This document shows positions 1-34,256 of a stretch of DNA of 34,256 nt, piece by piece. Below the pieces are notes generated by a model. The model did not search any database and was not told where the DNA came from. It saw only the letters and a list, made by a program, of their open reading frames with translations. The translations under genes were made by a program, and so were the position numbers. This DNA comes from a virus. The stretch's first letter is position 1, and every line of letters starts with the position of its first letter. The stretch is from positions 1 through 34,256 of the IMG/VR virus record IMGVR_UViG_3300037502_000480. One strand, written 5' to 3'.

Positions 1-408
1 CTTTAATTCGAAGTGCATCCCATCCTTCCGCTTCCAAACTCCACCCCATTCGAAGCCGTTATCGGTAAAGCATTTAACGAAGCCTTGAGAGAGTTTAGGC
101 TCTTGACCTAAACCATTCTCGAAAGCATTCACATCTACTGCAACTCCCCAACTATGAAGACTCATAGAACTCAAGCCTCGCTTCTTACGGATGTTAAAGC
201 AACCATCCCACGTCTTTAATTCCTTAACGTTACCTGTGCTTATCAAAGCTTGAAAAGCCTTCTTCAAAGGCTCGACTAAATCTTTGTTACAATAAATCCG
301 CTTCGGTATTACACCGATTTCTAACTCAGTAGGTACATCCCACAAAGTCATAAATTTATTACTCGGAGATGGCTCTCCGTATTTCTTAAGAGCCTGGCTC
401 GATGTCAT
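1..408 (-). CDS. M15-type peptidase endolysin, left copy (3' end cut by window edge)
   Basis: This is the left copy of the endolysin that is complete at 33593-34003; only the stop codon is missing here because the window begins inside the gene. The frame is open throughout. It keeps the zinc-site motifs of M15 (VanY/D,D-carboxypeptidase-like) peptidases: HSWGVAVDVN and a C-terminal MHFEL. Relative to the right copy it carries a few amino-acid changes, including SNKF for SNPN near the start and TGN for TGH in the middle. The ATG at 406-408 overlaps the end of the holin-like gene. Predicted role: cleavage of peptidoglycan peptides at lysis. Confidence 0.85.
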   Translation of the reverse strand, partial: MTSSQALKKYGEPSPSNKFMTLWDVPTELEIGVIPKRIYCNKDLVEPLKKAFQALISTGNVKELKTWDGCFNIRKKRGLSSMSLHSWGVAVDVNAFENGLGQEPKLSQGFVKCFTDNGFEWGGVWKRKDGMHFELK

Positions 409-592
409 CGGAAAAGAAGTTTGATATGAATTTACCAATCACCGCTATTCCCATAATAATCGTTCCCATAACAGGATGTCCATTCAGTACTACGATACCT
501 GCTCCAAATGTACCGGCAGCAGCCAACGAATCACCGAAGATTCTCATCCGTTTAGGAGTAGGCTCGAAGTAGGACTTCCAAGAAAATTTCAT
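386..592 (-). CDS. Small holin-like membrane protein (left copy)
   Basis: This 68-residue protein has a basic N-terminus with an FEPTPKR stretch. About 40 hydrophobic and small residues follow, which can form two close membrane segments around a GHP turn, and the tail is short and acidic. Size, topology and position directly upstream of the endolysin fit a phage holin that opens the inner membrane at lysis. The start codon overlaps the stop of the upstream gene (ATGA, 589-592), and its own end overlaps the endolysin start, so the genes are translationally coupled. The right-end copy differs only at the last residue (S to T). The holin call rests on context and topology, not a specific family match. 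Confidence 0.65.
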   Translation of the reverse strand: MKFSWKSYFEPTPKRMRIFGDSLAAAGTFGAGIVVLNGHPVMGTIIMGIAVIGKFISNFFSDDIEPGS

Positions 593-807
593 TCCCTGTC
601 TTTTTTATTCTGTAATTCGATAGCGAGATTATTGATAGCCTTCTCGATTTTGTCAAGCTTCTGCATCATATAATCATCTTCCTTTTCAATCATCTCTACT
701 CGGATTTCTAACTCTTTAATCTTTAGAGTTATTTTAGTGTAGATAGTAATCAGTCCTATTAAGATAGCAACTGCTTGACCAACCAGAAAAACTACGACTT
801 CGTTCAT
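589..807 (-). CDS. Small membrane-anchored coiled-coil protein in lysis cassette
   Basis: The 72 residues comprise an N-terminal membrane segment (roughly residues 4-24) and a charged, heptad-like helix rich in Glu, Lys, Ile and Leu. That layout is an inner-membrane anchor with a coiled coil on one side, seen in some phage holin/antiholin-type and i-spanin-like proteins. The gene is joined by ATGA overlaps to both neighbours: its start (805-807) overlaps the stop of the gene upstream, and its stop overlaps the holin-like start. A role in lysis is likely from context. Its exact function cannot be read from sequence. A truncated second copy lies at the right end of the window. Confidence 0.6.
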   Translation of the reverse strand: MNEVVVFLVGQAVAILIGLITIYTKITLKIKELEIRVEMIEKEDDYMMQKLDKIEKAINNLAIELQNKKDRE

Positions 808-1214
808 TTTTTAGAGTCTATTAGTTCAAATAATTGCGGATAGAATTCGTCAGTCTCGATAGTTTCTAAAGCCTCTAAGGTCAAATCTGAACCCCACAGA
901 GAGGATACGTTCAAATCCTTCTCAGCGGTTAATAGGTCTAAATGCTCTTGATTGAACTGCTCGATTTTGTCCGCAGGTACGATTACATTCTCTCCATCCT
1001 TTTCGGTGTACTTCTCGAAGAGTTCTTTCTTAGCATCTTCGTAGAGTTTAACCTCTTCAGATACGACCTTGTTCAATCGTTGCAGATAGACCTTATTTTT
1101 AAGGCTCATCTTTTGCTTCAGAATACCGAGACTGATTACCTCGTCTCCGTCTTTTGTCTGCTTTGTAACTCCGTTTAGTTCGTAGTAAAGATTGATGATT
1201 TCGTGTAGTTTCAT
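804..1214 (-). CDS. Hypothetical phage protein, alpha-helical, 136 aa
   Basis: The product is charged and predicted largely helical. An N-terminal segment about finding or holding a partner (LHEIINLYYELNG) is followed by a Glu/Lys-rich helix (residues about 45-75). The C-terminal third is rich in Leu, Glu and Asp. The arrangement vaguely recalls DUF1617-type phage proteins, but I cannot confirm that. It sits between a small structural-type gene and the lysis genes, so it could belong to either the tail or the lysis module. A CTATTTA motif (TAAATAG at 1232-1238 on the + strand) lies just upstream. Confidence 0.6.
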   Translation of the reverse strand: MKLHEIINLYYELNGVTKQTKDGDEVISLGILKQKMSLKNKVYLQRLNKVVSEEVKLYEDAKKELFEKYTEKDGENVIVPADKIEQFNQEHLDLLTAEKDLNVSSLWGSDLTLEALETIETDEFYPQLFELIDSKK

Positions 1215-1244
1215 TTTTTAGGTATTTTAAGTAAATAGAAAAAC

Positions 1245-1517
1245 TTAGATAATTGTCAGGCTCAACTGACCTGCACCCCAAGAATAAGCCCAATCGTTAG
1301 AGCCATCCCAAGAATCGTAATCAGCAGAGAGAGTAAGGTTACCTTGAGCCACTTGCTCGGTTGTTTCGTTACCTTCTGCATCTACGTTTACTGCCAAGAG
1401 TTCGTAGTAGAAAGTAGCTGAATCTTCAAGGTTATCGAAGATTGAGTTCATATTGAACTTAGTAGCAGATTTTACTTGTCCGTTCTGCCATACGTTTACT
1501 GCTTGAATTGTTTTCAT
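1245..1517 (-). CDS. Small putative tail/fibre-associated protein
   Basis: This 90-residue protein begins MKTIQAVNVWQNGQ and continues with a mixed beta-type composition rich in Asn, Ser and Trp (WDGSNDWAYSWG). It has no signal peptide or membrane segment. It lies directly downstream of the large fibre gene in the same direction. Short beta-rich proteins in this position are often fibre accessory or minor tail proteins, and that is an inference from location and composition. An A/T-rich leader (AAATAAATAAAA) precedes the ATG, as is common in Bacteroidota. Confidence 0.6.
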   Translation of the reverse strand: MKTIQAVNVWQNGQVKSATKFNMNSIFDNLEDSATFYYELLAVNVDAEGNETTEQVAQGNLTLSADYDSWDGSNDWAYSWGAGQLSLTII

Positions 1518-1534
1518 TTTTATTTATTTAAGAG

Positions 1535-3913
1535 TTAGTGTACTGCGACCCAATTAGTGCCATCATATACGTTTAGTTTGTTGTTAGTAGTATCGTAAAA
1601 TACCAATCCAGAAACAGGCGAGGCTATTGCTAACATCTGAGCATTAGTTCCCTTTGGCGGCAAAAATCCCTTTGTACTGCTTGACAGTTCAAGGATTGCG
1701 GATGCGTTAGGGGAAGTTCCTCCAATAATGACAGAACCCTGTCTGCCTGTTCCTGTTCCGCTCGGTAATTCAATAATGAAATCCCCTCCGTTACTGTTTG
1801 CAGCCGTTGGGGTTTGTGCCTTGAAATATATTGAAACACCATTACCAGCACCTGTGCTTGTTTCTCCATTGTAATAGAAACCATATGCACCTAATGAAGG
1901 ATGTGTTCCTGATGTAAATGAAACTTGTCTTGAAGTTAACATCATACGTCCATAAGTTCCATTGCCTATTGTAAAATCTCTATTTGATGCAACACCTGAT
2001 GCTGATTGAACAATCACGCTATTGTCTCGATTGTCACGAATATTTTCATCAAATCGCAAAGTACTTGTGAATCTACTTGTTCCCGTCACCTGAAGTTTCT
2101 GCCCTCCATCTGTTGTGCTTCCCAAAAGAAGGTTGCCAGCAATGCTCATATTAGCGTTATGTCTAAGCCACCAACTTGCATTGTGCATAGTGATTGACAT
2201 TTCGCCTGTACTAACATTGTATAATTGTATGCGATTCCAAACTGAATTGTATGATGATTCAGCAGTTCCTGCCCCAATAAATCTATCTGATTTTATAAAT
2301 ATATCACCATTCCATACTGTTAATGATGCAGAAGAACCAGTAGTCCCAATTCTTAATCTACCCGCCAAATAGTTATCAGCAGTTCCAGCACCATACAATC
2401 CCCATCCACTATTATTATCCCATTGAATGCTTCTCCAATCAGCAGCAGCAGTAAGAGTAGGATTGACATAAAATCCTCTCGTGATACCATTGGCACCGCC
2501 TGTTTGGTTGATGGTAGGGGAAATTGTTAAGTAATACATTTGAGCAGTTCCACTTGTTGGAGAAAACTGCCTTGTTATGCTCACTTGCGTATTGAAGCCA
2601 CTTGTTGAAGTTAATGTTGTTCCCCAAAAATGGAATGCACCAGTTCCAAAATTTTGTGTTGTAACCGATGTATAAAATAAAGTATTTAATCCGCTAATAC
2701 TACCTGTTCCATCTGCTCCAGCAGGAGTTATAAATGCAGCATTTGCATCAGAACCTAACAATAGTCTTCCATTGTTAAGTATCCTCCACATATTCGTCCC
2801 ATCACTATTCTGAACAGTCAAAGCAGTTGTTCCACTTGTGTTGCCACTTCCCTTGAATAAAACATCTCCTGTGACTTGAAGACGTTGACCGCCATCGGTG
2901 AATGTTCCTCCGTTTTGAATAAGTACATTTCGTGTAGTACTAAAAATTCGCATCGCCTCAGTTCCACCACTATAAAAATTTAGGAAATATCCACCACTCG
3001 TTGCAAATAAAGAAACTTCACCCGTTCCATTGTTTGCTCTAAAAGATGCTACATTATTAATCAATTGATATGCATAATCACCATTTTGATTTCCTGCTCT
3101 TCTAAAGTTTACATACCCATTGATATTTGATGTTGATACGAATTCTAAATAATGGCTATTTGCTACAGCACCTGAAGTATAAATATTTGCACCATTTCTA
3201 ACCTCTAAACCAACTGCTGGTGCATTCGTACCAATTCCCAACCTACCATTTGCATTATCCCAAAACAAATTATTGCTTCCCGATTGACTGCTTGTCCCTG
3301 TCCAATAGGCTACCTGACCAGATGTACCTGAGCCTCCTACCTTAGAATTAAACGTAGACCAATCCGCAGAACTTAAAGCACCACGATTAACCGCAGAAGC
3401 AGTAGGTAGATTGAATGTATGCGTAGAAGTAGTAGAAGTAATAGCGAAGTCTGTTCCGCTTGATCCTGTAGCGAAGGTTTGACTAAGAGCCGTTAATCCG
3501 TTAAGAGAAGTGATTCCGTTATCAATCAAGGTAGCATTAACCCAAGCCGTTCCGTTATATTGTAAAACTTGATTGCTTGAAGGAGTAGTTAAAGTAACAT
3601 CAGAAAGTAAATCTAAAGAGTAATCACCTTCAGTAGCGACAACCGCACCTGTTCTACCGAAAACACTTGTAACAGGTACAGAGATAGATTGATTCACCCA
3701 ATTCGTTCCGTTATAGACTAAAGCCTGACCATTGGTAGGGGAAGTAATTACAACACCATTCAAATCACCGATAGAGGTAGAACTATCTATTAACGTATTC
3801 AAAGCAGCAAGAGTAGCCTTGAAGGAATATCCTGTGCTTGGGTCTCCTACAATCATTAAGTCTGTCAGACTCGGAGTCCTTACACTTAACTCATTTATTT
3901 TTCTATTCGCCAT
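1535..3913 (-). CDS. Tail fibre / receptor-binding protein
   Basis: A 792-residue, beta-rich fibre. The N-terminus (about 1-45, RKINELSVRTPSLTDL...) looks like a virion-attachment domain. Two phrases of the pattern QALVYNGTNWVNQ / QVLQYNGTAWVNA follow, and the C-terminus closes with the related VYDGTNWVAVH. Further repeats are LGIGTNAP and GGQRLQVTG / GGQKLQVTG. Gly, Ser, Thr and Asn dominate, as expected for trimeric fibres that bind host surface glycans or proteins. The central DNA (about 2200-3300) looks more AT-rich than the flanking structural genes, which suits exchange of receptor-binding segments. It is the largest gene here and the best candidate for host-range determination. Confidence 0.85.
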   Translation of the reverse strand: MANRKINELSVRTPSLTDLMIVGDPSTGYSFKATLAALNTLIDSSTSIGDLNGVVITSPTNGQALVYNGTNWVNQSISVPVTSVFGRTGAVVATEGDYSLDLLSDVTLTTPSSNQVLQYNGTAWVNATLIDNGITSLNGLTALSQTFATGSSGTDFAITSTTSTHTFNLPTASAVNRGALSSADWSTFNSKVGGSGTSGQVAYWTGTSSQSGSNNLFWDNANGRLGIGTNAPAVGLEVRNGANIYTSGAVANSHYLEFVSTSNINGYVNFRRAGNQNGDYAYQLINNVASFRANNGTGEVSLFATSGGYFLNFYSGGTEAMRIFSTTRNVLIQNGGTFTDGGQRLQVTGDVLFKGSGNTSGTTALTVQNSDGTNMWRILNNGRLLLGSDANAAFITPAGADGTGSISGLNTLFYTSVTTQNFGTGAFHFWGTTLTSTSGFNTQVSITRQFSPTSGTAQMYYLTISPTINQTGGANGITRGFYVNPTLTAAADWRSIQWDNNSGWGLYGAGTADNYLAGRLRIGTTGSSASLTVWNGDIFIKSDRFIGAGTAESSYNSVWNRIQLYNVSTGEMSITMHNASWWLRHNANMSIAGNLLLGSTTDGGQKLQVTGTSRFTSTLRFDENIRDNRDNSVIVQSASGVASNRDFTIGNGTYGRMMLTSRQVSFTSGTHPSLGAYGFYYNGETSTGAGNGVSIYFKAQTPTAANSNGGDFIIELPSGTGTGRQGSVIIGGTSPNASAILELSSSTKGFLPPKGTNAQMLAIASPVSGLVFYDTTNNKLNVYDGTNWVAVH

Positions 3914-3926
3914 TGGTTATATTTTA

Positions 3927-4367
3927 TCAATAAGTATATGAACTCGGAACTACACAACGATTAGCCAAGAAAGGTAAGTCTAAAGTAATGTCAGCACGAA
4001 CACCGGCTAACAAATCGGGAGTATCCTCAGTAAAGAAGTTAAGAGTAGCACTCAAACCCTCATCGAACTCAAAACTCTGTGAACGCAGTTGAGCAATAAT
4101 ATCTTGACAAACCTCCAACATATCACTAAGAACCTCTGTCTCGTTAGTCTCTTCGTGTAACATTCTATCGAAGAAATACAAAGAGAAGTTCAGCACTAAG
4201 CTACGTTCTGCGATATTACCTCCTGTCAAATCAAAATAAAGAGAAGGATAGACATTATCACTTCCCCGACTTAGGTAGTCCGCTAAATCTCCGAAGTAGA
4301 CGCTCTTTATCTGCTGATGTGCGTTCGCGAGATTCGTTATTGTTGTCACGATGTTGTTGAGGGTCAT
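3927..4367 (-). CDS. Putative tail-completion / head-tail joining protein
   Basis: A 146-residue protein with a helical N-terminus and an alternating beta/alpha core (SVYFGDLADYLSRG, YPSLYFDLTGG, NFSLYFFDRM). It then has an acidic helix and a beta-rich end. Size, acidity and fold style resemble the small neck or tail-terminator proteins that follow the connector genes in siphoviruses. Here it lies directly downstream of a head-tail connector and portal and directly upstream of the fibre gene. The assignment rests on context and general pattern only. A minor tail protein is an alternative. Confidence 0.55.
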   Translation of the reverse strand: MTLNNIVTTITNLANAHQQIKSVYFGDLADYLSRGSDNVYPSLYFDLTGGNIAERSLVLNFSLYFFDRMLHEETNETEVLSDMLEVCQDIIAQLRSQSFEFDEGLSATLNFFTEDTPDLLAGVRADITLDLPFLANRCVVPSSYTY

Positions 4368-4417
4368 ACTTCTCTAAATATATTTTAAGCTTCTTTTGAT
4401 TCTTTAGTGAGTAGGTT

Positions 4418-5008
4418 TTATTTGCCACAGCATCTATTTAGGTTACCTTGATATTTTTCTTCAAAAGATTTACCTGCACAACAATCATCGTCACCTAACC
4501 AAATCGAAGTCGTATAAGCTTCGTTATCGGGAATGATAGTATCAACCCCTTGACCTGGATTATTGTACTCAGGGAACAGATTCTGTCCACTCTTCTCCAT
4601 CAGATACTTTACTAATCTCTGCTTATAGAACTCAGCACGACTCTTATATCTGTCTGCTACATCTATCATATCCGAAGCTGATGGATTCTCTTGACCTTCG
4701 CCACTCTTACGGATCAGTCCTTTGTTATAGAATTGGTAGGACAAACCCATAGGGAGTTCTGAGATAACGTAATAAACAAGACAAGGAGTAATGTAAGTAT
4801 CAAGAAGAGCCGACTCATCATTGGTCAAATCTTGATTCATAATCCCATCTTGCAACCTATCGTACAAAGCAGAACCGAGAGCAGGAAGGATAAACATATC
4901 CTGAGCCGTTAGAATCTCAGGATTAATCAGCTTATCGTCTATATTAGAAGATAATCCAGTCCTTTCTTTAATAGTTTGTACTGATATAAAAAGTATATTC
5001 CTACTCAT
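4418..5008 (-). CDS. Head-tail connector-like protein (DUF6712-type)
   Basis: This 196-residue helical protein has a segment (SNIDDKLINPEILTAQDMFI) and overall layout that I associate with the DUF6712 family of Bacteroidota phages, usually encoded near portal genes. The predicted role is the ring linking the portal to the tail. The C-terminus carries two cysteine pairs (DDDCCAG and NRCCGK), which could bind metal or be disulfide-linked in the virion. The gene starts two bases beyond the portal stop codon, so the two are probably co-translated. The family name is recalled rather than searched. Confidence 0.65.
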   Translation of the reverse strand: MSRNILFISVQTIKERTGLSSNIDDKLINPEILTAQDMFILPALGSALYDRLQDGIMNQDLTNDESALLDTYITPCLVYYVISELPMGLSYQFYNKGLIRKSGEGQENPSASDMIDVADRYKSRAEFYKQRLVKYLMEKSGQNLFPEYNNPGQGVDTIIPDNEAYTTSIWLGDDDCCAGKSFEEKYQGNLNRCCGK

Positions 5009-5009
5009 C

Positions 5010-7001
5010 TCACTTATTTTTACGGATTACAATTTTGCTAACCCATTGATGTCTACAACTTGGAGAGTTTACTCCATCTCCCATATTCCACCATCCACCG
5101 CCTCTGTCGAATACTGAATAACCTAATCTGCGAGAAATAGACTCGATATCCGCGCGAGTATACAACCTATCTAACTGCATCAGCTTGGCACAGAAAGGTC
5201 GTGAAGGATGAGCAGCAGTATTCCTTTCGTCAGTCGGTACGATTGATTTCCACTCATAAGAATAGCGAACTAAAAACGTAGTCTTTACCGGCTTATCGAT
5301 AATCTCAGCGAGAGGTTTAGTAAGTTTAGGAATACCTTTATCTACCTTAATAACATCCAACTCTTTGAGCTTATTAATTCGCTCTGTAATTACCGCTACA
5401 TCCTCCTTAACCGCCTTTGCAATATCCTCGTAGTTGATTCCTTTGTTCTTAGCAATCACATCCAAGATTTTCTTATCTAAGGTATCATCGATTACCTCAT
5501 CTCGGAACTTCATCTCCTGCTCTTCCAAATCACCGCTAAACACTTGGCGAGTAGCCAGAGCCTTGTAGTTTTGAGTAGATTCTCCGTATTCGCTGAACAC
5601 TTGGAGAACTGCATCCATATCGTTACTAAACTCATCAGCACCTAACCAAGTAGCCAACTCCTCCTCTCCTAATCCGTAAGCACTCTTCAGCATCTGTGAA
5701 GCCTGTTCACGAGTTATCTTCCCTTTGTTATATTCTCGAATAATCCGTTGGAAGTTCTGCCACTCTCTACCCTTCATTCCCTTCAGATGCTCGTTAACCA
5801 TAGCCTGAGTAGCCTCAGGAGCGATTACAGAGCCTTCTGCTGGCTTATTTTCGTACTGAGTCATATCTACCCCAATCTTCTCCAAAATCCATTCTTTGGG
5901 TGCAAATTGGCTGATAATCGATTCGCTGAACTCGTAGCTTATAGGCTCTACAGGCTTGATATAAAGTTCAGAGGTTACTCCCCTCTGTTTAGCTAACTGA
6001 TTAAAGATACTCTCTACAAATTGTTGCTTATCGTTTACGTATGTATTCTTGAATACTTCGTAAGAATCCCGAATCTGAGAGCGAGAACCCAATGCGCCAG
6101 GAGTTGAGATACCGAATAAATCAGGAGAAGTAATCTGATGACCTGCGAAAATGTTCTGCTGAATCATCTCATCGACTCGACCGAAATCCTCTTTAGTCAA
6201 ATCAGAAGCACCTAAATCCTCTACCACAGGTTTACGAGCAGCATCTTGAACGAATGACAAAATAAACTTCTTGCCATCTGAACCGCTAAATCTTTCAGTA
6301 AACCTACGTTCAATGTTCCGCTTCTCATCAGGTGAAGGCTCACCATTAGGCAGGGTAATAAGTTTACTCGCAGAAAACCCTGTTTGTGCGTTACCCAAAA
6401 CGTGCTTACTTACTTCGATGTCGCTCTCGATATAGTTAATCGCACCAATATAGCCGGGCAGAGAATAAGTATCCAAACCAGGTCGATACTCCTTAATGTA
6501 GAGAATCTGCTTACCGACTCTGTTCTGAGTATTGTAAGCAGGGATAATCTTAGGCTCTTCTTTTCTATCTGTCCAATCGTTTTTATACCAAAACTGCGTA
6601 TTGTCTTTGTTAGAGCGAATCTTAGTATAATCCAAATGACATACCTCAGTAAGCAAACCGCCAACCTTTGACCAAATAACTTCCAAATAAGCACCACCGA
6701 ATACCTCGATGTCGATACTTACCTTGCGAGTCAAATCAGCCAAACTCTCGTACTGATTCGGACTCTTGATGAATAACTCAGCATTAGGATCAACCTCTTT
6801 AGAAGCCCATCCATTACCTGTAATGTAGTTAACCTTACCTCGTACAATAGCGTTATGCTTCGCACTCTTATTGTACATAGAAAGCAAGTAGGTAGGATAG
6901 TCGTTCTTATCACCGAACTCTATATACCCTACACCTCTTCGCTCACGATACTCAGGCTGCTTCGCTTCTGCGAATTTCAATATAACTATGTTATCCATCA
7001 T
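5010..7001 (-). CDS. Portal protein with C-terminal winged-helix and MuF-like domains
   Basis: A 663-residue portal. Residues about 1-360 carry portal features, including DIEVFGGAYLEVIW, SLPGYIGAINYIESDIEVSKHVLGN split over two helices, and a long helical end around SRSQIRDSYEVFKN. After a linker rich in helices, residues about 503-560 read as a small winged-helix domain (ILDVIAKNKGINYEDIAKAV followed by ITERINKLKELDV). Residues about 570-655 resemble the C-terminal MuF-type head-morphogenesis domain, with SRPFCAKLM at about 600-608 and SPSCRHQW at about 646-653. The protein forms the dodecameric DNA gate at the capsid vertex. The gene overlaps its upstream neighbour by four bases. The portal call is firm; the two extra domains are read by eye. 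Confidence 0.85.
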   Translation of the reverse strand: MMDNIVILKFAEAKQPEYRERRGVGYIEFGDKNDYPTYLLSMYNKSAKHNAIVRGKVNYITGNGWASKEVDPNAELFIKSPNQYESLADLTRKVSIDIEVFGGAYLEVIWSKVGGLLTEVCHLDYTKIRSNKDNTQFWYKNDWTDRKEEPKIIPAYNTQNRVGKQILYIKEYRPGLDTYSLPGYIGAINYIESDIEVSKHVLGNAQTGFSASKLITLPNGEPSPDEKRNIERRFTERFSGSDGKKFILSFVQDAARKPVVEDLGASDLTKEDFGRVDEMIQQNIFAGHQITSPDLFGISTPGALGSRSQIRDSYEVFKNTYVNDKQQFVESIFNQLAKQRGVTSELYIKPVEPISYEFSESIISQFAPKEWILEKIGVDMTQYENKPAEGSVIAPEATQAMVNEHLKGMKGREWQNFQRIIREYNKGKITREQASQMLKSAYGLGEEELATWLGADEFSNDMDAVLQVFSEYGESTQNYKALATRQVFSGDLEEQEMKFRDEVIDDTLDKKILDVIAKNKGINYEDIAKAVKEDVAVITERINKLKELDVIKVDKGIPKLTKPLAEIIDKPVKTTFLVRYSYEWKSIVPTDERNTAAHPSRPFCAKLMQLDRLYTRADIESISRRLGYSVFDRGGGWWNMGDGVNSPSCRHQWVSKIVIRKNK

Positions 7002-7510
7002 AAAACTATAAATTCATTGTCAGGATTATTCGAAATAAACGAATTGTCAGGTGCATCAGGAACGATGACAGTATTATCAGGATTGTTAACGAGATAACCG
7101 CTAAAGTCCTCATCGCTAACTTCAAGAGCAGACTGAACCTGCGTTTCATAATCTTCGCTATATACATTTACCTCTAACAAATTGCCAGAATCCAACAAAC
7201 GCATAATACCTCTTTCTAAAAGAGTAGTAGCTAACGCAGGATTCAGATTCGTAGTAGAAGTCTGCTCGTAAATTTTATATTCCCAATCTCCTTCGGGTGA
7301 ACTACCGAAATTTGTATTCACCAAAATATCGAATTCGTTGTACCTCTCTTTATGCGGAGACAAATCCGCAGCATTCAATACCACGAACTTGACCTCTTGA
7401 TTAGTACCTCTACTCTTAAACCAAAACAAATAATTGGGATTAGTGAGAGTCTGCTTCTCAGTCAACGTAAGCACAATCGTAGAAGTCGAACTCTTAGTGA
7501 AGTGAATCAT
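6998..7510 (-). CDS. Hypothetical structural protein, 170 aa
   Basis: The N-terminal part is beta-rich (IVLTLTEKQTL, NYLFWFKSRGTN, FDILVNTNFGS) and resembles an Ig-like or head-fibre type domain. The C-terminus is acidic with a repeated NNPDN / DAPDNSF motif. The MIHFTKSSTSTIVLTLTEK opening is one I associate with structural cassettes of Bacteroidota phages, without a named function. Its stop overlaps the portal start by four bases, and a strong terminator (7545-7576) lies upstream, so it should open a new transcript together with the portal. A TAAATAG motif lies at 7516-7522, just before the ATG. Confidence 0.65.
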   Translation of the reverse strand: MIHFTKSSTSTIVLTLTEKQTLTNPNYLFWFKSRGTNQEVKFVVLNAADLSPHKERYNEFDILVNTNFGSSPEGDWEYKIYEQTSTTNLNPALATTLLERGIMRLLDSGNLLEVNVYSEDYETQVQSALEVSDEDFSGYLVNNPDNTVIVPDAPDNSFISNNPDNEFIVL

Positions 7511-7544
7511 ACCTATAAATAGAAAAACTTTTATTTTTTCCCAA

Positions 7545-7576
7545 AAAGAAAAAACCGCCCCCCGAAGGAGACGGCT
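7545..7576 (-). terminator. Rho-independent terminator after tail-tube gene
   Basis: On the minus strand a roughly 10-bp stem with some G-T pairs (AGCCGTCTCC against the G-rich arm) is closed by a UUCG tetraloop and followed directly by a T run. It lies 32 bases past the tail-tube stop codon and before the next gene, so it should separate tail-tube mRNA from the portal transcript. Confidence 0.85.
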
Positions 7577-7607
7577 TCTCTACCTACCTATAACGAGCCA
7601 CGAAAGC

Positions 7608-8120
7608 TTAGGAAGTAAGACCTGCAATTACACCGCTTGCAACCTCAGGAGCGAGTTCTTTCTCACCGCCTGTGAAAGTCAAAGTGTAACCGCTACGATC
7701 TCCTTGAGCAGTACCTGTAGCAGCAGTACCACCTGTGATGTCCAAACCTTGATAGCGACCTACGAGCCAATATTTGTCGTTGGCATCTTGAACTACCGCC
7801 ATCAAAGTGTTCTTTGCGAGAAGCAGAATCTCATTACGAGTATTCGCTTGGAGTTTGTTAAGCACGATGCTCATCTCTTGAGCATAGAATACAGTTCCGT
7901 TTTCTACGGAAGCAGTAATCGTCTCAGTCAAAGCACCTGTGTTCTTAACCAACTCATATTTGTAGAATACCTTCCCTGCACCTTTAGTAATCGCAGAAAC
8001 GATACCAGAAGCCTCTGTAACTGAACTCACATTTGCGTGAGCAATCAGCCATACTGCTTTGATACCACCGAGCGACTCCTTACAATCGAGAGTGTATCCT
8101 TGAGTTAATGCACAAGCCAT
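7608..8120 (-). CDS. Putative major tail tube protein
   Basis: A 170-residue protein beginning MACALTQGYTLDCKESLGGI. It has alternating beta strands, an EMSIVLNKLQANTRNEILLLAKN helix and a Thr/Gly-rich end (SGYTLTFTGGEKELAP). Length and beta content fit siphovirus tail-tube subunits. Two features support high expression: it is bracketed by strong terminators, and its leader (ATTAATAACAAATGGC) is almost the same as that of the capsid gene. In the virion it would stack as rings around the tape measure. A minor capsid or head-decoration protein is the main alternative. Confidence 0.65.
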   Translation of the reverse strand: MACALTQGYTLDCKESLGGIKAVWLIAHANVSSVTEASGIVSAITKGAGKVFYKYELVKNTGALTETITASVENGTVFYAQEMSIVLNKLQANTRNEILLLAKNTLMAVVQDANDKYWLVGRYQGLDITGGTAATGTAQGDRSGYTLTFTGGEKELAPEVASGVIAGLTS

Positions 8121-8141
8121 TTGTTATTAATTGAGTTAGTT

Positions 8142-8170
8142 AAAAAAATGGGGGAGAGTTACCTCCCCCT
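8142..8170 (-). terminator. Rho-independent terminator after major capsid gene
   Basis: On the minus strand GGGGGAG pairs with CTCCCCC around a six-base loop and is followed by ATTTTTTT. It starts 6 bases beyond the capsid stop codon (TAA, 8176-8178). The tail-tube gene follows at once, so it either needs its own promoter or receives partial read-through. Confidence 0.9.
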
Positions 8171-8175
8171 TATGA

Positions 8176-9120
8176 TTAGATGATGAAAGAAGCAATCTCA
8201 TCCAAGAAGGCTACGTTAACACCCATCTTGAATTCAGCTACCATTCGCAACTCGTCCGCTTCTTTTGCAAAGAAGATCTCAAAGCGACTCTCTTGCTCAT
8301 CGAGCAAATCGACCCCCATAAAAATGTTAGACAAACGCATTGCATAGAGTTTGTTTGTACCATTCAGACCAGGAGTAGCAACAACCTTCACGGAAGTACC
8401 GGGCAGGAAGAACTCGCTATCAGCCTTACCATCGAAGGTATAAGCGAACAGATTAGAATTCTTCAGAGCAATGGTGTAAGTGCGGAATACATCCTGACCA
8501 ACGAAGATGGTCATATCATCAGCAGCTACAACTTGAGCAGGGATAGCCTTATACAGAGCATCTACAACTGCAACTACGTTAGCAGAAGTGATAGAAGTAG
8601 CAGTACTACCATAGTATGTAGCATTGTTAGCTTCTACAGCAGATGTACCAATCAGCTTAACAAAACCATCGAACTTATTCAGGTTTACGTTAACTGAAGT
8701 AGTATCACCTTGCCACATAGCAGTTTCCAACTGAGCAGCAATACGAGCAGCCTTCTTATCAGAATACTCAGCAGCGAAAGCGATAGAATCGTAACGGCTA
8801 CCATTTGGCAAAGCCTTTTGCAGATACTTAGCTTCCAAAGACTTAGGACACAGAGATTCGTTTACTTTAATCTTACCAACAGTTACAGTACGTTGAGTGA
8901 ACGTAGTAGTACCACTTGCGTTGAATCCGCAAGTACCACCTGCTTGGAAGATAGCATCGGTGTCCATTATGTTGATCTTCTCTGAAGATTTAACACCCAG
9001 TAATACATTAGAACTTTCCTTAATGAGTTGAGCGGTTTTTGCACCGAGTACGGAACTCGTTACCAACAGAGCCTCATTCTCTTTGGTATAATTTGCAAGT
9101 GCTGATACGTCAAAAGCCAT
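8176..9120 (-). CDS. Major capsid protein
   Basis: A 314-residue protein without signal peptide. It has an N-terminal helix, an Ala-rich middle (ITSANVVAVVDALYKAIPAQVV), a strand-helix region FVGQDVFRTYTIAL and a beta-rich C-terminus ending FLDEIASFII. Length and pattern fit HK97-fold capsid subunits. It directly follows the scaffold gene, which in turn follows the prohead protease. An unusually clean leader (AAAATTAATAACAATGGC) and a strong terminator right behind the stop suit a very abundant product. It would assemble as hexamers and pentamers of the icosahedral shell. Family membership is inferred from context and pattern. Confidence 0.8.
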   Translation of the reverse strand: MAFDVSALANYTKENEALLVTSSVLGAKTAQLIKESSNVLLGVKSSEKINIMDTDAIFQAGGTCGFNASGTTTFTQRTVTVGKIKVNESLCPKSLEAKYLQKALPNGSRYDSIAFAAEYSDKKAARIAAQLETAMWQGDTTSVNVNLNKFDGFVKLIGTSAVEANNATYYGSTATSITSANVVAVVDALYKAIPAQVVAADDMTIFVGQDVFRTYTIALKNSNLFAYTFDGKADSEFFLPGTSVKVVATPGLNGTNKLYAMRLSNIFMGVDLLDEQESRFEIFFAKEADELRMVAEFKMGVNVAFLDEIASFII

Positions 9121-9145
9121 TGTTATTAATTTTAATTTTTAAGAT

Positions 9146-9733
9146 TTATTTGCGTACATATTTGTTAAGGAAACTCTCGACCTTTTGATTTTTTGTCGGA
9201 ATTGCCTTGTTGAAATTTTGTTTGTTGCTTTCGGTGGGATCAACAGAAGGAGTCTGAATCAATCCTACTACTACATCGGTAAGTTCAGAAATAGCCTTAG
9301 AGAATTTAGCTTCTACTTCAGCCATCTTCTCTTCGTCTTTCTTTTTACCATTTTTCAGATTATCAAGTTCAGACTGCATCTCAGCAATCTTCTTTTTGAG
9401 TTCTTCTTCGATGGCAGGAACTACTTCCTCTACTTCTGGTTGCTTGATTTCTACAATAGTGGAGGCTTCATCAAGTACGATAACCATTCCATCAGCGAGT
9501 TCGTGTTCACCGGCAGGAGCAGGAGTAACATTCCCTGCATCGTCTACCAACATAACCTTACCGCCAACTTCGAGATTATCAATCTTGACCTTCGCTCCAC
9601 TCTTGAGTACGTATTCTTTGTACTCGACTTCAGCAGGCTCGATGCTTACCTCTACCTCTTGAGCCTGTACAGGCTGCTGAGGCATCTCGGCGAACATCTG
9701 CTTAATCTGCAAGAGTGCTTCTAATGGGGTCAT
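9146..9733 (-). CDS. Putative capsid scaffold protein
   Basis: The 195 residues are dominated by Glu, Lys, Val and Ala. The first half contains a beta-type module (YVLKSGAKVKIDNLEVGGKV then AGEHELADGMVIVLDEAS). The second half (about 105-165) is a long coiled coil (EEELKKKIAEMQSELDNLKN). The end is basic (FLNKYVRK). A coiled-coil protein located between prohead protease and capsid genes is the classic scaffold, which shapes the procapsid and is then removed. The leader contains a six-codon mini-ORF (ATG at 9748-9750 on the complementary strand) whose TGA overlaps the scaffold ATG, so translation may be coupled. Confidence 0.7.
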   Translation of the reverse strand: MTPLEALLQIKQMFAEMPQQPVQAQEVEVSIEPAEVEYKEYVLKSGAKVKIDNLEVGGKVMLVDDAGNVTPAPAGEHELADGMVIVLDEASTIVEIKQPEVEEVVPAIEEELKKKIAEMQSELDNLKNGKKKDEEKMAEVEAKFSKAISELTDVVVGLIQTPSVDPTESNKQNFNKAIPTKNQKVESFLNKYVRK

Positions 9734-9780
9734 AAAATGATTTTAACCATAAATAGAAGCTAATCAACTAAGTGACCACA

Positions 9781-9811
9781 TAAAAAAGGAGGAGTGTAGA
9801 AACACCCCTCC
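9781..9811 (-). terminator. Rho-independent terminator between protease and scaffold genes
   Basis: On the minus strand GGAGGGGTGT pairs with ACACTCCTCC (one G-T pair) around a four-base loop and is followed by TTTTTT. This is the strongest hairpin in the window. It ends the tail/protease transcript about 30 bases after the protease stop codon (TAG, 9841-9843). Confidence 0.9.
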
Positions 9812-9840
9812 GTAACCAAATAAACTAAACAACTATGAGA

Positions 9841-10734
9841 CTACAAAGATACCTGTTGCAGTATGTCAATTATCTGCTGCATCATCTTCTGTGGATTACT
9901 TATCTCCGCTCTGTTGTAATTGAATATACCCTCTACTGAGAATCCTTTAACCTTTCCCTCCTTTACGAGTTCCCATACATCATCGTTCTCTACTTTGAAT
10001 GAACCGAACCAGGAGCCATCTTTTACATCCTCGTAGCCTTGCATCGGCTTGATACCTCGCTTTTCGTCTACTATCCAACTCTCGAACATAGTAACCCCAT
10101 CGACTACACTTCCGTTATCGTGCATCAGATTTACGTTACTCTGATATCCTTTCTTGAAATACTTCTGAGCAATCTTCTTAATAGTCGGTGCGGTGAATAC
10201 GACATAATATTCTCCGCTTGAATCGTACCGATAGATAGGAGTATCTGCCAACATCAGAGGTCCAGATATGATCCGCTCCTCTTCGTCTTGAATCTCAAAA
10301 CTCATCTTCTCGGATTGGCGAATCTTAGACTCTGCCCAAGAGAGAGCAGACTTACCACCCCACGCATCGTACATCAACTGACCGCATCCATCTCCGTACC
10401 CTTTAGATTTCTTAGCATTCTCTTCGTGCCTACTAAGGAAAGAATACATCCGCTTAATAGTCTCTAAGGATATAGGCTCTCCGTTTGCTAACTGATTAGC
10501 TCTAAGTTTACCGACAGGAGTACCGCAAGAACCCCATCCGTTCTCTTCTGCCCACTTTAGAGCAGCCTTTGCGTTATTCTTTACCGCATCGGGATAGTCG
10601 CTATATGAGTCTGCAAATGCTAAGAAACTGCGTTCGATAGCAGGTCTGTCTACGAGAGCCACGAAGTCTACCTCTACGTTAGAGTTCTCATCTTCGCTAA
10701 TTTCAAGTCTGTATATTGGTAATTCCTTTTCCAT
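9841..10734 (-). CDS. Prohead protease (XkdF / S78_2-like) with inserted N-terminal domain
   Basis: In this 297-residue protein the start (VDFVALVDRPAI, about 22-33) and residues about 155-275 match the pattern of XkdF-type prohead serine proteases. Likely catalytic residues lie in NLMHD (His about 205) and FESWIVD (Ser about 219). Between them, residues about 48-145 form a separate module: SCGTPVGKLRANQLANGE, IKRMYSFLSRHE, GYGDGCGQLMYDAWGG and ALSWAESK. The protease would trim scaffold and capsid during maturation. The TAG stop lies just before a strong terminator, and a TAAATAG motif (10740-10746) lies upstream of the ATG. The protease call is good; the role of the insert is unknown. Confidence 0.8.
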   Translation of the reverse strand: MEKELPIYRLEISEDENSNVEVDFVALVDRPAIERSFLAFADSYSDYPDAVKNNAKAALKWAEENGWGSCGTPVGKLRANQLANGEPISLETIKRMYSFLSRHEENAKKSKGYGDGCGQLMYDAWGGKSALSWAESKIRQSEKMSFEIQDEEERIISGPLMLADTPIYRYDSSGEYYVVFTAPTIKKIAQKYFKKGYQSNVNLMHDNGSVVDGVTMFESWIVDEKRGIKPMQGYEDVKDGSWFGSFKVENDDVWELVKEGKVKGFSVEGIFNYNRAEISNPQKMMQQIIDILQQVSL

Positions 10735-10749
10735 ATTCTTAAATAGATT

Positions 10750-12726
10750 TTATCCTAATCTTGCAGCACGATTAATACGAGTGATTCGTTCTTGAGAGTT
10801 TGTTATGTCTGATTCTACAACATAAGCACGATTAGAAGCAGAGCCTAACCGATTGATAGTAGCTTGGTCAAGTTGTGTAACTGTATTCTGAATAGGAGCA
10901 TTAGGAGTTAACGGAGCAGAACCTCCACCACCCGCAGCACCTGTATCCTGAGTACCTCCTACACTACCTCCTCCTCCACCTTTGAATTTAGATATAGATG
11001 ATGCAGCAATAGATGCGATACTCGCAGCAGCACCAATCTTTAACCCTGCTATTTTAGTACCCATTACCGCAAGAGCCTTAACGAAAAGTGGGTTAGGTAG
11101 ACCAGGTCCAACAAAAGCAGGAATAGCAAATGTATCAGCTTTAATCTTAGTAATCGATGCAGTAGTTGTTGTAATGATCCTACCTATTTCAATAGCCTTC
11201 TGTACTGCAAAAATTGCATTTGCTAATTTCTCATTTCTACCTGCTAATGCCAAAGCAAAATTAATACCTGCATCGAGAAGTGCATTCTTTTGCTCTTGCA
11301 AATATCTCTCTGCTTCTAATTCAGCTTGTTGAAATTCTTCCCTTGTTTTTTTCCTTTCCTCAAGTTCTGCTAATTCTCTATTTCTTCTTATTTGCCTTGC
11401 TTCTACTTCCCTATCTTGTGCAGCCCTCCTTCTTTCTTCCTCTGCTTTATCTGCCGCATCCTGAGCTTCAAACTGAGCAAAAATAGGATCTAATTCAGCC
11501 TGTGCTGCTTCTTGTTTTAACTGAGCGACTGTTGCATCTCGCTTCTTTTGTTCTTCTGTTATTAGCTGAGTCTTTAACTGCTCTGATGCTTTAAGAGCAT
11601 TGATTTCTAATTTACGATTCTCGAACTCTATCTCAGCTTGACGAATTGCTCTTTTATTCTGATCCTCAATAGCATTTAACTCAGCATCTTGACGCAGTTT
11701 CCTAAGTTGGTCTTCAGCCTCTTTATTAGCATTTATTCTTTCTTGAGCGACCGCTTTAGCCTTATCTGATGCTTCTTTGTCTTTCTTATCCTTCTCCTTT
11801 TGAGCATCCTCGTTTACTTTCTTGATACGATTCTTCTCATCAATTTCTAAAGTAACGAGTTGAGTCTTTAACTCTCCGAACTTCTTAATCTCCTCTTGAG
11901 TTAATTCTCCCTTTTGTTTAGCAGCACTACGAAGAACATTTAATTCATTGTTTGCAATCTGTACTCGCTTACGATATATCTCATCCTCTTTGTTACCTAC
12001 AGAAGTAAGAATGGCTATTTCGTTATTGATCTTAGCATTCAGAAAGTCAGTATCTTTTGCGAGTTTCTTCTGAGCCTCTGCTGCTTTATCACTTGCAGAT
12101 GTCCAGTCTTGAATCTTACCAATTAGAGCCGTTAACCCTACAACAAGTAATCCGATACCTGTCGCAGCGATGGCAGTTTTTAATACTCGAAAAGCTACCG
12201 AAGTTTGAACAGTCGCTACACCGAAAGCACGTTGAACCGCTACCGCAGTAGCAGTAGCGATATTGTTAGCACGTTGGAAAATAGTCGTCTGTTGAATAAT
12301 AGCATTTAACCGCTGAAAGTCTTTAGCAGCATCAGCAATCGTACTCAATCCTTGAGATAAGGCGAGTGCAGACTGAACTTTTAATAGAGTCTTTTCTACA
12401 TTCTCAGATTCTACTCCTACCAATCCTAACGCACCTTGTACGGCAGAGAATCCACCTGCAACTGCTGAGATAGCACCTGCGAATGCTTGGAACTTCTTAC
12501 CAGGATCGAATAGGTCTGATGTCTCTTTAGCCTCTTGGATAGTATCTTTAAGAGTAGCTACCTTCTTTGCTGCATTTACCGCCTCTTGAGAATACTCACC
12601 GAAATTCTGTTGGGCTTTTACAAGTTCAAAGTTTGCTTCCTTTAGGAGTTTTTTCATTTCCCCTATCGAGGAAACTACCTGCTCCTTACCATCTAATACG
12701 AGTTTGAAACCTACTACCTCTGCCAT
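10750..12726 (-). CDS. Tail tape measure protein
   Basis: A 658-residue protein with an Ala/Gly-rich hydrophobic N-terminal half that includes a membrane-type segment (about 185-203, AATGIGLLVVGLTALIG). A long Lys/Glu/Gln coiled coil (about 260-480) follows, then a second hydrophobic stretch and a Gly-rich end (FKGGGGGSVGG). This is the usual build of a tape measure, which sets tail length and helps deliver DNA through the host membrane. At about 658 residues it implies a fairly short siphovirus tail. Its ATG overlaps the stop of the upstream gene (TAATG). Unusually, the tail-tip-type genes are upstream of it rather than downstream. Confidence 0.8.
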   Translation of the reverse strand: MAEVVGFKLVLDGKEQVVSSIGEMKKLLKEANFELVKAQQNFGEYSQEAVNAAKKVATLKDTIQEAKETSDLFDPGKKFQAFAGAISAVAGGFSAVQGALGLVGVESENVEKTLLKVQSALALSQGLSTIADAAKDFQRLNAIIQQTTIFQRANNIATATAVAVQRAFGVATVQTSVAFRVLKTAIAATGIGLLVVGLTALIGKIQDWTSASDKAAEAQKKLAKDTDFLNAKINNEIAILTSVGNKEDEIYRKRVQIANNELNVLRSAAKQKGELTQEEIKKFGELKTQLVTLEIDEKNRIKKVNEDAQKEKDKKDKEASDKAKAVAQERINANKEAEDQLRKLRQDAELNAIEDQNKRAIRQAEIEFENRKLEINALKASEQLKTQLITEEQKKRDATVAQLKQEAAQAELDPIFAQFEAQDAADKAEEERRRAAQDREVEARQIRRNRELAELEERKKTREEFQQAELEAERYLQEQKNALLDAGINFALALAGRNEKLANAIFAVQKAIEIGRIITTTTASITKIKADTFAIPAFVGPGLPNPLFVKALAVMGTKIAGLKIGAAASIASIAASSISKFKGGGGGSVGGTQDTGAAGGGGSAPLTPNAPIQNTVTQLDQATINRLGSASNRAYVVESDITNSQERITRINRAARLG

Positions 12727-14777
12727 TATACGTATGTTTTTTCTATTACTTTAAGGAATTCGCATTTCGTGGTATCCTCATTCATAGGATTATAGTCGAT
12801 TACTTTATTCAACCGCCATAGAGAGCCATCAATCCAAACAGGTGTAGAGAAATCAAGATTGTAAATATCAATATCAGTTAATCGAACATTGCAAGAAAGT
12901 AGCTTAGAATCTTTATCAGTTATCTCCGCTACGTACTCTGACCAATAGCCATTAAATAGATTAGCCGAAGGGTAAGGATTAGAAAGAGTGAAATTAATCT
13001 CACGAGGTGAGCCAAAGTTCAAATCAGCAGCAGGAGTGTATGGATCATCGAGATGTCCTGCGTATCCGTAAGTAGTTAATGAGCCGAGATTAGAATTACC
13101 ATCCTCAATCTTGTAACTGCTTCTGCCTGTAATCTTCTTGGCTTGTAGAATACGGATAACACTATCCATCTTATCTTCTGACTGAGCATTCTGAGTATTT
13201 GTCAGCTTCAGAATCACACTATGCACCTTATCGTTACTTGCGTGAAGTATCAATGGAGTAGATGCAAAGATTAGTTCTGCCGTTTGTTTGTCGTTTGCAA
13301 ACTCAAAACCGGTATCCTCTAAATAATCACCATAGTTTTCATTGTATTTCTCACGATAGTTCTGCCCATAGTAATCAGTATCGTTCTTATACTTGTACTC
13401 GAAATATCTTCCGTTAAGTTCGCTCATCGGCTTTAATCGGAAAGGCTTTGATCTGTCTACCTTGTTAGTCCAGTCCAAAATAGTAGAGAAATCATAATAG
13501 TCGATATACGGCTCAATGATTAGATGCTTTACCTTCTCTGTGCTTTCTGTTACATAGAGATTAAACATTTTAACAATAGACGAAAAGAAATCCTTTTGGA
13601 ATACTCCTTTCGGTATTGTATCGTTAATGCTGATAGTCTCTCCCAAACCATAAGGAACTAACTGAGCCACTGAAGTATTTATCTCTATATCGTTGTTAAA
13701 CAAATCAACCTGCATTGTAGCAGAGACAGTTGTCCAAATATATCGGAACTCTATCGTATCATTCGTAGCTAACGAGATATTGAATTCTAAGGTCTTATCA
13801 AAGTTCGCCCTGCCTGAAGTCAAGAATAACTGCGACTGCAATACTCCGTTCTTATACCATCCTACATCTACAGAGCCTGTCTGTCCTGTACCTACTACCG
13901 AAGCACCTGCTAACGTAATCTTAGCGACTGCGGTTAATCCGGCTCCTGTATATTGATACTGATAACTTCCCAAATAAGTAAACTGACCTAACTTAGAAGC
14001 CAAGTATCCTACACTCGTATTCCCTGATGCGGTAGTGAAATTGTAAGAAAGTAAATCATCGTATCCGCTGAATTGCAGAGTCGTAGCAATGCTTAGGTCT
14101 TTCTGATTGTTAGGAATAACTAACCGCTTGAATAGAGCCGTATTAAAGAACGAACTCTCCCACGTATACCCTGCACCCTCGATAATCTTTTTAATGTACT
14201 CACGAACAAATAAAGCAGGTCTGAAAGCCTTGTACTGCCAATCGTGTTTACCTACACTCACCTGACCATAGTCAATAAGAGGGCAGAAATAACCGCTACC
14301 ATCTACACCATTCCAAGAGTTTACGATATTGGTAAAAGTCCAAGCGAAATTATACGCAGAGAAATCTAACTCTTCTATTTTCTTATTACCGATAGCACCT
14401 ACCAAACCGCCTAACTCTCCGAAGACTGCACATTCATATTCTATTGAGCCGTTATCTAATACAATCTCAAGGAGTCTCAGAACCCCTTTGAACATCTGAA
14501 TCTTATCTACATATACAACACAAGCTGCGGACTTGGATGCGTTGAAGTTGTAACCCACGTTATCCGAGTTAGGGTTATAGAAGTTTGCTGAGCCGAATTC
14601 GAAAATATGTCCGAATAGTTTGTTATTTGTTGCATTGCCAGGTATTACGATAGTCTTCGAGAAGTTAGTATTACGAGCAGAGAAGTCCTTAACATCGTCA
14701 ATGTTATAGGTAAACTCTGCGGAGATATCCTTGTAAAGGTCGAGCCTCTGATTCTCTATGTAGATTTCTGTCTTCAT
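12726..14777 (-). CDS. Putative tail tip / baseplate hub protein
   Basis: A 683-residue protein opening MKTEIYIENQRLDLYKDISA, a start I associate with large tail proteins of Bacteroidota phages. It has many aromatic and Asn residues, beta-strand stretches, and two helices around ALFVREYIKKIIEGAGYTW. The final third (LNGRYFEYKYKNDTDYYGQN, YREKYNENYGDY) is Tyr-rich. It overlaps the upstream gene by four bases (ATGA) and the tape measure by one base. Position between another tail protein and the tape measure supports a place at the tail tip or hub. No enzyme motif is visible, so a hub, distal tail or tail-associated role cannot be told apart. Confidence 0.6.
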   Translation of the reverse strand: MKTEIYIENQRLDLYKDISAEFTYNIDDVKDFSARNTNFSKTIVIPGNATNNKLFGHIFEFGSANFYNPNSDNVGYNFNASKSAACVVYVDKIQMFKGVLRLLEIVLDNGSIEYECAVFGELGGLVGAIGNKKIEELDFSAYNFAWTFTNIVNSWNGVDGSGYFCPLIDYGQVSVGKHDWQYKAFRPALFVREYIKKIIEGAGYTWESSFFNTALFKRLVIPNNQKDLSIATTLQFSGYDDLLSYNFTTASGNTSVGYLASKLGQFTYLGSYQYQYTGAGLTAVAKITLAGASVVGTGQTGSVDVGWYKNGVLQSQLFLTSGRANFDKTLEFNISLATNDTIEFRYIWTTVSATMQVDLFNNDIEINTSVAQLVPYGLGETISINDTIPKGVFQKDFFSSIVKMFNLYVTESTEKVKHLIIEPYIDYYDFSTILDWTNKVDRSKPFRLKPMSELNGRYFEYKYKNDTDYYGQNYREKYNENYGDYLEDTGFEFANDKQTAELIFASTPLILHASNDKVHSVILKLTNTQNAQSEDKMDSVIRILQAKKITGRSSYKIEDGNSNLGSLTTYGYAGHLDDPYTPAADLNFGSPREINFTLSNPYPSANLFNGYWSEYVAEITDKDSKLLSCNVRLTDIDIYNLDFSTPVWIDGSLWRLNKVIDYNPMNEDTTKCEFLKVIEKTYV

Positions 14778-15982
14778 CGGAACTGACTGAATTCTTTTGT
14801 ACCTAATGTGATATCCAACTCAAGATTATAGGTCTTATCTGCGAACCTCTTTTTCTCTGTCCAATTCGAAGTAGTTATAGTTACAGGGATAAAATAACTA
14901 TACTGAGCGAATGGAGATTTGTACTGCATATAAACCTCAGGACTCATAATCAAATCACGAAGCCACGTATAATCGGTATGGTTAACCCAATCCGATATTA
15001 GCCGGTACGAGATAGTCTGTTGAGTATAGAACTGCTTTGAGCCTCCGTAGTAAACATTATTAGAGTTGAATCTCTTCATATTTCCTCCGCTATACTGCCA
15101 CTCTATCTCCTCGAATGATTTCTTCTCTGCGTTTCTTGACTGACGATTAACTAAACTGAAGTTCATCGTATCGTAGCCTCCTAACGAATTAAGGAAGTGC
15201 AGAGCAATATTCTCGTATCTTGAATCGCAAAGGATAGTCACATTTGCGTTATAGACAGTACCTGCGATATCTTCATCTATACTAACTTGATAGCTATCGG
15301 TAGCAGAGGTAATAAATGTAGTACCTAAGTAAGTATTAATCGCAGTCGGTGAAATGTCAAGAACCGCAATATCTGAAACAGAAGTAAACGCAGTAGGACT
15401 CAAAGTAGTTGTAGTTCCTCCGTTGTTTCTTGTAACTGATAGCCTCCAATCTCTCGGAGTATTTAACTGAGGATTCTGAATCGTAAGGAATAATCTGCTA
15501 TCGAATAACTTAGTCGTAAAGGCTTGGTCATATCTCGTGCTGATTACATTACCCATATAGTAGGTCTGATACCACGATCCTGTGAACGCAGTCCCTCCTG
15601 TCAAAGTAGATGGATAGTAATTCAACGCATCGTTCGTATCCGTAGTGAGGTTAGTATAAGTCGTACCTCCGTACTCTTCTCCAAACTTTACTTCGTAGTT
15701 AATCCGATTGCCAGAACCGATATAGTTGAAAGCAGTCTGAGCCGTAGCCGGTTGGAAGTAACTCGATGCGTAATTGCGAATAATAGTAGCTACGTTAAAT
15801 AACCCTTTATTTGTTGTAGGTTGAGGGAAACTCTTTACCCTTGCTACTAATGTCGAGTTAATGTACACATCAAAGACGTACTTAAAGTTAGTCTGTCCTG
15901 TATTCGTAGAACTTACCACATACCACAAATCCTCGTGAAAGGATTGGTATTCGCTCGGACTGTTATCTATTGTTATTGCCAT
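14774..15982 (-). CDS. Putative distal tail (Dit-like) structural protein
   Basis: A 402-residue beta-rich protein full of Thr, Asn, Ser and Tyr (YQSFHEDLWYVVSSTNTGQT, RDWRLSVTRNNGGTTTTLS). It ends with a strand-rich segment (RFADKTYNLELDITLGTKEF). There is no signal peptide or membrane segment. The composition fits a tail tip or distal tail component. The start lies inside the end of the upstream gene (20-base overlap) and the stop overlaps the next gene (ATGA), so all three tail genes should be translated together. The Dit label is an inference from position and composition. Confidence 0.55.
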   Translation of the reverse strand: MAITIDNSPSEYQSFHEDLWYVVSSTNTGQTNFKYVFDVYINSTLVARVKSFPQPTTNKGLFNVATIIRNYASSYFQPATAQTAFNYIGSGNRINYEVKFGEEYGGTTYTNLTTDTNDALNYYPSTLTGGTAFTGSWYQTYYMGNVISTRYDQAFTTKLFDSRLFLTIQNPQLNTPRDWRLSVTRNNGGTTTTLSPTAFTSVSDIAVLDISPTAINTYLGTTFITSATDSYQVSIDEDIAGTVYNANVTILCDSRYENIALHFLNSLGGYDTMNFSLVNRQSRNAEKKSFEEIEWQYSGGNMKRFNSNNVYYGGSKQFYTQQTISYRLISDWVNHTDYTWLRDLIMSPEVYMQYKSPFAQYSYFIPVTITTSNWTEKKRFADKTYNLELDITLGTKEFSQFR

Positions 15983-16646
15983 CTTGCTTTATATTTATTT
16001 GAATCTCTCTACCTACTACGACTGCTACTAATCGGTTAAAGTCTTTACCGAAGTATTTCTGTACCGCTTTATCAAAGTATCCTGTCTTTTTTAATCCTCT
16101 ACGTTTAATGTTTATCGAAGTAGCATAAGCCAACGATCTTAACCTATCTGCTTCGTTTGTCATCTTAAGTAGCTTTTTCCTCTTCCTTTGTACTGCTGAA
16201 AGAGATTTTCTTGGAGCATCCTCTCTACGAGCAAAGCCAGAATTTCTGCGATACCACTTAGCAATAGCCAACTGCATAGACAAACTCGGTCTGTCGCTCT
16301 TAAACGCATAAGGAGAATCCGAAGGCTCTCCACTCTTTACACCCTTGACACCCTTATTAACGAAGTCGTAGTATTTAGCAGCTTCTGAATCAGCCGGATA
16401 ACCTATGCTGATACTTGATCCGTCCCATTCTGTCTGAGTCAAATCAGAACTCAAAGCACCTGTATCTATCTTACCTGACTTCTCTAAGTTTTCCTGTACC
16501 TCTTTAATGAACTCACCTACTACATCTCCGATGGCTTTCTCTAATCCTTTTAAGTCTTTGACTTCTGTGAACAAATCTCTCTCCCTTCCAAGAGTATCTA
16601 AGAAAGCTAATATCTCATCTTGTAATTGTTTAACGGACTTTGCCAT
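15963..16646 (-). CDS. HK97 gp10-like neck / tail completion protein
   Basis: A 227-residue protein whose N-terminal helix (KSVKQLQDEILAFLDTLG) leads to a segment typical of gp10-like proteins: SGKIDTGALSSDLTQTEWDG, a beta pair, then YYDFVNKGVKG. A basic Arg/Lys-rich middle follows (RKSLSAVQRKRKKLLKM). Such proteins close the tail-head interface or terminate the tail. It directly follows the tail-chaperone frameshift gene and overlaps its end by 17 bases. The family assignment is from motif style, not a search. Confidence 0.6.
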   Translation of the reverse strand: MAKSVKQLQDEILAFLDTLGRERDLFTEVKDLKGLEKAIGDVVGEFIKEVQENLEKSGKIDTGALSSDLTQTEWDGSSISIGYPADSEAAKYYDFVNKGVKGVKSGEPSDSPYAFKSDRPSLSMQLAIAKWYRRNSGFARREDAPRKSLSAVQRKRKKLLKMTNEADRLRSLAYATSINIKRRGLKKTGYFDKAVQKYFGKDFNRLVAVVVGREIQINIKQDGNNNR

Positions 16647-16914
16647 AAGCTTTCTTTAACTGCTCTGCTTCGTATTCGTTCTTCGCTTTGAGATAAGAGA
16701 GGTCATTAAGGAATTGTAGCGTAGGAATTTCGTACACCTGCTCCATCGGGATTCTTTCGAACTCAGCCACCAATGCGGCTTGATAAATCCATCCAAAGTC
16801 TCGCATAAAGTTTGATACAGGACTTCGGCTTGATACTTCGTCAGACTCTTGCTCATCATCTCCGAAACCAAATAATCCTTGGAAGCCTTTATCCAGTTCC
16901 GATATACGAGACAA
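16630..16914 (-). CDS. Tail assembly chaperone, -1 frame extension (gpGT-type)
   Basis: The 94 codons read one base back from the upstream chaperone ORF, entered at TTG (16912-16914) right after the T9 run. The product looks like a genuine protein: an acidic linker (FGFGDDEQESDE), then SNFMRDFGWIYQAALVAEF, IPTLQFLNDLSYLKAKNEYE and a basic end. I associate the FGWIYQ...LQFLNDLxYLKAK pattern with C-terminal parts of tail chaperones in Bacteroidota phages. No good independent start is visible, so a -1 ribosomal slip from the 16656-17399 gene is the best explanation. It would give a fusion of about 256 residues (162 plus 94), matching the lambda gpG/gpGT design. Confidence 0.75.
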   Translation of the reverse strand: MSRISELDKGFQGLFGFGDDEQESDEVSSRSPVSNFMRDFGWIYQAALVAEFERIPMEQVYEIPTLQFLNDLSYLKAKNEYEAEQLKKAYGKVR

Positions 16915-17399
16915 AAAAAAACCACACTACCCAGGACTGCGGTAATCGGTGATTCTAATAAATCCTGTGCGTACTCTTCGTGCTTACTCGCATCGTACTT
17001 ATCTACCTTCCAACCGAAGAGAGTCTTCTTCATAGGCATAACCATACAAGCCCCAATCCTATGCAGGTTTCCGTTCACATCTTGACTGAAATACTTGCTC
17101 TCGATATATCTCGCAGCTGGCATCTTACGGATGTCATAGATGCACTTGTAGCGTTTCTTTCCTACTTGGATATACTTAACAGGACTTGGCTTTATCTCCT
17201 CGTGAATGAAAGCTATGGACTTCAGAAGAGGGTTGAGTTCACCGATAGGCATAGAGTCTATCTGATGCTCAGTCATATTCTTGACGATAGCGACAGACTT
17301 AACCGCTAAATCTAATTCAGTAAGGTCTTTCTCTTTCGTGAACAGATTGACAATCTGCTGCCATTGAAATACGTTTACATCTTTCCAAGTCATATTCAT
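16656..17399 (-). CDS. Tail assembly chaperone, unshifted product (gpG-type)
   Basis: A 247-residue reading frame beginning MNMTWKDVNVFQWQQIVNLF. It then has alpha-helical segments and a conserved-looking core (YDIRKMPAARYIESKYFSQD, then KTLFGWKVDKYDASKHEEYA). After residue about 162 it passes the T9 site. The continuing frame (CLVYRNWIKASKDYLVSEMM, TLCETLDGFIKP) also looks plausible for about 55 residues before turning Arg/Ser-rich. Tail chaperones bind the tape measure and tube subunits before tail assembly. The start shown (ATG, 17397-17399) is preceded by CTATTT; a second ATG lies two codons on. Confidence 0.75.
   Translation of the reverse strand: MNMTWKDVNVFQWQQIVNLFTKEKDLTELDLAVKSVAIVKNMTEHQIDSMPIGELNPLLKSIAFIHEEIKPSPVKYIQVGKKRYKCIYDIRKMPAARYIESKYFSQDVNGNLHRIGACMVMPMKKTLFGWKVDKYDASKHEEYAQDLLESPITAVLGSVVFFCLVYRNWIKASKDYLVSEMMSKSLTKYQAEVLYQTLCETLDGFIKPHWWLSSKESRWSRCTKFLRYNSLMTSLISKRRTNTKQSS
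16913..16921 (-). promoter_or_regulatory. T9 slippery site for -1 programmed frameshift
   Basis: Nine consecutive T residues on the coding (minus) strand, read as GTT TTT TTT TGT in the zero frame. They contain a perfect X XXY YYZ heptamer (T TTT TTT), so a -1 slip leads into TTG TCT CGT and the 94-codon extension. Position at the junction of the two chaperone frames makes chance unlikely. I could not assess a stimulatory downstream RNA structure. Confidence 0.8.
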
Positions 17400-17484
17400 A
17401 AATAGATATTTCCGAAGTTTGGTTCTACGTTTGCAAACAGCAATCGTAAGCAGATATGTTTACTTTTTTATTTTTTTGTCAGAA

Positions 17485-17958
17485 TCACGCAAAGGAACTA
17501 TATTGACCATTCAATTCTAATGATTTAGAGATATAAGCATTTTTAGCCTCTTCTATTGTTTTATATGTACCTAATCTAATCTGCTTATTATTAACCATAA
17601 TTCTGGCTGTATAATTATTACCATTCATAGAAACTCCTTTTGGTAAACTCCTATTACTCCATCCAGAAGAATTAGCCATATTTTGCATTACAGTACAGGC
17701 TCTTAAATTTTCTATTCTGTTATCGTGCTTATTCCTGTTTATGTGATCTACATATTTTGGCATATAACCATTATGTAAAAGAAATACTATCCTATGAATA
17801 TAGTATAGTTTCTTTTTGTACTTTAATTGAAGATACTTTCTTTTAGTTGATGGAGATACAGGCTTACCACTATAAGTATGATTTGTATCACTTTTCCAAT
17901 ACAAGGTATCGTTCTTGTATTCAAATAATTGTTTTGCTATTTCGTATGTCATATACAT
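17485..17958 (-). CDS. HNH homing endonuclease with AP2-like DNA-binding domain
   Basis: About 157 residues from the ATG at 17956-17958; an upstream in-frame TTG at 17976 is less convincing. The HNH core is seen in YIHRIVFLLHNGYMPKYVDH and then INRNKHDNRIENLR, with the motif His at about 55 and DHIN at about 71-74. Residues about 106-145 (PKGVSMNGNNYTARI... LGTYKTIEEAKNAY) form an AP2-like DNA-binding repeat. Such genes are free-standing mobile endonucleases. The ORF looks more AT-rich than its neighbours and sits alone between terminase and tail chaperone. It is framed by short imperfect direct repeats (17480-17493 and 17965-17976), consistent with insertion. Confidence 0.85.
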   Translation of the reverse strand: MYMTYEIAKQLFEYKNDTLYWKSDTNHTYSGKPVSPSTKRKYLQLKYKKKLYYIHRIVFLLHNGYMPKYVDHINRNKHDNRIENLRACTVMQNMANSSGWSNRSLPKGVSMNGNNYTARIMVNNKQIRLGTYKTIEEAKNAYISKSLELNGQYSSFA

Positions 17959-17985
17959 AAATAGCAGAATACGCAATTATGTACC

Positions 17986-19137
17986 TTATAGGAAAGAATA
18001 CCTACCTGCTTGACCATTCTTTGTGTAGTGACTCCAAGCGAGAGCCAGGCTCATAACGCAGTCATCGTGAAACCCTTGAGGTGCTGAATACTTTACCCCT
18101 GTTGCAGTATACTGATACTCGAATACCTCAAGTTCGTTTACGATTGCACCTTCGGGAAATGTTATCTTTCTTTGTTGGATAGCAGAGGAGAGACCTTCCA
18201 TTAGTTGCTGCTTAGAGTTCGAGGTAAACTTAAAGCCGGTTACATTCACACCCTCACGATATAAATCCTCAAAGATTGGGTCTCCTACTCCTGTCGAGTC
18301 TATTAGGATAGGCATTCTCGGAAGATTAGCTATTATCTGCTTAGTGTTTCTCCAATCCTTTTGAAACCTCTCGAAGTAACTTACTGATCCATTCTTATCG
18401 AGTCCGATAATACAAGTAAAGTCAACCGACTTGGCTAAGTCTATCCCGAATACTATCGGAGGCTCTGTCGATAGTGGGTAAGTACATTGCTTGATATACT
18501 GAGAGCCGAAGGGATTCGCTGCATTCTCTGATGGATTCGCCATATACTCCTGCTCGAATACCACTTCAGGAAGCTGAAGCCTTGCATCGTCAATCTCTAT
18601 CTTATCGATATAAGGATTATCGTAGGTGCTGAACTTGAAAGATTCCCAATCTGGCTCTCCAGACTTTAAGTAGAGCGAGTAGAAGAAGTTCTTACCCTTA
18701 GGAGTGGATAGGAATATCGCTCGACCTTTGTAATCAGTTAAGGTAGGTCGAATAGAGTTAAGCCATCCATCTTCGAGGTTAGGAATAAACGAAGCCTCAT
18801 CTACTACAACGAGGTGAAACTTTCTACCACGCAGGTTATCGAGTCTCTCTCCTGTAAAGAAATCCACCGAGCCATTATTCGGGAACTTAATCGTAAGCTC
18901 TGATTTGTTAGATTCGAATGGTACTGCTTGAATCAGTCTCTCGAAGAACACACGAGCGAGTTGATACGTTGGAGTGATATAAGCGACTGATTTACCGAGT
19001 AAAGCATTTGAGATTATTTCTATCTGGCTGAGTTCTGACTTCCCGAATCTTCGACCGCACATAACCACCCTGAACCTTGCTTCGCTGTCAAGGATTCTTT
19101 GCTGATTGATATGCGGTTCAGGAAGCTCAAGCCTCAT
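17986..19137 (-). CDS. terL: Terminase large subunit
   Basis: A 383-residue packaging motor. The ATPase half shows Walker A CGRRFGKS (27-34), Walker B LVVVDEAS (109-116) and the coupling motif LSTPKG (143-148). The nuclease half shows FGIDLAKS with the first acidic residue (D233), DSTGVGD (280-286) and GFHDDCVMSLALA (about 355-367) with the final metal-binding Asp pair. It cuts concatemeric DNA and pumps it into the prohead through the portal. It overlaps the small-subunit gene by four bases (ATGA). Length is short for the family but both domains are complete. The portal gene is unusually far away, about 11 kb downstream. Confidence 0.95.
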   Translation of the reverse strand: MRLELPEPHINQQRILDSEARFRVVMCGRRFGKSELSQIEIISNALLGKSVAYITPTYQLARVFFERLIQAVPFESNKSELTIKFPNNGSVDFFTGERLDNLRGRKFHLVVVDEASFIPNLEDGWLNSIRPTLTDYKGRAIFLSTPKGKNFFYSLYLKSGEPDWESFKFSTYDNPYIDKIEIDDARLQLPEVVFEQEYMANPSENAANPFGSQYIKQCTYPLSTEPPIVFGIDLAKSVDFTCIIGLDKNGSVSYFERFQKDWRNTKQIIANLPRMPILIDSTGVGDPIFEDLYREGVNVTGFKFTSNSKQQLMEGLSSAIQQRKITFPEGAIVNELEVFEYQYTATGVKYSAPQGFHDDCVMSLALAWSHYTKNGQAGRYSFL

Positions 19138-19496
19138 AGAATTGTTTTACCCTTCACGAATACCACCTCGATCCGTGAGTCTGTACTTACTTGCTGCGTT
19201 TCCTTTGGCTTGCCATAGACACGAGTAAGGAGCGTTTCAACCGAATACAGGCTACCTTTCTCCAGGCTTTTCTTCATAGCATTGGCTATGGTCTTTTCTA
19301 ATATCGTAGCTTTCGGGTTATCCCAAACCTCTTTCAGTTCATCCAAGTCCATCTGAAGCATAGTCTGGATAGTATCGTTGATCTCAGATAGCTTATATCC
19401 CTGCTCCCTAAGTAGCGTTACGTACTTCTTAGGGCGTCCGTTTGGATTCCTTACCTCACCCTTCTTGGCAGGTATTAAGTTCTGTTCGTTTGCCAT
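19134..19496 (-). CDS. terS: Putative terminase small subunit (DUF5681-like start)
   Basis: A 120-residue protein. The N-terminal KKGEVRNPNGRPKK is the signature of DUF5681-type phage proteins found next to TerL. The middle is helical (LSEINDTIQTMLQMDLDEL), and KATILEKTIANAMKKSLEKG is followed by VETLLTRVYGKPKE. The short basic motif near the start could touch DNA. Direct coupling to the TerL gene (ATGA overlap) supports the role of recognising phage DNA for packaging. There is no separate evidence for a packaging site. Confidence 0.75.
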   Translation of the reverse strand: MANEQNLIPAKKGEVRNPNGRPKKYVTLLREQGYKLSEINDTIQTMLQMDLDELKEVWDNPKATILEKTIANAMKKSLEKGSLYSVETLLTRVYGKPKETQQVSTDSRIEVVFVKGKTIL

Positions 19497-19516
19497 TTCT
19501 CTTTATTCCTTCTAAA

Positions 19517-20656
19517 TTATTCAATAGGTAACCCATTCTTTTTGATTACCAAAGTCGGATCAAGTTTCTTCATCCTATCCACAATCACTTGGCAATATTT
19601 AGGATCGAGTTCCATTCCATAACACTTGCGTTTAAGTTGATGTGCTGCTACCATTGTAGAGCCTGATCCAAGAAATCCATCGAAGCAAGTATTGAATTCA
19701 AAGTCATTAAAAATATCTCCAAATAATCCTACTGGTTTTTGAGTAGGATGAACCCTTGTTTTACCTTCTATATTTTTATCTCCTTTCCTTATCATTCCAT
19801 TCCATTGCCATTTATACAATTTTGCTCCTTTATCAAATGAAGTCCAAGCGAGTTCTACATCAGCAAAATTTCCTGTATTTTCTTTATCCCATACTATCCA
19901 ACACATTGAAGGAGATAAAAAGTCAGTAAAATAATTACCTCCCCAAATAATAAAGTTTTCAAACCCTAAACTTATACAAGTTTGATAAAATTCTTTTGCA
20001 GTATCTGTCGTATCATCTCCAATAATTTCCGAATAAGAATTAACTTTTGCCAATTTTCCACCTCCTACAGAATTATTTTGAACTACTTTAATACCATAAG
20101 GAGGGTCAGTAAATACCATATCCGCCTTCTCTCCATTCATCAGCTTTGCCACTTGGTCGCTATCCGTTGAATCTCCACAAAGCAAACGATGCTCTCCTAT
20201 CTCAAACAAATCTCCAAGTACGATATCCGTTTCGATTCCACCTTCAGGTGCTGCGAAATCATCTTCCTCTGCTTCTAATACTTCTGCTTCAAAGCCAGGT
20301 ATATCCAATCCCCACTCTTGTAGCTTTTCTGTCTCCCAATTATTCGCAAGGTCATTCCAATCCCATTCTCCGAAGCCTACGTTATCCTTAATTATAAATT
20401 CTTTCTGCTGTTCTTCAGTTAGATTACTCGCTTTGATAACAGGTACTTTATCGAGTCCTGCCTCCTTACAGGCTTTTAGTCGCATATTCCCACCTAATAC
20501 GACCATATCCTCATTAACTACGATAGGTCTTAATTCAAGCATCTCAGGGAACTCCTTAATGCTTTGTACGAGTTTCTTAAACTTATCATCCTTAATTATC
20601 CTCGGATTGTTCGGGTTCGCTTTTACTTGATTGATAGGTAGCTTTATCATATCCAT
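19517..20656 (-). CDS. ParB-like nuclease domain fused to DNA methyltransferase (N6-adenine / N4-cytosine type)
   Basis: A 379-residue two-domain protein. Residues about 1-95 are ParB/Sulfiredoxin-like (MIKLPINQVKANPNNPR and VVLGGNMRLKACKEAG). An acidic linker follows. Residues about 140-365 form a methyltransferase in beta-class order: catalytic TDPPYG (183-188) before the SAM-binding CFDGFLGSGSTM (324-335). HPTQKP (303-308) lies between them. It would methylate adenine or cytosine in phage DNA, probably for protection from host restriction. The stop lies 20 bases before the small terminase ATG. DNA in the catalytic part (about 19700-20050) looks more AT-rich than the rest, suggesting mosaic origin. 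Confidence 0.9.
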   Translation of the reverse strand: MDMIKLPINQVKANPNNPRIIKDDKFKKLVQSIKEFPEMLELRPIVVNEDMVVLGGNMRLKACKEAGLDKVPVIKASNLTEEQQKEFIIKDNVGFGEWDWNDLANNWETEKLQEWGLDIPGFEAEVLEAEEDDFAAPEGGIETDIVLGDLFEIGEHRLLCGDSTDSDQVAKLMNGEKADMVFTDPPYGIKVVQNNSVGGGKLAKVNSYSEIIGDDTTDTAKEFYQTCISLGFENFIIWGGNYFTDFLSPSMCWIVWDKENTGNFADVELAWTSFDKGAKLYKWQWNGMIRKGDKNIEGKTRVHPTQKPVGLFGDIFNDFEFNTCFDGFLGSGSTMVAAHQLKRKCYGMELDPKYCQVIVDRMKKLDPTLVIKKNGLPIE

Positions 20657-21285
20657 TCGGTTTGAAATATAGTGTAGTTATTTTCTTCTTGGTATTTCCC
20701 TGTCTCTCTCGCCCATAAGTAATCGCACTTGCTTAGTCCCTCATCTTTCATCTTTCGATAGGGTGTATCTTGTCCTACATCGTGTCCGATATGTTCTGCT
20801 CGGAGTCCGCTTAGATAGTAATTCAGGTGTCCTGTCATTTGTAACCGATAAGAGTAATCTCTATCCTGCATTCCGTAAGGATCATAAGCCTCATTAAAGT
20901 AACCTATTTTGTCGATGGCTTTCATCGGTATAAGAACATTCCCGAAGGCTGCTTCTTGTATGTGTACTTGGAGTCCGTTGATAGTGGTAGGCTCTGAGAT
21001 ACTTTCGACTGTGTATATTCCTATCATCCCTGAATTAGGAATAGTTATCATAGCTTGAACCATTCTTTCGAGCCAACTATTAGGCATCAAAATATCGTTA
21101 GCCATTGTAACTACCGCATCGTATGTCCTCGACTGAAAGATTCCGTGATTGATTGCATTGGCTATCCCTTTCATATCAACTATAACATAGTCGAACTCAT
21201 ACCCTGCGTTATTAAAGTTGACATCTTTAACTCTTTGAGTAAAGTCGTGTCTGTCGTAATCTAATAGGATGATATTAACGAGCAT
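20647..21285 (-). CDS. GT2-type glycosyltransferase
   Basis: A 212-residue GT-A-like enzyme. MLVNIILLDYDRHDF begins the nucleotide-sugar fold, and TMANDILMPNSWLE (about 60-73) supplies the acidic metal-site region in place of a DxD. QDRDYSYRLQMTGH (about 140-153) corresponds to the catalytic-base segment (ED/QD...R) of family 2. It is short for GT2 but has the core. It overlaps the methyltransferase gene by ten bases and the hexapeptide transferase by eleven. The substrate cannot be told; phage DNA, virion protein or host surface glycan are all possible. Confidence 0.75.
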   Translation of the reverse strand: MLVNIILLDYDRHDFTQRVKDVNFNNAGYEFDYVIVDMKGIANAINHGIFQSRTYDAVVTMANDILMPNSWLERMVQAMITIPNSGMIGIYTVESISEPTTINGLQVHIQEAAFGNVLIPMKAIDKIGYFNEAYDPYGMQDRDYSYRLQMTGHLNYYLSGLRAEHIGHDVGQDTPYRKMKDEGLSKCDYLWARETGKYQEENNYTIFQTEWI

Positions 21286-21748
21286 TGCTTCCTATTTCTT
21301 TTACAGGTACTCCTGCGTATTTGGTAAATGGTTTTAGAACAGATTTCTTACCTACGAATCCAGATGCTCCTATCATACAACCCTCAGGTACTTCTACCTT
21401 CTGATGGATCACCGCATTCAGTCCTATGTTGGTATTCTTTCTTATGATTGTATGTCCTCCGATTTTCGCTCCGCAACTTAATGTAACTCCTTCCTCTAAC
21501 TCAGCATCGTGTCCTACGTGTGAGTGTTTCATTAGGTAGCAATTCTTCCCGATGATAGTAGGTTTGTCTGTTCCGCTATCAATCGTAACGAGTCCTGTTA
21601 TTCGTGTTCCCGATTTGATAATCACTTTTCCTTCGTTATCCTCTTTACCTTTCCACTCAGCACTAAAGCCGATGACACAATAAGGACCGATGTGTACACC
21701 GCCCTCTATGATTACTTTCGGATGGATTAAAGCGGTAGGATGTATCAT
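21275..21748 (-). CDS. Hexapeptide-repeat acyl/acetyltransferase (LpxA-like fold)
   Basis: The 157 residues contain the left-handed beta-helix repeat pattern ([IV]-G-x4) throughout: PTALIHPKVIIEGGVHIGPY, then IGKNCYLMKHSHVGHD, then LSCGAKIGGHTIIRKN. HSHVGHD (75-81) occupies the place of the catalytic HVAHD of LpxA. The protein is about 100 residues shorter than LpxA and lacks its C-terminal helical part. It therefore more likely acetylates or acylates a nucleotide sugar or glycan than makes lipid A. It is translationally coupled (ATGA) to the tiny basic gene upstream and lies between two glycosyltransferase genes. Confidence 0.8.
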   Translation of the reverse strand: MIHPTALIHPKVIIEGGVHIGPYCVIGFSAEWKGKEDNEGKVIIKSGTRITGLVTIDSGTDKPTIIGKNCYLMKHSHVGHDAELEEGVTLSCGAKIGGHTIIRKNTNIGLNAVIHQKVEVPEGCMIGASGFVGKKSVLKPFTKYAGVPVKEIGSNAR

Positions 21749-21864
21749 CTGCCTTGTCCTCTGTAGTTTCGTTCTTTACGATTGTTTTTGTTTCTGCTCT
21801 TCTGAGCCTTTCCTCCCTTCCTTCGCCCGAATGTTACTTTGTTCTGTGCTGATACCTTTGCCAT
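21745..21864 (-). CDS. Tiny basic protein, 39 aa
   Basis: This is a short ORF starting ATG at 21862-21864, which overlaps the stop codon of the upstream glycosyltransferase (TAATG). It ends TGA at 21745-21747, overlapping the next start (ATGA). The product begins MAKVSAQNKVTFGRRKGGKA and ends NYRGQGR. Fourteen of its 39 residues are Lys or Arg. The exact coupling on both sides and the coherent composition argue it is a real gene. A ribosomal-protein-like or nucleic-acid-binding role would fit the charge but is unproven. I recall similar tiny proteins in other Bacteroidota phages. Confidence 0.7.
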   Translation of the reverse strand: MAKVSAQNKVTFGRRKGGKAQKSRNKNNRKERNYRGQGR

Positions 21865-22865
21865 TATACTGATTGATAAAGTTGCTTCCTTAGTTCGTTT
21901 ACCTTGTGTAGATTGAAATTCTCATTACACCACTCGTAGTTAGCGAGTCCTTTCTCACTTCTATAAATAGAATCTGTCGCTACTTTTTTAACCTCACGAT
22001 ACCAATCGGATTGGTTATTAATCTTTATAGCTTCTACTGAAGTATCGTAAGGCGGTACGTTAGAAACAATAACAGGAATTTTCTTACACGCAGCTTCGAG
22101 TACTTTCAAATTACTCTTCATAGAATTAAACCTCGAATGAACCAGAGGCACAATAGAGCAATCTGCTTCGTTGTAGAAGTTCATATACTCTCTAACCGGT
22201 AAAGCACGTTTGACATCTCCAAGCTTAAGACCGGCGGTAAAGTAATGAATCATCTTGTGCCAAATCATCCGAGAGTAAGCATTCGGATCATCAAGACCGC
22301 AGATAGTCATATTGACTTTGCTCTTTAACTCTGAATCGGATAGAACTTTTTTGAAAGGGAACTGAAGAATCTTTAAGTCCTTTTCGTGAGTGATAGAGCC
22401 AACGTAAACAAAGCGAACCTTATCTGACTCTGTTCTTACATCGGTGAATTGATCCTCTCCGAAAGGGAATGCGTTTGGTAAGATAGCTACGTTTGAATTA
22501 AACTCTCGTATCTCATTCCATAGCAAGTCGTTTGTGCAAGTAACTAAGTCCGCTATTTTGATATGCTCTATGATTGCTTCGGTAGGATAAACTGAACTAA
22601 GGATATGCCAGGAGTCCAAGTGCCAATAATCATCTATGTCAACTACTAACTTGAAGCCGTACTTATCTTTGTACTCTTTTAGTGTATCGATATGAACTTC
22701 AGGTATGAATCGATTAATCAAAAGAATATCATAACCTTCTGCTAAGACTTCCTCTGTCAATGTATCTGTGAACATCGCATAGGTCTTCGGCATAAAGTAG
22801 ATGGGCAGCATCAGTCGGTGGTAACCCACTCCGCTATTCTCTTTCGTGACTACGAGTATTCTCAT
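21864..22865 (-). CDS. Glycosyltransferase (GT4/GT-B-like)
   Basis: A 333-residue GT-B-type enzyme. MRILVVTKENSGVGYHRLML is the N-terminal Rossmann start with the Gly-rich loop. LVVDIDDYWHLDSWH precedes the inter-domain region, VRFVYVGSITHEKDLKILQF is the usual start of the second domain, and SNLKVLEAACKKIPVIVSNV contains the nucleotide-sugar E...E-type segment. It joins the adjacent GT2 and hexapeptide transferase in what looks like a small glycan-modification cluster. Its start overlaps the upstream gene by four bases. Donor and acceptor are unknown. Confidence 0.8.
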   Translation of the reverse strand: MRILVVTKENSGVGYHRLMLPIYFMPKTYAMFTDTLTEEVLAEGYDILLINRFIPEVHIDTLKEYKDKYGFKLVVDIDDYWHLDSWHILSSVYPTEAIIEHIKIADLVTCTNDLLWNEIREFNSNVAILPNAFPFGEDQFTDVRTESDKVRFVYVGSITHEKDLKILQFPFKKVLSDSELKSKVNMTICGLDDPNAYSRMIWHKMIHYFTAGLKLGDVKRALPVREYMNFYNEADCSIVPLVHSRFNSMKSNLKVLEAACKKIPVIVSNVPPYDTSVEAIKINNQSDWYREVKKVATDSIYRSEKGLANYEWCNENFNLHKVNELRKQLYQSV

Positions 22866-23164
22866 TTCTTAGGTCTCCCTCTTTTTGGTTTAACTACTTC
22901 CTCTTTGATGATAGTCTCTTCCATTCCGTTGAATGCCATCCAACATTCTTTGTCCGATTCGCAGAACCTTATCAGTCGCTCCAACATATCGAAGACACAG
23001 TTACCACACCAATAGGTTAAAACAAACTGCGGATCTTGATACTTTCGGTAGAGCCTTTCGTATTCAGCAAGTACATCGAAAGGAATGTTCCGAGTGAATC
23101 CAAGTTTAACCGAATCAAAGTTTATTCGGTTGGCTAATAGAAAGTCTATCTCTTCTCTTGTCAT
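22862..23164 (-). CDS. Hypothetical protein with C-terminal AT-hook-like motif
   Basis: A 100-residue protein with a helical N-terminus (MTREEIDFLLANRINFDSVK) and a Cys pair in a YWCGNCVFDMLERL segment. The last residues, KPKRGRPKK, match the AT-hook pattern that binds the minor groove of AT-rich DNA. Both ends overlap neighbours by four bases, so it is firmly in the operon. The CGNC pair could bind metal or be redox-active. Function unknown. Confidence 0.6.
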   Translation of the reverse strand: MTREEIDFLLANRINFDSVKLGFTRNIPFDVLAEYERLYRKYQDPQFVLTYWCGNCVFDMLERLIRFCESDKECWMAFNGMEETIIKEEVVKPKRGRPKK

Positions 23165-23415
23165 TTTTTAACGTTGTATAGATTAATCATAAAGTTATTA
23201 AAGTAGGGAGCTATTGAACCTGAAGAAAACATAACTAACATACCTTTTGCATAAAATATTGGAATCAAATATAAGATTATTGCTATCCACGCAGTCAAGC
23301 ACAATGGGCAATTAAAAGGTCGAAAATTTAATTTCCATTTTTCTGGAAATCTATTCTGTGTTATAAAATAGAATGTAAAAAAATTAGAGGCTAAAATAAT
23401 TAGTATGATATTCAT
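23161..23415 (-). CDS. Small membrane protein with CPLC motif
   Basis: An 84-residue protein with an N-terminal membrane segment (NIILIILASNFFTFYFI), a loop holding FNCPLCLTAWIAI, and further hydrophobic segments to about residue 58. The CPxC pair followed by a membrane helix resembles a small phage/bacterial membrane family (DUF1360-like) that I recall only loosely. It could act at the host envelope, for example in superinfection exclusion, but that is speculation. ATGA overlaps tie it to the AT-hook gene downstream and nearly to the GIY-YIG gene upstream. Confidence 0.6.
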   Translation of the reverse strand: MNIILIILASNFFTFYFITQNRFPEKWKLNFRPFNCPLCLTAWIAIILYLIPIFYAKGMLVMFSSGSIAPYFNNFMINLYNVKK

Positions 23416-24065
23416 TTTTTATTTTTTAATTTCCAATAACGTTTTCTTGCTTCAGATATTTTTCTTTTATGTTCTTCACTTTTTGGTCTTCCCTTCTGAA
23501 ACATTGAAACTTTTAATTTTGTTTCTTCTGAAAGTTTTTTCCCTTTTTGAGATTCTGAAATATTTTTTATTGCTTCTTCGTTTCTTTTTTTCCCTTTATT
23601 TTTTATACTTATTTTCATTTTTGATTCTTCTGTATGATTATAACCTAATCCATACTTATTCCCAATCATTCTATTTTTTAAATCATTTAATTCTTTTTCA
23701 GAACGAATTCTACCAATACCACGTTTATTGCCAATTAATTTATTTGATAAATTTTCTCTCCATTCTTTTGACATAATTGCACCAGTAGTTCCTTCTCCAC
23801 CATCCGTTAAATTTGATAGAGTACCTGTGCCTATATTTTTTCTTCCATACAATGAAATAAATTCTTTCTCTTTTTCGCAAGCTTGTTCCCAAGTTAATTC
23901 ATCAATTAAAATATCAACTTCATAATCTGTTTTATTAATTACATCATACCACATTTTATTTCTTCTTGTTTTTTCAAATGCTCTTTTATATTTTTTATCG
24001 CTACCTATTCCAATATAAAATGGTTCATTTTTATCTAACCTAATATGTCTGTAAACGTATGGCAT
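23412..24065 (-). CDS. GIY-YIG homing endonuclease with NUMOD3 repeats
   Basis: A 217-residue protein. PYVYRHIRLD...PFYIGIG (about 2-21) is the GIY-YIG signature in variant form, followed by a catalytic-type Arg and a Glu further on (EKEKEFISLYG). The C-terminal half has several Ser/Thr-Glu-Glu helices with Lys/Gly-rich turns (HTEESKMKISIKNKGK, SEETKLKVSMFQKGR, SEEHKRKISEARKR), which are NUMOD3 DNA-binding repeats. The combination is typical of free-standing homing endonucleases. The ORF is markedly AT- and Lys-rich compared with its neighbours and interrupts the operon right after the sigma-like gene, consistent with recent acquisition. Confidence 0.9.
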   Translation of the reverse strand: MPYVYRHIRLDKNEPFYIGIGSDKKYKRAFEKTRRNKMWYDVINKTDYEVDILIDELTWEQACEKEKEFISLYGRKNIGTGTLSNLTDGGEGTTGAIMSKEWRENLSNKLIGNKRGIGRIRSEKELNDLKNRMIGNKYGLGYNHTEESKMKISIKNKGKKRNEEAIKNISESQKGKKLSEETKLKVSMFQKGRPKSEEHKRKISEARKRYWKLKNKK

Positions 24066-24553
24066 TAATTTTCTGAATTTCTGATTTTGTATTTCAAAAG
24101 TGTTTTAACTTTTTTTACTGTCTTAAGTAATGACCTATAAGGTATTTTTGTATCTCTTGAAACCTGAAGTAGGTTTCCAGATTCAGCATATAGCTTAAAG
24201 ATTTGTTCTTCGTACCAATGAAGTATCTCCATCGATGCGTATAGCTTAGTCGTTAGGCTCTCATCGTATGGCTCTGTTGATCCTATATCCTCTATCGGCT
24301 CGTATACCCTGCGGAATGTTCGTGCGAAATTGCTTCTGTCACTCTTAGCCATATTCAGAATCGTTCGGACTATGAAGTACTTCAGATAACCATCGTTGTA
24401 CATCTGAAAGAGTCGCTCTTCGTTCATTTCGCATAAAACGAGAAAGACCTCTTGCTTGAGGTCTTCTTGTAATTCATAGGGCTGCATCTTACCGATGGCT
24501 TCGTTTATGTCCTTCGATATATACAGGTCGTGTATGATTTGCTCACGATTCAC
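24065..24553 (-). CDS. Sigma-70-like factor, candidate late-gene activator
   Basis: A 162-residue protein. Residues about 27-85 (ELQEDLKQEVFLVLCEM, then GYLKYFIVRTILNMAKSDRS) resemble sigma region 2, and residues about 122-150 (AESGNLLQVSRDTKIPYRSL) form a helix-turn-helix like region 4. It lacks other sigma regions, as small phage and ECF-type factors do. It is the first gene of the leftward arm, which makes it a natural switch to late transcription. It begins with GTG (24551-24553); no in-frame ATG lies closer than the tandem mini-ORFs upstream, which are in the same frame and end in TAG. The sigma assignment comes from pattern only. Confidence 0.7.
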   Translation of the reverse strand: MNREQIIHDLYISKDINEAIGKMQPYELQEDLKQEVFLVLCEMNEERLFQMYNDGYLKYFIVRTILNMAKSDRSNFARTFRRVYEPIEDIGSTEPYDESLTTKLYASMEILHWYEEQIFKLYAESGNLLQVSRDTKIPYRSLLKTVKKVKTLLKYKIRNSEN

Positions 24554-24577
24554 GATATGAATATAGTCGTTGCTAAT

Positions 24578-24637
24578 CTATTCTTCCATCTATTCTTCCA
24601 TCTATTCTTCCATATATTCTTCCATTAATTATACCAT
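24578..24637 (-). repeat. 12-bp tandem repeat encoding ATG-GAA-GAA-TAG units
   Basis: Four near-identical 12-bp units (24578-24589, 24590-24601, 24602-24613, 24614-24625) and a degenerate fifth (24626-24637). On the minus strand each reads ATG GAA GAA TAG; the fourth ends TAT and the fifth reads ATG GTA TAA TTA. All lie in the same frame as the sigma-like gene that starts 24 bases further on. Confidence 0.9.
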
Positions 24638-24649
24638 ATATTATTCTTA

Positions 24650-24668
24650 TAGGGTATTAGATACCCTA
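24650..24668. promoter_or_regulatory. Perfect palindrome, candidate operator
   Basis: TAGGGTATTAGATACCCTA: 8-bp perfect inverted arms around a 3-bp spacer. The size and position between two divergent transcription units fit a dimeric repressor or activator site. No T run follows it in either direction, so it is not a terminator. Confidence 0.6.
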
Positions 24669-24745
24669 CACAGTGGTAGATAACTGCTTGATTTTCAATA
24701 CTTAGAAAAAAAGTTCAGATTTTTGAAAAAAAAGTGCCTCAGAAA

Positions 24746-24776
24746 TTTGGTATGTTGATAAGGGGTTGTATTTTTG
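24746..24776 (+). promoter_or_regulatory. Bacteroidota-type promoter for the early arm
   Basis: TTTG at 24746-24749, a 19-bp spacer, then TATTTTTG at 24769-24776. This matches the -33 TTTG / -7 TAnnTTTG consensus known for Bacteroidota primary sigma factors, with the expected spacing. The first ATG lies 41 bases downstream. It is the strongest sequence evidence for the host phylum. Confidence 0.8.
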
Positions 24777-24816
24777 ATTTATCAAACAAGCCGAAAGGCA
24801 CTAAAAACTAAACAAA

Positions 24817-25002
24817 ATGGAAAACAACATCAAACTTGAAATCGAAAAAACATTGAAAACATCTGTTGAATTAATTAAAGCAACAGATTGTGTTAATTTA
24901 ATGTTTGAAGCATTCATTAAAGGTGTTAGAGTTGCAAGTGTATATAAATCATTTGACCAAAATTTTAATCCAATAATGATTATTAGATATCCTAATAATT
25001 AA
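24817..25002 (+). CDS. Hypothetical early protein, 61 aa
   Basis: The first gene of the rightward arm. It has a Lys/Glu/Ile-rich helix (ENNIKLEIEKTLKTSVELIK) and a short beta-type C-terminus. It is very AT-rich compared with most of the window. The leader AAAACTAAACAAA directly precedes the ATG, as at other early genes. First-position early genes of phages often encode host-takeover or anti-defence proteins. Nothing in this sequence identifies one. Confidence 0.6.
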   Translation: MENNIKLEIEKTLKTSVELIKATDCVNLMFEAFIKGVRVASVYKSFDQNFNPIMIIRYPNN

Positions 25003-25006
25003 TCAT

Positions 25007-25026
25007 ACGGAGGGGTGCGACTCCGT
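25007..25026 (+). promoter_or_regulatory. Leader hairpin upstream of 48-aa ORF
   Basis: ACGGAG and CTCCGT form a 6-bp stem around an 8-base loop, about 28 bases ahead of the next ATG. No T run follows, so it is more likely an mRNA processing, stability or control element than a terminator. Confidence 0.4.
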
Positions 25027-25054
25027 AACGCACAAACTCTAAAACTAAACAACT

Positions 25055-25201
25055 ATGATTAAAGCATTTCAAATCTTCAAAGAAGGCAAGACATCGGATT
25101 GGGTAACTATCCTAATTCCTGAGAATCAATTCAATGATTCAGTTTTGCAACGTAAGATAGAGTGGTATACTTACTTAGGATATTCAATTAAGAACATCTA
25201 A
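25055..25201 (+). CDS. Small hypothetical protein, 48 aa
   Basis: An ORF starting ATG at 25055 after the leader AAACTAAACAACT and ending TAA. The product opens MIKAFQIFKEGKTSDWVTIL and ends IEWYTYLGYSIKNI, a small alpha/beta-looking protein without membrane segment. The leader matches those of neighbouring early genes, which is the main reason to accept it. Function unknown. Confidence 0.55.
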   Translation: MIKAFQIFKEGKTSDWVTILIPENQFNDSVLQRKIEWYTYLGYSIKNI

Positions 25202-25212
25202 AAACTAAACCA

Positions 25213-25302
25213 ATGAAAAAGCAAAAAGACCTTCCTGTATGGCAGTTCTTAGCCATTACAATCGTAATCCTTTACCTCACTCAAATGCTTGAGCAATGGT
25301 AA
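25213..25302 (+). CDS. Single-pass membrane micropeptide, 29 aa
   Basis: ATG at 25213 follows AAAACTAAACCA, and the ORF ends TAA at 25300-25302. The peptide has a basic start (MKKQKDLPVW) and one hydrophobic helix (QFLAITIVILYLTQML). Its last codons overlap the start of the next ORF by seven bases in another frame. Size and topology are those of a small membrane-acting phage peptide. Function unknown. Confidence 0.5.
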   Translation: MKKQKDLPVWQFLAITIVILYLTQMLEQW

Positions 25303-25442
25303 CCATAGCCTACACACTATTAGCCTTTATCTTAATCATTTGGCTCTTCGCTCTTGCTATCGTAGTCAAAGAATATAAAGAAGAGAAAGACGAATGGAAT
25401 CAATATTGGGATGAAGTCTTCGAAAAAAACAAGTATCTTTAA
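25296..25442 (+). CDS. Small membrane protein, 48 aa
   Basis: ATG at 25296 lies inside the end of the preceding micropeptide gene. The product has an N-terminal hydrophobic helix (TLLAFILIIWLFALAIVV) followed by a charged helical tail (KEYKEEKDEWNQYW). The overlapping pair of tiny membrane ORFs suggests a two-part unit. The tail faces one side of the inner membrane; the fold gives no further clue. Confidence 0.5.
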   Translation: MVTIAYTLLAFILIIWLFALAIVVKEYKEEKDEWNQYWDEVFEKNKYL

Positions 25443-25459
25443 CCTTAAAATAAACAACT

Positions 25460-25714
25460 ATGCAAATCACACTCATTACAAGCGAGAAACAAGCCGAGTT
25501 TCTAAAAGCCTATAACTTCCTATCAGGGGATGTTATATCAGCAACTAAGCGAGACAAAGATTTCAAAAATGGTGACTTCTGGGATGTAGTTATAGAATTT
25601 AGAAATTATGCTGATGCTTCATTAGTTGCTCAACAATTATTCTCAGCAGGAATTACCTACGGACTTGATCTTAAATACTCTTCCTATGACAACGAGCCAG
25701 CAAGAGTGCGTTAA
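25460..25714 (+). CDS. Hypothetical early protein, 84 aa
   Basis: Begins MQITLITSEKQAEFLKAYNF after the leader AAATAAACAACT. The product is a mixed alpha/beta protein with an acidic middle (GDFWDVVIEFRNYADAS) and a short basic end (EPARVR). Its 3' end overlaps the next gene's start by 29 bases in another frame. No family recognised. Confidence 0.6.
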   Translation: MQITLITSEKQAEFLKAYNFLSGDVISATKRDKDFKNGDFWDVVIEFRNYADASLVAQQLFSAGITYGLDLKYSSYDNEPARVR

Positions 25715-25850
25715 GTTCAATAAGTGGATGGAGTATATCCATAAGGACAAACTGAAAAAGATAAAGCCACAGAAACAAATCAACGAGCCGAAGGACTTTC
25801 AAGAGTGGCTTATCTACATTCAGCAACAAAGAAATAGACCATCTCGCTGA
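25686..25850 (+). CDS. Small basic hypothetical protein, 54 aa
   Basis: I place the start at ATG 25686-25688 (MTTSQQECVKFNKWMEYIHK), inside the end of the previous ORF. An upstream in-frame start at 25626 would add twenty residues that look like shadow of the other frame. The product is Lys/Gln-rich and helical, with two Trp in KWMEYI and EWLIYI contexts that resemble each other, perhaps a duplicated helix. Function unknown. Confidence 0.5.
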   Translation: MTTSQQECVKFNKWMEYIHKDKLKKIKPQKQINEPKDFQEWLIYIQQQRNRPSR

Positions 25851-25873
25851 GGTCTTTAATCTGAAGCGAGACA

Positions 25874-25925
25874 GGAGGGCAGGGTTAGAATTGGGTTTCA
25901 GTGGTTACCTGCCTTCCTTATTTTT
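25874..25925 (+). terminator. Possible terminator/attenuator ahead of the annealing protein
   Basis: GGAGGGCAGG (25874-25883) pairs with CCTGCCTTCC (25908-25917) with one G-T pair around a 24-base loop, followed by TTATTTTT. It could trim the transcript of the small upstream genes or attenuate entry into the recombination genes. The large loop makes it less certain. Confidence 0.45.
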
Positions 25926-25944
25926 CAAAATCAAATCTACCTAT

Positions 25945-26544
25945 ATGTTAGCCAAAATTCAAAGCCTAATCAAAGCACCGAAAGGACAATTCAACTCCTT
26001 CGGTAAGTACAAGTACCGCTCTTGCGAGGATATCGTAGAAGCAGTAAAGCCTGTAATCAATCAACTTGGATACTATCTTACTTTGTCCGATGAAATCGTA
26101 AACATCGGGAATCGATTCTACATTAAAGCGACTGCCACTATCAGCAACGGAACTGAGACATTTTCAGTAGTAGCATACGCAAGGGAAGAGGAAACCAAAA
26201 AGGGAATGGATGGTAGCCAGGTTACCGGAGCCTCCTCTTCCTATGCTCGTAAGTATGCTCTTAACGGACTCTTTGCAATCGATGATACAAAGGATTCGGA
26301 TGCTACGAATGTCGGAAAGGATGAGCCTACTCAAGACGAAAAGAGAATACTCATTAACTTAGTCTATGGTACTGATATGACAGATTCAGAGCGAGAGAAA
26401 GCTTTCGAACTTATAGAGAAATGCGATAGCTACGAAACTTATCAGAAACTTCAGCACCGTTTAGAAGATAGACAGTTACCTTTAGACCGCATTCCTAATC
26501 CGACTCAGAAGGACATTACTAACCATATAAAGAAACTGAAATGA
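25945..26544 (+). CDS. ERF-family single-strand annealing protein
   Basis: About 199 residues from ATG at 25945; a TTG further upstream lies inside the hairpin loop and is rejected. The ERF core is clear: QFNSFGKYKYRSCEDIVEAV, then LGYYLTLSDEI, IKATATISNG, and VTGASSSYARKYALNGLFAI with the DDTKDSDATN end. Such proteins coat single-stranded DNA and anneal complementary strands in phage recombination and replication restart. The remainder is a helical acidic region of variable type. It sits with NinG and a nuclease in one early block, a coherent recombination set. The ATGA at the end couples it to the next gene. Confidence 0.9.
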   Translation: MLAKIQSLIKAPKGQFNSFGKYKYRSCEDIVEAVKPVINQLGYYLTLSDEIVNIGNRFYIKATATISNGTETFSVVAYAREEETKKGMDGSQVTGASSSYARKYALNGLFAIDDTKDSDATNVGKDEPTQDEKRILINLVYGTDMTDSEREKAFELIEKCDSYETYQKLQHRLEDRQLPLDRIPNPTQKDITNHIKKLK

Positions 26545-26825
26545 TCCGAGGAACTCAATGGGCAGAAGTAAAGATATGGCACGATGAAGACGAGCCAACT
26601 ATCTACAGCATTAAAGTCTATTACGAACACGACTACGGTCATACTGACGAAGGTCGATATATCGCAGGAGACAAAACTATAGAAGTTCTTGAGTATCCAG
26701 AAGGAGCGACAGATGAACTCAAAAAGATGATAGACTATCAACTGCCTGATGTATTAGAAGAGATTCTTTCCGATACAGACGATGATAATTACGACATCGA
26801 CTTAGATGATAGATTTGACTATTAA
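26541..26825 (+). CDS. Acidic hypothetical protein, 94 aa
   Basis: Starts in the ATGA overlap with the annealing-protein gene. It has a beta-rich N-terminal half (WAEVKIWHDEDEPTIYSIKV) and a strongly acidic end (SDTDDDNYDIDLDDRFDY). Very acidic small phage proteins can mimic DNA or bind basic host proteins, but there is no specific motif to claim it. Coupling suggests a role with recombination. Confidence 0.55.
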   Translation: MIRGTQWAEVKIWHDEDEPTIYSIKVYYEHDYGHTDEGRYIAGDKTIEVLEYPEGATDELKKMIDYQLPDVLEEILSDTDDDNYDIDLDDRFDY

Positions 26826-26856
26826 CTTTTTTTCTTAACCCCTAAAAGCCACAATT

Positions 26857-27012
26857 ATGGCAACAACAACAACAAGCTACAAACGTGTAGCTATGAACAT
26901 CTCGAAGGAATCTAACTCCTATCGAGTTCGCTTGAAAGTAAAAGGAAAGCAGATTTCTAAGAACTTCCCTACGAAGAAAGCTGCTCTCGAATTCCGAGCG
27001 AAATACCGCTAA
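26857..27012 (+). CDS. Small arm-type/AP2-like DNA-binding domain protein, 51 aa
   Basis: ATG at 26857, TAA at 27010-27012. After a Thr-rich start, the sequence NSYRVRLKVKGKQISKNFPT then KKAALEFRAKYR forms a three-strand plus helix pattern. This is the size and pattern of the N-terminal arm-binding domain of tyrosine integrases or an AP2 repeat. It stands alone, without a recombinase. A strong terminator follows directly, so it ends the first early transcript. It may act as a small DNA-binding regulator. Confidence 0.6.
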   Translation: MATTTTSYKRVAMNISKESNSYRVRLKVKGKQISKNFPTKKAALEFRAKYR

Positions 27013-27019
27013 CCCTACA

Positions 27020-27047
27020 GGGGGGGTGAAAGTCCCCCCAACTTTTT
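27020..27047 (+). terminator. Rho-independent terminator after 51-aa gene
   Basis: Six to seven G residues pair with six C residues around a short TGAAAGT-type loop and are followed by AACTTTTT. It divides the early arm into two transcription units, unless anti-terminated. Confidence 0.85.
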
Positions 27048-27059
27048 AACTCTTATTTT

Positions 27060-27272
27060 ATGAATAAAAAAATAGAACGATATGAAGTAAAATATAATGA
27101 TACATTTAGAGTATTCTTATCATTCGATTATGCTTTAGCATTTTATGAAACATTAGATTGCGGAAAAGCACTTTGGGATATTACAGGAATGCCTGAACTA
27201 TTGTTATCTTCAAATCAAACAGGTCACGGAGGTAAAATAACAACGATAGAAGATTTAATTAATAACTCTTAA
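27060..27272 (+). CDS. AT-rich hypothetical protein, 70 aa
   Basis: Begins MNKKIERYEVKYNDTFRVFL and ends with a Thr/Ile-rich helix (KITTIEDLINNS). The DNA is notably more AT-rich than the flanking genes, and the gene sits right behind a terminator, like an added cargo gene. The middle (AFYETLDCGKALWDITGMPE) shows no motif I know. Function unknown. Confidence 0.6.
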   Translation: MNKKIERYEVKYNDTFRVFLSFDYALAFYETLDCGKALWDITGMPELLLSSNQTGHGGKITTIEDLINNS

Positions 27273-27282
27273 AAAAAAACAA

Positions 27283-27516
27283 ATGCAAAAACAAACAAAA
27301 ATCTACTGCGGTAGCGGTAAGAAAAAATCAGACACTTGGCTTCAGATTACTATCAATCCCGAGAAGTTCAAAGATCATATCAAAGAATACAACGGAAATA
27401 AATTTGTAAAGCTGAACATCAATCTACTCAATGAGCCGGATAAGTTCGGTAAGGATGTCCAGGTATCGGTAGACACATTCGAGCCTAAGAAAGTCGAAAA
27501 CGATTTACCATTCTAA
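27283..27516 (+). CDS. Possible single-stranded DNA-binding protein with DLPF tail
   Basis: A 77-residue protein starting MQKQTKIYCGSGKKKSDTWL with a beta-rich body. It ends VENDLPF, which matches the acidic-Pro-Phe tip by which SSB proteins recruit replication and repair partners (DDDIPF in E. coli). It lies between the recombination genes and NinG, and its stop overlaps the NinG start by one base (TAATG). It is shorter than a usual OB-fold SSB. The SSB role is an inference from the tail and the context. Confidence 0.55.
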   Translation: MQKQTKIYCGSGKKKSDTWLQITINPEKFKDHIKEYNGNKFVKLNINLLNEPDKFGKDVQVSVDTFEPKKVENDLPF

Positions 27517-27875
27517 TGAGAAAGCTTACTCCACTTCCTAAGCTATTAGAGAAAACGCAGAAGGTCTTTAATGCTTTTATACGAGCAAGAGATAAAGAAT
27601 TAGGATGTATTTCTTGTGGAGCAGAAGTAGAACAGGCAGGACACTATCACTCTCAAGGGCACCACTCTGCTCTTCGTTATGATCCTATTAATACCAATGG
27701 ACAATGTCGCAGATGTAATATGTTCCTATCTGGAAATCTTATTAAATATCGGCAAGGTCTTGTAAGAAAATACGGAGAGCAGGTAGTACTTGACTTGGAA
27801 GAGAAAGCGAATACTAATAGACTAAAGAAGTGGAGTAGAGCAGAACTCGAAGAAATAATAACTAAATACAAATGA
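27516..27875 (+). CDS. ninG: NinG/Rap-like recombination nuclease
   Basis: A 119-residue protein. LGCISCGAEVEQAGHYHSQG with HHSALRYDPINTNGQCRRCN gives the CxxC...HYHSQGHH...CxxC zinc/HNH-type core of the lambda NinG family (Cys 31, 34, 64, 67). It is followed by FLSGNLIKYRQGLVRKYG. NinG (Rap) resolves branched DNA intermediates in phage recombination and works with annealing proteins such as the ERF protein here. It is shorter than lambda NinG at the N-terminus. The end overlaps the methyltransferase start (ATGA). Confidence 0.85.
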   Translation: MRKLTPLPKLLEKTQKVFNAFIRARDKELGCISCGAEVEQAGHYHSQGHHSALRYDPINTNGQCRRCNMFLSGNLIKYRQGLVRKYGEQVVLDLEEKANTNRLKKWSRAELEEIITKYK

Positions 27876-28831
27876 GACACGCATCACTCTTCTCAGGTAT
27901 AGGAGGCTTCGACCTGGCAGCCGATTGGATGGGATGGGAAAACGTTTTTCATTGTGATATAAATCCTTTCGGTAAAAAAGTACTTGAGTATTATTATCCA
28001 AATTCAATAAGCTATGGAGACATCACCAAAACAGACTTCACTATTCACAGAGGAGACATCGATGTACTCAGCGGTGGCTTCCCTTGTCAACCATACTCAC
28101 TTGCAGGAAAGCGAAAAGGGAAAGATGATGAGAGACATCTCTTCCCAGAAATGCTCCGAGCAATTAGAGAAATTTCACCCCGATGGATCATTGGCGAGAA
28201 CGTTTACGGACTTGTTAATTGGGATGGAGGATTGGTATTCCACGAGGTGCAGTCTGACTTGGAAGCTGAAGGGTACGAAGTTTTCCCGTATGTACTGCCA
28301 GCTTGTGCCATCAACGCACCGCACCGCAGAGACAGAGTCTTCTTTATTGCCTACTCCGACAACCCATCAACAGAATACTCAATTCAAGCAAGGAGGAACG
28401 TGCCTACAAGCAAAGATGATGCAAGGACTTCTACCTACTCCAACGACATTCGATGCAACGAACGCAACGGAGAATATGCAGAGCAGTCAGCTAACAGAAG
28501 GCTCGATGCACTCAATGACTTTAGTCAGGTGTCTGCACAGGAATCTTCTACCGACTCCGATGGCATCGGATTGCGGAGCGAAAGTCACAGGATTAGAAAG
28601 TCAAGATTCATTAGTAAAAATGACAAGACAAATTACTGGGAAACCTTCCCAACTGTCCCCCCAATTTGTGATGGAGATGATGGGCTTTCCGACAGATTGG
28701 ACTCTATTGCCTTTTCTAAATGGAGAAAGCAATCCATAATGGCAGGAGGAAACGCAGTAGTACCTCAATTAATTTATGTACTATTCAAAACTATTTCTAA
28801 ATTTGAAGAATTAAAAACTAAACAATGCTAA
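27872..28831 (+). CDS. dcm: C5-cytosine DNA methyltransferase
   Basis: A 319-residue enzyme with all key motifs: SLFSGIGGFDLA (motif I, SAM), GGFPCQPYS (68-76, catalytic Cys 72), GENVYG (motif VI), APHRRDRVFF (motif VIII, about 149-158) and GNAVVPQ (293-299, motif X). The variable recognition region (about 162-250) is Ser/Asp/Asn-rich, with TDSDGIGLRS before PTVPPICDGDDGLSDRLDSI. It would modify phage DNA against restriction. Residues about 48-289 share their DNA with an ORF in the +1 frame. It overlaps NinG by four bases and the DnaA-like gene by seven. Confidence 0.93.
   Translation: MRHASLFSGIGGFDLAADWMGWENVFHCDINPFGKKVLEYYYPNSISYGDITKTDFTIHRGDIDVLSGGFPCQPYSLAGKRKGKDDERHLFPEMLRAIREISPRWIIGENVYGLVNWDGGLVFHEVQSDLEAEGYEVFPYVLPACAINAPHRRDRVFFIAYSDNPSTEYSIQARRNVPTSKDDARTSTYSNDIRCNERNGEYAEQSANRRLDALNDFSQVSAQESSTDSDGIGLRSESHRIRKSRFISKNDKTNYWETFPTVPPICDGDDGLSDRLDSIAFSKWRKQSIMAGGNAVVPQLIYVLFKTISKFEELKTKQC
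28014..28739 (+). CDS. Overlapping +1-frame ORF inside the C5 methyltransferase gene
   Basis: The 241 codons lie entirely within the methyltransferase gene. The product opens METSPKQTSLFTEETSMYSA and contains WYSTRCSLTWKLKGTKFSRM, QLVPSTHRT and three LLPTP repeats (LLPTPTTHQ, LLPTPTTFD, LLPTPMASD). It ends QFVMEMMGFPTDWTLLPF. From memory, proteins with this opening, the LLPTP repeats and the MMGFPxxWTxLPF end recur in phages and prophages of Bacteroidales, next to or inside such methyltransferases. That, plus 241 stop-free codons with sensible composition, argues for real dual coding. An unexpressed shadow cannot be excluded. Confidence 0.65.
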   Translation: METSPKQTSLFTEETSMYSAVASLVNHTHLQESEKGKMMRDISSQKCSEQLEKFHPDGSLARTFTDLLIGMEDWYSTRCSLTWKLKGTKFSRMYCQLVPSTHRTAETESSLLPTPTTHQQNTQFKQGGTCLQAKMMQGLLPTPTTFDATNATENMQSSQLTEGSMHSMTLVRCLHRNLLPTPMASDCGAKVTGLESQDSLVKMTRQITGKPSQLSPQFVMEMMGFPTDWTLLPFLNGESNP

Positions 28832-29208
28832 CAACACACGACAAATTAGTACAGATAGCAGATAGATACTGCTCACTCTACGGAATCACTCGACAGGACT
28901 TATTCCGCACGAACAAAATCAAGAACGCAAAGAAACGTAAAGTATACAACGGAGTGAATATATCTACTCTACGTATGGCTCTCGGATATTACTTATCTAA
29001 TAACTTCCCTGCGACTCTTACCGAAATAGCTTTAGTAATTGGTTACAATGACCACTCTACAATAAGCTACAATAACCAACGCATCTACTTCTACATAAAG
29101 AATAATGATCCATTCTTTATGCAGCATTACAAAATTTTAGAAACAATAGGAGCAGAATATGAGCCAGTTAAATTCTACCGATTCCGCCAAAACTATATCT
29201 ATGCCTAA
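28825..29208 (+). CDS. DnaA domain-IV-like DNA-binding protein
   Basis: A 127-residue protein. The C-terminal two thirds (LRMALGYYLSNNFPATLTEI, then ALVIGYNDHSTISYNNQRI) match the helix-turn-helix of DnaA domain IV, where GYNDHSTI takes the place of the DnaA-box-binding DHTTV signature (76-79). There is no ATPase domain. Such mini-proteins may mark the phage origin or compete with host DnaA. It overlaps the methyltransferase end by seven bases and the next gene by 50 bases, in a replication block. Confidence 0.75.
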   Translation: MLTTHDKLVQIADRYCSLYGITRQDLFRTNKIKNAKKRKVYNGVNISTLRMALGYYLSNNFPATLTEIALVIGYNDHSTISYNNQRIYFYIKNNDPFFMQHYKILETIGAEYEPVKFYRFRQNYIYA

Positions 29209-29827
29209 GAGATTTACCGATACCGAACTATGGGACAAAGAGTGGTTTATGCAACTATCTCCTAAGCATAAATGCTTTGTCAAGTACGTTAGAGATAAGT
29301 GCGATCTCGCAGGTATATGGTCACCGAATTACATTCTCGCTTCTGTTTACATCGGAGATAAAGTAACTCAAGAGGAAATATTAGCAATCGATGGAGGTAA
29401 GCAGTTCGAGTTACTTTCAGATGGCAAAATCTATTGCACAGGCTTTATAGACTTTCAATACGGAACGAGTCTTAATCCGAATAGTCCTATTCATAATAAG
29501 ATTATCGAGATACTCAAGAAGTACGAACTCAAGTTTGACCTGAAGCAAGTAGTCCAGAAGAGCAACTTCGCTATACCTAAGATAGAAGATGTCTTCGAGG
29601 AGATGCTGAAAAGAACTGATGAGTACAATGCCAAGATACAATCGGAGAGATTCTTTACCTACTACGATTCTAATGGTTGGATGGTAGGGAAGAATAAGAT
29701 GAAGAATTGGCGAAGTGCAGTAGCCGGATGGATCAACAGAAGCAGACCTGAGAAGAAACAAATCGACACCAACGAGATAAAGAAATCATTAAAACAAATA
29801 GCCAACAGAAAACTAAGCGAACTATGA
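29159..29827 (+). CDS. Replisome organizer / helicase-loader-like protein
   Basis: A 222-residue protein. RFTDTELWDKEWFMQLSPKH then KCFVKYVRDKCDLAGIWSPN looks like the winged-helix DNA-binding half of phage replication initiators. The C-terminal FFTYYDSNGWMVGKNKMKNW then RSAVAGWI resembles the DnaD/DnaT-like tail that contacts helicase (YYxxxGWxxGKNxMKxW). The middle is variable. It would open the phage origin and load host DnaB-type helicase; no phage polymerase or helicase gene is present, so host replication enzymes must be used. The start at 29159 lies inside the previous gene; an internal ATG (MPKRFTDTEL) at about 29201 is an alternative. Confidence 0.75.
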   Translation: MSQLNSTDSAKTISMPKRFTDTELWDKEWFMQLSPKHKCFVKYVRDKCDLAGIWSPNYILASVYIGDKVTQEEILAIDGGKQFELLSDGKIYCTGFIDFQYGTSLNPNSPIHNKIIEILKKYELKFDLKQVVQKSNFAIPKIEDVFEEMLKRTDEYNAKIQSERFFTYYDSNGWMVGKNKMKNWRSAVAGWINRSRPEKKQIDTNEIKKSLKQIANRKLSEL

Positions 29828-30402
29828 GAAACCCTGCATTTGAATTCTTGAGACAGTTTAAGCAAGTCTCAGAAGTAACCGAAGAACTCGTAACCAAGAA
29901 TCTTAAAAAGAAATTTCCTAACCTGACTATCGAGCAACTGACAGACATCTTCGAGAAAGGAATCAGCGGAGACTATGGTAAAGTCTATGCGATGGATGTT
30001 CAAACTATTCTCGGATGGGTAGAAGACTTTATGCGTAAGCAAGGCTCACAAAAGCACTACCTCGAAGCAGGTTTACTTGATCCCTCTATTCATATTACCG
30101 ATGTTAGATACCCGACAGGAATCAGAGAATGGAATCAAGAAGTAAACAAATGCTATAACTATTACCTCAAAGGAGTAAAGCCAGAGTATTTCCATCCACA
30201 CGTTTACGACAGATTGGTAATGGATAACAAAATACACCATTCGGATTTCATAAAGTATATGAGTTCTGATGCTCAGACTATGTATAAAGATGGTCAATAT
30301 GAATTAGTCGGAACAGATATTAGAAGAGGAAAGCATCAGAGTATAGCTAATTACTTTAATAAACAACGAGATCAAGGCTTTGATAAAATCTACCAACTAT
30401 GA
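29824..30402 (+). CDS. Hypothetical replication-associated protein, 192 aa
   Basis: Starts in an ATGA overlap with the replisome-organizer gene. The N-terminal part (VTEELVTKNLKKKFPNLTIE, then FEKGISGDYGKVYAMDVQTI, LGWVEDFMR) is a pattern I associate with helicase-loader partners in Bacteroidota phages. The rest is helical with many Tyr and His. It overlaps the following gene (ATGA). A role in loading or regulating the replisome is an inference from place. Confidence 0.6.
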   Translation: MRNPAFEFLRQFKQVSEVTEELVTKNLKKKFPNLTIEQLTDIFEKGISGDYGKVYAMDVQTILGWVEDFMRKQGSQKHYLEAGLLDPSIHITDVRYPTGIREWNQEVNKCYNYYLKGVKPEYFHPHVYDRLVMDNKIHHSDFIKYMSSDAQTMYKDGQYELVGTDIRRGKHQSIANYFNKQRDQGFDKIYQL

Positions 30403-30683
30403 AATCAATCTCCGCAATCATCGACCAGGACTTTGTTAATCTGAGTATCGAATATGCTCACTCATATAAGCGAGATGGCAGAGCCTTTCTTAGTTCATAT
30501 CGTAAGTTCGATTCGGTACGTTCTTCTTGCGAGATGATAGTATCAACCTACAAGAGAATCGGAGCATACGAAGAATGTTCTAAAGAGAAAGACTTTCGAC
30601 CTTACGCAGAGAAATACTTCAAAGGAAGACAGGCTGAGATATTAGCCGATATGCTTTTAATCATCTATAACATAATCAAATGA
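30399..30683 (+). CDS. Hypothetical protein, 94 aa
   Basis: A helical protein starting MKSISAIIDQDFVNLSIEYA with a Tyr-rich middle and a hydrophobic end (AEILADMLLIIYNIIK). ATGA overlaps join it on both sides to the replication genes, so it belongs to the same transcript. No motif recognised. Confidence 0.55.
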   Translation: MKSISAIIDQDFVNLSIEYAHSYKRDGRAFLSSYRKFDSVRSSCEMIVSTYKRIGAYEECSKEKDFRPYAEKYFKGRQAEILADMLLIIYNIIK

Positions 30684-30871
30684 AAACAGCACTACAACAA
30701 CTAATCGACCATCTCGATCCTATTCATTCAGGAATCAAACAGAAAGCCATCGAGCTTTTAGAAGTAGAAGCAGAACAACTCATAGAGTTCTTTGAGAAAG
30801 GATACGATAGCGGTTATGATAATAACGGAGTCAGCGGATACCAACATTACCACGAAACCTATACTAAATAA
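30680..30871 (+). CDS. Hypothetical protein, 63 aa
   Basis: The product begins MKTALQQLIDHLDPIHSGIK and has a Glu-rich helix (KAIELLEVEAEQLIEFFEKG) and a Tyr/Gly/His-rich end. I recall similar short proteins beginning MKTA.QQLI in many Bacteroidota phages and prophages, without known function. Coupled by ATGA to the gene upstream; three bases separate it from the next. Confidence 0.6.
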   Translation: MKTALQQLIDHLDPIHSGIKQKAIELLEVEAEQLIEFFEKGYDSGYDNNGVSGYQHYHETYTK

Positions 30872-30873
30872 CT

Positions 30874-31065
30874 ATGGAAAGAACCTACCAATGTTCTAAA
30901 TGCAAACAACAAAAGACTATCGAGAACTTCTATCAGAAGCTAACTACGAGACAGTCCTACTGCATTAAATGTAACTCAGAGTACAAAACCAAAAAGATAA
31001 ACCCAGATGATTGGATTTTCTTATTCTGCGGAGAAGGTGAATGGATGAAACACTACCTACTATGA
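30874..31065 (+). CDS. Small zinc-ribbon protein, 63 aa
   Basis: QCSKCKQQKTIENFYQKLTT followed by SYCIKCNSEYKTKK gives two CxxC knuckles with the F-Y-x-K pattern found at the front of many phage HNH endonucleases. Here it stands without an HNH core: the C-terminal part (NPDDWIFLFCGEGEWMKHYL) is unrelated. It may be a trimmed endonuclease, or a stand-alone nucleic-acid-binding zinc ribbon. Its stop overlaps the nuclease start (ATGA). Confidence 0.6.
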   Translation: MERTYQCSKCKQQKTIENFYQKLTTRQSYCIKCNSEYKTKKINPDDWIFLFCGEGEWMKHYLL

Positions 31066-31445
31066 ACGAGCAAACACTATTCGGACTGATTAAATCGGTA
31101 ATCCCTGACCTTCAGTCTACGGATCAATATTCTTACAGGGATGCTTACTCTCCGAAGTACGACCTAACCATCGAACTAAAGTGCAGACATAAGCACTATG
31201 ATTTTCTTTTGATAGAGAAGATTAAATACGACAAACTCATAAAGCATAATCGAGTTAGGTACATAAACTCGACTCCCATAGGTATATTCTCCTTCGACCT
31301 TAAAAAGATAGAAGAGCCAACGTGGTACGAATATGTCCTACCAAAAGAAACTGAATTCTATAACAGGAATAAGATTCCTAAGATAGTCGGGATGCTTACA
31401 ATCTCTCAGGCTGAGGATTTGACGCACCTCCTTAGACGCATTTAG
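31062..31445 (+). CDS. PD-(D/E)XK-type nuclease
   Basis: 127 residues from ATG at 31062 (MNEQTLFGLIKSVIPDL); an upstream in-frame ATG at 31041 lies inside the previous gene. KYDLTIELKCRHKHYDFLLI contains D34, E38 and K40, the D...ExK metal site of the restriction-endonuclease-like fold, after a helix-strand start. The remaining alpha/beta sequence fits a compact nuclease, such as a recombination or structure-specific endonuclease. It is the last gene of the early arm and ends with TAG. Confidence 0.7.
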   Translation: MNEQTLFGLIKSVIPDLQSTDQYSYRDAYSPKYDLTIELKCRHKHYDFLLIEKIKYDKLIKHNRVRYINSTPIGIFSFDLKKIEEPTWYEYVLPKETEFYNRNKIPKIVGMLTISQAEDLTHLLRRI

Positions 31446-31528
31446 AGGCTCAAATTTCGCCTATCTTTTTAGGTAGGCTTATACCTTACTTTATTATTTG
31501 AAGCGAAGGAATCGAAAGGAAATAGGCT
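31446..31528. other. Convergent junction between early and late arms
   Basis: An 83-base gap between the ends of two converging transcription units. It contains the hairpin GCCTATC / GGTAGGC with a six-base loop at 31459-31478, usable on either strand, but no strong T run. Nothing else is recognised. Confidence 0.6.
31459..31478. terminator. Weak bidirectional terminator-like hairpin
   Basis: A seven-pair stem (one G-T pair) around TTTTTA. It is placed where two transcription arms collide, 14 bases after the nuclease stop and about 50 bases from the HExxH gene stop. Flanking sequence is A/T-rich rather than a clean T tract. Confidence 0.45.
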
Positions 31529-31786
31529 CTAATGCAATTCGGTTAAACGGAAACCCATTTGCCACATAAATCGAGCCGTCTTAGAGGATTCTTTTCGGAC
31601 TTTAGTCTCTGACCAATCGGGATGCTTTAGATGGAAATGTTCGTGTAATGCGTAGAGCATATACCGATAGCCGGTTAATCTTGTATCGAGTTCGATGGTA
31701 TTATCTTCCATTAGAGCGAGTCCATAGGCTCTTTCTTTACCTAACTTTCTATGTATGACCTTATGAGGATTCTTTTTCTGAGTCAT
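31529..31786 (-). CDS. Mini zinc metallopeptidase-like protein (HExxH)
   Basis: 85 residues from ATG at 31784-31786 (MTQKKNPHKVIHRKL); the longer start would extend further into the neighbouring gene. YRYMLYALHEHFHLKHPDWS holds HEHFH at 48-52, a perfect HExxH zinc motif in a helix. A downstream Glu in KVRKESSKTARFMW is a possible third ligand. The size is that of a trimmed ImmA/IrrE- or SprT-like domain. It could be active or only a fold remnant. It is the last gene of the leftward arm. Confidence 0.65.
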   Translation of the reverse strand: MTQKKNPHKVIHRKLGKERAYGLALMEDNTIELDTRLTGYRYMLYALHEHFHLKHPDWSETKVRKESSKTARFMWQMGFRLTELH

Positions 31787-31988
31787 AGAAGTTACTTTGA
31801 TAGATTTCTGATATACCAATATGGATAATGTAAAGGCTCATTAGCTTGATCTCTTTTAGTATCCTCTTTTCCTCATCATCGCATAAGGCAGAATCCCACT
31901 CGTTAATAGCATTGATAGCATTAAACGCAGCACCTATGTCTTCGTGAGGTGAGGTAGATAGCGGTAATATCTCGTCTACTTCTGACAT
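31761..31988 (-). CDS. Acidic hypothetical protein, 75 aa
   Basis: The product begins MSEVDEILPLSTSPHEDIGA and is rich in Asp, Glu and Ile with a helical middle (EEKRILKEIKLMSLYIIHIG). It overlaps the mini-peptidase gene by 26 bases and the upstream gene by one base. No family recognised. Confidence 0.5.
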   Translation of the reverse strand: MSEVDEILPLSTSPHEDIGAAFNAINAINEWDSALCDDEEKRILKEIKLMSLYIIHIGISEIYQSNFYDSEKESS

Positions 31989-32182
31989 CAGTAGTCTGTT
32001 TTGATGCGAGGGATTCCCTTACTCCGCTTGAACTCTTGGATGTCTTTCTCTACATCCTTACGGCTTTCCTTTCTGTATAGGTCGCAGAGAGGCTCTAAGA
32101 TTGCCAGACGTTCAACAGGAGGCAACTGATTGAGCATATCCTTAATTTGTTTCTTTAGTATCGGTGAATCTTTGTGACCCAT
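31988..32182 (-). CDS. Hypothetical helical protein, 64 aa
   Basis: Begins MGHKDSPILKKQIKDMLNQL and contains PPVERLAILEPLCDLYRKES, a charged two-helix protein. It overlaps the MazG-like gene by 41 bases in another frame, with its ATG at 32180-32182. No motif recognised; placement in the operon supports it as real. Confidence 0.5.
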   Translation of the reverse strand: MGHKDSPILKKQIKDMLNQLPPVERLAILEPLCDLYRKESRKDVEKDIQEFKRSKGIPRIKTDY

Positions 32183-32351
32183 TCTGTATTTTTTTTAGGT
32201 AAATAATTGCATCCATTAACTCTTCGAGCATATGTTGAATCCATTCGTGCGAAAGCAAATCCTCACGATCCATAGTAACTCCGTACTTCATAAATCCTCT
32301 ATTCTCTCTCTCCTTGAAGTCTTCTATAACTTGGTCTAATATCTTACTCAT
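32142..32351 (-). CDS. MazG/dUTPase-like all-alpha nucleotide hydrolase fragment
   Basis: A 69-residue protein. RENRGFMKYGVTMDREDLLS then HEWIQHMLEELMDAIIYLKK matches the short phage proteins with an EExxD metal-binding helix (EELMD) related to MazG-type pyrophosphohydrolases. Only the core two helices are present, so catalysis by this protein alone is uncertain. It overlaps the exonuclease gene by four bases (ATGA). Confidence 0.6.
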   Translation of the reverse strand: MSKILDQVIEDFKERENRGFMKYGVTMDREDLLSHEWIQHMLEELMDAIIYLKKIQNGSQRFTDTKETN

Positions 32352-33082
32352 TTGTCTGTCTTTTGATTAAACTTGTGACATACTTTGCATTGGTACTGTA
32401 TCTTTTTAAGTCCTGTCGCAGTAGTAACTCGCTTGTGAATAGTCAATTCATCACTACCACACTCAGGACAACTACCTCTATCTTGACCGAAGATAACTCC
32501 GTAATGAGTCTTCGGAGCAATGTGAACGGATAATTTTTTATGCACCTGCTCAAGTAAGCTGACATCCATCTTGCAATACTTGACCATATAATCGAGAGCC
32601 TTCTTATCCTTATTCAAAAAAACATCCTTCCACAGGTTGAAGTCTGTCTTAATCTTATGCCCTATGCCTAAGAACTTAGCTATGTAATCGAGCCGGTTAG
32701 AATTGAACCTAAACTTAGAACGTGCAACCTTTAGAGTATCGATGGTTACATAATTAGGGAACATAGGTAATCCGTGAAAAGCACAACGAGTACGAACCCA
32801 CGGAAGGTCGAACTTATCTCCGTTATGACCTACTAACTCATCGGCTTGATTAGCTATCTTGACAAACTCTTCAAGCAGAGTCTTATCGTCTTGATTATCA
32901 TCCCAAGTAAGAGAGTAAATCTTTTTATCATCTTCCCACTTGTAGCAAATGCAAATTATTGCACTCTCTTTTATTATATTCTCGTATCCTATGTTTAGCT
33001 TATAGCCAGGCTTCCAAAATGTACCGATGCAGGGACTGACTTCTAAATCGAAATACAGTCGCTTCCGTTTCGTTATTAGCAT
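32348..33082 (-). CDS. 3'-5' exonuclease (DnaQ/PolB-exo type) with zinc ribbon
   Basis: A 244-residue protein. LYFDLEVSP supplies the first acidic pair (D12, E14), GHNGDKFDLPWV (85-96) the second site, and YCKMDVSLLEQ the final Tyr/Asp pair (Y169, D173), a DEDDy exonuclease set. RLDYIAKFLGIGHKIKTDF lies between. The C-terminus adds CPEC (205-208) and CKVC (232-235), a zinc ribbon that may bind DNA. It resembles the stand-alone PolB-exonuclease relatives of phages. It may proofread, trim recombination ends or degrade host DNA. Two bases separate it from the spanin-like gene upstream. Confidence 0.8.
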   Translation of the reverse strand: MLITKRKRLYFDLEVSPCIGTFWKPGYKLNIGYENIIKESAIICICYKWEDDKKIYSLTWDDNQDDKTLLEEFVKIANQADELVGHNGDKFDLPWVRTRCAFHGLPMFPNYVTIDTLKVARSKFRFNSNRLDYIAKFLGIGHKIKTDFNLWKDVFLNKDKKALDYMVKYCKMDVSLLEQVHKKLSVHIAPKTHYGVIFGQDRGSCPECGSDELTIHKRVTTATGLKKIQYQCKVCHKFNQKTDK

Positions 33083-33084
33083 AG

Positions 33085-33591
33085 TTAGAATTTAACAAAC
33101 TGCCATCTTATGAATTTAAGAATCGGTTTGCGTAGTATGTAGATAGAGAATATTAGTATTAACCAAAACAAATTCCACCATCTTTGCTTTGCGAGTTTCT
33201 CGTACTTTAATCGGCTTTCTTCCGATTTCACCAATCTTTTTTCGAGAAGTAATACTCTCGCACCATCCACCACCACGTTCGTAATCGTATCACGAATAGT
33301 GATAGTTCGAGTAATAACTTTTTTCGGGAGGGTAACATATTGGGTATCTTTTAGAGTTTTGACATCGATAACAGTATCTGTCTCGTAGGTTGTATCGTGT
33401 ACGATAGTCGTGTCGCTTTTCGTAATTATCGTAGTATCGTTAGCACAATAACCAGAAGCTACAACTACTTCCGCTACTTGCTCAAACTTCTTCTTATCCT
33501 TTAGAACCTGCTTAACAGGATTACAAGCCATTAGCAATACCGCTAATAGGATCAATACATACGCAAGTAAAAGAGTATAGATAGGTTTCAT
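33085..33591 (-). CDS. Candidate unimolecular spanin (lipoprotein with C-terminal membrane segment)
   Basis: A 168-residue protein. The signal sequence runs to a lipobox ending LMAC, with lipidation at Cys 23. A Thr/Asp/Val-rich periplasmic region follows (DTTIVHDTTYETDT, VITRTITIRDTITN), then a charged helix and a C-terminal membrane helix (about 138-153, WWNLFWLILIFSIYIL) with a basic tail. A lipid anchor at one end and an inner-membrane helix at the other is the layout of u-spanins such as T1 gp11, which fuse the two membranes in the last step of lysis. It follows the endolysin by one base. The topology is seen; the function is inferred. Confidence 0.75.
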   Translation of the reverse strand: MKPIYTLLLAYVLILLAVLLMACNPVKQVLKDKKKFEQVAEVVVASGYCANDTTIITKSDTTIVHDTTYETDTVIDVKTLKDTQYVTLPKKVITRTITIRDTITNVVVDGARVLLLEKRLVKSEESRLKYEKLAKQRWWNLFWLILIFSIYILRKPILKFIRWQFVKF

Positions 33592-33592
33592 A

Positions 33593-34003
33593 TTACTTTA
33601 ATTCGAAGTGCATCCCATCCTTCCGCTTCCAAACTCCACCCCATTCGAAGCCGTTATCGGTAAAGCATTTAACGAAGCCTTGAGAGAGTTTAGGCTCTTG
33701 ACCTAAACCATTTTCAAAAGCATTCACATCTACTGCAACTCCCCAACTATGCAGACTCATAGAACTCAAGCCTCGCTTCTTGCGGATGTTAAAGCAACCA
33801 TCCCACGTCTTTAATTCCTTAACGTGACCTGTGCTTATCAAAGCTTGAAAAGCCTTCTTCAGAGGCTCGACTAAATCTTTGTTACAATAAATCCGTTTCG
33901 GGATTACACCGATTTCTAACTCAGTAGGTACATCCCACAAAGTCATATTAGGATTACTCGGAGATGGCTCTCCGTATTTTTTAAGTGCCTGGCTCGATGT
34001 CAT
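33593..34003 (-). CDS. M15-type peptidase endolysin (right copy, complete)
   Basis: 136 residues from ATG at 34001-34003, overlapping the end of the holin-like gene; a TTG at 34033 would add ten residues and is less likely. The M15 zinc triad is visible: H85 and D92 in HSWGVAVDVN (H-x6-D) and H132 in GMHFELK. The C-terminus and size are those of D,D-carboxypeptidase/endopeptidase endolysins such as VanY-like phage enzymes. It cuts the peptide cross-links of peptidoglycan after the holin opens the membrane. There is no signal peptide, which fits holin dependence. TAA ends it at 33593-33595, and the spanin-like gene follows after one base. Confidence 0.9.
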   Translation of the reverse strand: MTSSQALKKYGEPSPSNPNMTLWDVPTELEIGVIPKRIYCNKDLVEPLKKAFQALISTGHVKELKTWDGCFNIRKKRGLSSMSLHSWGVAVDVNAFENGLGQEPKLSQGFVKCFTDNGFEWGGVWKRKDGMHFELK

Positions 34004-34187
34004 CGGAAAAGAAGTTTGATATGAATTTACCAATCACCGCTATCCCCATAATAATCGTTCCCATAACAGGATGCCCATTCAACACTACGATACCTGCTCC
34101 GAATGTTCCGGCAGCAGCCAACGAATCTCCGAAGATTCTCATCCGTTTAGGAGTAGGCTCGAAGTAGCTTTTCCAAGAAAATTTCAT
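33981..34187 (-). CDS. Small holin-like membrane protein (right copy)
   Basis: Identical to the left-end copy except for the final residue (T instead of S), although about a dozen bases differ. The near-total conservation of the protein despite silent changes shows it is under selection. Topology and role are as for the left copy: two hydrophobic segments and a place directly ahead of the endolysin. Its end overlaps the endolysin start by more than 20 bases. Confidence 0.65.
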   Translation of the reverse strand: MKFSWKSYFEPTPKRMRIFGDSLAAAGTFGAGIVVLNGHPVMGTIIMGIAVIGKFISNFFSDDIEPGT

Positions 34188-34256
34188 TCCCTGTCTTTTT
34201 TATTCTGTAATTCGATAGCGAGATTATTGATAGCCTTCTCGATTTTGTCAAGCTTC
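34184..34256 (-). CDS. Coiled-coil membrane protein, right copy (5' part beyond window)
   Basis: The last 23 codons and stop of the gene that is complete at 589-807. It runs off the window at 34256, so the membrane segment is not seen here. The part present is the same as in the left copy, and its TGA overlaps the holin-like ATG (ATGA). Confidence 0.75.
   Translation of the reverse strand, partial: KLDKIEKAINNLAIELQNKKDRE

Follow-up and report, generated by a model that had tools for sequence, protein, structure and literature searches.

A viral cytosine methyltransferase gene with a conserved protein, probably a recognition subunit, nested in its +1 frame

Introduction

M.EcoHK31I (YGGCCR) and M.AquI (CYCGRG) are natural C5 cytosine methyltransferases made of two polypeptides (PMC3404938). 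In M.EcoHK31I, the large subunit holds motifs I–VIII and X, and the smaller polypeptide holds motif IX; in M.AquI, the beta subunit carries motifs IX and X, and the alpha subunit retains part of the variable region (PMC3404938). We analyzed a locus in a viral DNA of 34,256 nucleotides (IMG/VR record IMGVR_UViG_3300037502_000480, positions 1 to 34,256; hereafter the window), in which a C5 cytosine methyltransferase ORF, A, contains a second long ORF, B, entirely within its limits, on the same strand and in the +1 frame relative to A. The small subunit of M.EcoHK31I is likewise said to be nested in the gene of the large subunit, in a different frame.

The window shares with M.EcoHK31I the division of the motifs, with I–VIII and X on the large polypeptide and IX on the small one; the agreement is structural, and homology and the need for both polypeptides remain untested. 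The two differ in that the TRD of M.EcoHK31I is assigned to its large subunit, whereas the TRD-like LLPTP modules of the window lie in the nested frame, and in that M.EcoHK31I is one characterised enzyme while the family of the window spans many phyla. The layout of M.AquI, whose small subunit holds both motif IX and motif X, is not that of the window, because motif X lies in A; in addition, B is fully nested. We regard M.EcoHK31I, which the earlier note on this DNA did not mention, as the precedent for the locus and consider the breadth of the family, the encoding of a modular recognition region by the nested frame, and the evidence of selection to be new. No restriction enzyme gene that would identify EcoHK31I was found next to the enterobacterial plasmid and E. 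coli loci inspected, and a literature search returned no description of the family. To our knowledge, few pairs of same-strand genes in bacteria and phages overlap over hundreds of bases with selection acting on both products. Annotation software usually discards one of two overlapping frames.

Layout of the Nested Locus

All features described here are on the + strand. A spans positions 27872–28831 (319 aa) and B positions 28014–28739 (241 aa, with an ATG start), exactly as an earlier note on this DNA had placed them; we propose A as the catalytic subunit, holding motifs I–VIII and X, and B as the recognition subunit, holding TRD modules and motif IX. A matched Pfam PF00145 (DNA_methylase, 6.7e-47), PHROG 363, and NCBIfam dcm, and the C5 methyltransferase motifs that had been read in it are present, with I, IV (PCQ), VI (ENV), VIII, and X all in one ORF. 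It could be aligned to M.HhaI residues 13–174, and Foldseek placed its predicted structure on the M.HhaI large domain over about 163 columns with an rmsd of 1.6–2.1. According to this alignment and the AlphaFold model, residues 1–165 (27872–28366) form the large domain with motifs I–VIII (PCQ loop, ENV, APHRRDR), predicted with block pLDDT values mostly of 79–98. The helices of motif X (GGNAVVPQ) occupy residues 282–319 (28715–28828), an assignment based on the model (pLDDT about 72–98 by block and 85–98 from residue 291) and on the codon pattern. Residues 178–270 (28403–28681), where the B frame encodes LLPTP modules and motif IX, are judged from the model and from sequence identity to be a disordered linker: their pLDDT is about 38–63 by block, falling below 50 at residues 186–247, and almost no secondary structure is predicted. 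We did not find a TRD and motif IX in A's own polypeptide, which has no in-frame motif IX and is mostly disordered over residues 178–270.

The B start codon, an ATG at 28014–28016 supported by the retention of a +1 ATG in relatives, spans the codons of Tyr48 and Gly49 of A. The N-terminal half of B (residues 1–110; 28014–28343) is overprinted on motifs IV–VIII and contains the conserved Trp74 and Trp83 and an LTWK segment. Three LLPTP modules can be read in the sequence, at residues 111–115 (28344–28358), 139–143 (28428–28442), and 178–182 (28545–28559). T114-P115 in the first module is invariant among 14 diverse relatives, and T181-P182 in the third is nearly so. The earlier note had linked these repeats to repeats in the DNA, and the identical DNA repeats indeed read AYSDN, STYSND, and STDSDG in A. 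The end of B that resembles motif IX, LSPQFVMEMMGFPTDW (28653–28700), is assigned from an hhalign comparison and from invariant residues, M223 and P226 being invariant in relatives; the segment MMGFPTDWTLLPF is followed by LNGESNP. The "Trp-rich centre" ascribed to B proved an overstatement, since the protein has only three tryptophans (74, 83, and 229), albeit all nearly invariant in relatives. In the other 21 of the 22 window genes examined for this, nested frames on the same strand reached at most 102 codons, compared with the 241 of B.

Searches with B against Pfam, NCBIfam, and PDB sequences gave nothing useful. B matched PHROG 1008 ("DNA methyltransferase") at 7.2e-30, as did 127 of 128 B proteins overall; PHROG 1008 is the B family, and its label is misleading in that it describes the overlapping frame, B itself having no catalytic motifs. 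The AlphaFold model of B alone was poor (mean pLDDT 61.6), with a helix at residues 56–70 and a hairpin at 80–99 reaching roughly 70–87, and Foldseek returned no matches to this model. The hhalign comparison put the end of B on motif IX of canonical methyltransferases, e.g., MTPREWARLQGFPDKF, with a P value of 0.0035 and a probability of only 9%, the latter because the match is just 16 columns long.

The ORF immediately upstream (27516–27875) overlaps the start of A by four bases and contains Cys/His pairs that give it, we assume, a NinG-like look. The small ORF immediately downstream (28825–29208) ends in ALVIGYNDHSTISYNNQRI, which we take to resemble the DNA-binding C terminus of DnaA.

Relatives of the Two Frames

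A tblastn search with B provided a sample of 83 phage records, and each of the 80 viral loci retrieved with B (80/80) overlapped an A relative in the same +1 relation. As this sample had been chosen for B, we drew a second one of 80 viral loci with A residues 1–51 only, nearly all of which lie outside the overlap. In 79 of these 80 loci, the +1 frame ran for 182 codons or more without a stop. The +2 frame was mostly filled with stops. The sole exception was locus L102, where a frameshift carries A into the B frame. The earlier note had pointed to relatives opening with METSxKQTSLFTE in Bacteroidales phages; such relatives exist, but the family is not confined to phages of that order. It had also named homologous loci with an intact methyltransferase and a stop-riddled +1 frame as grounds for refutation, and this description fits only canonical methyltransferases, most of which visibly retain a motif IX in their own frame. 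In Paenibacillus larvae phages (Tadhana_54 and Tadhana_55), both frames have been annotated, each as a DNA-cytosine methyltransferase. The pair resembles the window in that both frames are called, but it is an annotation only and leaves the nested frame without an assigned role.

Two loci, L102 and L396, show a frame change that joins the N terminus of the methyltransferase to a B-type frame, and in L396 motif X then lies in the other frame. We consider these to be recent shifts, pseudogenes, or assembly errors.

The recognition region was also found in other arrangements. In Mycobacterium phage WillSterrel, gp71 reads in one frame through motifs I–VIII, then LLPTP modules and LNPAFPEWMMGWPTGWV, and then motif X. 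Its residues 192–354, between motifs VIII and X, matched B profile positions 153–257 with an E value of 4e-20, while control sequences (shuffles and canonical methyltransferases) scored at most about 7 bits against this profile. The enzyme thus shares with the window the LLPTP–motif IX segment between VIII and X and differs in being a single polypeptide from a single frame. In other actinophages the LLPTP–motif IX segment sits in a neighboring gene of its own. A split form of this kind is seen in Kampy gp78/gp77 and Vash gp32/gp33, where alpha holds motifs I–VIII and beta, in the +1 frame and overlapping alpha only briefly, holds LPTP modules, motif IX, and motif X; similarly, at loci L332 and L401, A ends after motif VIII and B holds IX and X. 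These split loci have the layout of M.AquI alpha/beta. The occurrence of the LLPTP–motif IX segment either contiguously, as in gp71, or split, as in Kampy, Vash, L332, and L401, identifies it as a methyltransferase small domain, which in the window is nested.

Motif IX in Bacterial Genomes

Using the A profile alone, we collected 60 bacterial methyltransferases from two phyla and scored motif IX by pattern. Sixteen of the 60 had the motif in the +1 frame and none of these 16 also had it in frame; 36 had it in frame and none of these in +1; the remaining 8 had neither (Fisher 5e-9). The P value is approximate, as both patterns were refined after the first outputs had been read. In canonical C5 methyltransferases, the +1 frame was closed. 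We also scanned genome contigs with a 26-base DNA pattern for ends of the type L/F-x-M-G-(F/Y)-P-x-G-W-T, and in 71 of the 80 genome loci found by this motif-IX pattern the frame of the methyltransferase was -1 with respect to the motif. These 71 loci came from more than 10 phyla, including Bacillota, Cyanobacteriota, Pseudomonadota, Actinomycetota, Planctomycetota, Verrucomicrobiota, Spirochaetota, Chloroflexota, Bacteroidota, and Myxococcota, among others.

These distributions bear on the possibility that A is a complete methyltransferase with a poorly conserved recognition region of its own, and that B is a separate selected protein such as a regulator, an inhibitor, or an anti-restriction factor. 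A stays open up to and including motif X, its match to PHROG 363 covers its length, and its codons 261–280 are conserved in the A frame as well (0.61), which implies that this part is no free linker. We nevertheless find such an arrangement unlikely: A lacks an in-frame motif IX and has a disordered middle, WillSterrel gp71 carries the C-terminal half of B in frame as its small domain, and a motif IX in +1 goes together with the absence of one in frame. The earlier note had guessed at a partner, an inhibitor, or a specificity subunit. The last is the best supported of the three, because what A's frame lacks, TRD modules and a motif-IX-like end, is present in B and stands in frame in the contiguous actinophage enzymes.

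Selection on Both Frames

To evaluate the openness of the +1 frame, we shuffled synonymous codons within each A gene 300 times, keeping the A protein and its codon usage. None of the 300 permutations reached the natural open length in 66 of the 69 non-redundant relatives, which rules out a chance ORF. A +1 ATG was found at A codons 44–50 in 66 of 68 loci, against a permuted mean of 40.7 and a maximum of 51. In all blocks of the overlap, the pairwise identity of B was above that expected from the permutations, with ratios of about 1.25–2.8 compared with about 1.2 in A-only blocks; at A codons 121–140, B identity was 0.63 against an expected 0.32. Over codons 161–280, the identities of B and A by block were 0.15 and 0.13, 0.44 and 0.25, 0.28 and 0.18, 0.35 and 0.21, 0.22 and 0.21, and 0.74 and 0.61, respectively. 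Nowhere in the DNA-recognition region does B fall below A in conservation, and it is usually the better conserved of the two.

Divergence was also compared by codon position. In A-only stretches, position 3 was the most divergent, with ratios of position 1 to position 3 of 0.32 and 0.45, the latter in the motif X region. Within the overlap, the ratio rose to 1.18 for the TRD and to 1.79 for motif IX, meaning that position 1 of A, the wobble position of B, changes most and that the frame of B is the one followed. The B motif served to select 59 genome loci, where the ratios were 0.58 and 0.66 outside the overlap and 1.00 and 1.05 inside it. The selection statistics were not corrected for phylogeny, the A-only regions serving as an internal control. 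Together, the permutations and the codon-position divergence rule out a composition effect. The data support purifying selection on both the A and the B frame, as required of an overlapping gene pair, in the absence of expression data. The earlier note's claim that both frames are selected is thereby upheld on four counts: frame openness, start-codon retention, excess conservation in +1, and codon-position divergence.

The same data weigh on whether B is made as a separate protein. A ribosomal frameshift out of A downstream of motif VIII could produce the C-terminal half of B as part of a longer fusion, with B not separately initiated; the adjacent +1 alpha/beta genes with short overlaps in Kampy and Vash and the run of A into the B frame in L102 are compatible with it. 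The N-terminal half of B, upstream of such a shift, is nevertheless conserved in the B frame (0.63 vs. 0.32 expected) and the B ATG is retained, while motif X, being in A's frame, would require a second shift. Given the conserved N-terminal half and the frame of motif X, a shift from A to B is no adequate explanation, and we give it little credence. That B is untranslated, its open frame being a by-product of the amino-acid composition of A or of DNA-level repeats, is scarcely credible: long spurious frames are common in high-GC genomes and part of the similarity among B proteins stems from the conserved motifs of A, as the permutation expectation indicates, but permutations keeping the A protein and codon usage do not reproduce the pattern, substitutions follow the codon phase of B, and +1 is closed in canonical C5 methyltransferases.

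Proposed Two-Subunit Enzyme

We favor the reading, to which we assign a probability of roughly 0.8, that A and B together make up one C5 cytosine methyltransferase, both subunits being encoded in a single stretch of DNA and B joining in trans; the translation of B, its binding to A, and the need for both are inferred. A, in frame 0, would supply the catalytic large domain with motifs I–VIII, the disordered linker, and motif X. B would initiate at its own internal ATG (28014) in the +1 frame and supply the small DNA-recognition domain, with target-recognition modules of the LLPTP type and motif IX. The association of B with A in trans would then yield an active, sequence-specific enzyme. The N-terminal half of B perhaps docks on A, which is a guess.

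A broader proposal, on whose truth we are evenly divided, is that the locus represents a bacteria-wide class of C5 methyltransferases in which the whole DNA-recognition domain is encoded in the +1 frame of the catalytic subunit. In such a class, the recognition cassette would evolve and recombine almost only under the constraints of B, since the A frame translates it into a disordered linker; the N-terminal half of B would be a docking domain newly overprinted across the catalytic motifs; and frame shifts would have interconverted the contiguous, adjacent-split, and nested forms.

The nested arrangement recurs in phages and in bacteria of many phyla, and its second protein is often unannotated. 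If the two-subunit reading is true, many database entries for "DNA cytosine methyltransferase" each describe only half of an enzyme, the specificity being encoded in a frame that has not been called, and this affects motif prediction, cloning, and the interpretation of methylomes. With contiguous, split, and nested forms, the relatives offer a natural series for studying the origin of overlapping genes.

Related Arrangements

In E. coli prophages (L505–L507), the nested pair adjoins a replication endonuclease gene, and RefSeq annotates A only. In Gordonia phage Gudmit, the single gene for gp58 (L007:1287–2672) encodes LLPTP modules in two frames: the first to appear are in +1, and later ones are in the frame of the methyltransferase. 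Streptococcus phage MM1 1998 carries a nested pair annotated as "C5 methyltransferase alpha/beta" (L508:1201–2358 and 1352–1777), which we rejected as an instance of the arrangement, as its A has an in-frame motif IX. The +1 ORF of MM1 reads LSDILEEEVDERYFLS and resembles an in-frame segment of other C5 methyltransferases (in L458, IADIIEEQEVSVKYYLS), and this resemblance makes a second frame exchange in the TRD region possible.
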